In this document: piece by piece, positions 1-64,000 of the stretch
Numbering within the stretch: the first letter of the stretch is position 1
How the letters are laid out: every line of letters begins with the position of its first letter
Assembly (NCBI GenBank): GCA_026027325.1
Contig: JAMSLZ010000020.1
Span: 361,738 to 425,737 of the forward strand
Direction of reading: 5' to 3'
Origin: Actinomucor elegans
Taxonomy: Eukaryota; Mucoromycota; Mucoromycetes; Mucorales; Mucoraceae
Length of the DNA: 64,000 nt
Notes under the pieces: model-generated
Seen by the model: only the letters and a program-made list of their open reading frames with translations
Told to the model about the DNA's origin: nothing
Database searches by the model: none
Position numbers and translations under genes: made by a program

Positions 1-45
1 TCTGCCTCCAGAAGATCTATATTTTGATAGTTTTTTTTTTTTTAG

Positions 46-566
46 TCATGCGAACATTTTTTTTTTTTTTTTTTTTTTTGCTTCAGATTCTATTTTACCC
101 AAGTTTGTATATCTCTTTTGCGCTTCATCCTCTTCAGAGGTAGGAGTGGATGACTGAGGAAAGTAGGATGATTGTATCGTATGAGTGGGTGACTCTGAAA
201 CAGAAGTATCTGCCATACTATTACTGTTGGTGGCGGTTGAAGACTCTTGAGGCCAAGTGAGGTCACTTTGCAGAAGAGGTTGCATAGACACAAAAGAAGC
301 TCGACTGCCCTTGGTCTGTAGTTTCTTCAACTCTTCTGTAAAATAATCTATATAACGTTGCGATTCTCTAATCTGAGTGTCACACTGGAGTTGTGCATTA
401 CGATCTTTTAGAATCTGTCGAAGTTCAATGGCTTTCTTTTTCAAATGAACATTTTGCTCAATCTTGGACTGGACTTCCTTGATACGCGCTTCAAGTTCCT
501 ACGATACAGGTTTAGTCAGAGTTTTATTTTATTTTTTAATCTAAGAGAAGTGAAACCTACCTCCAT
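46..566 (-). CDS. HR1-like coiled-coil protein, possible Pkc1/PKN N-terminus, runs off the window
   Basis: The ATG is at 566-564, followed after two codons by an intron (560-499, GTAGGT...CGTAG), then one long exon. The protein begins as a charged amphipathic coil with LKKKAIELRQILKDRN and RYIDYFTEELKKLQ. This spacing resembles the HR1 Rho-binding repeat found at the N-terminus of fungal protein kinase C, which acts in cell-wall integrity signalling. A Ser/Thr-rich linker follows. The open frame ends in a long A/T homopolymer (about 53-79) where the reading frame is unreliable, and coding sequence may continue past position 1. The catalytic domain would lie outside the window, so the kinase assignment is inference; any HR1 coiled-coil Rho effector would also fit. 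Confidence 0.45.
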
Positions 567-1901
567 ATTGTAGGTATAGCGTTGCTTTTATCAAAGAAAC
601 AAGTAGAGAAATAGATAAAGAAAGAAAGAGAGAGAGAGAGAGAGAGAGAACAAACCAGACGGGTTGAAATCGTGTTATCATCAAGCATTACATTCGGCGT
701 TTTAATCAATTTAAGGCGATTTTGCACTAGGAAAGGATAAAATAAAGGCGTTGGCAGATTGGATGATGCATTTGTATACTATTTTTTACGTATTACTTCA
801 GTTCAAGAATCACTATGATCACCCGAAACCGCCTTAAGAACCATAAATGTCAAAATAGGATAAATCGAACTATCATGGCAAGCCATGGCAATCAGGTGGA
901 GGTCACCTTGACAACCATAGCAGTCACTAACAAATCAAACTGAACCAAGACCCTGATCGTCGATGAATACTGTTATATCAATAAAATACATATAATGTAA
1001 CAGGCGAATTGGAATTGAACTGAAGCAGTATCCAATGTAGTATTTTGTTATAAGCATGTACTACTAATCATATGCGACATTTGACCGAGATCGGCCGAGA
1101 TCGCACCCATCAATTTGCTTTGTCACGCCAATTTTCAAAGCAGCGACTTCAAAAATTTCAGTCCCAGGGATCAACCTAAAAATTGATAATTGCGATACAA
1201 AAGACGATACATGCGGATACTAACCTTGATAATATAGTATAAGTTGTATGAAATTAAGTTGGCTACAGAATGATACATATTTTGTAAGAAATTAAAAGGA
1301 ATTCTTGACTCTGGGTGGTAAAGTAGTTGAGCGAGTCGGAGTTTACCAACGTTTACTCATATTAACATATGGCCATATTTTTAAAATCATTGGAAAAGCG
1401 CTATTTTTGTATATAATAATGATCGGTTTTCAAAACTTTGTCTTTCCTTGATTTTGAATGAAGTTACAGTTTTGTAGTTTGCAAAGTTCTGCCGAGATCC
1501 AACCATGGAAGGCAACCGTCTTCAATCTCAGTCACCCAATGAACTAAATGCACTCGCCTGCCAACAAAAAAATGACGAATTACAAAGCAATATAACAGGT
1601 TACTAAGAACTTATTCATATAAACACGTATGTTATTGTGTCTATGTATTAATAATAATCAATCAGTATAATTTATTGTAAATACATCATGTTTTCAATAG
1701 AGAGACTAAAGGTAAAGGACGATTCGAGAATTCCTCCATTCTTGACCGCAGTAAGGCCAAAAGGAAAGTCACAATGATCAATCCTGATTGGATAAAACCA
1801 ATACTGCGCCTTCGATTCCAGTCATTTAAAGGCAAGTCAAAAATTTTATCTTTCACTTTACTACAAGTCTCTTTTTTTTTTAATTAATAAGTTCAATCAA
1901 A
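567..1901. other. intergenic, no convincing gene
   Basis: It holds an (AG)n microsatellite at about 622-649. A stretch near 1030-1090 resembles 9165-9225 (both contain actactaatca and gcgacatttga), so an old dispersed repeat is present. A possible two-exon 56-codon ORF begins at 1505, with an intron after about 1598, but has no recognisable motif. Confidence 0.5.
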
Positions 1902-2763
1902 ATGGCTGTTCGTAAGTTATAACGCATTAGATAACAAAGATCGCATCTGTATATTGATTCGTTTATGAATGAATAGGTGCACAATTTGAAAACAGTAACG
2001 AGATCGGTGTCTTTTCTCGTTTAACCAACAGCTACTGTTTAGTTGCATTGGGTGGATCTGAAAACTTTTACAGGTATGTAGTATTATATTGGAAGGTAAA
2101 GAAAAGAATAAAAGACTAAAGCATGAGTCTAGTGTTTTCGAAGGCGAGTTGGGTGATGTTATCCCTGTTGTCCACACTTCAATTGCTGGTACCCGTATTG
2201 TAGGTCGTTTAACTGCTGGTAACAAGAACGGTTTGCTCGTTCCTAGCACTACCACTGATCAAGAGCTTCAACATTTGCGTAACTCGCTTCCCGAGAGCAT
2301 TGCTGTTCAACGTGTTGAAGAGCGTTTGTCTGCTTTGGGTAATGTGATTGCCTGTAACGATTATGTTGCTTTGGTCCATCCTGATATTGATCGTGAGACG
2401 GAAGAGATTATTGCTGATACACTTCAAGTGGAAGTGTTCCGTCAAACAGTTGCTGATAATGTCCTTGTGGGATCTTTCTGTGCTTTGAGTAATCAAGGTG
2501 GTCTCGTTCATCCTCGTACCTCTGTTCAAGATCAAGATGAATTATCTTCTCTTTTGCAGATTCCTTTGGTTGCTGGTACTGTGAACCGTGGTTCCGATGT
2601 GATTGGCGCTGGTTGCGTTGTCAATGATTGGTGTGCTTTTGCTGGTATGGATACTACTTCTACTGAATTAAGTGTTATGGAAAGCATCTTCAAGTTGCAA
2701 GATGCTCAACCCACTGCCATTGTCAATGAGTTGAGAGATACCTTGGTTGATACTTACTCATAA
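1902..2763 (+). CDS. TIF6: Eukaryotic translation initiation factor 6 (eIF6)
   Basis: Three exons, 1902-1911, 1977-2073 and 2133-2763, joined by GT-AG introns of 65 and 59 nt, give 245 residues, the normal eIF6 length. The protein starts [20 protein letters not shown] and contains [28 protein letters not shown] and [16 protein letters not shown], hallmarks of the five-fold pentein family. eIF6 binds the 60S subunit, is needed for nucleolar pre-60S maturation and export, and blocks premature joining of 40S; it is released by the Efl1/Sdo1 pathway. The first exon holds only three codons plus one base, so the ATG in the longest open frame (2089) is not the true start. A single-copy housekeeping gene with no anomalies. 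Confidence 0.97.
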
Positions 2764-4323
2764 ATTATTCATTGTTACTATTATCTTTTTTTACTGTTCA
2801 TATACATATTAATTCTTTGTCAACCGCACCTCATTACCATCAGCCCTTCTTTTTGCAAATAGAATTCAGAAAAGACATCTACTCTTTTATTCACGCTTTT
2901 TCCACTCTTTTATATATAAAATTGTAATATATTTTTTTGGGTTTTTTTTTTAACTGTCTTCACCTTGAGCAATGCTTGTATAATCGATCTCTGTTGATTA
3001 CAGCAGAATCAAACTAAGCAAGTGTTACTGATGATATTCAGCTGCATCAAATATCTTTTTTTCATAATTAACATTACAAGCATACTGCCAACACAAAAAG
3101 AGAGTTTCTTTTTTGCAATTTGTTTGATACAGTTTTTTATTGCAGTCATGTGAGTACTTTATTCATCTATCATTGTACGCAGATCATAAAATCAAGTCGA
3201 TTACCGTCACTGTTTTCAGGAGGCCTACAAAATGAAGTACCCGGCGTTGAATGGAAAGGCTTGCTTAATCTCTAGTTCTCTCTAAATGTTATATTTATGA
3301 TGTTAGTCCAGTGTGATGTTGCAACCCTGTAGGGCTGTTTGTTTCCCAATCTATACCTGAGATATGACAGCAATCTGATAATAACTGATTGTGTTCATCC
3401 TGGCGCTGTAATATGCTATAGTACTACTGCCTACGTACAATAAGTATATATATATATATATATATATATCAGTTTGGTCGTGTCATAATTTCTTATGAAA
3501 TCGAGCTATTTTAACATCTAAGGAGGGGAAGGTGTTTATTGATACTAAGCGGACATACGAGCAATTAAACTGATTAGACACGTTGCTACAATACATATTC
3601 AAGTTACCATACTCAAGCCAGATTCTACAAAATAGTTGGCTATTTTTGCAGAAAAAAAAAGAATCAAACAAGTCCAATGATCCCGTATCTGCAGCTACGT
3701 TAAAAGTTTGAGGAATTGGATCTGAAAAGACTGATATTTGAGTATAAAGAATACCAATATTCTTTAAACTCGTAAATCAACTTGATTTGCTTTAATGAAT
3801 GGCTGTGGGCATTCTAGTAAGTACAGAACTGTATTATTGTGTGCCAACATCAGTAAGGTTTAGCCTGTATACTAGCCAAATAACGTGTTAGTTGCGCAGC
3901 AAAGTAGCTTTGCAGAATATATGTAACGTTGTATACAATCCCGTAGGACTAAGAATTATAGAGAAAAGTTTCACATGTTTATTATAAGCTCTAAAATCCA
4001 TCAAACGGTGCTGCGTTAATATACGTTTTAACTCGTATATCCGCCTTGTCTGATTCTCAAGTTTGCTTATAGCTGTAAAAGAGAAGGCCACGCTTTACTT
4101 GCTAGATAATCTACATAGCTATTGTACTGTTTGGAAAGCTAAACCTTGTGCTACAACGATTTGTGATTCTAATTCAAGTTTATTTTGTCACTTCTTCTGC
4201 TTCTTTTCTTAATATCTGCGGCTGAAATTGCTTTTTTGTATAAATAAGAGCCACAAGCTCCAGATCAAGGAATTTCTTTTCTTCTTGAAAAAACTATTAT
4301 TATCATATTTTTTTTTTAAAAAA
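2764..4323. other. intergenic, no gene seen
   Basis: After the eIF6 3' end the sequence is AT-rich with a (TA)n run at about 3445-3470. ORFs on either strand are short and show no domain or splice support. Confidence 0.5.
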
Positions 4324-4542
4324 ATGACTGAATACAGAAACGAAAGATTGATCAAAGAACTCGAAGCTGAGATCGAAGAAAACGAATGTGGTGTCTCTGA
4401 TTGTCTCTGGTGTTGGTGTTGTGGTATTTTTGGCTTGATCTGTATTGTACCCAAGTACAACAAGAGAAAACTGGCAAATGATCGTTTGATCATTGAATTG
4501 AAAAAGCCCAAGTATATTCCTGACCAAAAGGCGGCCTATTAA
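4324..4542 (+). CDS. Small Cys-rich, probably membrane-associated protein
   Basis: A 72-residue ORF starting MTEYRNERLIKELEAEIEE. A charged N-terminal helix is followed by a Cys/Trp-rich hydrophobic centre (CGVSDCLWCWCCGIFGLICI, about residues 24-43) and a basic C-terminus. The in-frame ATG at 4228 sits in a low-complexity A/T leader, so the ATG at 4324, directly after AAAA, is preferred. Six cysteines within 20 residues next to aliphatic residues suggest a palmitoylated or single-pass membrane segment. No family is recognised. G+C content and codon use are clearly higher than in the flanks, which supports real coding. A polyadenylation-like AT tract follows. Confidence 0.55.
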   Translation: MTEYRNERLIKELEAEIEENECGVSDCLWCWCCGIFGLICIVPKYNKRKLANDRLIIELKKPKYIPDQKAAY

Positions 4543-5830
4543 AAAGTATCTTTGCTGCTGGCAGCCGTTACTCCTAGCATTGTCCTCTCTAGGCTCTGTC
4601 ATTGTATTTACCTAATTCAAGTCCTATTATTATATCCTATTATTTAACATCAAAATAAACTATTCATAGTAGAATGATAATAGTTCCATGTCCAAAATCT
4701 TCTGAAAAGCGTGCCGCTTTTAAAGAGTGGTAGGACTCGATCTTTGACTAAATGAACGGAAAGCTTTACAAGTAAATGCTACATAGATTGCAGTCAGTAT
4801 AGTAGCATATTGTCTAATGGTGATTGCAGTTATCAAAGGCAACAGCCAACAAAGTCTGAATGAAAATAGAGGATGTTGCACAAGCTTGATCATTTTTGGA
4901 AGTGTAGAACTTGTTGCTTAGCCTATGTGATAAATATCAAGTAGAGCTATTAATGATAAGCTTGATAGATAGTATACGTTCTTGTATCAAAAATATCTTT
5001 TTTTTTTCCGGGAATTATTGCGCATATTTTCGTTCGCGTGTTTCGGTGTATTATTCTGTCTGTTGTTAATAAGAATGTACCAACAATATATTGAAAAAGT
5101 GATCGCAGTGTTTAAGCAACAATAAAGATCCATCGGTACCATTGCTAAGGTTAAATGCTATACGAAATCTTTTTAGCAGGCATATGAACAATGACATTCC
5201 CGATACAATTTGACCCAGAACAGTTATTAGATCAATAAATCCAGGCCCTATGAAATGCTTGTAAATTACTGTTGACTATAGTCATATAAATTATACTGAA
5301 ATTGAACAAATATCACAATAGATTGAGTAACTCATCCTCAATACAGAATCACTACCTTTCAGATGCAACATTTTATCGAGATCAACAGATGCAATCATAT
5401 AAGTTACTTGAAATGTATTTTAAATAACTAGAGATTCAATTCCAATATTAGGCTGTCTTTCTTTTGACCTTATATTTGATTGGTATTCTTTTACAAAATA
5501 AGCTGCTACTCTAAGAATATTTGTTAAAAAAAACTATTATTCGGCGCACTAAGGACATCAATCCCTCGAATTATCACATTAACGTTTTCGCTATGATACC
5601 TTTAAATTATACTAGGTTAAAAAAAGGTTAGGGTTACTATTGTACCTGGAGTATAATCCCTCTCTGAACATAGACATTGGCCAATTAAACCGAAAAAGTA
5701 GAACAAAGTCCAGCCAAATAATTTGTGGCTTGGTTGTCAAAGAGTTCAAATACAAAAAGAGATTTTTTTTTACATTAAAAGTGATTTTATTGATAATCAT
5801 ACATATATACAAAATAAATTAAAGAAATAT
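4543..5830. other. intergenic, nothing recognised
   Basis: AT-rich sequence with only short chance ORFs on both strands. The lower end may belong to the 3' part of the snoRNA-host transcript described next. Confidence 0.4.
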
Positions 5831-5914
5831 ACAAAAAACGTACCTATAAAGTAGAACGGAAAGTTAGTTAAATTTGTTCAGGAGAAACAAAGAAATATAC
5901 AATCGCTGCAATAG

Positions 5915-6013
5915 TTGTTTTGTTTTTCAGAATGTTAGAGCTAAGAGCCGTTTTCATCAAGAAAGTTTATGAAGACCGTCGTGATTTATATTATCATCAT
6001 TGAAACAAAACAA
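5915..6013 (-). ncRNA. Box C/D snoRNA candidate A
   Basis: Read on the minus strand, an 11-bp terminal stem (TTGTTTTGTTT with AAACAAAACAA) closes a box C (ATGATGA, rc of 5993-5999) and a box D (CTGA, rc of 5927-5930). An internal TTGATGA could be box C'. Terminal stem, C and D boxes and length (99 nt) all fit a methylation-guide snoRNA. The rRNA target was not determined. Confidence 0.7.
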
Positions 6014-6219
6014 TTGCAACGACTAGTGTACACTAGAGAAATAAATTACCTTTTAACCAATCCAAGACAAGTATAGAAGAGTCACCAAGAAAAAAAAAGA
6101 CAAAGACCTTTTTGAAGGGAAACGTTAGCAAAAAATCTTGGGAAAAAAAAACTTTTTTAACATGATAAAAGTCAAAGAAAAGGTTCAAATATCAGACTAG
6201 GAAAAACTCTTCATAAGAA

Positions 6220-6290
6220 TCAGACATATGCTTGTCTTTTGTTTTTTGAAGATCATCAATTAGAGATCTTTTCCTTGCACTTTTTCAAGA
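6220..6290 (-). ncRNA. Box C/D snoRNA candidate D (weak)
   Basis: Minus strand TTGATGA (rc of 6253-6259) lies about 30 nt before CTGA (rc of 6220-6223), downstream of the donor near 6311. The terminal stem is poor, so this call rests mainly on its position in the series of snoRNA-bearing introns. Confidence 0.35.
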
Positions 6291-6455
6291 AAAAGTAAAA
6301 GACAAAGCTTACCTTTTCTTTTCGGATAGAGAGACCAAAAGATTGCTGAAGCTGTATCAGAAATACAGTAAAAATACTAAAGAAATAAAAAAAAGGTCGA
6401 ATTAGTAAAACTAATTCACCCTTTAACATGCTAATGACAAGTTTAAAAAAAGAGA

Positions 6456-6582
6456 TTTCTTCTTTTCTTTCATGTCTCAGAAAAGCATGAATGGTATTAT
6501 AAAAGTTGTCTCAACATCGAATGACTCGTCAGACTCGTCATCTAATAGGGATCATCATTTATAACATGAAAGAAAAGAAGAA
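6456..6582 (-). ncRNA. Box C/D snoRNA candidate B with a very long terminal stem
   Basis: A 19-bp perfect inverted repeat (arms about 6457-6475 and 6564-6582, TTCTTCTTTTCTTTCATGT) brackets ATGATGA (rc of 6552-6558) and CTGA (rc of 6477-6480). Boxes sit immediately inside the stem, as expected for box C/D. The donor GTAAAT at 6617 lies about 35 nt upstream. Confidence 0.72.
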
Positions 6583-6740
6583 CCTCGATCAAAAGAAGCA
6601 AGAAGAGAAATATTTACCATTTACAAGCAATCAAGACAAGGTATAGAGTGCAAACAAGCTAGATAATAGACCGAGATCCTTTAGGAGAAAAATAAAATTA
6701 ATAAGAATTCATCGAGATAAAAATATCAATATGGAAGGTA

Positions 6741-6844
6741 AAGAAGAAGATTAATCAGAAAAACAGCCAATTTGTATCTACAGAAGTTTCAGACGGTAAT
6801 TCCAACTTTATATAAAGTTCGATCATCATGATAATCTCCTTCTT
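6741..6844 (-). ncRNA. Box C/D snoRNA candidate C
   Basis: A 13-bp terminal stem with one G-U pair (arms 6741-6753 and 6832-6844) encloses ATGATGA (rc of 6823-6829), an internal CTGA (D'-like, rc of about 6789-6792) and CTGA (box D, rc of 6755-6758). It lies about 40 nt below the GTAAGC donor near 6885. Confidence 0.68.
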
Positions 6845-7000
6845 CAATGCCTTTCATACTGAAAAGATAGAAAAATGCTTACCATTTACAAGCCATTACA
6901 CAAATAAATACATCAATTTATAATAGGAAAACAAAGTAACTATATAACAAAGATATAAGTAAAAGGGTTTTTTTTTAAAACAAGTACACCGTCAAAAAAG

Positions 7001-7117
7001 AAAAGTATATTGATATAGCATCAGTGAAAAAGATTCACATCAATATTCAGAAACTCTAGTTTGTTTGACTTAAAAACATCTTTTGCGCACCGAGTATACT
7101 TTTCTCTTTGACTTGAT
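7001..7117 (-). ncRNA. Structured RNA candidate E in the first intron
   Basis: Complementary arms (about 7001-7014 and 7104-7117, GAAAAGTATA type) enclose some 90 nt with CTGA-like boxes but no good 5' box C. Its place, directly after the donor near 7134, is that of the other snoRNA candidates. It may be a divergent C/D or another structured RNA. Confidence 0.3.
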
Positions 7118-7362
7118 ACTTCATGATACTAACCTTTTATTAATTGAATATGGAAATAAAAAGAAAAGAAGACTTTCTCTCACTGAAAAAAGAAGCACTT
7201 TTATAAGGCTTTTTTTTTTTCGAGAAAAAATTTTCTTTGGTTTGACTTTTAACAGTCACTAAACTAATTTAAACATCCGTCCATTTTTCGTTTGAATGCA
7301 TTATTGTAAACCCAGATCTTTTAATTCATATCCGTCTTTTCGAGAACTGTAACAAAGCAAAA

Positions 7363-8623
7363 ATGGATACTGAAGTTAATTACTATGAATTACTGGGTGT
7401 CGAAATCACAGCTTCGGCAAAAGAAATTAAGAATGCATACCGTAGAAAGGCTTTAAAAGTACATCCAGATAAGAACCCAAGTCCTGATGCAGGTATTTAG
7501 CCATTTTACACCATCTACTTTTTCGCGTTATTTTTTCAGTTTACTTATTATTAATTTTTTGCCGCAGCCGTTCTCTTTCACAATTTGACCAAAGCACAAG
7601 ATTTGCTATTAGACCCGAAAAAGAGAAGCGAATATGATCAAATACACCGCACACGTCAAGAAAGACAAAAGAAGAAGCATGAAATGGATTCAAAGCGCAG
7701 GCATGCGCAGGAAGAGTTGGAACGTCGAGAAAAGGAAGCGAAACGAGCCAAAACAGAACAGAATCAAGCCAAGGCACAGTACGAGGCTGAAGTAGCTCGT
7801 ATGCGTGCTGAAGGCGCTAAACGAAGACAAGAAGATTGGGGCGTTGATGATAACAAACCACAAGAACCAGGTAAATAATGAAATTGAAACCAACAAAAAA
7901 TAAGCTTAGATCAAATTGGGCTAATACATATCATTCTTTTAGGTTTACCAGAAGAAACTGAATTAGATTGTGCACTCAAAATCAAATGGAAACGTAAAAA
8001 ATATGATTTTACAAAAGAGGAACTGAAAGATCTATTGGATCCTATCGGCAGAATTGAATCATTAGAATTATCAGAAAAGAAGAAAGGAAGTGCTATTGCA
8101 GTATTTAAAACAGTGGTGGATGCGGTAAGTAATTCTTTTTTTTTTGTAAAACGATGGAATTCACTCATATCTGGTTTTTTTGGGGGTAGTATGGTTTAAT
8201 AACAAAGAAAGATACACATCCATCATTATCAAAGTTTGAAAGCATTGAGTGGTTAACCGGGAAAGTCCCAGCATTAGTAGAAAGAATGAATAAAGCAGAG
8301 GCAATGAAGAAAGAGGCAAGAGCTGCATTGTTTAGCACAAACAATAGATCAACTGCTGCAACTGGAAAACCATTATTCTCTACCGGATCCCAATCATCCT
8401 TTTTCAAAACTCTTAATATACCCAATCTCAAGGTAAGTCTCTCCTTTTTTTTTTAAAAAAAAACCCCCCCGTATTTAATAGAAACATACTTACTTTATGT
8501 CAAAACCAGGGCTCTTCGTCGCTGAAAATGTCTGATAACGACTATGAATCAATCACATTGATGAAAATGAGACAAGCTGAACGGGATCGTTTGATTATGA
8601 TTGGTCAACAACAGAAAAGTTAA
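7363..8623 (+). CDS. DNAJC17/Cwf23-type J-domain protein with RRM
   Basis: Five exons (7363-7492, 7568-7870, 7943-8124, 8190-8432, 8510-8623) are joined at GT-AG introns in consistent phase and give 323 residues. The N-terminal J domain shows [20 protein letters not shown] and the HPD tripeptide in VHPDKNP, which stimulates Hsp70 ATPase. A long charged coiled coil follows (about residues 65-145, [16 protein letters not shown]). An RRM-like segment begins near [20 protein letters not shown] and ends near VVDAYGLITKK. This order is that of human DNAJC17 and fission-yeast Cwf23, which are spliceosome-associated. The C-terminus ends in a helical tail with [15 protein letters not shown]. Its start is divergent from the snoRNA-host transcript. 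Confidence 0.9.
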
Positions 8624-9476
8624 ATAGATTTGAAGTATGTACACGATTGTGCGAGAATAAAAATGAAACGACTAAGCGTTTTGATCTTACATCCGTGATC
8701 CTTATAGTTAGGTTATTTTTTCAGTCTATTATTCATTGCTACTTCGACTAATAGCACCATTACTTTTGTCTCTCGCCATCCATTGTATGCGTACTTATGC
8801 GTACTTTATGATCCTATAAAACACTCTGTCGCTTGATAGTGGTCTATCGATCTGCTTTTCTTTTCTTTTCTTTACTACCTTTCTTGTAAAGTTTATAAGG
8901 TATAAACAACAAAATAGAAGGCAGATTATGTATAATGTGCAAATAATAACGCACGAACATGGTACATTGGCTGAGCAGCAATAAAATAAAGGCTTTAATA
9001 AATATGACAATCCACTCTGAATATTGGCTAATTTAGCAGATACGACATTAAACTGGAATCAGCTGAGATCTATCGATCATTAGAACTAGTGTAAATGATT
9101 TATATGCAATTCTACGCTGGTCATTAATATACAGTAGTTCAATTATAGAATAGCTTCAATGAATACAGTACTTTGTTCTAGGTATGAACTACTAATCAGC
9201 TGCGACATTTGATCATTGTCCAAAGAATGTAAAGGAACTGAAAGTGTCATAATTTTTTAAAAAAAATGGAGTCGTATTCCCCAGGTTTAAATTTCTGAAC
9301 TAGCATTTTTTTTTTTTTTTTTACTATAATTGAAGTGCATAAGAAATATGAGAAGCCTTTAAGAAGAAAAAAAGTATACTTTCATTCTCAGTAACCCAAT
9401 CAAGAAAAAAAAAAAAAAAGACCACCGTACAAGGTTTACAGTAAAATGCTCTATAGATCCACAACATTTATTAATT
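8624..9476. other. intergenic between convergent genes
   Basis: Contains the 3' UTRs of the J-protein gene and of the minus-strand gene, poly(A/T) runs at about 9306-9322 and 9405-9419, and the diverged copy of a dispersed repeat at about 9165-9225 noted for 1030-1090. No gene seen. Confidence 0.5.
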
Positions 9477-10466
9477 TTACTTTTTCCACTTTTTCGTTCT
9501 ATCTTTTGGTGATAATAGAGTTAAAGAAATAGGTACATCATCATCATCATCGCTGTCTTGGTTAAACTGCAGTCTTTCTTTGACTCGTTCTTTGTATTTA
9601 TCAGCGGCCGTTTGATACTGTTCTTTCTTTTCTTCTGGTTTCGAGCTTGTATTACTTTGAATAGCCGCTGCGATGGGTATCAAGTCTTTGTCATCGTCTT
9701 CTTCCAGATCATTCAGTAGAGAAGAAGGTTTACTGATAGGTGACTGTAAATAGCCAAGCGGAATATCATCATCGTCACTACTGTCATTTTGGACATGGAT
9801 CATACGACGTCTTGTAGGCGTGGTAGGTGATTTTAGCTGCTGTTGTGATTTGGAAGCATGTAAACGGGGTGATGAAAGAGACCTTGACCGAGATATGTCT
9901 TTGACTTGGGGCTTCGGCATCGGCTTCTCGACGGTTTGTTGGATGGATTCTTGTTGTAACCGAGCAGCCTTTCTTAGATCATGAGCGGAAGAGAATTTAC
10001 GCATGGATGGTTGCTGCTGGTGGTGCAATGGAATAGGCGGTACTGGAGGAGGAGATTTATGGTAAGTAGGTGATAAGAGAGGTAATGAATCGGCCAGCGA
10101 TGTTGGGGTGGTGTCTCTTTTACACAGTTTATTCAAGGCATTTTCTCGCTCTTCGAGTAAGATACGCAAGTTTGTATTATTTGTAGAAGGATCTCTACCG
10201 ACTGATTTGGATCTTTGTCTTGTTTGCTGCTTTTGAGGTTTTCTTGTGTCAGTTGAGGTAGAAGGCTTTGGTGGAGGTGGAGGTGGAGGTTGATAAGGAT
10301 CATGTTTAGGAGATAGCATGGAGTTTAACGGTACAGTGGAGATACCTGAGCCTAAAGAAGAATCAAGTGGTGATCTCGGAGAACTGCCATTACTGCTGTT
10401 CTTACTACGAAATAAGCCAAACAAAGGCTTTGGCTTTTTCGATCTTTTGATATGTGAAGTATTCAT
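9477..10466 (-). CDS. Intrinsically disordered proline/serine-rich protein
   Basis: A single-exon ORF. The start chosen is the internal ATG (10466-10464, MNTSHIKRSKKPKPLFGLFR), because the preceding 47 codons are hydrophobic and look like leader sequence; length is then 329 residues. It has a basic N-terminus, a PPPPPPPKP run (about residue 52), several RSKS/RSRSLSSPR motifs typical of phosphorylated linkers, two acidic SDDDD clusters (DSSDDDDIPLGYL and DSDDDDDVPISLTLL) and a short amphipathic stretch KYKERVKERLQ. Proline-rich and RS-like motifs suggest an adaptor that binds SH3/WW domains or 14-3-3. No family is recognised. The gene is divergent from the CEP104 homologue and the two share a 470-bp promoter region. 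Confidence 0.75.
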   Translation of the reverse strand: MNTSHIKRSKKPKPLFGLFRSKNSSNGSSPRSPLDSSLGSGISTVPLNSMLSPKHDPYQPPPPPPPKPSTSTDTRKPQKQQTRQRSKSVGRDPSTNNTNLRILLEERENALNKLCKRDTTPTSLADSLPLLSPTYHKSPPPVPPIPLHHQQQPSMRKFSSAHDLRKAARLQQESIQQTVEKPMPKPQVKDISRSRSLSSPRLHASKSQQQLKSPTTPTRRRMIHVQNDSSDDDDIPLGYLQSPISKPSSLLNDLEEDDDKDLIPIAAAIQSNTSSKPEEKKEQYQTAADKYKERVKERLQFNQDSDDDDDVPISLTLLSPKDRTKKWKK

Positions 10467-10650
10467 AAAGTAAACAAAAAGGAAAGGTGGGATTAAGCAA
10501 AGAGGCTTATTTAAAGGAGATATGAGCGTTACACGAATAGTTTGCACTAAAATGAAAGGAATCTTCTTGGAATTACACAAAACTACTCTTTGGTTTCTCC
10601 TAAGCAAATTCGCTCAGTCAAGTTTCCTTACACTTTAACTACTGTAAAAT

Positions 10651-10680
10651 ACACGTGTACCACTATTGAAAACACGTGTA
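10651..10680. promoter_or_regulatory. Pair of CACGTG (E-box) palindromes
   Basis: Two ACACGTGT sites (CACGTG at 10652-10657 and 10673-10678) lie 21 bp apart, two helical turns, between the divergent starts at 10466 and 10936. CACGTG is the classic site of bHLH factors such as Cbf1/Pho4. Exact duplication with helical spacing suggests a functional shared operator. Confidence 0.5.
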
Positions 10681-10793
10681 TCAACTTGGAACTGTTTCTT
10701 TGATATGAACGAAAAAACCAAGTGCTACAGTGCACAAATGTATCATAAATGAACAGTGGAGTGTAGCACTTGTAGAAACGCGCCATTTGAAAT

Positions 10794-10834
<41 letters not shown>

Positions 10835-10935
10835 GGCAAGATTACTGGTATTTCAGAGTCATGCAAGATGATATCCTTTTTTTTTCTTTCTTTCTTGCTC
10901 CTATTTGATACCCTTTCTTTTTAAATATTAACGCT

Positions 10936-13900
10936 ATGGGTAACAGTTCACTACCTTATGAAATAGTACATTGCTCTTCTTGGGATGACGATTACAATCC
11001 GGAACAGTTGGTCAAAAGTAGTCCTGGTAACCAGTGCGAACCTTTACCAGACAAGTGTAAAGGTTGGCAAACTCCCAAGTAATATAATATATATATATAT
11101 ATGTGTGTGTATACATCTTTTAGTTTCTTTATTAACACTTTCTATAGATGCCCTGAATACCCTCAAGACTTGATCATTCATTTATTATCGGGTACCAGCC
11201 GTATATCCAAAGTTCAAGTATTATCTCACCACTTTAAAATTGCGACCAAAATCGATGTATATATTGGTATTCTCAAGGACGCCGAAGATGTACTTGAAGA
11301 TATAGCACCAGATATGCCTCCAAGCGATGATGAAGACAATATGTTAATTGAATTTACTAGATTAGGGTAATTACACATGCTCTTATTACATAGAAACTTG
11401 TCTAATAACAAAATAGCTATGTCTCTTTTGATGATAACACACGCGCGCAGTTCCGCGCTCGGGAACTGAAATCTATTAAAATCAACGCGGATGGTGAATA
11501 TGTTCGTCTAGTCATTCGGAACTGTCATAGAAACAAACATAATACATATAACCAAGTAAAAGCGATCTGCTTCAGTCCAAACATATACATATAATACTAA
11601 CGAATCCCTTTAGGTTGGTATTCTTGCTTTGAATATCTTGGGCCAGCCATTGCACTCAATAGATAGAGATGAAATTACGTCTTCCTCCAACTTGCCGCAG
11701 GTATGTTATATACATTACATATACAACAAAATGCATATACTTATAAGTGTATAGAATCACACTGCACGTTACCCATTTGATGATAATAGTCTACTCAGCT
11801 CCTCAACAAGACGTACAAGCGTATCAAGCACTCACAGCCAAATCAGTCGACTACCTTCTTCTAGTGCTGCAGAAATTGAACTTCAACGATGGATAGAAGC
11901 ATTACTTCATGCTGAAGAAGAAGCAGTCCGAGGTATCATTTTATATAGTGTCATGCACGTATAAATTACTAATCCTAAACTTAGGTGAATCGTATCAGAT
12001 TGCTAAAACATACAAATTCCTGGGAGACAAGATGGAAAAGCTGACCAAGATCTTGGCAGATCTCGAATTTAAAAAGAGGAGAGCAGTTGAGATCAAAAAT
12101 TATGACGAAGCGGAAAAGATCAAGGTACATTCATAATACAAATCAATTGTATGTTACTAAGAAATATTATAGGATGATATCCAAGGAATTAGGGAAGTAG
12201 CTGTTAACACTTTAAAACATGCACAGATTCATATTACTGAAGATGGGATCATTGAACCATTGGAAGAACAAGAGGTAGCTTTTGATAAAGTCGATACTTG
12301 ACATAGATTAACAATCAATTGTTTTACTTCAACAGCATTACCAGCCTGAACAGCACTATCAACCTGAACAACATTACCAGCTTGAACAGCATTACCAATC
12401 TGAACAACACTATCAGCTAGAACAGCACTATCAGGCTGAGCATCATTACCAATCTGACCACCAGCACTTTGAGTCATTAGACCCCAGTATGCTGGAAGAT
12501 ACCATAATTTGCACTGATGCACCCGCTCCCTCTACTTCGATGATCCGACAAGGACAAGATGAATGGCAAGAACATACCCAAGAAACGATATACCCACCCG
12601 AACAGACACCACCACAGGAACCTCAAGCAGTAGTAGACCCAGACAGTATACCCGAACCCATCATGGACGAAGAACGCATCCCATATACCCTCCCCATCCA
12701 TATCTTTGGCGAAGACATTGTCGCCTGCGTCCTTAGCATCAAGGCCAAATGCCGTTCAAGAGGTCTTGGTCAAATCGAGGAAAAGATCCAATCCCTCAAT
12801 GCTTTTGCACAAACTCAACAACTGGAAGCCCTCTCGATGCTCATCTATATTGACGGTTTTATACCTAGTGCTCTTGAAGAGGAAGAAGGCGAAGATGATG
12901 AAGAGTTGGATGATGAAGCTCGCGCTGTAGCTCACTTTGTCAATGCCACACTCATGATGATTCAGGAAGCAGTCATGGACTCGCGTGAACCTATTGTATC
13001 CTTGGCCATCTCAACATGGCACCAATTGATAGATTTTGCTCAACAAACACGCATTGAAACACGGTATATTATTGAGTGGACTGAACGCGCGTTTTCTGGT
13101 TTGCTTAAGCGTACAGGCGATAGCAATTCAAAGATTAAACAAGCAGCTGTGACATTGGTATTAGTATTGGTTCAGATCTATCATACACCTCCCTTCGCTT
13201 TAATGACCTTATTTGTCTGTAAACCTGAACGTATGATTCACAACCATAAAGAGGCAAAGGCCCGTGTTGAGTTGGTGGAAGCTACAGTCATGAAATTAGG
13301 TGTTACTGATAATCAACGCCAACAAAAAGCAGCTCTATTACAGGTGCCTTTATCTCAGGTCATGGCCTTTGTCGTGGTCTATTTGAATCATGGACACGAA
13401 GACGTTAGACAAGCTGCTGTTAAGCTTGTAGTAAGCATCTCTGATCAAATTGGTTTCAAGCTTGTTAGTCCATATATTGATGAAACGTTAAGGTTGTCTT
13501 TAGCAGAGGTAAAGAAAAAAAATTTTCAAATGAGTTTTGGTTATGACTAACTTGTCTTTTTTTTTTTTTAATGGTAGACTGTAAAGAAGCTGGTCGATAA
13601 AGATTCACTTTACAATAGCAATGGTAACACTCAAACCACAACCAAATCAAAAAACAAGACTACGACCACCAACAGTAAGAGTGCGCTGTCTGAATTACGT
13701 GCTTTGACAGTTGTGAAGCCAGAGAAGAGATCAACCTTAACTAACAATCGAACTAGCACTCGAACGACCAAGAAGACTACTGCAAATACCACTGCTGCTT
13801 CAAGAAATACCGATAAAAAGACAAATGGCACTACTACAACCAGACCAAGTAGTAATAAGAAGCCACCCACAGAATCAGTTCGTAACAATACAAAGTCATC

Positions 13901-14575
13901 TGCTTCTTCTAAGCCAGCAGCAGCAGTTGTTGGAGAACCAACCAATGAAAACAGGTACCATATAAAGCGAAAGAAACTAAACGCTTGCTCATATTCCTAA
14001 CAATCTACTAGTGTTTGTATCTTTTGTGATGAAGTTAATCCTGAATTCAACGAGGATACTTTGATCAAGCATTACTACAACTCATGTCCTGTATTAACCA
14101 AATGCCCTGTGTGCCAAATTGTAAGCTATTATTTATAAATTGATAATTCGTTACTGATGTTTGCTATGTATAGATTACTGAGATATCTACTTTGAATGAA
14201 CACATGTTGGTAGACTGTGAAAAGAGACATTTGATCAAAGAGTGCACTCGTTGTCATCAAGCTATTCCAGTTGAGCAATGGCTCCAACATACTCTAAAGC
14301 AAGTCTGCCATAGTAAGTATATATAAGAGTAACACTATCACCTTGCTTACTGAAAAATGATAGATATGGCAGGCTCCGATAAAGTGCATTGTCCTCTTTG
14401 TTATGTCAGTATTGAACCGCCTAATGACGAAGGCTGGAAATTACATTTAATGACAGGTGAAGGCTGCCCCAAATTAAAGAAATCACGATCACCTGTAAAG
14501 AAGGCTGTTCCTCAACAACAGCAATCAACTTTACAGGCAAAAAAGAAAAAGCCTATTAGCAGTAGCAAACGATAG
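10936..14575 (+). CDS. CEP104: CEP104 homologue (ciliary/centrosomal microtubule plus-end protein)
   Basis: Twelve exons (10936-11078, 11148-11366, 11417-11555, 11614-11700, 11755-11932, 11985-12124, 12173-12274, 12336-13508, 13578-13954, 14012-14120, 14174-14312, 14364-14575) have phases that all agree and give 1005 residues. Domain order matches CEP104: an N-terminal jelly-roll (about 1-195, with VQVLSHHFKIATKIDVYI and LGYVSFDDNTRAQFRARELK), coiled coil (about 245-315, LEFKKRRAVEIKNYDEAEKI), a Gln/His/Tyr repeat, a TOG/HEAT array (about 400-730), a basic Thr/Asn-rich linker, and C-terminal zinc fingers (VCIFCDEVNPEF, LTKCPVCQI, KECTRCHQAI, CPLCYVSIEP). In animals and algae CEP104 sits at ciliary tips and binds tubulin and EB1. 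Non-flagellated fungi lack cilia, so retention is notable. All tubulin- and zinc-binding regions appear intact, so it is unlikely to be a pseudogene. Confidence 0.92.
12336..12470 (+). repeat. In-frame 18-bp tandem repeat in CEP104
   Basis: About seven imperfect 18-bp units at the start of exon 8 encode HYQ(P/L/S/A)EQ hexads. The array begins right at the acceptor and separates the coiled coil from the TOG domain, so it is a length-variable linker. Confidence 0.9.
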
Positions 14576-14713
14576 ATATCTTAACTCGATATGAAATAGT
14601 AATATATGGATATGACAGAAAAGCTAAAGATGTACATTTTGAATAATAAAGAGCTTGTTTTGGCGCGAAAACACTTTAAATGGAACCTCTGGTCGTTACA
14701 TAAGAAATGAGTC

Positions 14714-14899
14714 TTATGGAGAATTATTCAAGCTCAAGTAGATGCTACTTACTGGGAGCCACAAGTATTCTGCATCGGTTAATCCTTGTAATTCATCTTG
14801 CCCTACTTTGTCCAATGTGATACATTTGCATAGATCGTACAAGAATAATACACTCAATAGTGTCGCTATGCCTATCATGATCTTGCTTTGATGTTTCAT
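14714..14899 (-). CDS. Possible small single-pass membrane protein, perhaps spliced
   Basis: From ATG 14899 the frame encodes a basic N-terminus and one hydrophobic helix (IMIGIATLLSVLFLYDLC), then a short soluble part with VGQDELQGLTDAEYLWLP. A consensus donor (CCA|GTAAGT) occurs at about 14752, so the coding exon probably ends there and splices further down, where it would overlap the CEP104 3' end. Size and topology resemble small mitochondrial inner-membrane assembly proteins, but no family is identified. It is convergent with CEP104. Confidence 0.4.
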   Translation of the reverse strand: MKHQSKIMIGIATLLSVLFLYDLCKCITLDKVGQDELQGLTDAEYLWLPVSSIYLSLNNSP

Positions 14900-15612
14900 T
14901 CCAATCTCTATTACATTTTGTTGTAAATTGTGAAGGTTTGTCTTATTGAATAAAAATAAAAGAAAAACTCGGTATACCTTTTAAAATTGAGTATCTTGCT
15001 TCTATTTTGCTATGGGCGATGATATTACTAGTAGTAGATCGCTTTAAGATAACCCTGTAAGGGTTTTGACATATTTTACACCAACTCATACGTTGGAAAC
15101 ACAGTTTGTGCATATAATAATGATGGGTGCCTCTATTGTCAGAACAAAAATAGGTGAGCGATAACGCGTGTTGATATTGGAAAGAAAAAACTCCCCCCTT
15201 ACGTCGATTCACAGCAACAACACCAAACTTTTAGCCATTCACCACAAGGTTCATATTCACGACATGTTCGACATTGAACCTACCCATGTTAATGTCGGTT
15301 TCTCTTCACACCACATGTCCTTACTTCTATAAAAGGCTCGGGTTGTTGGTCATCTGAAAACGCGTTTTGTCTTTTAAGTTCAGGCATAATAAAATGCTTT
15401 TTGTGTACTGAGGGAGCTTAAAAAAAATAGAGAGGGGAGGAGAGAGTGCTTCATTGTTCTGAATAGGTATATCAGATGTTATTGTAGCACCATTGGATTT
15501 ATAAAGTCACTGTTGACTGCGCACAGTAGTAATACACCATCATCAGGTGTTACCTATGAGTAGTATTACCTTTCTTTTTTTCTTCTTACAAAAAATAAAA
15601 TAAAAATAAACA
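14900..15612. other. intergenic
   Basis: Promoter regions of the flanking divergent genes. No recognisable gene; ORFs here are unsupported. Confidence 0.5.
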
Positions 15613-16947
15613 ATGGGAAATCAGTTATCATCCTTTGGGGATGTTGCCTCATCCACTGCAACTGCCAATGATTTATATGTAAAAGAAACTGCATTAAAAG
15701 GCCTTCAAGTAGTTGGTGCAGTAGGTACTTGTATTCTCCTTTCGCCTGTCATTATTGTCGCATTGCCTTTTGTCGGTGCCTATGAGTTTGGGGCTGCTCT
15801 CGAAAGTGAATTACTTAGCGGATATAAAGTCATAGATGGCATAATTGGAGGTCTTTTTGGAGTCGTTGCATCACCTTTGGCTCCATTTTATTGTTTCCTG
15901 GTATCGATGCAAGAGATATTCAATACCAATAAAGATCAACGTCATATTGCCAGTCAAAAATACATGAACAAGGCGCAAGGTATGCTCAAATTAGATCCAA
16001 CCTATTACAATATTGTCATCACTGGATGTCCAGGTACAGGCAAGGTAACCTAAAAAAAAACTGTGTTGTATATAAAAAGGCATTGATACTATTACATATA
16101 GTCAACTTTGTTAAATGGTTTATTAGGCTACAAAGACAATCACAAAAATGCTGCTAAAGTAGGCGAGATTGAAACTACATTGGAGCCTAAAAGCTATAGA
16201 CACCCTATACTCAACACAGTATATCTTTGGGATATGCCAGGGGTTGGCACGCCTAGACATCCATCCAAAAATTATTTTGAAAGATACTTTTTGGGCGCAT
16301 TCGACGCGATTCTGATTGTATTTGATGACCGCCTTATGGCAAGTGACGTGGATATAGCCAGACAAGCAAAAATATACAAGGTACCTGTATTTTTTATCAA
16401 GAATAAAGCTGATATGGTATCATTGCTTCATTATACTTGTGGTCGTCTATATTTATTTTCTTTATTTTTTGTTTGTAGTCCATAGATCGAAAGATGCAAA
16501 GAATGAGAGAAAAAAATCAAGCTACTGCTGCTGGTGATGTTGCTGATACCTTGGCCGAGACAAAAAGATGGGCATTGGCTGTATCTGATTTAACTGCAGA
16601 GGTTTTTATATATGTCCTTTGTTAGAAACAAAAAAGAAAGAGTTACTGATAACGATGATTAATAGGTAAAAAGTACCATATACAAAAATATGCGAAGACT
16701 CAGCTTGAACACGGACCAATTGTATATCGTATCAGCTAACACTCTAAGAGACTTTGTTATCATGCTCATGCGTGACCAATCACAGTCAATAAGTGTCAAA
16801 AGTTCAGATATCAAAAATCTATCTCTTGGGTTGATACATGAAAAGATCTTGATATCAAATCTAATGGATACATTGGCAAATAGAGAGCACAACAATAAAT
16901 GCTGTAGTAATATGGAGCTTGGCAAAGATAAATGTAGCACTCGATGA
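15613..16947 (+). CDS. IRG-like (interferon-inducible-type) dynamin-related GTPase
   Basis: Four exons (15613-16044, 16102-16416, 16479-16601, 16666-16947), all phase 0, give 383 residues. It starts MGNQLSSFG, which fits an N-myristoylation signal (Gly2, Ser6). A hydrophobic/amphipathic region follows (about 33-60, VGAVGTCILLSPVIIVALPF). The GTPase domain has the G1 loop GCPGTGKST split by intron 1, G3 DMPGVG and G4 NKAD. The C-terminal part is helical. Order and size match the IRG/p47 family, whose animal members are myristoylated and act on membranes of intracellular compartments; fungal members are of unknown role. The C-terminus is Cys/Asn-rich and short. No disruption seen. Confidence 0.82.
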
Positions 16948-18076
16948 TATTCACCAGCATTACCCATCTATACAGTATTTGATGAGAGAAAAAAACTAGT
17001 TCCAAGTGCCGCTGAAGGAAAGAAAATATGCATCTTTAGGCAATAGATCATAATAATTAATTATAAAGCGTTGTTCATAATGTGGTTTCTACAGAATAAA
17101 TAATACTATGAAAGAATGAACACAGAAATCTAATCTACTACATAGTTAACAACAAGTTATGATAGAAAAGCATTATCATTTCCTACTTTCCTATGGTTTA
17201 TGGATCGCGAATTTATCCCAATTTTCATTATATAAATTAAGGATTTTTCATTACTTTGTTAAGATTTGTTACCATAACGAGTGTCTTTTTAACAGATGTG
17301 GCCAAGCTTAACGGCAATCTTCACCGAAGCTCTCGTATTACTTTTCATGTAGTTTTATTACCATATGTCTGTAGAACGTGCAAACCACAAGTTTTGGGTT
17401 TTCTTCTAATTCACAAAGAATTTTTACTTAATTCTGTTAAAAAAGTACTACTTTTTACATTTTGAAGATACTTTAGCACGTAAATATCTAACTTTCAGTA
17501 AAATGCGGTTGGCCAAAATGAGTGAAAGCGCAAAGAGCTTGTGGTGAAGACTGTTTTTCAGGATTGAAAAAAAAAAAAGGTATATTACACACATTGAAAG
17601 AATGAATTTGAAGCAAGTAGCGTACGCTGGTTTTTGGCAAAGGGACTAATAATGACACAATAATTCTGTGTTTATCATCAGTAGGAAACATAGTTTCCAA
17701 GATTGATTTGATCTCGAAAAATGAAAGAGTATACAAAATTTTATTATTTAGACAATGAATCCTATGGTGGCAGATAATAAGGAGTAATACTATTGTATTC
17801 GGTGTCCACTGCTAGTAAGAACGCCTGCGATCTTCAAGACTCGAAAATGCTTATAATTAGCTGGTGAATTGGCTGTAAAATAACTAAAATGGTACAATAT
17901 ATAAGGTTACATCTTTTAGATAGGGAATATCTAAGGTCGTTAACAAGCAGCCATTGATTGGAAAATATTTAATATCAATGTTGCTGAAACGAATACTGAA
18001 GATGTGATACATGCTCTCTGAGCCATGCTTCATTTTCCTTTATTGTAAAATAAATTTTACTTCCCTATATTCTATA
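16948..18076. other. intergenic, no gene seen
   Basis: AT-rich sequence with scattered short ORFs in several frames and none with splice or domain support. LTR-derived sequence begins at the right edge. Confidence 0.45.
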
Positions 18077-18221
18077 GGATCGACACAATAATAATTAGTA
18101 AGGAATCAACAGTTCATTTATGTTATACACACAGACTCTATCTGATAATCCAATCAGATTAACGAGGTCCGCGTCAATATAAGCGATGTGTCATCCTTAC
18201 TAACTATTATTGTGTCGATCC
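18077..18221. repeat. 145-bp fold-back element flanked by TA
   Basis: Terminal inverted repeats of 28 bp (GGATCGACACAATAATA...) differ at one position and are flanked by TA on both sides, as in Tc1/mariner-type MITEs. The interior matches the reverse complement of part of the LTR copy at 23742-24244 (around 24110-24217), so this is an LTR end that contains, or was inverted around, a MITE. Confidence 0.65.
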
Positions 18222-18265
18222 TAGAAAATAGTAGGTGGAATACAACAAATATAACAAACGATAAC

Positions 18266-18361
18266 TGTCAGGTACACACACAGATTTGCGTGTAGCCTTT
18301 TAATTAGTATAAATATCAAATGAAATGGAAAACAATAAAATGTATCTCTCAGCACGCGACA
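18266..18361 (+). repeat. LTR-like repeat, family 5, next to tRNA-Asp
   Basis: Runs from TGTCAGGTACACAC to GCACGCGACA (TG...CA ends) and contains the shared block AAATGGAAAACAATAAAA. It is preceded by the final bases of family 4 (GGTGGAATACAACA, ending about 18242) and ends 45 bp from the 3' end of the tRNA-Asp gene. Shorter than other copies, so internally deleted. Confidence 0.7.
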
Positions 18362-18405
18362 TCAAAAGACGTTTGCTACACACACTACGTTTGCGTGGAA
18401 AAAAG

Positions 18406-18477
18406 CTCTCCGGCGGGGAATTGAACCCCGGTCTCCCGCGTGACAGGCGGGGATACTCACCACTATACTACCGAAGA
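18406..18477 (-). tRNA. tRNA-Asp (GTC)
   Basis: A 72-nt cloverleaf on the minus strand: acceptor TCTTCGG/CCGGAGA with one G-U pair, A box in TAGTATAGTGGTGAGTATC, anticodon loop CTGTCAC (GTC), and T arm CGGGGTTCAATTCCCCG, which holds the B box. No intron. Confidence 0.96.
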
Positions 18478-19004
18478 TATGCTTGGTTGTTGCATGTTGC
18501 ATTTGGTTATTACCGCCTTTTCATTCATAATTTCTTCGAAATGCCAAGTAACAAGTATAGTCAAGAATTTGATACATATTGAAGAAAATTACAAGGAATT
18601 GCTCCATTTTTGTTTGAAGTCTCTAGCATATCTCTAGCCCGAGATTTTTGCATTTTAGTTTTCAGCCAATGAAGGACGTTCGTTATCTCCGCTCTCAGCC
18701 AATGAAATTGCGTTCGCTCCTTTGGCTGTAAACTCAAGATCTCTTTGGAATAAGCAAGGTTTAAAGTTACTATCTCTCTTGGCCTGGTCTCAAACCATTG
18801 TATTTTTCTGACACATTTTCCTTTTTATATATATTTTCTTATTATATTTGTTATTCCCTTTACTTTTAGTATTATATTCCCTTCATTCAGTTTTTCTTTT
18901 GTACATTTCACTCATTTCACTCATTTCATTCACATTGTGAATCTTTATTTTCCCTTTTCTTTTATTCGATGTCCTTTTTCCATTTTTCCCCTTTTGTATA
19001 TATT
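18478..19004. other. tRNA upstream region with repeat fragments
   Basis: A ~55-bp piece (18484-18538, GGTTGTTGCATGTTGCATTT) recurs at 24521-24575, just upstream of the tRNA-Met gene. Two direct copies of CAGCCAATGAA...CGTTCG lie at about 18660-18715. No gene. Confidence 0.5.
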
Positions 19005-19007
19005 ATC

Positions 19008-19289
19008 GGAGGTCATACAGATACTCGCAATTGTTGTACAATTACTCGTACAGGTTCTGGGTTAGTGGATGACCTTAGGTATTTACTCATGGGCATATTT
19101 TTGGCTGCTGTGATGTTCTCTGGATATGTGTACCCATTTAAATGGCTATTTCCAATTTTTAAAACGGCTAGAAATATTTGGAATGCCGGAGACATATTGT
19201 ATAACCACATTCTATTGCACCCGGTCATCCACTAACCCAGAACCTGTACGAGTAATTGTACAACAATTGCGAGTATCTGTATGACCTCC
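19008..19289 (+). repeat. Left 282-bp terminal direct repeat unit with inverted ends
   Basis: About 66 bp at each end of the unit are inverted copies (GGAGGTCATACAGATACTCG...). The central ~150 bp are unique and in the same orientation as in the right unit (23183-23464). The unit could itself be a MITE, or act as a structured terminus. Confidence 0.85.
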
Positions 19290-19433
19290 TAGTGGGATAT
19301 CTCACCACACACTGGTAGACATACGTTCCATAGCAAGGTAGTAGAGAGGGGGGGGGGGCCAAAAGGGATGATCTTGTCCAGAGACCTGAATAGTTTCAGC
19401 CCCCCCTGGGAATGGAAACTAAGGAGCCTAAGG
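19290..19433. repeat. Left inner terminal inverted repeat (144 bp)
   Basis: Reverse complement of 23039-23182, including an 11-base G run (C run on the right). Bounded by TA where it meets the 282-bp unit. Confidence 0.88.
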
Positions 19434-19512
19434 CTACACTGTAGGACTGGGAGTGAACAACAGCATTTGGTAGCATACAACTCCTATTATACTACAGCAT
19501 TCTTAAATAAAC

Positions 19513-20587
19513 ATGTTTCCGAAAGAAATAGTAGATGCGTTTACGTTGCTTATGGCGACTTACTGGCAGTTTCTTTCTAAAGATTGGCCAGTGTTGGAAA
19601 AGACTAAGTATCACCGGTCTGAGGTTAAGCCTGTAAAAGATATCCAGCATGTAAAAACTTATGTGTTGGAGCATCTTGGCTACATACCTGTTTTTTTCTT
19701 TCTCGTAGAGCTGTTTGCAAACCAAGAATATCCTGGTCCATATTCCAACGTGGACAAAGGATTGTTGATAATCTACCAGCTTCTTACCGGTTGTTCTATT
19801 GCGCATATGGCACGTTTCATCCCTTCTAGTAGCTACCATGCTATTTACAATGCCTTTTATATAAAATACGGAGAGGAGCTGAATACCTGTTTGGACTATT
19901 GCCTACGAAAGATGTTCTCCTCAACAAAGCTGCGAATTATGTGTGCTCTTCACCGAAACCCTGAAGATTTTAAGCATGTTTTACCTTGATGATAGATGGA
20001 CATGATTCTAGAGCAACATATATCAACGCTGCAGATCATGCCATGTTCTATTCGTATAAGCTTAAGAAGTCTGGCTTCCGAACACAAGTATGTACAGATG
20101 TTAATGGGATGGTGTTGTTTGTCTCCGATGCGGCACCATGTTCAGATAACAACGATGGGTCTATGCTTGCTGATATGCGGTTGAAGAAGAAGATTAGTAA
20201 GTACGATTGTGTTGTCGTTGATGGTGGATACACTACTTTTATAGATCGTATTCTAGCAAATAATCGTCACCTGGATCGCCATAATTTTGTATTCCCTATC
20301 CGTAAGTCTCGAGGAGTGGGTCTGAAACAAGAAGAAGTTAATTACAACTCCATTCTTGGAAGCTTTCGTTCCTCGATAGAAGCAACGTTTGGAGAGATTG
20401 GAACCTTATTTCAACGATTCAACGGTAAAGGCGTTATTCGAGTTACCGAGATGGAGACATTCACGGTACAGTTCAAGCTTGCATGTCTTCTTGCAAACAT
20501 CAAGAAGTTTGTTAACATTGGGTGTGTTTCTAGCTCTGAACAACATACTTTTTGGATGCAGCCTAACTTCGACTTTCCAAATGGCAG
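19513..20587 (+). pseudogene. DDE transposase part of the transposase-chromodomain protein, one frameshift
   Basis: The first segment (19513-19986) encodes the helical N-terminal region, with YPGPYSNVDKGLLIIYQLLT and IPSSSYHAIYNAFYI. The catalytic segment follows in the -1 frame from about 19983: first Asp in TLMIDGHDSR, second Asp in VVVDGGY, and Glu in SSIEATFGEIGTLFQRF, the DDE_Tnp_4/Harbinger-like pattern. The AT-rich homologue at 57754-59231 reads through here without a gap, so two extra T in GTTTTACC (19978-19985) break the frame. This may be mutation, assembly error or slippage. The frame runs to PNGS at 20587, where a solo LTR interrupts it; the stop at 20643-20645 is LTR-derived. Expected role: cut-and-paste transposition from the inverted termini. 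Confidence 0.8.
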
Positions 20588-20872
20588 TGTGGTGAAATCC
20601 ACATATAACATTCTACATTATATTAAAAAGACGGGATTCATTTAATAACTATCCATCAAAAGAGGGAGTTTTGAATCACCGCTGAAAATACAATTAATGA
20701 AGAATGAACATAGATTAAAAAGACCTTTGATTGTTACTAAGAGACCATTTCTTTGGAAGTATAAATACAAGAGATACAAGCTAGATAGAAAAACTTAACT
20801 CACTTTGAATCAATAAAACCCCATAAAACGGTTCTAACTGATTCACTCGCTTTTTATTCAATTTTTACCGCA
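20588..20872 (+). mobile_element. Solo LTR (family 1, 285 bp) inside the transposase gene
   Basis: Starts TGTGGTGAAATCC, ends TTTTTACCGCA, and is flanked by the exact 5-bp duplication GGCAG (20583-20587 and 20873-20877). It contains a TATAAATA box (about 20760) and AATAAA (about 20811). Removing it with one GGCAG joins the transposase frame to the chromodomain frame. A second copy is at 39062-39344. Confidence 0.93.
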
Positions 20873-21214
20873 GGCAGCAGTAAGAATGTCTATGACGTAG
20901 TAAGTACCCTTACAATTGCGGAAAAGTCCCAAGATGCTGAGATGGTAAAAGAAATACAGCAGCAGTTTCTCTCTTTGGGGGTGAACGAAGATAATGGCTC
21001 TGATGACGAACCCATCGACGAGGACTTACCACAAGGACACTACGAGGTTGAGGCCATTGTTGGGCATCGTGGACCAAAGCATCGTAGAGAGTATTTGGTT
21101 AGGTGGGTAGGCTATGATGAGAGTAGCAATAGTTGGCTTTCTCCTAACAACTTCGACGACTCTGATATTATTATCGAGTATGAGAAAGACGTTAGAAGAA
21201 GGCGGAAGAAGTAG
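20873..21214 (+). pseudogene. Chromodomain C-terminal part of the transposase, cut off by the solo LTR
   Basis: In the frame of ATG 20942 the sequence is open back through the LTR junction (GSSKNVYDVVSTLTIAEK). An acidic linker (GSDDEPIDEDLP) is followed by a canonical chromodomain: YEVEAIVGHRG, EYLVRWVGYDESSNSWL and NNFDDSDIIIEY, then a basic tail RRRRKK. The aromatic-cage positions (Y, W, and W in NSWL) are present, so methyl-lysine histone binding is plausible, as for chromoviral integrases that target heterochromatin. The AT-rich relative carries transposase and chromodomain in one protein, supporting an original fusion. ATG 20942 might allow a free chromodomain protein driven from the LTR promoter. 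Confidence 0.85.
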
Positions 21215-21311
21215 GTTCCACAAGGGGATGTTTTTTAAAACTTGTTAAAATATATGGAATATTTAAGCCTTTTAAAGCACATGGTAGCATATTCTAAGCA
21301 TATACTACACA

Positions 21312-22982
21312 ATGCCCCTTAGTAAAATCTTTATAGATTACAACCAATACCTTAGTAATATCTATGGTGTCGATTACACTTGTGGTAGCGCGACGAGAGA
21401 ACGTGTGGGCTGGGATTATGTTAGCGCAGTATTCTGCGACAGCATTGTCTTCTGGTGTGCTGTACATTGGGAACAAGAGAAGCTAAGTTCTGCTGTAGGA
21501 ATGTACATGAGCATTCTTCGGCTTCTTCTATCCCGTCACCTACAAGTGGAGCAGTTCAAGCTCTTTTACACTGGTAGGGGTAAATGGCATGCTGGTGAAG
21601 ATAAACTTGTCAACGACATCCAACAAAGGGAGGCAAAAGAATCAGGTATTAGCTGGGATAAATACCAGCCAGGCTATATATCGCTGAGAGTTTCGTTTGA
21701 GAATATCAGCTATGGGGAACTGTGGCCAAAGCTTAAGAAGATATGCTGTAAGGTTGCAAAGAATTATATCCTTTTACATGACTTGGATATAAGCATCGAC
21801 TGCGCCTACATATCAACACGCGATATTATTAAGGAGTACATTACTTCTAATGGCGTAGAAGATAAAGATATTGTCAACGATCGTCACTCAGTCGGTGATA
21901 ACTGCTTATCATGGAGGCAGCATGATAGTTCTAGTGCTAAGATACCCTTACGAATAAAGATCTATAACAAGTTTGTCCAAATGCTTGAAAGCCGTGAATT
22001 AAGGTCTTTAATCGGCTCCCAATTGCACCACTTGGTTTCTAACCCTGACAAAGATTTTCAAGAGCGCCTTAATAAGTATCGTGGTAATGGTATGACCAGA
22101 ATAGAAATTACGTTTTATAACACCCAACTCAAGAAGGAAAGCTATTATACCAAAACTATGTCTAGGGTCCTTGAGTTCCTTGATAATTGTCCAACATACA
22201 AGGTCAGCTTCGACAGACAATGGAAGCAACTAGCTAAGAACCTTACGCAAATGGCAGCTATATATGTTCCCAAAACAAAGACTTTCGCTTACTGCCATTG
22301 GTGGAACTCCCTTACCAAGCGAATGCAAGGCATAATTCATACAAAAGTACCAGAAGAGTACGTAATGCTCCATCTTGCAAACTTTAGCTTTAACGATAGG
22401 CCCATCCACTATCTGGTAGTTAAGTTTGAGAAGAATAGTCATGAATATAAGATACTCGAAGACAGCATATATCGTCGTGAAGAAGGATGTTCTGCCATCA
22501 CGTTGGTTCCAGGGATATCTAACTCCTTAACACCCTATAGAAAGGATTTAACCAACAAAGCAGCTTCTTTTGGTGATTTAGGGATTTGTTCTTTCCGCAA
22601 CATCACCCTCGAATGGCCAAAAAGTAGACTGCGACCTGAAAGAGGAGATAAACTTGCGACCATCAGGTTGGCCAAGGAGACACATGATGATAAACTATTA
22701 CAGCATCTAGATCCCTTCCCAGTGTCTGGAGCTAAACCAGATTATTCTTTCATGAAAGTAGGTGTGAAGTACCAAGTAACCGGATATGGTTATGGTACAT
22801 TCCGAAGTAAGAACTATCTCCACTTACGGCTGTCCAATGGTACCTCAGTCCGTTGCAGTCCAGGTTTAAAACAAGTTGTAGAGAAGCAACTAGAGAAGCA
22901 TACCTTGTTCTATGTTTGTCTAATTCGAGTAAAGAAAGTACGTGGTGTTCGTGATGTAGAATGCGAGATCACCAACGTATGA
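21312..22982 (+). CDS. 556-aa transposon partner protein with weak similarity to Rep_trans-type replication initiators
   Basis: One intact ORF in the inner part of the transposon, 97 bp after the chromodomain stop. There is no signal or membrane segment. Motifs in order are: HDLDISIDCAY (about residues 156-166), LRIKIYNKFVQMLESRELRS (about 213-232) and GMTRIEITFYN (about 260-270). The succession D-x-D-x2-x-D, then R-x-Y-x-K, then R-x-E recalls plasmid rolling-circle initiators of the Rep_trans class; no HUH motif is seen. The C-terminal third has an OB-like beta-rich stretch (KYQVTGYGYGTFRSKNYLHL). The function is unknown: it could nick or bind the structured 282-bp termini. No other family is recognised. 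Preservation of a 1.67-kb frame next to a broken transposase suggests recent activity. Confidence 0.6.
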   Translation: MPLSKIFIDYNQYLSNIYGVDYTCGSATRERVGWDYVSAVFCDSIVFWCAVHWEQEKLSSAVGMYMSILRLLLSRHLQVEQFKLFYTGRGKWHAGEDKLVNDIQQREAKESGISWDKYQPGYISLRVSFENISYGELWPKLKKICCKVAKNYILLHDLDISIDCAYISTRDIIKEYITSNGVEDKDIVNDRHSVGDNCLSWRQHDSSSAKIPLRIKIYNKFVQMLESRELRSLIGSQLHHLVSNPDKDFQERLNKYRGNGMTRIEITFYNTQLKKESYYTKTMSRVLEFLDNCPTYKVSFDRQWKQLAKNLTQMAAIYVPKTKTFAYCHWWNSLTKRMQGIIHTKVPEEYVMLHLANFSFNDRPIHYLVVKFEKNSHEYKILEDSIYRREEGCSAITLVPGISNSLTPYRKDLTNKAASFGDLGICSFRNITLEWPKSRLRPERGDKLATIRLAKETHDDKLLQHLDPFPVSGAKPDYSFMKVGVKYQVTGYGYGTFRSKNYLHLRLSNGTSVRCSPGLKQVVEKQLEKHTLFYVCLIRVKKVRGVRDVECEITNV

Positions 22983-23038
22983 GTACTTGTTTTTTAAAAG
23001 CTTCGCCCAACTGTCAACACATGTTACTCGTACTACAA

Positions 23039-23182
23039 CCTTAGGCTCCTTAGTTTCCATTCCCAGGGGGGGCTGAAACTATTCAGGTCTCTGGACAAGA
23101 TCATCCCTTTTGGCCCCCCCCCCCTCTCTACTACCTTGCTATGGAACGTATGTCTACCAGTGTGTGGTGAGATATCCCACTA
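23039..23182. repeat. Right inner terminal inverted repeat (144 bp)
   Basis: Inverse of 19290-19433, ending GATATCCCACTA against the right 282-bp unit. Confidence 0.88.
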
Positions 23183-23464
23183 GGAGGTCATACAGATACT
23201 CGCAATTGTTGTACAATTACTCGTACAGGTTCTGGGTTAGTGGATGACCTTAGGTATTTACTCATGGGCATATTTTTGGCTGCTGTGATGTTCTCTGGAT
23301 ATGTGTACCCATTTAAATGGCTATTTCCAATTTTTAAAACGGCTAGAAATATTTGGAATGCCGGAGACATATTGTATAACCACATTCTATTGCACCCGGT
23401 CATCCACTAACCCAGAACCTGTACGAGTAATTGTACAACAATTGCGAGTATCTGTATGACCTCC
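23183..23464 (+). repeat. Right 282-bp terminal direct repeat unit
   Basis: Same sequence and same orientation as 19008-19289; it ends GTATGACCTCC and is followed by the duplicated ATC. Confidence 0.85.
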
Positions 23465-23741
23465 ATCGTAGATCCATTCAATGTCTCGGTCCCTCGAATT
23501 TGACATTTGATCTAGTGTTACACCTAGATTCTTATTGTTCTCGAGTGATCGCAGATCAAATGCATTGACTCTGGATAGTTACTCGGTGCTCTGCTGCAGA
23601 AGATGAATGTTTTACGCTGGTTATGTTTCTGATGCTTCAGTATTCACAATCTAATGGTCTTTAGATTGGTGATTGTATATGTTGTGATTAGAAGCCAGTT
23701 ATTGAAGTTGCTGATGGTTTATCCGGTTGTACTTGTAGAAT

Positions 23742-24244
23742 TGTTATATCCGGTGCTAAAGACGAAGGATATAATTTAAAATACAATAATAAAAGAATAG
23801 ACAGTAAATGGAATCAGCTATCCTGATAGTAAAAGTTATTCTCATCTTTATTCACAATTCAAAATCAAGTCTTCTTTATATACATTTCATCAGAGCTTAA
23901 TAGTGTAGCATTCAATATCTATCAGCACGCATGGCCGTACAACGGAGTCCAATCCCAGCAGCCACTAATAAGCCTTTCAACCACGCATTGTTGTAATTGT
24001 ATAACCCACGCGTTATTCGATATTCAGGTCTTATCTTGAGATACACTCGATACTACTCGATAGTATGATGCCGCGTGTTTCTTGTAAGGATTATTGGCTA
24101 ATAGTTCTAAGGATGACACATCGCTTGTATTTATGCAGGCCTCGTTAATCTGATTGGGTTATCAGATAGAGTCCGTGTATGACATAAATGAACAGTTGAT
24201 TCCTTACTATTATGTCGATGCAAAATAGTAGGTGGAATACAACA
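23742..24244 (+). mobile_element. Solo LTR, family 4 (503 bp)
   Basis: Begins TGTTATATCCGGTGC and ends GGTGGAATACAACA (TG...CA). A shorter copy is at 37079-37362 and an end fragment lies at about 18222-18242. No clear 5-bp duplication. All copies lie within about 500 bp of a tRNA gene. Confidence 0.75.
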
Positions 24245-24644
24245 GTAGTAGAAGTAGAAGGCAGATTGATGTCTATATAAGATAGATCAATCGTGCCTGT
24301 CAATAAACGATAATTCAATTTTTGGGTCTTTCTTCCCTTACTTTATCACTTTTTCTTTTACTTGCTTTATTGTCTTTTAAAGCGAACACACCTAAAGCCC
24401 TTTCTGGATCTGTTCGATATATATAATAATAGTCTTTACAGTCTTCTATTACGCAATTATATATATATTGTTTACTCTCTCTATTCAAGGTAAACATAAA
24501 AGAACATAGCCACAATATCATGGTTGTTGCATGTTGCATTTGGTTATTACCGCTTTTTCATTCACAATTTCTTCCTTCGTTATTATTATTAAAATTTTTT
24601 TTACTACAACAGGTGTAGGAAAATTTGGTTAACGGAGGAAGAGT

Positions 24645-24717
24645 GCTTCCTTGGCTCAGTCGGTAGAGCGTTAGTCTCATAATCTGAAGGTCGTGAGTTC
24701 GATCCTCACAGGGAGCA
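24645..24717 (+). tRNA. tRNA-Met (CAT), elongator type
   Basis: A 73-nt cloverleaf: acceptor GCTTCCT/AGGGAGC plus A, A box TGGCTCAGTCGGTAGAGCG, anticodon loop CTCATAA and T arm GTGAGTTCGATCCTCAC. GC at positions 1-2 and D-loop bases fit elongator rather than initiator Met. A T4 terminator follows. Confidence 0.96.
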
Positions 24718-24787
24718 TTTTCTTTTTACCACTTCCCACTCATTAAGAAGTGATATTTAATTTTGGCTCTGTCGGGTGCCGATATAA

Positions 24788-24936
24788 TGTCAGGTACACA
24801 GACTTGTGTGTTACCTTCAATCAATTATAAATAGCAAATGAAATGGAAAACAATAAAAGACATCCTTTTATCCCATATATAATCTTTTGTATAAACTTAT
24901 TTCAATCTATAAAAATATATAGCTCTGCACACGACA
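24788..24936 (+). repeat. LTR-like repeat, family 5, downstream of tRNA-Met
   Basis: From TGTCAGGTACACAGAC to GCACACGACA, starting 71 bp after the tRNA 3' end. A truncated second copy starts at 24970 and runs to about 25029. Confidence 0.7.
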
Positions 24937-25451
24937 ATATATGTTTTATAGTCGATTCCAACAAAGGTATACTGTCAGGTACACACGGATTTGTGGGTAA
25001 CCTTTTAATTAGTATAAATATCAAAGGGACTTTTAGTTTCCATCCATTTCTGACGTTATAAAAAAAAATATGTTTAAGCGTATATCTGAAAATCAAGCGT
25101 AGCTCAGAGAGTTTGTTACTGCTTTGAGGTCTGAAGCGAAGGTAACAAGAGCTGTGTTAAGTATAGTATACAATCAACAGTAAAGCAAAAGTTGGTTTGG
25201 TAGATTGAAACAACCTTAAGCAACGACTAAATAATATATCCTTATTCACTAATATTTATTAAGCATATTATCAATAGAGAATGCCAACAGTAATCTTGTT
25301 GGATAAGAAAGTATAAAACAACAGATTCGATGATTATTAAATACTTATAATGAACAATCTTTTACTGTTTTAAATAGCCTATCCAATCGAATTTTTATTT
25401 ACAATAGGAATATTAGATATGGAGTCATTGTCTCAAGATAATAAAACACTA

Positions 25452-27382
25452 TTAGATGGCTCTATTTTTTTCTTCAATGTCATATTTATCTTCAGCGTCA
25501 AAATTGCATTGTATTTTATGGACAATGCCAGTACCAAAATCAGCTTCCATTCGAATTTCGGTCAAACCAAAATACATTCTGTTTATAATGAAATGAGTAT
25601 TCAATTGATATACTTATTACAAATAACTTACCTCACAGTGTAAGCAATACGTTCACCTTGAGCAATATTAGATAGTTTTGGTATTGGTACTGATATAGCA
25701 GCAACCTGTTTCACTTCTGGCTCATCAAAGTACCTTGGTTCTCTATCGGCATCAGTAGCATAAAGCATGATATCTGTTGCTTTCATTGTTCCATAATATA
25801 CAAACATTCTTTCACGAATGCAATGATCGACAGGTATCTCATCACCTTTTTTGACAAAGACAAGGAAACGCGAGGTACAGCGAATACTACCATCAGGTCT
25901 AACAACACGAGAGGTAGCTGGGTCCAATGATGCATCAAAAGGCAAGCCTGCATTGATACCATATGTACGCCGAGATACACGAGAAGTTATGATGCGAGGG
26001 TTCAATCCAAAGTAGACAGCGCCTCGTACTACAGCCATGGCGGCTCTTGGAGGGCATAATATCTGACTAATTCTGCTTTCAAACACTTCTTGTACGCATT
26101 GAAATAGATAATTTGAGGAACCGAACCCGCCAACCAGGAATATACAAGAGACCTTCTTATCTGGCACAGCATTATACTGCTTTTCCAGCAATGCTATCTA
26201 ATTGAACTTGATTAACAAATAATTTGGTCAATTTTAGTAACCTCTTCTTACCACGCGTTGTACTACAGGATCAAAAACCTTTTCTTTTAATTCTTCAGCC
26301 CTTAAAGCCATTGTACCTTCATCTAAACAATCATTGTCATTGTTTGTGTTTAATTGATTCAAGTTGATTGATACAGGCAAACTGAGATATTGGTCATCCA
26401 ATCCATCAAATTCAGGTTTAATATTATCGACAAATTGATCCATCAGATTAGTCATTGCAGCAGCAGGTAGACTTTTAACTTGGTCGCCTAGCTTTTCTTC
26501 CATCAATGTTCTAAAGTTATAATCCAAAAAGACACTTCCACAACTTTCGCCCATGCCTTTTGTCACTTCTTTTAATCGACTGTTGCTTTGAATATGATCA
26601 TCCATCACTTCGAATACAATTAAATCGACAGTACCGCCTCCAGCGTCACATATCATCATACGGTCGCCTTTATTCAGGTTTACTTGTTCGCACATACGTT
26701 CACAATAAAGTGCGGCAGCTTCTGGTTCAGAAATTAAAATCAGTCGATCTTGAGGATCATCTTTATTTATCAATCCAGCTTTAATAGCGGCACGTCTCAT
26801 GCTGTATTTCGCCAGATCAGTCCACATAGCAGGTACAGTCAAACAATATCGAAATGTATCTTGATCATAATTCTTGGCAAATCCTCTTGTCACATCTTCT
26901 AAGACATATTCATGTAACGCTTTCAAATAATCTGCTATATTGTTTACAGGTGATCTATTCAAACATGAGTACATATATCTATTATTGAAGTAACGATGCC
27001 GTACCTATGGTTCTCGGCAATTCCTCGATGAAGTGTCTCATCCAAATTGAGTTTAAAGTTGGATAAAATTATGTTTTCCTTGGCAGCTTGAGGTCTAAGC
27101 ATCATCTTCTTGGCACCATGTCCCCAGTCAACCATAACTGAAGGATTAGACCTTTTGTAAACAGACACGGTAGGTGTTTTTGGATAAAAGTTACCGCCTT
27201 TATGAGGCCTAAAAAACGGCGAGTTGGTATGAATCTCGAGCGGTTACTGGTTTCTCTTACCATTTTTGCACGTCGAACACTTCTGGAGTGGTATTGTGTG
27301 TAAATGCATAAGAAGCACCGGAGAATGTAGTTCCAAAATCATAGGAAATCACGACTTTGTAGTTATCTTTGTTCGTAAGCAT
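25452..27382 (-). CDS. HSPA12-like Hsp70-family ATPase, copy 1
   Basis: Five exons on minus (27382-27261, 27208-27005, 26954-26252, 26197-25632, 25578-25452) with consistent phases give 573 residues. Actin/Hsp70 ATPase motifs are all visible: phosphate 1 YDFGTTFSGASYA, phosphate 2 CDAGGGTVDLIVFEV and adenosine motif LVGGFGSSNYLF. VPAMWTD and ISEPEAAALYCE mark the HSPA12 branch. There is no canonical Hsp70 substrate-binding domain or EEVD tail. In fungi, and especially in Mucoromycota, these genes are highly multiplied and their clients are unknown. Head-to-head with a paralogue at 28765, about 1.4 kb away. Confidence 0.92.
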
Positions 27383-28764
27383 TGCTAGTTAATCGCGTTT
27401 AAAGTGGAAAAGGTAAAAGAAAAAAGTAAGCAACAATTTCTTGATGAGCATTTATATTATTCAAAATCCGCGTTACCCGAGCAATCATACCTTTTTGCAT
27501 TAACCTGGCTTAGGGCTTGGTATATTCAAGAGCTTGGCTTTCTTGTCCTTCAATTATTACAATGTATCCAGTAACTGATAAATATGATTTGCCCTTGACA
27601 CATTTGCTGCTATATTAAGTTCAGACTGCAATATAGCTTTGGTTCAATAGTAAAGTCACAATTTGAATTGGAGGCTTTCAGGAACCTTGGTCTGCCCCAC
27701 AACTTCAATCAGTCGCTTCTATGATTAAATGATGCTACTGAATTACCGGACGTTAAGTGAATTGAGGTTTAGATGTTAGATAAAAAGCATAAAGAGAAAG
27801 GGTATGTTTAGCTTGGACTACGATTTGATTAGAGAATAGACACTCAAAATTTAAAAAAAAAAGCAGAAACTTTTACTTTTCAAAACATAACTTGATGTGG
27901 TCCTTGTACAATGCAATACTATTGAATATATAATAATAATAAATTAACTATGTACAAGTTTTAATTGCACATCAAGCAATATAAAAATAGAATTGCATTA
28001 TATTCAAAAAATCGGATTACATTCAATTCAATCTGTTAGAAATCCTGTTTCAGGAGAGTAATTGCAAAAAAAAAAAGTCATAAAATATATGTATATATAT
28101 ACATAAAGTTTACTGAATCATTTATACGAAGTGAATATTAAAAGTTCAATATTTTAATTGACTGGTTACAAATTTCAAATCGATACAATAATGCATCTTT
28201 TGTTAGCTTTAATGAAATATACATCAATTCTCTGTAGTATAAACTATATCGCATCAATTACAACAATAATGGATAGACTCCTACTAACACCGGACCCAAA
28301 GCAGTAAGCAAGAAGGCTTGTATGCTTTAAAAAAAAGTAAAACTTATGACCGATACCTGTACTGTCAGTAATAATCGGACTTCTGACGTTCTAATATGGT
28401 TAAGATAGTGCTTGTATTAATAATTACAGATTGTGTCAAATAACACAACAATCTAAGAAACCTCATAACCTAAACTGTTCAAAGAGTAGTTGAAACACAA
28501 TTTTATGACAGCTAAAAATATAGGTGATATTGACAGGTTTGAAAAGGAAATATCTGCCTAGTTACCTTTTGAGAAATCTTACGGGAACTATACCTAAACT
28601 GAAAGGACAGAGCAAGTTACTGTTGTAGCTGCAGCTTTTCTATATCGAGCAGCATTCAGTTGAGGCTGAGTTCGAGAAGTGCTTTTGTGCAACCTTTAAA
28701 TAACCAAGCCATTATTCTGTATTACTTGCTCTCTTTTTCTTTCATTACAGATTAAATTGAATCA
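27383..28764. other. Shared upstream region of the divergent HSPA12-like pair
   Basis: AT-rich with a (TA) palindromic run at about 28087-28105. No heat-shock element or gene recognised with confidence. Confidence 0.4.
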
Positions 28765-31078
28765 ATGGTAACCCCATTTCCAGACAGAGATTACCCTATT
28801 GTTATTGGTATCGATTTTGGTAAGATATTTTTGATAAAGCATGTCTAGAAGAAAGAAGCAACTAACCTGATTGCCCAGGTACCACTTTTTCTGGTGCCTC
28901 CTATGCTTATATGAACGATAGTGAAATAACAGATATCAGTAAATGGTAAAAACGTGATACAATATTTATAATATAGATTTAACTGAAAATATCAATTCAT
29001 CAGGCCTGGTCAACCGGACTATAGTTATCCAAAGGTTGGTTGATCCTCGACTCATTATTCTTCTCGTTTCTAACGCGCTAATGCCTTTTTTTTTTGGAAT
29101 ACAGTGTCCTACAATTTGTGTAAGTATCATACATTACACTATGTACAAAAGTTATTGACAAAAAATAATTTTACTAGTTGTATGATAAAAAAGATAATGT
29201 AAGTAGTGAACCATCTTAGTATACGGTCCTGTTCATATTCTTTTAATGATAGAAACTGATTCAATGGGGCAGATCAGCAAAGACCGGTAAAACAAAGTTT
29301 GATAACGTTACCATCTTACAGCAGTTCAAATTGTACCTCGATGAATCTCTTGGAGACGCGGTTAATCAGTTACCTATGGATTTAACTCCAACTGATATTA
29401 TTGCTGGTAATGTATTATAAGCAAACAAGCGCAACCTACTTTCTAATGAAGCTTAGAACAGACTACTTGGAAAAGTTCTTTGGTTACGTCAAGCTTGATA
29501 TGACAAAGAAAGGTTTCCATCAAAATTTTGAAAAACAAGCTCGATTTTGTTTGACAGTAAGTTCTTATTCGATAAAGAATAAAATCCTTTGGTTGTTGAT
29601 ATATTGCTGTAGGTACCAGCTATGTGGTCTGACAAATCAAAGCAGATTATGAGAGATGCAGCTATCAAATCTGGAATGATCAGTGCTTCCGATCATCGTG
29701 ATAGGCTTACTTTGATTTCTGAGCCTGAAGCTGCAGCTCTCTATTGCGAAAAGACTTGTGACAGGTTCAATATGCAACATGGTGATGAATTTATGATTTG
29801 CGATGCTGGCGGTGGAACTGTGGATTTGATCGTTTTTCGTGTTGAAATGGATGAGGCTGGAGTCCGTACATTTAGAGAAAGTACAAAAGGTCTAGGCAAA
29901 TCTTGTGGCTCTACTTTTATTGATAGAAATTTTAGAAAGCATTTAAGGAAGAAACTGAAGAGAGTCATCCGTAGAAGCCCTAATGGCACTACTGAAATTC
30001 CAGATGTTCCACTTGACCATATGATGGATATCTTTGTTGGTAAGCAAATACAATGTATAAATTATATATAGGCACTTATGCTCATTATAGATAATTTGAA
30101 GCCTTTGTTTGATGGAACTGATGATCTTTACTCTGATATTTCAATGGGCTTTGATCTTATTACTAAAACTGAACCTTCCATTGGGTTAGATGAAGGAAAC
30201 ATGACTTTTACAAAAGAAGAATTAAAAAAGCATGTCTTTGATCCCGTTGTACAGGAAGTAGTTAATCTTTGTCGAGAACTTCAAAAGGATACTACAAACT
30301 TGAAAGCAATATTCATGGTTGGTGGCTTTGGCTCTTCAGCCTATCTTTATAATCAAATGGAAAGAGAATTTTTACCAGAAAATATTCGAATTGTGCAGCC
30401 TGATCGACCAGGTAAATAAGTTATATATATATATGCTTTTATAGTTATTTACGTCCAAGGCTCTTTTAAGAAATGGCTGTTGCTCGCGGTGCTGTTATTT
30501 CTGGTATGCAACCATCCAAGATTGCTACTCGTATACCAAGATTTTGGTATGGCATTGAAATCACAAACATCTTTGATCCCAATATCGATCCACCAGAATA
30601 TAAGATTGTTCGTCCTGATGGTACTATTCGTTGTGATAATAGATTCTCCACTTATGTAGAAAGAGGGAAACCGTTAGGTACGTAACCACTAGGCTACATA
30701 TGCTTAATTGCTGATTGACCCTTGCCATGATTAGATATTGATAGTTGTATTTCTCGCAATTATACCACTTACTACCCTAGTCTTACCGCTTGTACATTTT
30801 TTGCTTCTGATAGCAATGTTGAGCCTAGATATACTATTTCAACACCAACAACCAACATTAAAAAGGTGTTTGATTTTGAAATCCCTATGCCAAACTTACC
30901 CAATTTTAAACACGGTGATCCTGTACCTTTAACAATCAAGGTATTCACAGCTATTGCAGAAGAAACACATACAGTTGCTAACTCTACTTCATAGATGTAT
31001 TTTGGCTTGGTAGAACTTCGAGTAGAAGCTGTGATTGTTGACCAAACGTATGCTGTAGTCTGTAACTTTAATGCTTAG
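28765..31078 (+). CDS. HSPA12-like Hsp70-family ATPase, copy 2
   Basis: Twelve exons (28765-28819, 28879-28945, 29004-29034, 29105-29119, 29178-29198, 29253-29406, 29462-29556, 29613-30039, 30091-30411, 30471-30677, 30735-30940, 30995-31078) give 560 residues. Two micro-exons of 15 and 21 nt encode CPTIC and LYDKKDN. Motifs are GIDFGTTFSGASYAY, VPAMWSDKSKQIM, ISEPEAAALYCEKT, CDAGGGTVDLIVF and MVGGFGSSAYLY. The final exon starts MYFGLVELRVEA, matching the last exon of copy 1 (MYFGLTEIRMEA). Copy 1 has far fewer introns, so introns were lost there or gained here after duplication. Retention of the 30941-30994 intron would end the protein in ANSTS, so exon 12 is the less certain one. Confidence 0.88.
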
Positions 31079-34000
31079 GAAAAGTTGTTCTTGTCCTTCT
31101 AAGAGTATATACATTGGTTTTTTTTTTGTTTGTTCACCGTAATAGTAATAATAACAAACTTAAAATTGGTTATCCTTCACATTTAATTGAATCTGTTCTT
31201 CGAGTTGAGCAACATCGTACTTATTTCGATGGCTCAGCGTGGTAGTAGCATAATTTCCTATATCAATGCTGCATTCGTGTTTTGTTTTTGCCCTACTTAG
31301 ATTTACTAATTTACTTTAAATTGGCTTGCATATATCTAACAAAATAATATTTATGTACACTTTGAACTGTTTGAAACAATGCTGCATTATTAATCAAGCC
31401 TTTGAAGTGCCTTTAATATCGTCGAGCAATAATGTAAAGGTATATCGCCTATGACATTCTATCTACTATACTGTATACTGGCGTTTAGAGCAACTGCTAG
31501 GCTTCCCAGAGGTTTTTTCAACAGTTTCGTTTCTTAACTAATTTCGGCCTAATCTCACCTTCAACTAATAATACATGTTCAGAACAAACCCCTCGATTTA
31601 CTGTTATGTTTATTTTGTGGGAATACAATAAGCATGCTATATGCAATTGGGTGTCAATAAATCACGTAAACTATATCAATAGATCTACAGATCTCCCGAT
31701 TGATTTCAGTTAAATATTATTTCAAATAAATAATTCACGAGACATATCGATGGATAATAGTAGATATCGAATTAACAAAAAATAAAAAGTGAAGCAAGTA
31801 TCCCTTTATTGTAAGACAAGTACATGTCCTGGTAAAAACAATGTCTCCTTTTTTTTTTATCTCCATTGGTTTGCTTGGTATAATCAAGCGTGCCTTTAAT
31901 TCATACTTATAAAGAACACTACTACCCCTCTCTTAGCCTACCGCTGTGTCATGTTAATATAGCAATCAGCACTCAGTAATGGAATTGATTAGCTTAAATA
32001 ACAAGGTAAGATTTTGTGTATGGCACATGGTACTATAGTGGTATTAAGAGGCATTTTAAGCTATAATAGTATGAATCATACTATAGCATGTAGTAGACAA
32101 AAATTAATGCATGCGATATTATTGGAGAAAATGCCGCAATTCATATTCAGAAAGGGCTATTGGATCTATTAATTAGAGAATCTATAACGTTTCCATTAAA
32201 ATTAATATAAAGTAGGTAAATGTGTCATACATATTAATTCATTACTGTAAATTATCACCTTAGATGCCTGTAACATTCCCTCCACTGTTATCGAATACAT
32301 TCACTTTTTGATTGCTGATTCACGTCACATTACAGGTTGTAATCATATATCTTTTAACCTCTCAAATAAGAAATCAGTAATATATTATTTAATCAAGACA
32401 GGCTCAAAGTATCAAGAGTATTCTTAAAACTATCAGATTAATTGAGAGGTGTCAAGCTAAGTGCTTTAAATAATCAATCCAGGGGATGGTCTAAAGAATA
32501 TTAGACTGTAGTGAACAAGCTGAAACTGTCGATCTGTTTATTATAATTGGTGTATGATTCAATAACACATAAATGATACAGATTAAGCCTGTCTAGATTA
32601 TGGGTTATTTCTGACTACTATTGTATATACTTATACCATAGAGATTTTATTGTAGAGTTAATTCCTTGGTTATTGGAATAAACCTATAGCAGCTGTTATT
32701 ATATAGCAATAATCCTAAACCATGAATCATTTACCAATATTTTGGACACATAACCAACCATTCCTTAATTAAAATCAATGGTGTGCTATTATCACGTTAG
32801 AAGATGTAATCAGAGCGCATAACGAGCTCTTGATGGTATGGATTGAATTTACTATATTGACAATCCTCATCTCATATTGATGAATATATAAAGATACTTG
32901 TTTGTATACCGTGCAGGTTTTATCGTATCTTTAATAAAAGAGGATCTCATGTCTCATTCATTATTTTAAAAAGCCATTTGACGTGTTTTTTTTGGGTTCT
33001 AAGTCCAGGAAGAGAATCGCAACCAGGGTTCGATGTCAGATAGCAACATGTACATTTTCCCCTCAGCCACTCCTACAGACTTCCGGTAAACCCTATTGCC
33101 AGTGAAAGTCGCCAAGCTACCACTCATGTAGGGCTTATGGTTCGACACTAAGCAACCCTACTAAGTAGGACCACCAGATAGTTTGGATGCAAATGATAGT
33201 TATTATATATATTGTTAATGATTATGATTATAATAGTAAAAGAATAAATTATATAGGCTCATTATATATAAACATATGATTCTCCTTATGAATAGTATGA
33301 AGATGTAACACATTATTGTACCTATCCAGAATATGAATGATTGAATTAGATTGTTAACGGCAGTTTATTGTATTAAGGAACGTTAGCAAAGGCACGTTTC
33401 CTAACGTAATTACATATTCAATCCTCCATCTCAGCAAGTCACCATAAGCCGCAATCAACAACAAACTAGATGACAAACGTCTACACTATTTTTAATCAAC
33501 TTCAGCAAACTAAAAAGTACAGAGAGGCGCGTTTGGGATTGATTTGAAAAGATTCAATTTTTTTTATAATAAAAGGATTATCATAGTTTTAATGCTATTC
33601 TTCTGTTCTATTCATAATCCTTTTTCTATCTACGTATACAGCAACACAAGACTTTTTCGAAATGGCTGCAATGTGTTTTATTAAACTAGTCAAACTGCCA
33701 TTGTTGTGCTAGAAATATTTAATTTTTCTCGTCAACTCTTAAAAAATAATGAATCATATATCACTATCGATTACATTCACATGTTTAAAGAATAAATAAA
33801 ACGACACTATAAGAACATGTTTGATTGATACATATTACCTTGTTACTGATTATCCATCAGCCAATTAGCGTAATAAATTAATAGTTGATCTTTATTTTCT
33901 TAATTTTTATTTAGTCACATTGCATTGTTCATATATGTATTAACCCGTCGTTTGACATTGACCTTCTGAAAATAAACCGCATAGCGTATATCATTATTGA

Positions 34001-35180
34001 CTCTTCTATAATTACTTATATTACAAGTTTACTCTATTATTGAAAAAGATCGTTTCCTATATAGTATTAAACGAGGGAGATTCTCATATTTATACTTGCT
34101 GTTATAAAAAATAATAAAAACGTTATAAGAATACAATTAAAATCCTTATAATGGTTTATTGTATAGATAGATAAAAGATAATTCTTAGTCAACTGAACAT
34201 CTTTTTGATATAAAATCAAGCCCTATATATATTATAATAAGGTATATAACTAGTAGTATACAAAGGCCTCGGATGTAGAACTATATTGTTTGTAGAGTGG
34301 TTGTTGAAATATATTTGTTAATAGATTACATTATGATGATAATAATTATGTTCTAAGATAAAATTTATGTTGTTATGTGCGAAGTCTGGTTCAGCACACT
34401 TGCGTTTTTGCCATTTGTTTTTAAGAGTATCATTGTTATTACTTCTCACCTTATCGATATGTAGCAGCTTTATATCTAGCTGAGGGTATTTCATTTATAA
34501 AATAGAAAAGATAAAAGATATCAACTGAAATTCCTCTTTTATTAAATTGTCAGGTACACACAGTCCTACGTGTTAAATTAATTATAAATGTCAAATGAAA
34601 TGTAAAACAATAAAATGCGTATCTTTTTATTTCATATTTGATACTTAGACCTGAAGAACAAAATAGGAAGGTTATTATGATACTGATTCAGAGTTAAAGT
34701 CTTCATAGACATCAAAAAATGTATCGTCTTCTTGTAAAACTGTCGTATACACGCTTATATTCATAGGCTATACACATGACTTGTCTCAATTAAAGCTATC
34801 TAACTGCGTAACTGATTGACCCGTCAAATAGGTTTCACCAATCAAGCAATCACGTATAATCAATTAAGCTTCTAGATCGATTCATCATCACTTGTCATTA
34901 ACATTACTCATCAATAATAATACAAGAACCAATACAAGAACAGTGCGTTTACTTGTATAAACTAATTCTACCGTAACTTGCAAGTAATCAGCTAAATATG
35001 AACTATTGTTTCATTCATTCATTCTCAGCAGTACCTGTCAATCGGTTAAACATAAGACCTTTAACTAATATAAATACACCTTCATTTTATGATCGAAATA
35101 AAGAACAATCAATATCATATTACCAATCAGTAATGTGATTACATATACAATTCTTCTTCTTATTATTATTACATGAATCT
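31079..35180. other. 4.1-kb gene desert, AT-rich
   Basis: No gene is supported on either strand. A more GC-rich block (about 32995-33195) stands out from the surroundings. A decayed family-5 LTR piece (TGTCAGGTACACAC, 34549-34620) is present. The rest is probably eroded transposon sequence. Confidence 0.5.
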
Positions 35181-35662
35181 TTAGTCTTTAGCTACTTCGG
35201 ATTCAACAAAAACCAATGAGATAAAATTCACCTCAGTCATGTTATTTCGTCTGTAGTGATTCTGAAAGGTTTCAGAAGAAGACCAGTTTCCAAGAGTAAC
35301 AATGTCATTAAGCGAGACTCCCAGATCCAAAGCTCTAGAAGATGCGATCGACCGAATGGAAGTACCTCTTTCAGAAGTGATTAAAGAAATAAAATGGCGA
35401 TGTAACTAAGTGAAGATAGTAGAGGATGTAACCGGATTTCCCAGAGTCTTGCTGTTTATGAACAATTGCGAATCCAAAGGTCACTGAGCTGACGCCGGAT
35501 GGTCTCTAAAGGATGTAAAGCATTACACAAGGCAGAGCTCTGTGTTGTTTGGATTGGGATGAATGGTGAAAGTCTTAATGATCCGTCTTCCTTTTCGTCG
35601 TTCTTTTGGGGCCGCAACATGGAAGAGTAAGGATCCAATGGCAGAGTCTACCTTATAGGAGC
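35181..35662 (-). pseudogene. DIRS-type tyrosine recombinase remnant
   Basis: Reading minus from the LTR junction at 35662, pieces in two frames with stops give ERRKGRRIIKTFTI, FRDHPA, LFINSKTLGNPVTSSTIF, then GTSIRSIASSRALDLGVSLN, DIVTLGNWSSSETF and QNHYRR. The conserved Arg of the RxxR region, the GNW and the C-terminal Tyr fit the recombinase of DIRS retroelements, which integrate without target duplication. The His of the usual HxxR is Thr here. It is broken by at least one stop and a frame change, and truncated by LTR 35663. RT and RNase H are missing. Confidence 0.7.
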
Positions 35663-36099
35663 TGCGGTAAAGATTGAATAAAAAGCGAGTGAATCAGTTA
35701 GAACCGTTTTATGGGGTTTTATTGATTCAAAGTGAGCTTTTTTTGTCTTTTCTATCTAGCTTGTATCTCTTGCATTTATACTTTGTTGTGTTTGCACAGT
35801 GAAATAATAAAGATCAAAAGAAGTACTTTTTGAGACTGTGCTTTATTATCAAAGATAAATATAAGATGAAGATCCTATAACTATGTCTAAACTAAACCTA
35901 TTTATACTAATCGTCTATTTAAGTGTGGTGAAGAGGATTTAAGAAGATGTTATGTTATAGGTATATGTTCTAGATATATATCCATCTGAGACATGAATCT
36001 TAAACATATCAACTCATGAGTACTTCCGTAGAGATGAGATTGATAATGAATAAGTTATTATTCATACAATAGTCTCTATTCTATAACATACTTCCAAGT
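35663..36099 (-). mobile_element. Family-1 LTR fragment (minus), split by another solo LTR
   Basis: 35663-35783 (TGCGGTAAAGATTG...) matches the family-1 LTR at 39062 in reverse orientation. It resumes at 36090-36099 (TACTTCCAAG) after the insertion at 35784-36089 and is then cut off at 36099. Confidence 0.75.
35784..36089. mobile_element. Solo LTR, family 3 (306 bp)
   Basis: TGTTGTGTTTGCAC...CTATAACA, flanked by the 5-bp duplication TACTT (35779-35783 and 36090-36094). It interrupts the family-1 LTR. Confidence 0.85.
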
Positions 36100-36399
36100 G
36101 TGGTGAAATAGCCACATAATTAAAGTACAGACAGACTAGAGGCCTGTGCGCCCTAGCTGTAGCACATACATACTAAAGCATCATTGATTACCTTATACAG
36201 CGATACAGTCCTTAAACAGAGATACGTCCTTCTTATACTTCTTATATGAACACAAGTAAATAACCTTCAGTCACAATTCAACGAGCATAAATACAAGCTA
36301 GAAAAACTAGTTAGAAAGAAAAGAATCTATTTAAGTTGAATAAACTATAACCAAGTTATAATCGACTTTATTACCTGCTTTTATCTTAATTTTACCGCA
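36100..36399 (+). mobile_element. Family-1-related LTR (300 bp)
   Basis: Begins TGTGGTGAAATAGCCACAT and ends TTTTACCGCA, diverged from the 283-285-bp copies. Flanks (CCAAG and CCTCC) do not match, so it is not a simple solo insertion; recombination between elements is likely. Confidence 0.7.
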
Positions 36400-37078
36400 C
36401 CTCCTGCTGAGAGGAGGGACCTGATCGAAAAAACTGATTGTCCATATTAAAGGGTCGACGATTATTATGTTGACGACGGTGTGTATTCAAGGCTTCTCGA
36501 GTAGCTTTTCTGGCCGCTTTTTGTTTAGTCAGTTTCAGGACAAAAGAAGGATTGACAACCCGCAAAGCAACATTCGTGCGTGTTTGTGTCATAGAAGTTA
36601 AACCATGCAATAAAAGTCGTCGTACATCTTTAATCATGTTCACGTGTCTTTCTAGATTAGGATTATCTATCTCGGTATTGACTAGTAGCTTATGAACAAG
36701 TATATCTAAAGGGCGAAAGGCTGCCGAAATAACATATTGTAGAATTTTTAGAGAATGACCTTCAAGTTTTTGGCCTTTATTCATGGGCTTTTCTGCTGTA
36801 GGTACAGTAGCTGGGGCACAATAATCCACATAAGAAATAGGTGGGTAAAATTCAATAGTAGCCTTTCTCTCTGAGTCAGGCAGAGGAGGCGAAATATATA
36901 ATGGAGAGTCTAACCTAAGAAGTTTCATCAGAAAAGGTAAGGGTGTCCAGTCATAATGGGAGCGAGTGCCAATAGAGTATAGTTGAGCAGTTTCTCCAGC
37001 TAGCTGCCCACCATTCATGTTTTAGTATCCATGATATTTGTAGTACCCATATTCTGTTGAAGAGCTTTTAATTGTTGC
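36400..37078 (-). pseudogene. DIRS-like gag fragment
   Basis: From 37018 the frame encodes about 205 residues with ISYVDYCAP, ILQYVISAAFRPLDILVHKL and a basic C-terminal KQKAARKATREALNTHRRQ, a pattern typical of ORF1 of fungal DIRS elements. Upstream, in another frame, QQQLKALQQNMGTTNIMD shows that the N-terminus is frameshifted. The stop codon comes from the LTR at 36399, and the 5' side is cut by the family-4 LTR at 37079. It is in the same orientation as the recombinase remnant, so both probably come from one element with its centre lost. Confidence 0.6.
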
Positions 37079-37362
37079 TGTTATATCCGGTGCTAAAGAC
37101 GAAGAGTATAATTTAAAATACAAAAATAAAAGAATAGACAGTAAAATGAAATCAGCTAGATCCTGATAGTAAAAGTTATTCTAATGTTTATTCATAATTC
37201 AAAATCAAGTCTTCTTTGTATACATTTCATCAGAGATTAATAGTGTAGCATTCAATCTATCAGCACGCATGGCCGTACAACGGAGCCCAATCCCAGCAGC
37301 CATAAATGAACAGTTGATTCCTTACTATTATGTTGATGCAAGATAGTAGGTGGAATACAACA
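37079..37362 (+). mobile_element. Family-4 solo LTR, internally deleted (284 bp)
   Basis: TGTTATATCCGGTGC...GGTGGAATACAACA, lacking about 220 bp relative to 23742-24244. Confidence 0.75.
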
Positions 37363-37370
37363 ATAGCGCG

Positions 37371-37527
37371 TGTCATCAGGTACACACAGACTTGTGTGTT
37401 ACCTACAATCAATTATAAATATCAAATGAAATGGAAAACAATAAAAGACATCCTTTTATCCCATATATAATCTTTTGTATAAACTTATTTCAATTTACTC
37501 CAAAAATATATAGCTCTGCACACGACA
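37371..37527 (+). repeat. LTR-like repeat, family 5, downstream of tRNA-Asn
   Basis: TGTCATCAGGTACACAC...GCACACGACA with CGCG on each side (37367-37370 and 37528-37531), 61 bp from the tRNA-Asn 3' end. Confidence 0.72.
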
Positions 37528-37587
37528 CGCGAAGAAAGAGCAGAATATAGAAACAACTCACGAAAATAAAAGTTATTTTAAAAGAAT

Positions 37588-37661
37588 CGCTCCCGGGTGG
37601 GCTTGAACCACCAACCTCCTGATTAACAGTCAGACGCGCTAGCCAATTGCGCCACGGAAGC
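37588..37661 (-). tRNA. tRNA-Asn (GTT)
   Basis: A 74-nt cloverleaf on minus: acceptor GCTTCCG/CGGGAGC, A box TGGCGCAATTGGCTAGCGC, anticodon loop CTGTTAA and T arm GGTGGTTCAAGCCCACC. No intron. Confidence 0.96.
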
Positions 37662-38381
37662 CTATATAGTTGTGTCTTTCGATAATTTAAATAAACCGGA
37701 CAGTCAGTAAACTAGAGCACGTGACGAGCTGAGATTAGTATTATCCAATAAGAGAAGAGTATAACGATGTAGTTTTGAATAATGATATTTTTATTAGTTG
37801 TTGTCCTCTTTTTAAATTAATACACAATATATATATATATTATTTTTAATTCTATCTGGAAGGTGCTAGAAGTTATGATTGCCAAGTATGGTATAGTTTA
37901 TGTCGTTTTGTTCTAGAAGGTGCCAAAGGGCTAAAGCGACGCTTAGTTCGAGGCATTGTTCGGACCAAGGGAATTGCTCTCGAACTTTCGCTGACAGTTG
38001 TGTAAAAACCAATATTAGTCAACTCTCAGTGGTTACTAATATATTTTTTCCAAATATAGACAATTATAACCAAAAGTAGAAACTGAGTTATAATTGATCC
38101 AATCAAAATAAGTATGAGTTTTAAGTGAAGAATTAATAATGTTTATTCAATGATGCTTTTGGGTATTTATATTCTTTTTCTATTGTATATACAAAGACAT
38201 ATGATCCAGTTAAATGGGTAATAATAATATATCATGACAATTATATACAAAGTGAGGTGACTTGCTTATGTGATTATATCTGCTTCTTTCTTTTGATATT
38301 TCGTCTGGTGATTGAAGTATTCGGCGTAAATCGCCTCTTCTTGGATTGTTTCTTACGTAACTGTATTTCAAGCTCGACCGG
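37662..38381. other. intergenic / transposon-derived
   Basis: A minus-strand basic tail near 38250-38381 (RKKQSKKRRFTPN) resembles the end of a gypsy polyprotein. No functional gene. Confidence 0.35.
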
Positions 38382-38745
38382 TGTTGTAAACATGACTTGT
38401 TCAGTGTCCGTCACCAATCAGGTCAATGTTCGACAATGCTTATACTCAGCTTGTGCTTTGACAGCTTTGTAACGTCGGTTAAGAGATATATATGGAAATC
38501 AATGCTTAGTGCAACTAACCTTCATAAACTATCTATCACCGAATATAAAGTCGTACTAGAATGGATTACTATAAATCCTTGTTAACTCCATGAGCGCAGT
38601 CTTTGACTAACTCAATCGTCTATAATATCAAGTTAAATCCGAACTTCAATTTTGTATAAATAGCTCATCATTTTAATGCTTTAATAAATCAATTCGTTTT
38701 ATCAGTCTGGTTATTTTTACAGTCTTTATTATATTCGATATAACA
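38382..38745 (+). mobile_element. LTR family 6 (364 bp), left copy
   Basis: TGTTGTAAACATGACTTG...TTCGATATAACA. The same 364 bp occurs inverted at 40965-41328. Confidence 0.85.
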
Positions 38746-39061
38746 ATTTCCAGAGTAGCAGAACCACTCACCAGTTTAGTAAACGCTGAGAATGTCGAAG
38801 AGTTGTGGACCAACAGACATACCCAAAGCTTTAATGCAATAAAAGAGATCCTGCAATCAAAAATGATGCTGCATTATCCTGATCTGTCAAAGAAATTTTA
38901 TGTGGCTACTGATGCATCGCTCTATGGTGTCGCAGCAGTGTTGTTTCAGAAGAATGATGTTGGTCAAGACCTTTATGTTGGTTTTGTATCTAGTTCTTTG
39001 TCACCTTCACAGCGTCGCTGGAGCACGACTAAACGAGAATTATATGCAGTCGTATTAGCAC
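38746..39061 (+). pseudogene. Gypsy element D, RT end to RNase H (first fragment)
   Basis: Encodes RVAEPLTSLVNAENVEELW and RNase H with ATDASLYGVAAVLFQ, nearly the same as element C. The frame is cut at VLAL by the solo LTR at 39062, and RT upstream is missing at the LTR junction. Confidence 0.85.
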
Positions 39062-39344
39062 TGCGGTAAAAATTGAATAAAAAGCGAGTGAATCAGTTAG
39101 AACCGTTTTATGGGGTTTTATTGATTCAAAGTGAGTTTTTTTTCTATCTAGCTTGTATCTCTTGTATTTATACTTCCAAAGAAATGGTCTCTTAGTAACA
39201 ATCAAAGGTCTTTTTAATCTATGTTCATTCTTCATTAATTGTATTTTCAGCGGTGATTCAAAACTCCCTCTTTTGATGGATAGTTATTAAATGAATCCCG
39301 TCTTTTTAATATAATGCAGAATGTTATATGTGGATTTCACCACA
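39062..39344 (-). mobile_element. Solo LTR, family 1 (283 bp) inside element D
   Basis: Reverse orientation (TGCGGTAAAAATTG...TTTCACCACA) with the 5-bp duplication AGCAC (39057-39061, 39345-39349). Removing it restores the frame L-A-L-L-K-F. Confidence 0.92.
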
Positions 39345-40964
39345 AGCACTATTAAAATTTCGTAAGTATATCTGGGGCAATAAGTTTACTGTTTTTACAG
39401 ATCACAAAGCACTGGTATACTTACACACGCAAAAGATTGCCAATCCTATGATGACTGGATGGATCGAAACATTATTGGATTTTGACTTCGATGTCGTGCA
39501 TATCCCCGGTATCTTGAACAAATTACCTGATATCTTGAGCCGTTTGTATCCACCTTTAGACGATGAACACAAACTGGTGGAGGATATTGATGCGCCGAAG
39601 ATCAAACGAAACCCTAAAAACAGATTCACTATAAGAAAGAAGCGATTTAGCCAAGACAAATCTATTAACGTACTTGCAACTAAACTCGTGGAAACTAGAA
39701 ATGAACTGACTGGGTATATGACTCCTCCTGAAGAAGAGAGAGATGCACTATTAAGAGAATCGCATTCCCTTGGTCACTTTGGATCGCAAGCAATTGTTCG
39801 AGATTTGCATTCACAAGGTCTCCATTGGACGAATATCTACGCAGAAGCTAAAGACATTGTTAGTTCATGTATTGAATGCCAGAAGCACAACATTAGTAAA
39901 AGAGGTTATCACCCGTTATCCAATGTAGTAGCTCATCGGCCATTTGACCATATTGCTATTGACTTAGCTGGACCTTTTGATGTAACTGAAGAAGGATATG
40001 TTTACATGTTGGTTATAACAGATATTTGTTCCAAATTCGTTATTCTCAGACCTCTGAAGAACAAACAATCCGATACTGTTGCAAAAGAGTTGGTTAAAGT
40101 CTATGGTGATTTTGGTGTTCCACGTATTTGTCAATCTGATAATGGTTTAGAGTTCAAGAATGCTGTAATGACAAGTATTTCAAAGAACCTAGGTATTGAG
40201 AATCGTAGATATACCACCCCATATCATCCTCGAGCAAATGGAGCAGCCGAAAATGCAGTTCGTACAGCGACTAACACGTTAAGAAAGATGATGAAGTCAG
40301 ATAGTCATAGCTGGGCGTATTATCTTCCTATCATACAGCTCTGCATGAATCGACACATAAAAGCAAAAACGATGAGTTCTCCATTCTCCTTAATGTTTGC
40401 ACGAAGAGTCAATTTACCTGACGATTACGGCAACGAGAAGAAGTTTATACTGCCAATCGAGTCTATGACCGTAAAGGAATTGGAAGAACGAGTAGAGTAC
40501 ATGGACAAGATTGTTTTTCCCGCTATCATCCAAAGAACAGAGAAGATAAAAATGAGGAATACAATAAGAAGTTCAATCAAAAGAATGTACTAGTCGATAT
40601 CCCCGTTGGAACGCATGTAATGGTTCGATTGCAAAATCGATCAAGCAAACTAGCGCCAATGTTTGAAGGACCATATACAGTGGTTCGCAGAAATACTGGA
40701 GGATCATATGAATTGAAAGATGAACAAAACGAACTATTGTCTCGTAATTATGTGCCGTCTGAACTGAAAGTTGTTACCCTTGATGAATCGAGCATCGAAG
40801 AGGAATACTATGAAGTTGAAGATATCCGAGACCATAGAGGAGAAGAAGGTCATCGAGAATATTTAACAAAATGGAAAGGGTATTCAGAAAAAGACAACAC
40901 TTGGCAAAAAGCGAGTGATTTTACAGACCCCACTATAATTCAACGATACTGGAATAAGCAAAAG
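39345..40964 (+). pseudogene. Gypsy element D, RNase H end, integrase and chromodomain
   Basis: Continues with KFRKYIWGNKFTVFTDHKAL, the integrase zinc finger (HSLGHFG...CIECQKHN), catalytic core (AIDLAGPFD, QSDNGLEFKN, NGAAENAVRT) and chromodomain (EYYEVEDIRDHRG, EYLTKWKGYSEKDNTW). One extra A near 40550 shifts the frame after RTEKIK. The 3' end is cut by the inverted family-6 LTR at 40965. Same family as element C. Confidence 0.88.
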
Positions 40965-41328
40965 TGTTATATCGAATATAATAAAGACTGTAAAAATAAC
41001 CAGACTGATAAAACGAATTTATTTATTAAAGCATTAAAATGATGAGCTATTTATACAAAATTGAAGTTCGGATTTAACTTGATATTATAGACGATTGAGT
41101 TAGTCAAAGACTGCGCTCATGGAGTTAACAAGGATTTATAGTAATCCATTCTAGTACGACTTTATATTCGGTGATAGATAGTTTATGAAGGTTAGTTGCA
41201 CTAAGCATTGATTTCCATATATATCTCTTAACCGACGTTACAAAGCTGTCAAAGCACAAGCTGAGTATAAGCATTGTCGAACATTGACCTGATTGGTGAC
41301 GGACACTGAACAAGTCATGTTTACAACA
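40965..41328 (-). mobile_element. LTR family 6 (364 bp), right inverted copy
   Basis: Exact inverse partner of 38382-38745 by eye; flanks (AAAAG, TTGCC) show no duplication. Confidence 0.85.
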
Positions 41329-41557
41329 TTGCCCCCTTCTAGACAGTTGCTTATACTAAGAGTGTTTGCATTGTTACTAGGTGTAGTCTATAATGTGCAT
41401 AAGTTAATAGGAAGTTACATACTTCGGTGCGTGTCCTTTCGCCTTGTAATGAACTGATCGTAGTTATTCCTCGATAAAAACCTTATGTAAAAAACCCGTA
41501 GGATAAAAGTGAAGGAAAAGAAGAATAACAAACAAGACTGTATAGAAAGTCTATGAT

Positions 41558-41843
41558 CTATTGTTGGTTTCTACTGCGTTTGTTCCGAGTAGCTATCTTA
41601 CGTGTATTGACTGTCATAGGAGCCTTACGTTTCTTGGAAGAGGATTGCTTATGATCAGCATTGCGACGTCCCCAATATATTTCAATTGGTTTCTTTGAAT
41701 CGAAGTGTGATGGAGGTTCCCATGTATCATCTTCATCGTTTGGATATCCTTTCCATTTGACTCTGTATAAATAATTACCAGGTGATCCAGAATGATCAAT
41801 GACTGCTTGTATTTCAAAGTGATCTTCTTTAAGCTTTTGGGAT
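41558..41843 (-). pseudogene. Element A: chromodomain end of gypsy polyprotein
   Basis: Minus frame with HFEIQAVIDHSGSPGNYLYR, VKWKGYPNDEDDTWEPP and IEIYWGRRN, then a basic tail, stop at 41558-41560. It joins in frame to the integrase fragment (SQK) across the Merlin-like insertion when one copy of CTTTTGGGAT is removed. Confidence 0.85.
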
Positions 41844-41922
41844 GATTATCAAACGAGCTCTCACATCACGTGATAATAGAATATATTGTTTTAAGATTAT
41901 TTTATTTTATAAATTTATAATT

Positions 41923-42210
41923 TTATTTTTTTAAGAACAGGTACAATATTGTTATTAACATTATTAAATATATCTTCCTCATTGTTTTCATATACTCTTT
42001 TGCTTTTTTTACTTTTGTTATATGTTTTAAATTCATAAACTTTTTTATTTTTTTATTTGATCCATTTTTTTTAATATAAATTTCAAAACACCCATCTTTT
42101 TGTTTAATTTTAAATTCACTTAAATCATATTTTTTTATTTTTTTTACAATCATACTTCTTTTAATATTATATTTAAAGTTATCATCGGCTATTAAATCTA
42201 ATATGTTCAT
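41923..42210 (-). CDS. Small lysine-rich ORF of the Merlin-like element
   Basis: 95 residues, strongly basic (KKIKKYDLSEFKIKQKDG) and ending in a hydrophobic stretch. No family recognised. In this AT-rich region, coding status is uncertain; location inside the element suggests an accessory or truncated protein. Confidence 0.35.
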   Translation of the reverse strand: MNILDLIADDNFKYNIKRSMIVKKIKKYDLSEFKIKQKDGCFEIYIKKNGSNKKIKKFMNLKHITKVKKAKEYMKTMRKIYLIMLITILYLFLKK

Positions 42211-42750
42211 TATTTTTCTATATAATTGTTTTCAATTTTTAAATTTTTTATGTTGACATTATATCTAATCCAATTCATACTATTAAGTAACGCCGAGAAC
42301 ATATTAGAAAAGTTAATTTTACTAGAAAATAAATCTATATTATAATAATATGTATATTAAAAAAAGGAATCTATAATATAATTATTGAAAATAATTAAAA
42401 TAAAAGTTATATATATTATTGATTAATAAATCTTTTCTTGAAAAGTATATTCAACGATGTAAGATTCATTAAATTTATAATCAATGTATGTAATATAAGA
42501 ATAATTATTAGAACAATATGAAATGAATTATTTTATTAAAGATAATCATTCAAATATACTTATATACAAATTTTTTAGGTTTATAATAAAATAACTATAT
42601 AATATTTAATAAATCAGTTTAATAACATGATCAGATCATATTAATAATTGAAATAAACTTTCAAAATGCATTTTAAGTTTAATATATTTCGTGTCATATT
42701 ACATTTTTATAAAAAAATCAAATTGTATTTAATCAAGTTATATATAAACT

Positions 42751-43631
42751 TTAATCTGTCAAAAACTTTTTCCATAAATTATATTCCCTATTTTTTTTCC
42801 TCCATTGATATTCTTTTAAAAACAATAATATATCTTTTTTGTTTCTATGTCTGGGTATTATACTCTGTTTTAATCCATTCCAAGTACCTTCAATAGTATT
42901 AGTATGTACACCTGTTATTGGATCTTTAAAATTTTTGGAATGATTTACAGTCATATGTTTATATCCTATATTCTTTAAATTATTGTATCCTTTCCATAAA
43001 TCTGTATATATTGTGGTTCCTTTTTTTACATATTTTTTAATAATTAAATCTATATTATCAATATTTCTTTCTTTAATAGGGACAAAAAAGTTTTTTTATT
43101 TTCGTTTTTTATTTTATTTTTTAACATACTTCTTTCTACACCTCCAATAATCCATGCACCTTCTACTCTATGACCTCTATTATATTTTCTTTTAGCTATT
43201 TTACTTTCATCTACTTCTACAATTTTATTTCTACCCCCAATTTTAATATTTCTATTACTTAATAATTGCTTATTTTTTAAATGTTTTCTAAATAATTTAT
43301 TATAAGATGACACAGTATTCTTTGATATTCCTAATGTTGATGCAGTAAATGAACATGGCACTTTTCCAAGAAAATAATATAGTATATGTAATTGTATATT
43401 TAATGATAATGTTAATTTATTAAATATTGTACCTTTTAAAGGTGATATAGCTTTTCTACATTTATAAAATCTGCAAACATATAATTTTTTATTTATATTT
43501 AATTTAATATCATGGTTACATTTTAAACACTTTTCATAATGGTTAACATAGTTGTTTTCAATTAAATACAATAGTGCTTCCTTCTCATCATCAAATATTT
43601 TTTTCAAAGATTTGTATGGTTCTATAAACAT
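42751..43631 (-). pseudogene. ISXO2-like (Merlin) transposase with one frameshift
   Basis: The N-terminal part has a zinc ribbon (CLKCNHD...CRFYKCRK), helix-turn-helix-like TASTLGISKNTVSSYNKLF, and the first Asp in IVEVDESKIAKRKYNRGHR. Near 43090 a run of six T shifts the frame; the other frame continues with KERNIDNID, the second Asp in TTIYTDLWKGYNNL, and HTNTIEGTWNGLKQSI, which supplies the Glu. DDE residues are therefore all present. A single missing base in a homopolymer is the only lesion seen, so sequencing error is possible. Confidence 0.85.
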
Positions 43632-43743
43632 ATAGTTCTATAAAAACCTTTTTAAGTTATATTTTAAATATAAAACAAAATTCAATTTTGTATAAAACAA
43701 AAATTAAAATGATTTCGGAGTTTTAATAATAAACCTGAGAGTT

Positions 43744-44789
43744 CTTTTGGGATACATCCAGCTTTTGATATTCTTCAGTAGATATATTATCTGAGGAGAT
43801 GAATATAATATGCGATGTAGGTACATCTCTAGATAAGAGAGTACCCGCTTTATCTTTCAAGATATAGCTACCGTTCTTTGTGATTCCATGTATATAAAAT
43901 GGACCGAGATTACGCGCATCTAATTTGCTTAATCGTGTTACATTCTTAATCATAACTTTACTTCCAACAGGGAACTGCTTAGCTACAATCCTATGCGTTT
44001 TTACGAATCTGTCGTGATCACGTTCTTGCGTATCTCTTATGCGTTTAGACAATGCTGGTATAACGACTTCATTGACAAATTTGAATTTTTCATCAATCAT
44101 TTTCGTGTCAGTTTCTTCTAGTTGCAATACAGGTTTAGTATTTGAGTAGTCTTCAAAGCCATTTGGTTGTCTATTGAATAACACTGTATAAGGACGAGAC
44201 TTATGTAACCGTGCGTATTTACAATTCATAGCGTATTGACAATAATTCAAATAATAATCCCAGTCAGCGCCTTTACCGCGTAATTCCTTAACAATTGTAC
44301 GTTTTGCCAAACCGACATATGCTTCGTTTACCGAGTTACCCGTAGGAGAGTATGGTAATGAAAGTCTTCGATCAATGCCACTCATCTCAATCATTTTTGC
44401 TACAATATCAGCTGTGAACTCTGCACCATTATCCGAATTCAAGATCTTTGGGAAGCCAAATAACGAGAATATAGATAAAAGTTCGGCAGCGATAGTCGTA
44501 CTATGTTTATCAGGTAATGCTCTAAGAACAGTAAACCTTGAATAATAGTCTACCATGACTAACATAAAGTTATTGCCGCGGGAAGAGGTGACATCAAAAG
44601 TACCTAAATCCATACACCAATGATCAAGTGGTTGATCAGGCAATACAGATTTTGGTGGGTGATAACCAACTTTGGATATGTTGAACCTATTGCATTCAGT
44701 ACATTCGCCCAAGATTCGTTGAATATCCTTTCGCATGTTTGTCCAGTGAATACCATCATGGTGTAATTGGTTCTCGATGCTTTGTAAAC
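43744..44789 (-). pseudogene. Element A: integrase
   Basis: Minus frame from the B insertion site: QSIENQLHHDGIHWTN, zinc-finger cysteines in CTECNRFN, then the catalytic core (CMDLGTFDVTS, NSDNGAEFTA, GNSVNEAYVG) and an SH3-like end (FPVGSKVMIKNVTRLSKLDA). Bounded at 44789 by element B and at 43744 by the Merlin-like element. Confidence 0.88.
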
Positions 44790-45005
44790 TGTAGTGGACA
44801 TAACTACTTTACATAGAATAGTAATAGAAGTGGCCTGAATAGTTAACTTGTGTAATCGTGACTAGTTATATTTACTATATGTAACCACCACCCAGCCTAT
44901 TAATAACAGAAGGCGGGCAGTGGTAGAATAAATCTCTCTCTTGTTTTCTGTCTCGTTAATTAAACACGTACCTAACTAATTACGAACATCTCAGGAAACA
45001 TCTCA
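44790..45005 (+). repeat. 5' LTR of element B
   Basis: 216 bp, TG...CA, same as 57120-57335. Confidence 0.95.
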
Positions 45006-45054
45006 TTTTTTTTAACGAATTCAGTCAGAGATTTATTTTAACAACAAAATCAAC

Positions 45055-47593
45055 ATGCAAATTAACATTAACAACGATATCGCGTCAGTTCCTGAGGAAC
45101 ATCGCGTCAATTTCGACCTGGCTCGCAGATGCCACATATTTAAAATGCAAAACATGGCCAAATGCAGCAATGTACTTGAGCAAATGAACAATGAAGCTGA
45201 AGACGAAGCTAAAATGGCGGAAGCTATGAATTACGAGGAAAAAGCTACCGAATATGAAAGAAAAATGGAGCAAATCCTCGCTAACATTAATGCATCTATC
45301 GCTAAGGCAAAGGGCCCAGCAACCTTAACTTTACGCGAAAAGCTTCAAATGATGCATGGACATGTAAAAATTCAAGGCAATAACTTAAAACAACTTGTCT
45401 GGAAAACAGCAACAAGAATGGATGCTGAATTTGCATCAGCCGAAAAAGCACTCAAAGCGTTGCAAATGACCTTACTGGAAATACTCGGACATAATCAAGA
45501 ACATCTGGATTTGTTCTATCCTTTGCTAGTGACGGAAGCCCTCACACTTGAACAAAAGATTTGGTTTCAAGAGACTTTCAAGGGTCATGAAGGAAGATCA
45601 ACATCGTGGAAGCAATTTCAAGAAGCCTTTGAGCAAAGATTCGCACCTTCACCTCACATCTGCAAGGATCTCCATAAGTTCTTGGAATTGGTGAACATGA
45701 GAATGATGCCTATCTCAGAAACGATTGAAGAGTACACTGTAAGGTTCAGGGAAGCATTCGAGGAGGCCAGTCTCTCTACGGGATTAAGTGACAACTACGT
45801 GATGGGGCACTTGTTTGTGGAAAGCCTACCTGCCCCATTGCAACAGGACATCTATCAGCAACTGATGAATAAGCGAATCGCTAATGGAGATCCAATGGAC
45901 GTAGATGGCACGGAGACAACATCTATCGGCCATAGTAGAAGTAGACCAGACCTCTTGCGAGACATCAACGATGCAGTGATCCAGGCTAAGAATTGCATTC
46001 TTGTAGCAGGTTTGAACCCTCACGGTAGCAATGTGGGTAGCAACGATATGGCTCCTCCCTACACACCTGATTTTGCCAGAGAGCTTGGATATATCAACAC
46101 TATGATGAGACCAACGAACGGCAACATTTTCAACCAGGGTTTGATCATCCAAGGGCGGGGTAATTTTGCCAGAGTAGCTATGAACCGCAGTGAGGGTCAG
46201 AAGGCCGAGCACAACGTGCCAAGCACGATAAACTCAGGTCAAGGTAACTCCCATGAATCTTCCTTTGTCAATGCGGGCCATGCCGACAGCTTCATTGGAA
46301 GAAGGAGAAAACCTAACCCCACCGGTGAGAAAGCGGCAATGGCAGAAAGACCAGCCGGATATTACTACTGCAAATTTCATCAACGAGATGTAATGCACAA
46401 GTCAGAGGAATGCGATTTGAATCCAGACAAATCACCAAAAGTGTGCAAGTATAAATGCGGTGTGCCATACTTCAAGGGTCATAATGCCAGTTGCGATAAA
46501 CTACACGCCAACAAAAGCAGAAGTCTTCCCACCGTAGCGGGTATTACAATTCACGACCCAATGCAAGGATGCAGTAATGAAATGGCAGGACCTTCTTCGG
46601 CCATCAAGCGCAACGCTAGTCAAGCTTTGTTACCTCAGCAGGATATTGATCGACGATGTAACAACCGTGCATCAGAAAAGAGACCCTCCAACCAGCGCGG
46701 CAAGCATGAAAACTTGTTGAATACAACACGGGAGGTACGCATCTTTGGTATCCGAGCTGAAAATTATGCAACAGCGGTTCAACAACAGGATGAAAAGGAG
46801 CGAAAGCGTAAAGCCGAGGAACAGAACGCAAATATAAACCAGCAATCGACTCTACACACGAGGTCTGCTATGTCAATTCCTTCGTTAAAGCGGGCCATGC
46901 CGACAGCTTCGATGGATAAATTAGTACCTCAAGTGGAGCCTGGTCAAGATGGCAATAATGAAACGCAATTTCATGATATCGCAGCAGCTAACGTGAGAGC
47001 ACACCACCAACACGAAGCTGATATTGATATGGAGGAAGTCGTGACAGACAAACCTATCAATAATGATCTTAGTAATCTTGCCCCAGATAATAGTCATTTG
47101 GAGGAACTGGATGAAGAGGATTTGCGAAAGTTATCGGAAGAATGTAAGTCAAAGACAGACGTCTATGCAAAAATCGGGATCAATGCCTCTTCTATCGAAC
47201 AGGACACTAACAGCCCTTACTTTAACGTTCCGGTTACTGTAGAAAATGTAAGGACCATGGCTACGGTGGATTCAGGGGCTAATAAAAGCATCCTGTCACC
47301 AAAGCTAGTTTCCTTACTTTCTTTACCTATTACTTCTCCGAGAGGTAATGGTTCTATCCAGCTAGCTGCTAGCAAGGTAGAAGTACCGCGCATAGGAACT
47401 GTTAATAAAGTAAATTTTTGTCATAACGGTATCAAGACCATACATGACTTTGAGATAATGGACCTCAATCGAGAACTTTCAGATGTCATCATCGGAACGG
47501 ATCTAATGGGAAAAGTAGGATTAGGTTTAACAGGACTAGCTACGTCATGGGATACACCAAGTGGTCCACGTAAAGCAGATCCAGTGTTAGAGG
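45055..47593 (+). CDS. Element B: gag and protease portion
   Basis: About 846 residues starting MQININNDIASVPEEHRVNF. There is a coiled N-terminal region, a capsid-like region (KGHEGRSTSWKQFQEAFEQR, retrotransposon gag domain), a Cys/His-rich stretch (CKFHQRDVMHKSEECD, CKYKCGVPYFKGHNASC) and a long basic linker. The aspartic protease has TVDSGANKSILSPKLVSLL and GTDLMGKVGLGLTG. The frame is open into pol until C inserts at 47593; the apparent stop at 47599-47601 comes from C's LTR. Confidence 0.92.
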
Positions 47594-48099
47594 TGTTGTA
47601 AAGGTGGTAGATAAAGATTTTGGAAGATAGAAATACTTTTAAAACTGTGGATAGTTTTTTATTAGAGATCAAGAATTGATTAACTGGTCAAAAGGTGATA
47701 AAACGCATCTCTTATATACTTTTTCTCGGTCGGTACTTGATTCTAAATTCATATTACGATTTGCCAGGAACAAGGTTGGACTGCGTATAAAGAAGACCAG
47801 GGATAATAACCAAATGAGCGGACCAAGATTAGCGGCGAGGAGTGTCGGGATCAATATATCCAAAGGTAATAGTATTGAATGTAATATTTGGTGTGAGAGA
47901 TAGTATTTATCAATTAGCGTCTACTTGCTCAGAGTGATATATAAATAAAGATATTTTAACATAATCAAATACAGTCATTTACATTCTGGTTCTTGGTAAT
48001 AATGCTTTATACACTTCTGCAGCTATATATAAGGATATCTATACGATTTTCTATCTGTACAGTATTCTCTTATTAATATAATTATGAGCGTTTACAACA
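47594..48099 (-). repeat. 3' LTR of element C
   Basis: 506 bp, same as 53254-53759 by eye. Short ORFs within it occur in both copies and are not genes. Confidence 0.95.
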
Positions 48100-48282
48100 T
48101 TATCCTCCACCAGAATCAAACAAACTTGTATTGATTCGGCAAGTGCGTCAGTTCCACCAAATAGTACATTCATGCGGCTGAGTTTTGATTAACACGCTCA
48201 GGTATACCTCCTTTTACGCACCAATTCAGGGTCTTTTCTTGCATCGTGGCTTTTCTTGGTTCTTGTTTCATAACTTGCCTAC

Positions 48283-51200
48283 TTATTCTATCTTTCTTTT
48301 CTTGTTTGAACGTCTATTCAGTATTCTCTCTTCTCTACTCGTAGTGGCTGCAATATTTGCTCTTTTGTTTTTCGACATCTCGATCGCTACATTTGACATC
48401 TCATTCCCATTGCATTTAGGAATCTTGGAAGTTCCAACTTTTTTGCGTCTGTTAGGTTCAGAGTTTTGAATTGACTGTTCGACTCTAGTTTGCTCTAAAC
48501 GTCGTAATTCTCTTTGCTTATTCCAGTACCGTTGAATGATAGTTGGATCGGTGAAATCACTTGCTTTTTGCCAAGTATTTTCTTTCTCAGAATAACCTTT
48601 CCACTTAATCAAGTATTCTCGATGACCTTCTTCACCTCGATGATCACGGATACCTTCGACTTCGTAGTATTCTTCTTCGATACTAGACTCATCCAGGGTA
48701 ACTACTTTCAATTCCGACGGTACATAGTTTCGGGATAATAATTCATTCTGTTCATCCTTTAGTTCATACGATCCACCAGTATTTCTTCGAACAACAGTGT
48801 AAGGTCCCTCATAAATCGGAGCTAACTTACTAGATCGATTCTGTAATCTGATCATGACATGCGTTCCAACTGGAATGTCGACAAGAACACTCTTTTGATT
48901 GAACTTTTTGTTATATTCCTCATTTATCTTCTGAGTTCTTTCGAGGATGGCTGGGAATACGATCTTATCCATGTAATCTACGCGTTCTTCCAACTCTCGC
49001 ATGGTCATAGACTCAATGGGTAGTTTGAACTTCTTCTCGTTCCCGTAGTCATCAGGTAAGTTGACTCTACGTGCAAACATCAAGGAGAAGGGAGAACTCA
49101 TAGTTTTTGCTTTAATGTGTCGGTTCATGCAGAGCTGTATGATAGGAAGATAATACGCCCAACTATGACTGTCTGACTTCATCATTTTTCTTAACGTGTT
49201 AGTTGCGGTACGAACTGCATTTTCCGCTGCTCCATTTGCTCGAGGATGATATGGCGTAGTGTATCTTCTATCAATTCCTAGGTTCTTCGAAATACTGTTC
49301 ATCACAGCATTCTTGAACTCTAGACCATTATCAGACTGGCAAATACGTGGAACACCAAAATCACCATAGACTTTGACCAACTCTTTTGCAACAGTATCGG
49401 ATTGTTTGTTCTTCAGAGGTCTGAGAATAACGAATTTCGAACAAATATCTGTTATAACCAACATGTAAACATATCCTTCTTCAGTTACGTCAAAAGGTCC
49501 AGCCAAGTCGATAGCAATATGATCAAATGGTCGGTTGGCTACAACATTAGATAATGGGTGATAACCTCTCTTACTGATGTTGTGCTTTTGACATTCAACA
49601 CACGAACTAACAATGTCTTTTGCTTCTGCGTAGATATTCGCCCAATGGAGACCTTGTGAATGTAAATCTCGCACAATTGCTTGCGATCCAAAGTGTCCAA
49701 ATGCATGCGCTTCTTTCAACAGAGCATCTCTCTCTTCTTCAGGAGGAGTCATATAGTCAGTCAGCTCATCTTTTCTTTCAACTAGTTTAGTCGCGAGTAC
49801 GTTAATCGTTTTATCTCGGCTAAATCGCTTTTTTCTAATGATGGCTTTCTTTTTAGGGCTTCGTCTGATGATTTTGCTCGTAACACTATCCTCCACCAGT
49901 TTGTTTTCATCTTCTAAAGGTGAATACAAACGGCTCAGAATATCAGGCAATTTGTTCAATATACCGGGGATGTGCACTACATCAAAATCAAAATCCAGAA
50001 GAGTCTCGATCCATCCAATTAACATGGGATTTGCGATCTTTTGCGTATGTAAGTATACTAGTGCCTTGTGATCTGTAAATACAGTGAACTTTTTGCCCCA
50101 TATATACTTGCGAAACTTCAGTAATGCTAACACGACTGCATACAATTCTCTTTTAGTAGTGCTCCAACGGCGTTGTGAAGGTGACAAGGAGCTCGATACA
50201 AATCCTATGTAAAGATCTTGGCCGGCCTCATTCTTTTGAAACAACACTGCCGCGACACCATAAAGTGATGCGTCTGTAGCTACGTAAAACTGTTTTGACA
50301 AATCCGGATAATGCAGCATCATCTTCGACTGCAAAATCTCTTTGATAGTTTCAAAGCTCTTAGTGTGACGATCGGTCCACAGCTCTTCCACATTCTCTGC
50401 ATTCACTAAACTGGTGAGTGGTTCTGCTACTCTGGAAATCATCGGAACGAATTCTCTCAGGTAATTGACCAAACCCATAAATTGCTGGATGTGTTTCTTA
50501 TTTTTATTTGGAAGTGGCCACTTTGAAACATTGGTAAGTTTTGATTGATCCACACGAACTCCTGAAGCGTCCACTACAAATCCCAACATACGAACTGAAT
50601 GTTGAAACCATGAACACTTGGATTCTTTCAGGATTAAATTTGCGGAATTTAATCTGTCAATCACAAACTTTACATCTTTTGCATGCTGTTCGATACTTTC
50701 ACTGGCAACAATACAGTCATCCACGAAGTTCTGAACGCAATCAATACCTTCAAACAAGGTTGCCATGACCTTTTGAAATTGCGAGGTTAGCATTTTCACT
50801 CCAAAGCACGCTTTTTGAAAGGAAAAGCCATTGCCATTATAAGTAAACGATAACTTGTGTACATCCTCGGGTGCCACTTTGAATCGATGATATGCATTCG
50901 ACAAATCCAAAGTTGTAAACACTTTTTTACCGGCCAAGTTATCAAAGATATCCTTAACCAAAGGTACGGGAAAATTGAATGTTGGAGGTAGAATTTGATT
51001 CAACGATCTCACATCTAAACACGCTCTATGGCTCACAATCTCACCATCTTTGTTACGTTTAGGAACAAGCAGTAATGGACTGTTGAATGACGTGTTTACT
51101 CGGGATCGAATGATTGTACCTGTTTCCAACCATTCTTTTATTTGCTTATCGAGAACTGGTCTTAATGCATAAGGGATGGGGTATTGACGTCTATACGCCG

Positions 51201-53208
51201 TTGCACCCTCTTTCGTAGGTAATCGAACAATGGATTCAGGCAAAGGACATGAAGATGTTATGGGTATGCTCTGATTAATCTCTAGTGATTCTTTAATTAT
51301 ACTCATGAACTCTGCTCTTTGCTCAGGCGTACCAGCAGGCGAATTGTCAGGTTCATGTTTTCTTTCACGTTCAATGTTCAAGTTTTCAAAAATAGCTTCA
51401 TCACTCAAGGCAGCGTCAGAATGTGCATGATCATCTTTGATGCGAAAAGCCACTCCAGTTAATCCGATATTCATTTTGGGAAGAATATCTGTGCCAAGAA
51501 GAATATCAAACTCGAATCCGTCGTTAAAGTTCATTACTTCAAATGAGTGTTTGAACTTAATGCCATTTGCATACTTTATTTCCAAAGGATCGGTGATACC
51601 AATTCTCTTTGCAGTATTTTGATGAGACAAGAAATTATAAGAACCAGGTAATTTATGTACTTTATTTATATGAAGTTTATTCTTCAAAGAAGACAAACTA
51701 ACAAAGCTACAACTACTTCCTGTATCTACGCGTCCCAGGAGACGTTCAGACTCTACAATCAACGGTGTACATAAATTAAATGCGTCATTAGCCTTTAATT
51801 TGTCACTCTTCTTGTTCTCATTCAGGTACTTACATTGATAGCTCTGATTCTCAATCTCGGAGTCGGCCATCTCCAAGTCCTCTTGAACTTGCTGCTCAAT
51901 TGACTTCTCACTCGAGGAAGCCGCAGGCATCACAGCCAAGACAGTACTGCTACTACTGCTTTCAGCAGCACCACAACGATGACCAGGACGCCATGGAGAC
52001 ACACCACAAGTCCAACACTCTTTACCCTTCGCCTTCTTCACAGAAGGAGGGCGTTCAGCTCTTCTCTTAGCGAGAAAACAATCCTTGGTGTCATGGGTCG
52101 CATTGTTACCATGATGGATGCACGAAAAGGGTTTCGCCACCTTACTCGCCTTTTGCACCCGACGAGCTGCATTCTTGTGATGATGGTGATAGGGGGCCTT
52201 TTCTTTGCGTCGCTCAACAACAGGCGCACCAGGAAGAAGAGAAACAGCCTCATTATACGACGTATGGTCGTCACCAAGAATATCACGACCAATCTGTGCG
52301 ATTTGATCGACAGTGTATTCAGCATTCTCACCAGAAGATCCAGCCTTCACTGAATTCATTGCAACTCTGATCAGCGTCTGAACAGGTTTAGTCAGCGAGG
52401 CCAAAAAACGATCAGCTACTCTAGGACACTCTCTAGGTAGGCCTGCATCAAACATTGCTGTTTGAAAACGCTTAGCATAGTCGCCCACCGACTCATTGTT
52501 TTCCATTACCATGGTAAACACAAGGTCAGTATATCTTCTCAACACAAGGGAAGAACCGTGCTGCTTCTTAAACTCTCTACGAGCATCTGCCCATAGGGTA
52601 CAACCTCTACTCAGCTCATCTTTCACCCATGCTTTATCGCCATGGGGAAGGCAAAGGGGTAAGAAGTTCTTCCACACCTCATCAATGGACATGGAAGAAG
52701 ACTCAACTACATCCTCAAATTCTCTCAAAAAATGCTCAACAGACTCGAAGGCTTCGTAACCTGGAAAAGGTTTGACAGCCGAGGTCAAGAGTTGGAACTT
52801 GGGCAAGTCGCGACGATTCAATGTCAAACCAGTAGGTGGCTTAACACGATCAACCTCACCGATCAATGAACTGCACTCTTGGATCTCACGGAGCATCCTC
52901 TTGGAGCGTTCAAGGGCCAACAAGGCTTCATCAGCCGCTACGTCATCTCTGACTACACGAGCACGACTAAACGCTTGAAGGTATCGGGTAATATCTGCAC
53001 GGAGCCCGGCGATATTTGTGTCAATCAGTTGTGGGTCAGTCATGTCAGCAACAGCATGCTCAGCCGACTCAGACAACAAAGAACTAGCACCAGGAGACTT
53101 GATAAACTCATCAAGGTTGCTTGACAAGGTCGATTCATCAAACATGGGGGTGTCAGGGTTAACACCACAGTTGGCAGAAGAAGAACCAGAAACGTTGTTG
53201 GAAGCCAT
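48283..53208 (-). CDS. Element C: complete gag-pol polyprotein with chromodomain
   Basis: 1641 residues in one frame. Gag (about 1-340) contains a capsid-like region (VEHFLREFEDVVESSS). Cys/His knuckles follow (CIHHGNNATHDTKDC, CWTCGVSPWRPGHRC). Protease has GRVDTGSSCSFVSLSSL. Reverse transcriptase has TLDLSNAYHRFKV and the catalytic NFVDDCIVAS. RNase H has YVATDASLYGVAAV. Integrase has HAFGHFG/CVECQKHN and AIDLAGPFD, QSDNGLEFKN, NGAAENAVRT. A chromodomain (EYYEVEGIRDHRG, EYLIKWKGYSEKENTW) and a basic tail end the protein. No separate gag stop is seen, so gag and pol are fused. The intact frame and matching LTRs suggest competence. Confidence 0.96.
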   Translation of the reverse strand: MASNNVSGSSSANCGVNPDTPMFDESTLSSNLDEFIKSPGASSLLSESAEHAVADMTDPQLIDTNIAGLRADITRYLQAFSRARVVRDDVAADEALLALERSKRMLREIQECSSLIGEVDRVKPPTGLTLNRRDLPKFQLLTSAVKPFPGYEAFESVEHFLREFEDVVESSSMSIDEVWKNFLPLCLPHGDKAWVKDELSRGCTLWADARREFKKQHGSSLVLRRYTDLVFTMVMENNESVGDYAKRFQTAMFDAGLPRECPRVADRFLASLTKPVQTLIRVAMNSVKAGSSGENAEYTVDQIAQIGRDILGDDHTSYNEAVSLLPGAPVVERRKEKAPYHHHHKNAARRVQKASKVAKPFSCIHHGNNATHDTKDCFLAKRRAERPPSVKKAKGKECWTCGVSPWRPGHRCGAAESSSSSTVLAVMPAASSSEKSIEQQVQEDLEMADSEIENQSYQCKYLNENKKSDKLKANDAFNLCTPLIVESERLLGRVDTGSSCSFVSLSSLKNKLHINKVHKLPGSYNFLSHQNTAKRIGITDPLEIKYANGIKFKHSFEVMNFNDGFEFDILLGTDILPKMNIGLTGVAFRIKDDHAHSDAALSDEAIFENLNIERERKHEPDNSPAGTPEQRAEFMSIIKESLEINQSIPITSSCPLPESIVRLPTKEGATAYRRQYPIPYALRPVLDKQIKEWLETGTIIRSRVNTSFNSPLLLVPKRNKDGEIVSHRACLDVRSLNQILPPTFNFPVPLVKDIFDNLAGKKVFTTLDLSNAYHRFKVAPEDVHKLSFTYNGNGFSFQKACFGVKMLTSQFQKVMATLFEGIDCVQNFVDDCIVASESIEQHAKDVKFVIDRLNSANLILKESKCSWFQHSVRMLGFVVDASGVRVDQSKLTNVSKWPLPNKNKKHIQQFMGLVNYLREFVPMISRVAEPLTSLVNAENVEELWTDRHTKSFETIKEILQSKMMLHYPDLSKQFYVATDASLYGVAAVLFQKNEAGQDLYIGFVSSSLSPSQRRWSTTKRELYAVVLALLKFRKYIWGKKFTVFTDHKALVYLHTQKIANPMLIGWIETLLDFDFDVVHIPGILNKLPDILSRLYSPLEDENKLVEDSVTSKIIRRSPKKKAIIRKKRFSRDKTINVLATKLVERKDELTDYMTPPEEERDALLKEAHAFGHFGSQAIVRDLHSQGLHWANIYAEAKDIVSSCVECQKHNISKRGYHPLSNVVANRPFDHIAIDLAGPFDVTEEGYVYMLVITDICSKFVILRPLKNKQSDTVAKELVKVYGDFGVPRICQSDNGLEFKNAVMNSISKNLGIDRRYTTPYHPRANGAAENAVRTATNTLRKMMKSDSHSWAYYLPIIQLCMNRHIKAKTMSSPFSLMFARRVNLPDDYGNEKKFKLPIESMTMRELEERVDYMDKIVFPAILERTQKINEEYNKKFNQKSVLVDIPVGTHVMIRLQNRSSKLAPIYEGPYTVVRRNTGGSYELKDEQNELLSRNYVPSELKVVTLDESSIEEEYYEVEGIRDHRGEEGHREYLIKWKGYSEKENTWQKASDFTDPTIIQRYWNKQRELRRLEQTRVEQSIQNSEPNRRKKVGTSKIPKCNGNEMSNVAIEMSKNKRANIAATTSREERILNRRSNKKRKIE

Positions 53209-53253
53209 ATCGATAAAAGTAAGGAAAATAGGACAGTAATTAAAAGTAAAAAA

Positions 53254-53759
53254 TGTTGTAAAGGTGGTAGATAAAGATTTTGGAAGATAGAAATACTTTT
53301 AAAACTGTGGATAGTTTTTTATTAGAGATCAAGAATTGATTAACTGGTCAAAAGGTGATAAAACGCATCTCTTATATACTTTTTCTCGGTCGGTACTTGA
53401 TTCTAAATTCATATTACGATTTGCCAGGAACAAGGTTGGACTGCGTATAAAGAAGACCAGGGATAATAACCAAATGAGCGGACCAAGATTAGCGGCGAGG
53501 AGTGTCGGGATCAATATATCCAAAGGTAATAGTATTGAATGTAATATTTGGTGTGAGAGATAGTATTTATCAATTAGCGTCTACTTGCTCAGAGTGATAT
53601 ATAAATAAAGATATTTTAACATAATCAAATACAGTCATTTACATTCTGGTTCTTGGTAATAATGCTTTATACACTTCTGCAGCTATATATAAGGATATCT
53701 ATACGATTTTCTATCTGTACAGTATTCTCTTATTAATATAATTATGAGCGTTTACAACA
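53254..53759 (-). repeat. 5' LTR of element C
   Basis: 506 bp; its end lies only about 45 nt from the polyprotein ATG at 53208. Confidence 0.95.
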
Positions 53760-53764
53760 AGAGG

Positions 53765-56700
53765 AAAACCTTGAGCCCAACAATTCGCCTTACGGATCCA
53801 AAAGTGAGCATGAACATTTTATGCGAAAATTGCAGCAAAGCATCACAGCAAACGAGAAAATACCTATTACAACGTGGTGTACTGTACCAGAATCAGTTAT
53901 TCACCTTCCAACAGAAAAGGGAAAAACCGCCTATAGACGACAGTACCCTATTCCAGAGAAGTTGAAAGCTGTCTTACAAGATCAAATTCAACAATGGCTG
54001 CAAGAAGGAGTTATAAAAGTGGCTCCGGTTAATACTGATTTTAATAATCCTATTACTTGTGCCACTAAAAAGGATTTAGATGGAAATTATACAGGCATTC
54101 GAGTGTGTTTGGACCCAAGAGCCTTAAACCTACTTTTGCCTGATGATCGTTTTCCTATACCATTAGTTAAAGATGTCTTCCGATCTATGGGTAAGTCGAA
54201 AGTTTTTACCACTTTGGACCTTCGACAAGCGTTCCATCGATTCAAACTCGCAGAAGAAGATCAACATAAGACTTCTTTTACAGTGAATGATGGCCAGCAA
54301 TACTGCTTTGTTTCCTGCCCTTTCGGGTTGAAGTCGATAAGCTCATGCTTCCAGAGGGTCATGAACAAGATCTTCGCAGGATGTGGCTATGTAACGGTAT
54401 TTGTAGATGATGTTTTGGTTCACTCGGATAATATACATGATCATGCAAAACACGTACAAGATTGCATCAACCGGCTGACAGCAGTAAATTTGATTCTTAA
54501 CGTCAAAAAATGTCATTTTGCTCAGAAATCAGTTTACTTATTGGGATTCTCATTAAGTGCAGATGGAGTATCTTTGGATCAACGTAAAGTAACAAACGCA
54601 TATGACTGGCCAGCACCTACTACAGGCAAACACATTATGCGATTCCTAGGATTCGCCAATTATTTTAGAGATCATCTACCTAAATTCTCGGATATGACGC
54701 ACCGCTTAGATAAGCTAAGAAATGAAGGTGATATCACTCACCTATGGACCGCACAACTTCAGCAAGATTTTGAAGACATTAAAACGGCACTCAGCAGTGC
54801 GCCGGTGCTAAGCATTCCACAAATGGATCACCCATTTTACGTAGCGACGGATGCCAGCGCGTATTCCATCGGTGGAGTGGTCTACCAAGTAATTAATAAT
54901 ACATACAAGTACATAGGCTTTGCTGCACGTTCATTATCAACCTCAGAAAAAAACTATTCGTGTACTAAGAGAGAACTACTAGGAGTTGTTTTTATGTTAC
55001 GAAGATTTCATCAATATTTGTGGGGCAATCCATTCACTCTCATTACCGATCATAAAGCATTATGTTACCTGCAAACTCAAACTATCGCCAATCCCATGAT
55101 GGTAGGTTGGCTAGACATAATTTGTGACTATACTTATGATGTGGTACATCTACCTGGTATACTAAACGTCATCCCCGACGCGTTATCTCGTTTATTTGGA
55201 GAGGAGCATGTACCAACATATAACAAGGCAATACCCGACACAATAAAAACTTCGACGCATCCAACATTGCGTCTGGAGGGGGGTAATGGCGGTAAGGCTA
55301 GCAAGATAAACATCAGTAATAAGCCAAAAGCTTATTTAGAGGCAATTAATGCAATAAGTCAAGTTAAAGAAGAATACATGACGCCTCCTAAAGATCAAAG
55401 ACAGAAGATATTATTAGATACTCATCTTTTTGGACATTTTGGAGCCAATGCAATGGTAACCAAAATACACAACGACGGGATCCACTGGACAAACATTAAG
55501 GAGGAAGCTCTGGAAATGGTTAAACAGTGTGAGCAATGTCTGCAATTTAACCTAGGCAACAAAGCGTTCAGACCTTTAACCAGTATCATGGCCGATGCAC
55601 CAGGTGATCATTGGGCCATAGATCTAGGCACACTTAGTGTCACTTCCTCGGAAGGTAGTAACTACATCATGATCATGGTTGACATATTTTCGAGATTCTG
55701 CATAGCCAGAGCAATTCCGGACAAAACGGCGGTAACAGTGGCAAAAGAGGTAATAAAGGTATTTTGCGACTTTGGTTTCCCCAAAGTGCTGCAGTCCGAT
55801 AATGGCACCGAGTTCGTAAATCAAGTACTGCAACACGTAGTAAACCACTGTGGCATTGATCATCGGTTAACGCTACCCTACAATCCTAGAGCAAACGGAG
55901 TAGCAGAAAAATGGGTGGGAACCATAAAAAGGACACTCATCAAACAGTTGGATGACAACAAAACCGATTGGGAGAAGTATCTACCAGCAGTACAATTAGC
56001 GGTCAACTGCAAATACGCAAGCATTCACGGATCACGTCCATTCTCTATCATGTTTGCAAGGGAGCCTAACGACTTCAAGGACTATTCAAAAGTGGAAATA
56101 GCTAAAGCCAAGCCAGGTGCAGAAAAATCCAATGCAATTCTCAGACGTATAAATGACATGTCCAAAATCATCGTACCAGTCATCAAAGACAGAAGTATAA
56201 CCACACAATTAGCACAACAAAAGACGTTTAATGCTAAAAACAACATAATGGATACAGACTATCCAGTGGGTACCTTGGTGATGCTATCTAACGTTATCAA
56301 AGGATCAGCAACGGATCCAACATATACAGGGCCATTTACAGTGCATAGCATTACAAAAAGACACAATTACATTTTAAGAGACAGAATGGACAATATATCG
56401 AACTCGTATCCTATACATAGGCTCAAGCTAGCAGGCGGCGAGAGCACACCAGTTACAAAGGATGCTAGCGATATATACGAAGTACAGTCTGTAATCAATC
56501 ACAAAGTAGATCCAACCAATGCAAACAAATACATATATCGAGTCAGATGGAAAGGTTATCCAGATCCCAATGAGGACACATGGGAACAAGTGCAACATTT
56601 TAGCAGCCTAAAACCCATACAAGATTACTGGACGCGACGTAACTCTAACTGCGCGGATCCAGAGATCAATAAGGCGAATGTACAGCGCAAAAGAAGAAAT

Positions 56701-56820
56701 CCATCGACCGATAAAGTAGATCGCAAACACATACAAAGCTCAAGCACCGGTATGCGAAAAAGCAAACGTGTGAGAAGATCCAAAGTCATAATAGCCAGCC
56801 TACATAGAGCCAAGCTCTAA
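53765..56820 (+). CDS. Element B: pol portion (RT, RNase H, integrase, chromodomain)
   Basis: Continues the B frame after C. RT has FTTLDLRQAFHRFKLA and VFVDDVLVHSD. RNase H has YVATDASAYSIGGVVYQ. The integrase has HLFGHFGANAM and CEQCLQFN, then WAIDLGTLSVTS, LQSDNGTEFVNQ and NGVAEKWVGT. The chromodomain (IYEVQSVINHKV, YRVRWKGYPDPNEDTWEQ) is followed by a basic tail. ATG 53821 is only the first Met after C; upstream codons up to the junction are open and in register with the gag half. Confidence 0.94.
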
Positions 56821-57119
56821 GCATGCTACAAAGATGTGCAATCTTTTTTACCCATTTTTATTTTTTTTATTTTTTACATTATTATGTTTTTTTGTATATA
56901 TATATATATATCATGAAATGCTTGGTCCAAGCATAGGGTTTTTTATTGAAAGCACAACAGCAGTACAACACACGTAAACGAAAAAGTACATCTACACAAA
57001 ACAATCTTACCGAAAAGCAGTAACGGATACCAATTTCAACATCTATATAAACCATTTAAGGGTAAGACGGTTACAGCACCTAATAATCATCATATATGCT
57101 TCAACCTGGTGGGGGGCCA
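56821..57119 (+). other. Element B 3' untranslated region and polypurine tract
   Basis: T-rich run, (TA)n at about 56896-56912, then the purine tract GGTGGGGGGCCA before the 3' LTR. Confidence 0.75.
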
Positions 57120-57335
57120 TGTAGTGGACATAACTACTTTACATAGAATAGTAATAGAAGTGGCCTGAATAGTTAACTTGTGTAATCGTGACTAGTTATA
57201 TTTACTATATGTAACCACCACCCAGCCTATTAATAACAGAAGGCGGGCAGTGGTAGAATAAATCTCTCTCTTGTTTTCTGTCTCGTTAATTAAACACGTA
57301 CCTAACTAATTACGAACATCTCAGGAAACATCTCA
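57120..57335 (+). repeat. 3' LTR of element B
   Basis: 216 bp, followed by duplicated TAAAC. Confidence 0.95.
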
Positions 57336-57521
57336 TAAACCATAATGTCCTAAAAGGTGTGCTTTAAATACGAGATTATCACGTTCATTTTTAGGTGGTG
57401 TAATATAATCAGCAAACTTTAATGTTCGAAGAATCAGGTCTTCATCGTCATTAGAAGTTTGTTGTGGAGATATAGTAGCGCAAGTATCATTACTCTGATC
57501 AGTAAGTAATATTGGTACCGT
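57336..57521 (-). pseudogene. Element A: linker and start of integrase zinc finger
   Basis: Minus frame with VPILLTDQSNDTC, DDEDLILRTLKFADYITPP and FKAHLLGHYGL. It joins RNase H across the 57522-60022 insertion and the integrase across element B, both in frame. Confidence 0.88.
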
Positions 57522-57741
57522 GATAAACATTTACAACTACTTAATATTTTTAACTTTCCTAAAAAATCAAGGCATAAATATAATGTTGCCTTTTTATCCA
57601 TAAATAAAATGTTGGTTACTTGTTCTATTTTAGAATAAAATTTATTTATATTATTATTTGTATTCAAAAAAATCTATTATTTCCTAATTTTTTTATATAT
57701 TGTACTATTTTGAACATATTTCTGTAATACTAAATGTTCTT
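57522..57741 (+). repeat. Left 220-bp terminal direct repeat
   Basis: Same as 59803-60022 by eye. Confidence 0.88.
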
Positions 57742-57753
57742 CTTATTAATTGA

Positions 57754-59231
57754 TTAATTATTTTCTATTGATTTCCAATAATTCAAAATAGTATCATGTG
57801 ATGTAAAATCTTTTTCTTTTACCCATGAATTATGTTCTTTACCATACTTTTTCCATTTTACAAAATATTCATATAAGTTCTTTACTTTTTTGTGTTTAAT
57901 TATATATTGTATTTCATATATATTTTGATCATTATTACTAGTGATATCTTCCTCCATTTGATCCATAATATCTATATTCACTTCATTTATATTTAAATTA
58001 TTTAAAAATTGATTTTGTAATGATTTTATATCAACGATATTTTCTATTTTATATTGTGTTTTTAATGTTACTTCTTTATTCATTTCAATATTATTTTTAT
58101 AATAATAATCAAAATTATCATTTAGCCATTTGTTGTAATGGGCATTTTCTTCAATTCCAAATAACTCTGTAAAATATTTTATGTTCAGTAATACTATTGC
58201 TAATTTTAGCTGTATATTATATGTCTTATTATCTGTTATTCTAATCTTATTTTGTCCACTAAATCTTTTAAAAATACTACCTAATTCTGCAAAATATTTT
58301 CTATTTTTGACCTTAATCCACCTAATTCTTCATTGAATTTTTTTTCATCTATGGTTAATTCAACTCCTTTATCTTTTTTTATAGGATAGCAAAAATTTTT
58401 CAAGGATATATTAAATCCAATATTACTAAATTTTTCTATAAATTCTTTTACTGTGTTTTCATATAATCCATCAAAACATATACAATCTATTTCATTATAA
58501 AACTTATTGATATTTATGTCTAAAAGCATTTTATCATCAGTATTATTTCTACAAGGTAAGGAATCAGATATATAAACACATATTCTATTAATATCTATAA
58601 TAAATTGTGTATTTAATCCATTTCTTTTTAATTTATACGAGAATAACTCTTTTTTATCTAGATTAATATCTTGATATGTTATACGATTATGGTGACCATC
58701 AATTAGTAATGTTACATTATCTAACATCATTGGATTAAATTTCTTAGCACAAAGTAATCTCAATGTATGTGTAGAAAAACATTTTTCTAATTTATTATTT
58801 ATCCATTTTTCCAATAAATCATAATTATTTATATATAATGATTGATATAATTTATAAAAACTAGTAGATGGAATATACATTTCCATTTCATTTATAGATT
58901 TTCCATTTAATAAATGTTCTAATAATATCAATACTTTATCTGCTGTTATATATGGACCTGGTAGTTTTATATTGTTACATAAATCTGTCAAAAATACAAA
59001 TGGAGCAATACTTCCTAATTTAATATATATATTTTTTTTAATTCTATCAATATTTGGTATACTCGTTATTTTAGATCTATGATATTTCAATTCAACTTTA
59101 TATATATATTCATTTTTCATAAATTTCCAATACCTATTGTAAATATTTCTGTATTCATTTTCAATTAATAAGTCTATATGAGTGTTCATAAACAAATAAA
59201 ATGATGTATTTTTATATAAAGAGAAATTCAA
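57754..59231 (-). pseudogene. DDE transposase-chromodomain fusion (AT-rich relative), one frameshift
   Basis: The first frame (59231 to about 58285) has LPGPYITADKVLILLEHLLN and IPSTSFYKLYQSLYI. First Asp in NVTLLIDGHHNR, second Asp in CICFDGLYE, Glu in LRSKIEN. A missing base near 58290 (in ATTTT) shifts the frame; the other frame continues FAELGSIFKRFSG, runs open through NIKYFTELFGIEENAHYN, and passes without a stop into an N/I-rich linker and chromodomain (YEIQYIIKHKKV, YEYFVKWKKYGKEHNSW). Alignment with 19513-21214 is clear over the whole length, which proves the two-domain fusion is ancestral. Confidence 0.85.
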
Positions 59232-59279
59232 TTTTTAATATTTTCTATATTTAATAAACTTTTATTTATATATGAAAAT

Positions 59280-59647
59280 TCAATTTTTAATATTTTCTAT
59301 ATTTTCCAAGAACTTATGATTTCTTTTTGCATAATCTAACCATGATTTAAAATTATAAATTTCTTTAATACTAACATATCCTTTTCTTAAACACCAGGAT
59401 TTGAAATATTCATTTCTAACTTTTTCGTTATCATCTAAAATTGTTTTTATCACTAAATTGGCATGGATATTTGTATTGTTTTCACCAACATCATAGAAAG
59501 GACCACTATATAAAATTTTATCAATATTTTTATATTTCCAACCCATTGCAGTATTTTCTTGTTTAATATTTCGGATGATTTATTCTTGACATCTTTTTTT
59601 TCAGGATTTAGAGTTAAAACCACAGCATAATAATAGATTTTTTCCAT
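59280..59647 (-). pseudogene. HUH/CRESS-like Rep endonuclease domain, one frameshift
   Basis: Starting MEKIYYYAVVLTLNP (motif I-like beta strand), with a frame change near 59560, then GPFYDVGENNTNIHANLVIK (motif II-like, His followed by hydrophobic and Asn) and IYNFKSWLDYAKRNHKF (motif III-like YxxK with catalytic Tyr). About 120 residues, the size of a stand-alone HUH endonuclease domain. The role would be nicking and rolling-circle-type replication. No helicase domain. Assignment is by motif order only. Confidence 0.45.
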
Positions 59648-59680
59648 TAAATATAATATTGATGTTATTTTAAAAATAAT

Positions 59681-59919
59681 TCTCAAATATTATAGATACT
59701 TTTATATTTTCCAAAATATCATGCCAAGAATTAGATGCCAAGGAAGTTGTTTTTAGATTTCTCAATGTGATTAAACGCAATGGAAGTCTAAAAATAGGAC
59801 AAGATAAACATTTACAACTACTTAATATTTTTAACTTTCCTAAAAAATCAAGGCATAAATATAATGTTGCCTTTTTATCCATAAATAAAATGTTGGTTAC
59901 TTGTTCTATTTTAGAATAA
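59681..59919 (+). other. Open frame without ATG entering the right terminal repeat
   Basis: A plus frame free of stops encodes CQELDAKEVVFRFLNVIKRN and continues into the 220-bp repeat as HLQLLNIFNFPKKSRH, ending TCSILE. Less AT-rich than its surroundings. It could be the 3' exon of another gene of the element or a captured piece. Confidence 0.3.
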
Positions 59920-60022
59920 AATTTATTTATATTATTATTTGTATTCAAAAAAATCTATTATTTCCTAATTTTTTTATATATTGTACTATTTTGAACATAT
60001 TTCTGTAATACTAAATGTTCTT
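59803..60022 (+). repeat. Right 220-bp terminal direct repeat
   Basis: Same as 57522-57741; followed by CCGT. Confidence 0.88.
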
Positions 60023-60995
60023 CCGTTGAAGAAGAAGCTAAGAGAGAAGTATTATTTTTATAAATACTAGGGCGTGACTGTTGAGCAAATTGCTTTTTGC
60101 TTTTAGCCATAGATCCCTTTTCACTATCTTTCAAGCTTTTCTTTTTGTTTGAAATGCTACCAACATCACCAAGCGCGACTATATCGAGACAACTACCCCC
60201 CTCCAGAACATTAATCGGTTGATCCTCGTCCGTATAAAGGCGTGAGAGAGCGTCAGGAATAAGATTTTTGAATCCAGGCAGGTGAACTGTATTGAACGTA
60301 TAGCCAAAAATACCCTCATACCAACCAGCCATTAAAGCATTAGGTACTTCTTGAGTCTGCAAGTAAATGAGACTTTTATGATCAGTATGCAACGTAAAGG
60401 GAATAAGATACAGCCACTTGTGGAATTTCGCAAATGCATAAACGACAGCTAACAATTCACGTTTGGTAGTGCTATAGTTGCGTTCGGAAACACTAAGCTT
60501 TCGAGAAGCCAAGGCAACAAACTTAACTTCATTATCGATAATTTGATACAGCATAGCACCAATACCAGACACACTTGCATCTGTTGCAACATGAAATCGT
60601 TGACCGATAACTGGAGGCGAGATAACAGGAGCATTGGCCAGAGCGTATTTAAGAGCTGCAAAAGCTTGTTCGTGTTTGTTTGACCAGACTTTAGTAATAT
60701 CTTTTACGTTACGTAGGTCATCTAAATCAGCAGCGAGTTTAGCAAAGAAAGGAATGGATGAACGGAAGAAGTTCATAAACCCGAGAAACTGTTGGATATG
60801 ACGTCCAGTAGTCATTTTAGGCCAGCTTTCTAAGCTTGCTACTTTGCGAGGATCAGGGATCAGTTTACCTTTTATCAACGACCAACCCAATATGTGTATA
60901 CTCTGTTGAGCGAATACGATCTTATCAGGATTCAGTACGAGATTAGCACTAGTAAGACGTTTGATCACTTCAGCAACGCAATCTGCATGATACAC
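60023..60995 (-). pseudogene. Element A: RT thumb, RNase H and linker
   Basis: Minus frame starting in RT (VYHADCVAEVIKRLTSANLV) with HILGWSLIKG and FLGFMNFFRSSIPFFAK; RNase H has HVATDASVSGIGAMLYQ and HTDHKSLIYLQTQEV. RT catalytic and upstream domains are missing: similarity stops at about 60995. The Lys/Ser-rich linker leads into the insertion at 60022. With the fragments listed above, A is a third chromodomain gypsy family, older than B and C. Confidence 0.88.
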
Positions 60996-62294
60996 TATGG
61001 CGAAAATATTGTCGGTTTTTTGCCCAAAAGTTGATAATATTAGGGGTAAAATCGACTATAGTTCTGCTAATAATTATTGTCAATTTCTAGGCAGTGTTTT
61101 TTCGGCGGTTGATAATATTAGTGACTCTTATTCGATAATATTATGGGTAAATACTATAATATTAAGGGTTTTCCTTCAATATTATTATGGGTAAATTGTA
61201 TAATAGTAGTGGTTTCCAGTCAATAATAGTATGGATTAATCCCTCCATATTGATGATTTATAATCAATATTATTATTAGTTTTCTATCATATATTCACAA
61301 TACACTACTAATAATATTATAGTCATTTTGGTTATTCAGATAATAATTTAATTGCTATTTTTTTTATTTATATAATATATAACTTCAACAGATATTACTC
61401 TAATACACACTAGCCTTCAATAGCTGAATATACAATAACCAGCTTTCTATCACACACGAACAGTATTTAACTTACCTTATTGTCATACAAGTATAAAAGA
61501 ATTTATGTCCCACTGGCAAGTAACAGGTAAATGAATTAAGCAAATAACTGTATAAATAATGTCAGTTATCGTTGATGAAACAATATTTTAAGAGTATATT
61601 TGAACTAACCTTTAGAAGAATGGCCCACGCTTGTATAATAGCATATTTTAATCATCTTTTCCTAAAGTAAGTAATGATTAGATTCTTGAATGAAACTCGC
61701 TATTGCTACAGACTTACCAACACTATATCAGACACAATCAATTATAATTCACTGGGCTACAGTTTTAATAGTCTTCGTCTTGTATATATACACAACTAAA
61801 TCTATTATAACAGTATTAGATTAATATACAAAGAAATTAATGGATTAGTAATCATTGCACTTACTTAATGGTTATTAGCTTTAAAACTAATAGTAAAGGT
61901 TCAAAAGCTATATGGCATTACTGGCTATAAGTATTACTGAAGTGGTATAAGTATTTAAGAATACAAGTCAGTATAAGAATATAAGCAGTATGAATGACGA
62001 CGTATTTATAGATAATTACGACATTAAGAACGAGGGAAATATTCGAAAGCTTGGAAAAAAAAACACAATTACAAGCTGACATTGAGGTTAATTCCTATTA
62101 TACAGAAGCTTCAGTTAAAGTGTTGTGCGCAATAAGAGTGACAAATGTCAAGAAACCTTACGTTTAATGTGCCAATTTAGCAAACGAAAAAAAAGAAAGA
62201 AACTCAAGATTGGTGTAAAAAAGTTTTCTTAATACTGAAAAGCCGCAGAAAAATGCTACGTCAGCTACTTAAACCAATAAAAAAACGTCTATAT
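60996..62294. other. Non-coding, imperfect AT repeats
   Basis: About 61030-61330 contains several degenerate copies of a motif like ATAATATTA(N)GGGTAAA in both orientations. The remainder is AT-rich with a TATAAGTATTTAAGAATA-like series (61950-61990). No gene seen. Confidence 0.45.
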
Positions 62295-63376
62295 TTATTT
62301 CGTTTTTTTTGTATTTTTCTTAGAGCGTGGTTTACGCTTATTGGAATCCGCTTCTTTGGAACGATTGTCAGATCCAGCCTCCTCATCTTCACCAACGTCA
62401 GGTTGAACCGTAATGGCTTTTCTTTTCGTTGATGAGCGAGCAGAATGTAGATCCAACAAGCTAGCAATTGGAGATGCAAGACCAACTGGAGCAACAGAAG
62501 TAGCTAGACGATCAACAAGGATATGCTGATTATCCACACTATTTGCATAACAAGCATATTAATAAAGATATAAAAACAGAAATAAAAAAGCATCTAACCT
62601 GAAGAACGATTCAATCTCATTGTCTTCAACAGATTCTTGATTTTGTTGACTTTCACCTTCTTCAGCAGAATTACTTCTGGTACGTACAGTCTTCTTGTTT
62701 TTGAGTGCTTCAGATAAAAGTAACTTGGCAGCCCACATCTCTACACAGAGATGCAGATGCAAGCCCACATCTAAAGCACGTTTCTCTAAAAGCAAAGCAT
62801 AACGTTCTTGAATGCTGGTATCCTCTTCGCCAATTTCACTCCAAGTTTTACCAACAATATTTATATTTGCCCTTTCCATGTCTTTCAAGACATCTCTTGC
62901 CAAGTATTTCAACGTATTGTATTGCGGTTGAACATCATCATCGGTCAGTTCATTTTGTTGGCCTTTATATACTTGAGGTGTTTCAAGAGGGCATATAACC
63001 TTAATGGTGCAGAAGGGGTGACATTTGTCTTGGTTGCCTTTTGTTGATAACGCACTTTTGCTTCTTCTAGCACTTTTGGGATTGACCGTTTACTACGTAA
63101 ATTAGGATTCAAAGCATTTGCAATTGCTTCTCGTTCAGCTATATATGACAAGCTAAGAGGTTAATAAAACTGAATGTAGTAACATGCTTCAGATATGATT
63201 GTACCATCGTCAAGTGCTTGTTCAATTTCTTCGTTAGATGAAACCCTCGAAGCTTCTCGAGGAAATAGAGGTGCTAATATTTGGATCAAATCTTGAATTA
63301 AACGACGGTTGATTAAGATTTCTTGTTCAATCTTCTCAAAGTAGACGCTCCAATTATTGTTGTTGTTGTTTGACAT
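62295..63376 (-). CDS. Nuclear-type protein of unknown function, four exons
   Basis: Exons 63376-63205, 63138-63000, 62895-62599 and 62538-62295 have agreeing phases and give 283 residues. The protein has a helical N-terminus (WSVYFEKIEQEILINRRL), a middle part with TWSEIGEEDTSIQERYALLL and LHLCVEMWAAKLLLSEAL, an acidic stretch and a strongly basic, NLS-like tail (SNKRKPRSKKNTKKTK). No domain recognised with confidence; the W-S-x-I...Y pattern recalls HMG-box-like helices but is too weak for a call. The 104-nt third-position intron (62896-62999) ends in AAG rather than a pyrimidine-rich acceptor; the alternative is a 1-base frameshift at about 63010. Confidence 0.6.
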
Positions 63377-63780
63377 AGCTATAAAGTAAATATATTATAA
63401 AGAAAAGTGATTGAATGATTTGAGCTATTTAACTGTTTTATAAGCGTACTTTACCATTTATCCATTAGTAATCCTTACTAATGTCCAAAGAGCTTTCTGG
63501 AAAGTAAGCTTACTGACAGGTATGACTGACTTGGAAAGGAATTAGCTTGATTAGAAATCATAAGGATCCATTAAAATGTATTCGATATCTGAATAATCTG
63601 GAAGGCTGAGTAATATGAAAAGCTGATTAGTTCAAAGGATTCAACAGCCTAAAACAATGAATTACCATTGAGAACTCTGTCAATTGTAGACCAAGCAAAC
63701 GTATTTAAGACCTGCTTTTTCTAAACAACAAAACCGCTATTCATTAATTCGATATATTTACTTGTTTTTACTTATCTTTA
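63377..63780. other. Divergent promoter region
   Basis: Between the minus gene start (63376) and the partial plus gene at 63781. No motif recognised. Confidence 0.4.
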
Positions 63781-64000
63781 AATGGGCAAAGTTTCCTCTT
63801 CTGCTACACCATATAAATATACTTGCGCTACTTGTTTGAGGCCATTCAAACTGTTAAAGCTAGGAGTAATCACTATAGCCATAATCGTGATCATAGAAAA
63901 CAAAGGGTCGTCCAAACGCAAGAAGCTAGCATTCCTGTCCAAGGTGAGTTAACAGATATATTACTAAAGCTTTTAATTTAACAATATACCTTGTTTGAAA
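63781..64000 (+). CDS. Possible start of a C2H2-like gene, cut by the window edge
   Basis: ATG 63781 encodes MGKVSSSATPYKYTCATC. After the CxxC a shift of one base in the TTT run (about 63833) gives an open frame with ARSNHYSHNRDHRKQRV, making CxxC...H...H zinc-finger-like spacing. A consensus donor (GGTGAGTT) occurs at about 63942. Too short to assign. Confidence 0.3.

Follow-up and report, generated by a model that had tools for sequence, protein, structure and literature searches.

What kind of mobile element lies between two identical 282-bp units and carries, next to a DDE transposase gene bearing a chromodomain, a second gene thought to encode a replication-initiator-like protein? This question is raised by a locus (Table 1) in the window, the stretch of 64,000 nucleotides of Actinomucor elegans DNA that was analysed. 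The locus is one copy of a fungal transposon that has recently been active. The best explanation, to which we give as a whole a probability of about 0.5, is that of a DNA transposon with two genes and kinship to the PHIS (PIF/Harbinger, DDE_Tnp_4) superfamily, lying between mobile foldback units and equipped with a Rep_trans-like nickase that probably processes the hairpin ends. A literature search found no account of such an element, an earlier description of the chromodomain fusion being possible.

Table 1. Features of the element, in positions of the window
Feature	Position	Strand	Basis or detail
Target-site duplication ATC, left	19005..19007		sequence; single ATC in paralogous empty sites L013, L026
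Left 282-bp foldback unit	19008..19289	+	arm 19008-19074, loop 19075-19222, inverted arm 19223-19289
Inner 144-bp inverted repeat, left arm ('D' segment)	19290..19433	+	joined to unit
DDE_Tnp_4-chromodomain transposase gene, broken	19510..21214	+	open pieces 19510-19986, 19974-20645, 20873-21214
Solo-LTR-like insertion, 285 bp, in transposase gene	20588..20872		TG...CA, 5-bp duplication GGCAG
556-aa gene, Rep_trans-like (TBP-fold) predicted tyrosine nickase	21312..22982	+	ORF, model, alignment
Inner 144-bp inverted repeat, right arm	23039..23182	-	complementary to left arm
Right 282-bp foldback unit	23183..23464	+	arm 23183-23249, loop 23250-23397, inverted arm 23398-23464
Target-site duplication ATC, right	23465..23467		sequence; single ATC in paralogous empty sites L013, L026

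The family is mobile, as the preliminary description of the locus had proposed. Twenty-one near-identical copies, that of the window included, were found in the 36.5-Mb genome. Paralogous empty sites agree with a 3-bp target duplication, and the ATC claimed for the window copy held; a junction match (C8a, in L017) that is the element's own flank was excluded from the empty-site set. Matched 3-bp duplications lie outside the units in 16 of the 19 testable insertions (ATC, CCT, ACA, ATT, ATA, TGA, TAT, TAT, ATT, GTA, AAA, CGG, ACT, GGT, AAT and AGT), the flanks of the other three being unmatched. The element is one mobile block between two 282-bp foldback units. Not only the whole block but also single units have inserted into empty sites. 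Solo units carry 3-bp duplications in 4/7 cases of a first set, and also in L040, L044 and L046, and some have diverged loops; the solo unit behaves as an independent MITE, the terminal unit being mobile by itself. Some solo units could instead have been left by recombination between direct units. A dimer insertion at L029 is disfavoured, its flanks showing no match. Copies lacking the units or the 556-aa gene were to count against the first interpretation; none of the 21 is without the units, but nine lack the gene (eight short forms with identical deletion limits and one palindromic derivative), which means that it is not needed in cis. In four complete copies (L014, L019, L020 and L021), the ORFs of at least 100 aa are the transposase, in the long forms the 556-aa protein, and frames that overlap or lie antisense.

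The terminal direct repeats described for this locus are indeed 100% identical and in direct orientation, but each of them turned out to be a foldback, in which a perfect 67-bp inverted repeat encloses a 148-bp loop (single-strand fold z of -19.2). At least 40 exact copies of this unit are found in the genome. Because each unit is itself an inverted repeat around a loop, the direct arrangement is only one of those found: the relative orientation of units and loops across 20 elements is direct in 11 and inverted in nine. The outermost ends, formed by the 67-bp arms, are inverted; hence inverted repeats do terminate the element, and the idea that it departs in this respect from known DDE transposons has to be abandoned. 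The inner 144-bp inverted repeats are, as claimed, 100% complementary, and all 42 of the 42 inner ends found are joined to a unit. Since units adjoin every such end, the ends of the element read A-loop-A'-D, as in a parvovirus ITR. At its start, the 'D' segment resembles the TIR found at the ends of a related family. Two private loop SNPs were found, each at both ends of one copy, and loop flips seem to occur at least as fast as single substitutions across 1.5-3.3 kb, with arms of only 67 bp.

In the window copy, DDE_Tnp_4 (1.6e-12) and Chromo (8.6e-11) domains are detected, and the transposase gene is broken, the 285-bp solo-LTR-like insertion being among the causes; this insertion belongs to a separate repeat family, outside the element proper. 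In other copies, transposase and chromodomain form a single uninterrupted ORF of 469 aa, which bears out the proposed original fusion and leads us to reject introns in this gene. The intact protein matches PF13359 at 1e-11, and the triad D161, D236, E289 is invariant across 25 aligned sequences. Relatives of the transposase occur in Mucoromycota, and Rhizomucor, Apophysomyces and Mortierella are among the genera with relatives. The chromodomain fusion, which had been regarded as unusual, is common within a Mucoromycota clade and is not peculiar to this element. Insertions are clustered: eight gaps between neighbours are shorter than 100 kb among 27 insertions (L029 entered once, later-found solo units left out), against a mean of 1.85 in random placements, only 3/20000 of which reach eight. 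This fits targeting by the chromodomain, but selection against other sites as well.

The second gene is intact in the window copy, as stated earlier, and its product has no Pfam family at E <= 1. Searches of the 556-aa protein against PDB sequences, PHROGs, NCBIfam, phages, and viral and GTDB contigs gave nothing convincing, and the small second gene of a related 493-aa family had no match in plasmids, viral contigs, PDB or PHROGs; considered as a candidate HUH endonuclease (HUH motif, Tyr motif and fold), it gave an ambiguous fold match. The PF02486 HMM, which does match the Bacillus subtilis control, has no match in the genome at E <= 10; neither it nor Myb/SANT is among the best 25 of 38 Pfam families for the 64 members of the 556-aa family. 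No HUH nickase or SF3 helicase Pfam family was found on either protein, the fold comparison having scarcely reached the C-terminal portion of the 556-aa model. The model (pLDDT 93) has a TBP-like fold as in the Rep_trans rolling-circle initiators, and RepDE ranks first, albeit weakly (E 1.5e-3), in a Foldseek comparison with the PDB. The available part of the Rep_trans literature gives D46/D142/E214, Y191, K193 and E196/Q184 as reference residues (PMC4797284); residues were matched by their order along the chain and by the secondary structure in which they lie. Nine positions of the active site are conserved in no fewer than 63 of the 64 aligned sequences. Y218, K220 and Q223 are present in 64/64 and D43, D159 and E265 in 63/64; D163 and R263, the counterparts of D146 and R212, are found in 64/64, as is K216, which stands for R189. 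A144 is an alanine in only 29/64, R140 corresponds to D157 (D in 48/64), and T176, Y178 and G180 could not be placed. The protein, a Rep_trans-like predicted tyrosine nickase, resembles the replication nickases of bacterial plasmids, and its fold and active-site residues support the Rep-like partner that had been proposed.

How might such an element move? The DDE protein would cut the outer end of each unit and insert the element, with the chromodomain perhaps biasing insertion toward transposon-rich chromatin. The Rep_trans-like protein would nick the hairpin units, and synthesis that starts at the nick and runs through the foldback would invert the loop and copy one end onto the other, giving flip/flop isomers and homogenised ends. 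Terminal resolution in parvoviruses has these same two products. We infer that the 556-aa protein may nick DNA and the element may pass through a replicative step; chromatin targeting through the chromodomain is likewise conjectural. The presence of the partner gene beside hairpin ends suggests an unusual mode of self-copying. The complete scheme, in which a Rep_trans-family nickase resolves and recopies parvovirus-like hairpins in rolling-hairpin style, thereby coupling copy-making to cut-and-paste insertion and chromodomain-guided targeting, is put forward tentatively and is rather doubtful in its entirety.

A serious contender, though short of even odds, is an ordinary cut-and-paste composite, a PHIS body trapped between two mobile foldback MITEs. 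As parts of this explanation, flips and end homogenisation would be passive outcomes of host recombination and gene conversion, acting between inverted arms as well as from copy to copy, and the 556-aa protein would be an accessory that binds DNA, recognises the ends or makes a nick at another step. The independent insertion of solo units with 3-bp duplications, some with diverged loops, is what a composite would lead one to expect; elements without the partner gene do amplify, and the unmatched flanks suggest ectopic recombination. Exchange between the long TIRs of Galileo is put down to recombination and conversion in the available part of its account (PMC3573991). The composite sits less easily with the apparent speed of the flips given such short arms, with the presence of both loop SNPs at both ends, and with the conservation of Rep_trans-like active-site positions over 64 sequences, a constraint not called for in a protein that only binds DNA as an accessory. 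The tyrosine, its K/Q neighbours and the three carboxylates, invariant or nearly so, together with the Foldseek rank of RepDE, make it improbable that the protein is a TBP-fold DNA binder that does no nicking and helps to recognise the ends or to transcribe the element. Chromovirus integrases also combine DDE and chromodomain, and the terminal direct repeats are long, so that an LTR retroelement remnant, or else an assembly artefact, comes to mind. We consider this practically negligible, and reject the retroelement: the domain is DDE_Tnp_4 and not an integrase, the four complete copies named above have no ORFs of 100 aa or more beyond those listed there, loops occur in both orientations, and the 16 insertions with matched 3-bp duplications are spread over many contigs.

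If the preferred reading, a PHIS-type transposon with a hairpin-processing nickase, is true, initiators of the Rep_trans type extend to eukaryotes, where a DDE transposon carries them, and transposon ends have come by convergence to share the layout of parvoviral termini. A single genome with ~58 foldback units, most of them young, offers a natural system in which to ask whether the flipping of hairpin ends is active or passive, by what route replication can add copies of a DDE element, and how composites arise from bodies and MITEs.

Set against known systems, the element shares with PHIS a DDE_Tnp_4 domain with a D-D-E triad, 3-bp target duplications and two ORFs. The triad fits PHIS. The 16 matched duplications fit no single one of the classes given in the available part of PMC4482050 (TWA, AT, ANT, CWG and TNA), and the partner is Rep_trans-like where the second PHIS ORF has Myb/SANT. 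The fused chromodomain and the 282-bp foldback ends also set it apart. With Rep_trans and the archaeal Rep-Arvir the 556-aa protein has in common, as far as the available parts of PMC4797284 and PMC13107129 go, a TBP-like fold, nearby hairpin DNA, and the same order and matching secondary structure for Y, K, Q/E and D/D/E. Those initiators are described there as bacterial, with an archaeal relative, whereas the predicted nickase resides in a eukaryotic DDE transposon, has no PF02486 match, replaces R189 by K, does not keep R140 and has a long C-terminal part. Galileo of Drosophila resembles the element in its coding body between long foldback-type ends that are exchanged between copies; the word 'flip' is absent from its account in PMC3573991. 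The transposases of Galileo and FB-NOF belong to other superfamilies. In Drosophila FB-NOF, too, a coding body lies between long foldback-type ends that pass from one copy to another, and we know of no Rep_trans-like partner in either. The ITR of AAV, a parvovirus, reads A-loop-A'-D, with its loop in flip or flop. The element differs from parvoviruses in being chromosomal and known from chromosomal copies, with target duplications, a DDE transposase and no HUH/SF3 Rep match, but it shares with the AAV ITR this layout, both loop orientations and a snap-back-like derivative.

Homologues of the genome holding the window (36.5 Mb, 27 contigs) suggest Mucoromycota. A 282-bp unit lies at each end of the window copy, the two being identical and arranged as direct repeats, with a 144-bp inverted repeat (inner TIR) directly internal to them. 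Each unit consists of a perfect 67-bp inverted repeat with a 148-bp loop between the arms and, as single-stranded DNA, folds far above shuffled sequences (z -19.2). Since the unit is itself an inverted repeat around a loop, the order of parts at the element end is arm, loop, inverted arm and inner TIR.

Coordinates of the element and of related features (L, genomic loci examined; C, element copies)
Feature	Location	Coordinates	Remarks
DDE transposase-chromodomain element	window	19008-23464	ATC on either flank
285-bp solo-LTR-like repeat	window	20588-20872	interrupts transposase gene; TG...CA, GGCAG duplication
Same repeat	window	35663-35783, 39062-39344	more copies elsewhere in genome
Paralogous empty site of the C26 element	window	23715-23794	single GGT
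C26 element	C26	5088-7490	
Solo unit	L040	196-480	loop diverged by about a tenth; both 67-bp arms identical to family
Snap-back-like palindrome	L015	3336-4810	unit, TIR, ~300 bp of transposase start, then inverted repeat of all; ATA duplication on each side
Two long elements, tail to tail	L029	1213-9251	outer flanks differ (TAA/ACT); right flank within solo-LTR-like repeat
493-aa family element	L017	6270-8204	
493-aa family remnants	window	58293-58706, 59313-59689	
Nested element	L024	6639-8553	295-310-aa ORF
Nested element	L028	6000-8099	295-310-aa ORF

A pattern search of the genome found the inner TIR at 21 forward and 21 reverse sites (up to 2 mismatches), and, with at most 1 mismatch allowed, the junction of unit and TIR at 21 and 21 sites in the same positions, so that all 21 elements found carry a unit at each end, the outer arm of one unit being truncated in copy C22. 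The arm itself matched 58 times forward and 59 times in reverse, corresponding to about 58 units; 41 lie within elements (L029 has one in common to its two bodies) and roughly 17 are solo, an estimate from the 100 of 117 arm matches listed. The long form accounts for twelve elements, of which six have a complete, uninterrupted 556-aa frame; another eight are short forms devoid of this gene, and one is palindromic (L015). Among the eight short forms the alignment limits of the deletion differ by no more than a few bases, and each of the six junctions that were read coincides with a repeated T6A4 tract; a single deletion or a recurrent one is therefore possible. Only 30 of 3315 body positions vary among the 21 copies (short, split and palindromic copies span part of these positions only), and this near invariance indicates recent amplification.

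Counting the two bodies of L029 once gives 20 insertions, 19 of them testable, as C22 is truncated. Identical 3-bp flanks lie outside the units in 16 of the 19. The window element has paralogous empty sites that carry the triplet once (L013, L026), and so do several other insertions, solo units included. Flanks are unmatched in three insertions (C12b, C21bc, C26b) and in three of a first set of seven solo units, the other four being matched; the unmatched cases suggest ectopic recombination. Among nine further solo-unit stretches (L039-L047), matched triplets occur in L040, L044 and L046, and L045 holds a partial unit. In L039, L041, L042, L043 and L047 the unit (partial in L047) sits at one GTA/CGA context inside another repeat, which has multiplied since. 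The arms of L040 and L044 remain perfect despite diverged loops, which suggests that units are also mobile on their own as foldback elements; the L040 arms seem to have been conserved or converted.

Relative to the body, the loops of 20 elements (palindromic C4 copy excluded; C21b and C21c share one unit) are arranged ++ in 6, +- in 8, -- in 5 and -+ in 1 (C21b), with no significant association between the orientations at the two ends (Fisher P 0.35). Three pairs of copies (C12a/C22, C1a/C26b, C8a/C8d) have different arrangements despite common derived SNPs. On balance, loops invert often. Loop SNPs occur in two of the 20 elements (L031, L032), each private and present at both ends. An inner-TIR variant is found at both ends of four elements and at one end of a fifth; with ends shuffled among elements, at least four such pairs arise with P 0.0006. 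Against end copying we counted the G-run lengths, frequently unequal between the two ends of an element, a 7-C variant present at both ends of the window copy and split in C26a, and a substitution in one arm of C12a not seen in the other arms. On balance, the ends were copied or converted from one another.

The copies show insertion of unit-bounded blocks with 3-bp duplications, insertion of lone units, flipped loops and homogenised ends. In the mechanism that we propose, the 556-aa partner would nick the unit hairpin, copying from the nick would invert the loop and rebuild the ends, and the partner would act in trans on short copies. The main rival, passive recombination between arms, carries nearly the same weight. 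The snap-back-like L015 would fit copying from a nick. So would the tail-to-tail L029, for which recombination is nevertheless the better explanation because its outer flanks are unmatched.

A related 504-aa family, represented by an element nested in L018, has a terminal TIR (GACGGACATCT / GACGGATATCT) similar to the inner TIR (TAGTGGGATATCT), which matches its two termini at 8 and 9 of 11 positions; the bases adjoining the inner TIR (TA) are symmetrical and are not a 3-bp duplication. We infer that an ordinary element gained a mobile unit at one end, which was then copied onto the other. The related DDE-chromodomain family of 493 aa (nested in L017 and in L025; 39 full-length identical matches) differs in its second gene, which is small (frame of 136 codons, 122 aa when counted from the Met) and has a 41% identical version in the 428-aa family (L036). 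The gene product shows HUH-like motifs (T, HxN and Y invariant in 12 sequences) and a ferredoxin-like predicted model, whose best structural matches, 2x3g among them, are unspecific. If it were an HUH nickase, DDE transposases would have been paired with replication-type nickases more than once in this clade. The ORF of the nested elements in L024 and L028 is reminiscent of Merlin/IS1016 transposases.

Intact copies encode a single 469-aa protein with DDE_Tnp_4 (1e-11) and Chromo (5.4e-10) domains. D161, D236, E289 and W434 do not vary across 25 aligned sequences, and Y413 and Y437 hardly do; Y413, W434 and Y437 stand at the positions of the methyl-lysine cage of HP1. Many of the best 120 of 213 homologues have a chromodomain, and these 120 include Rhizomucor, Lichtheimia, Cunninghamella, Apophysomyces and Mortierella relatives. 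Insertions are more clustered than random placement would give: 27 of them show eight gaps below 100 kb, a number reached in 3 of 20,000 random-placement simulations, which is consistent with chromatin targeting and not proof of it. The triplets duplicated at the target match no PHIS group of PMC4482050.

The active site of Rep_trans enzymes, according to PMC4797284, has metal ligands D46, D142 and E214 and the series R140-D142-A144-D146, R189-Y191-K193-E196 (Q184 in RepSTK1) and R212-E214. The predicted model of the 556-aa partner places D43 within strand 41-52, D159-x-[A/T/S]161-x-D163 within strand 153-165, K216-x-Y218-x-K220-x-x-Q223 across strand 212-219 and helix 220-226, and R263-x-E265 within strand 261-269; D43, D159, D163, K216, Y218, K220, Q223, R263 and E265 each recur in at least 63 of the 64 sequences aligned. 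None of 300,000 shuffles of the conserved letters yields this signature, a description rather than a blind test since it was defined after seeing the protein and the paper. Rep_trans R140, A144 and R189 are unmatched, the partner having D157, A in 29 of 64 and K, respectively, and T176/Y178/G180 were assigned no position. It is these putative active-site residues that make the Rep_trans case. Before the archaeal relatives of 2026, Rep_trans enzymes seemed confined to bacteria (PMC13107129); a member in a eukaryotic transposon would widen their range beyond both.
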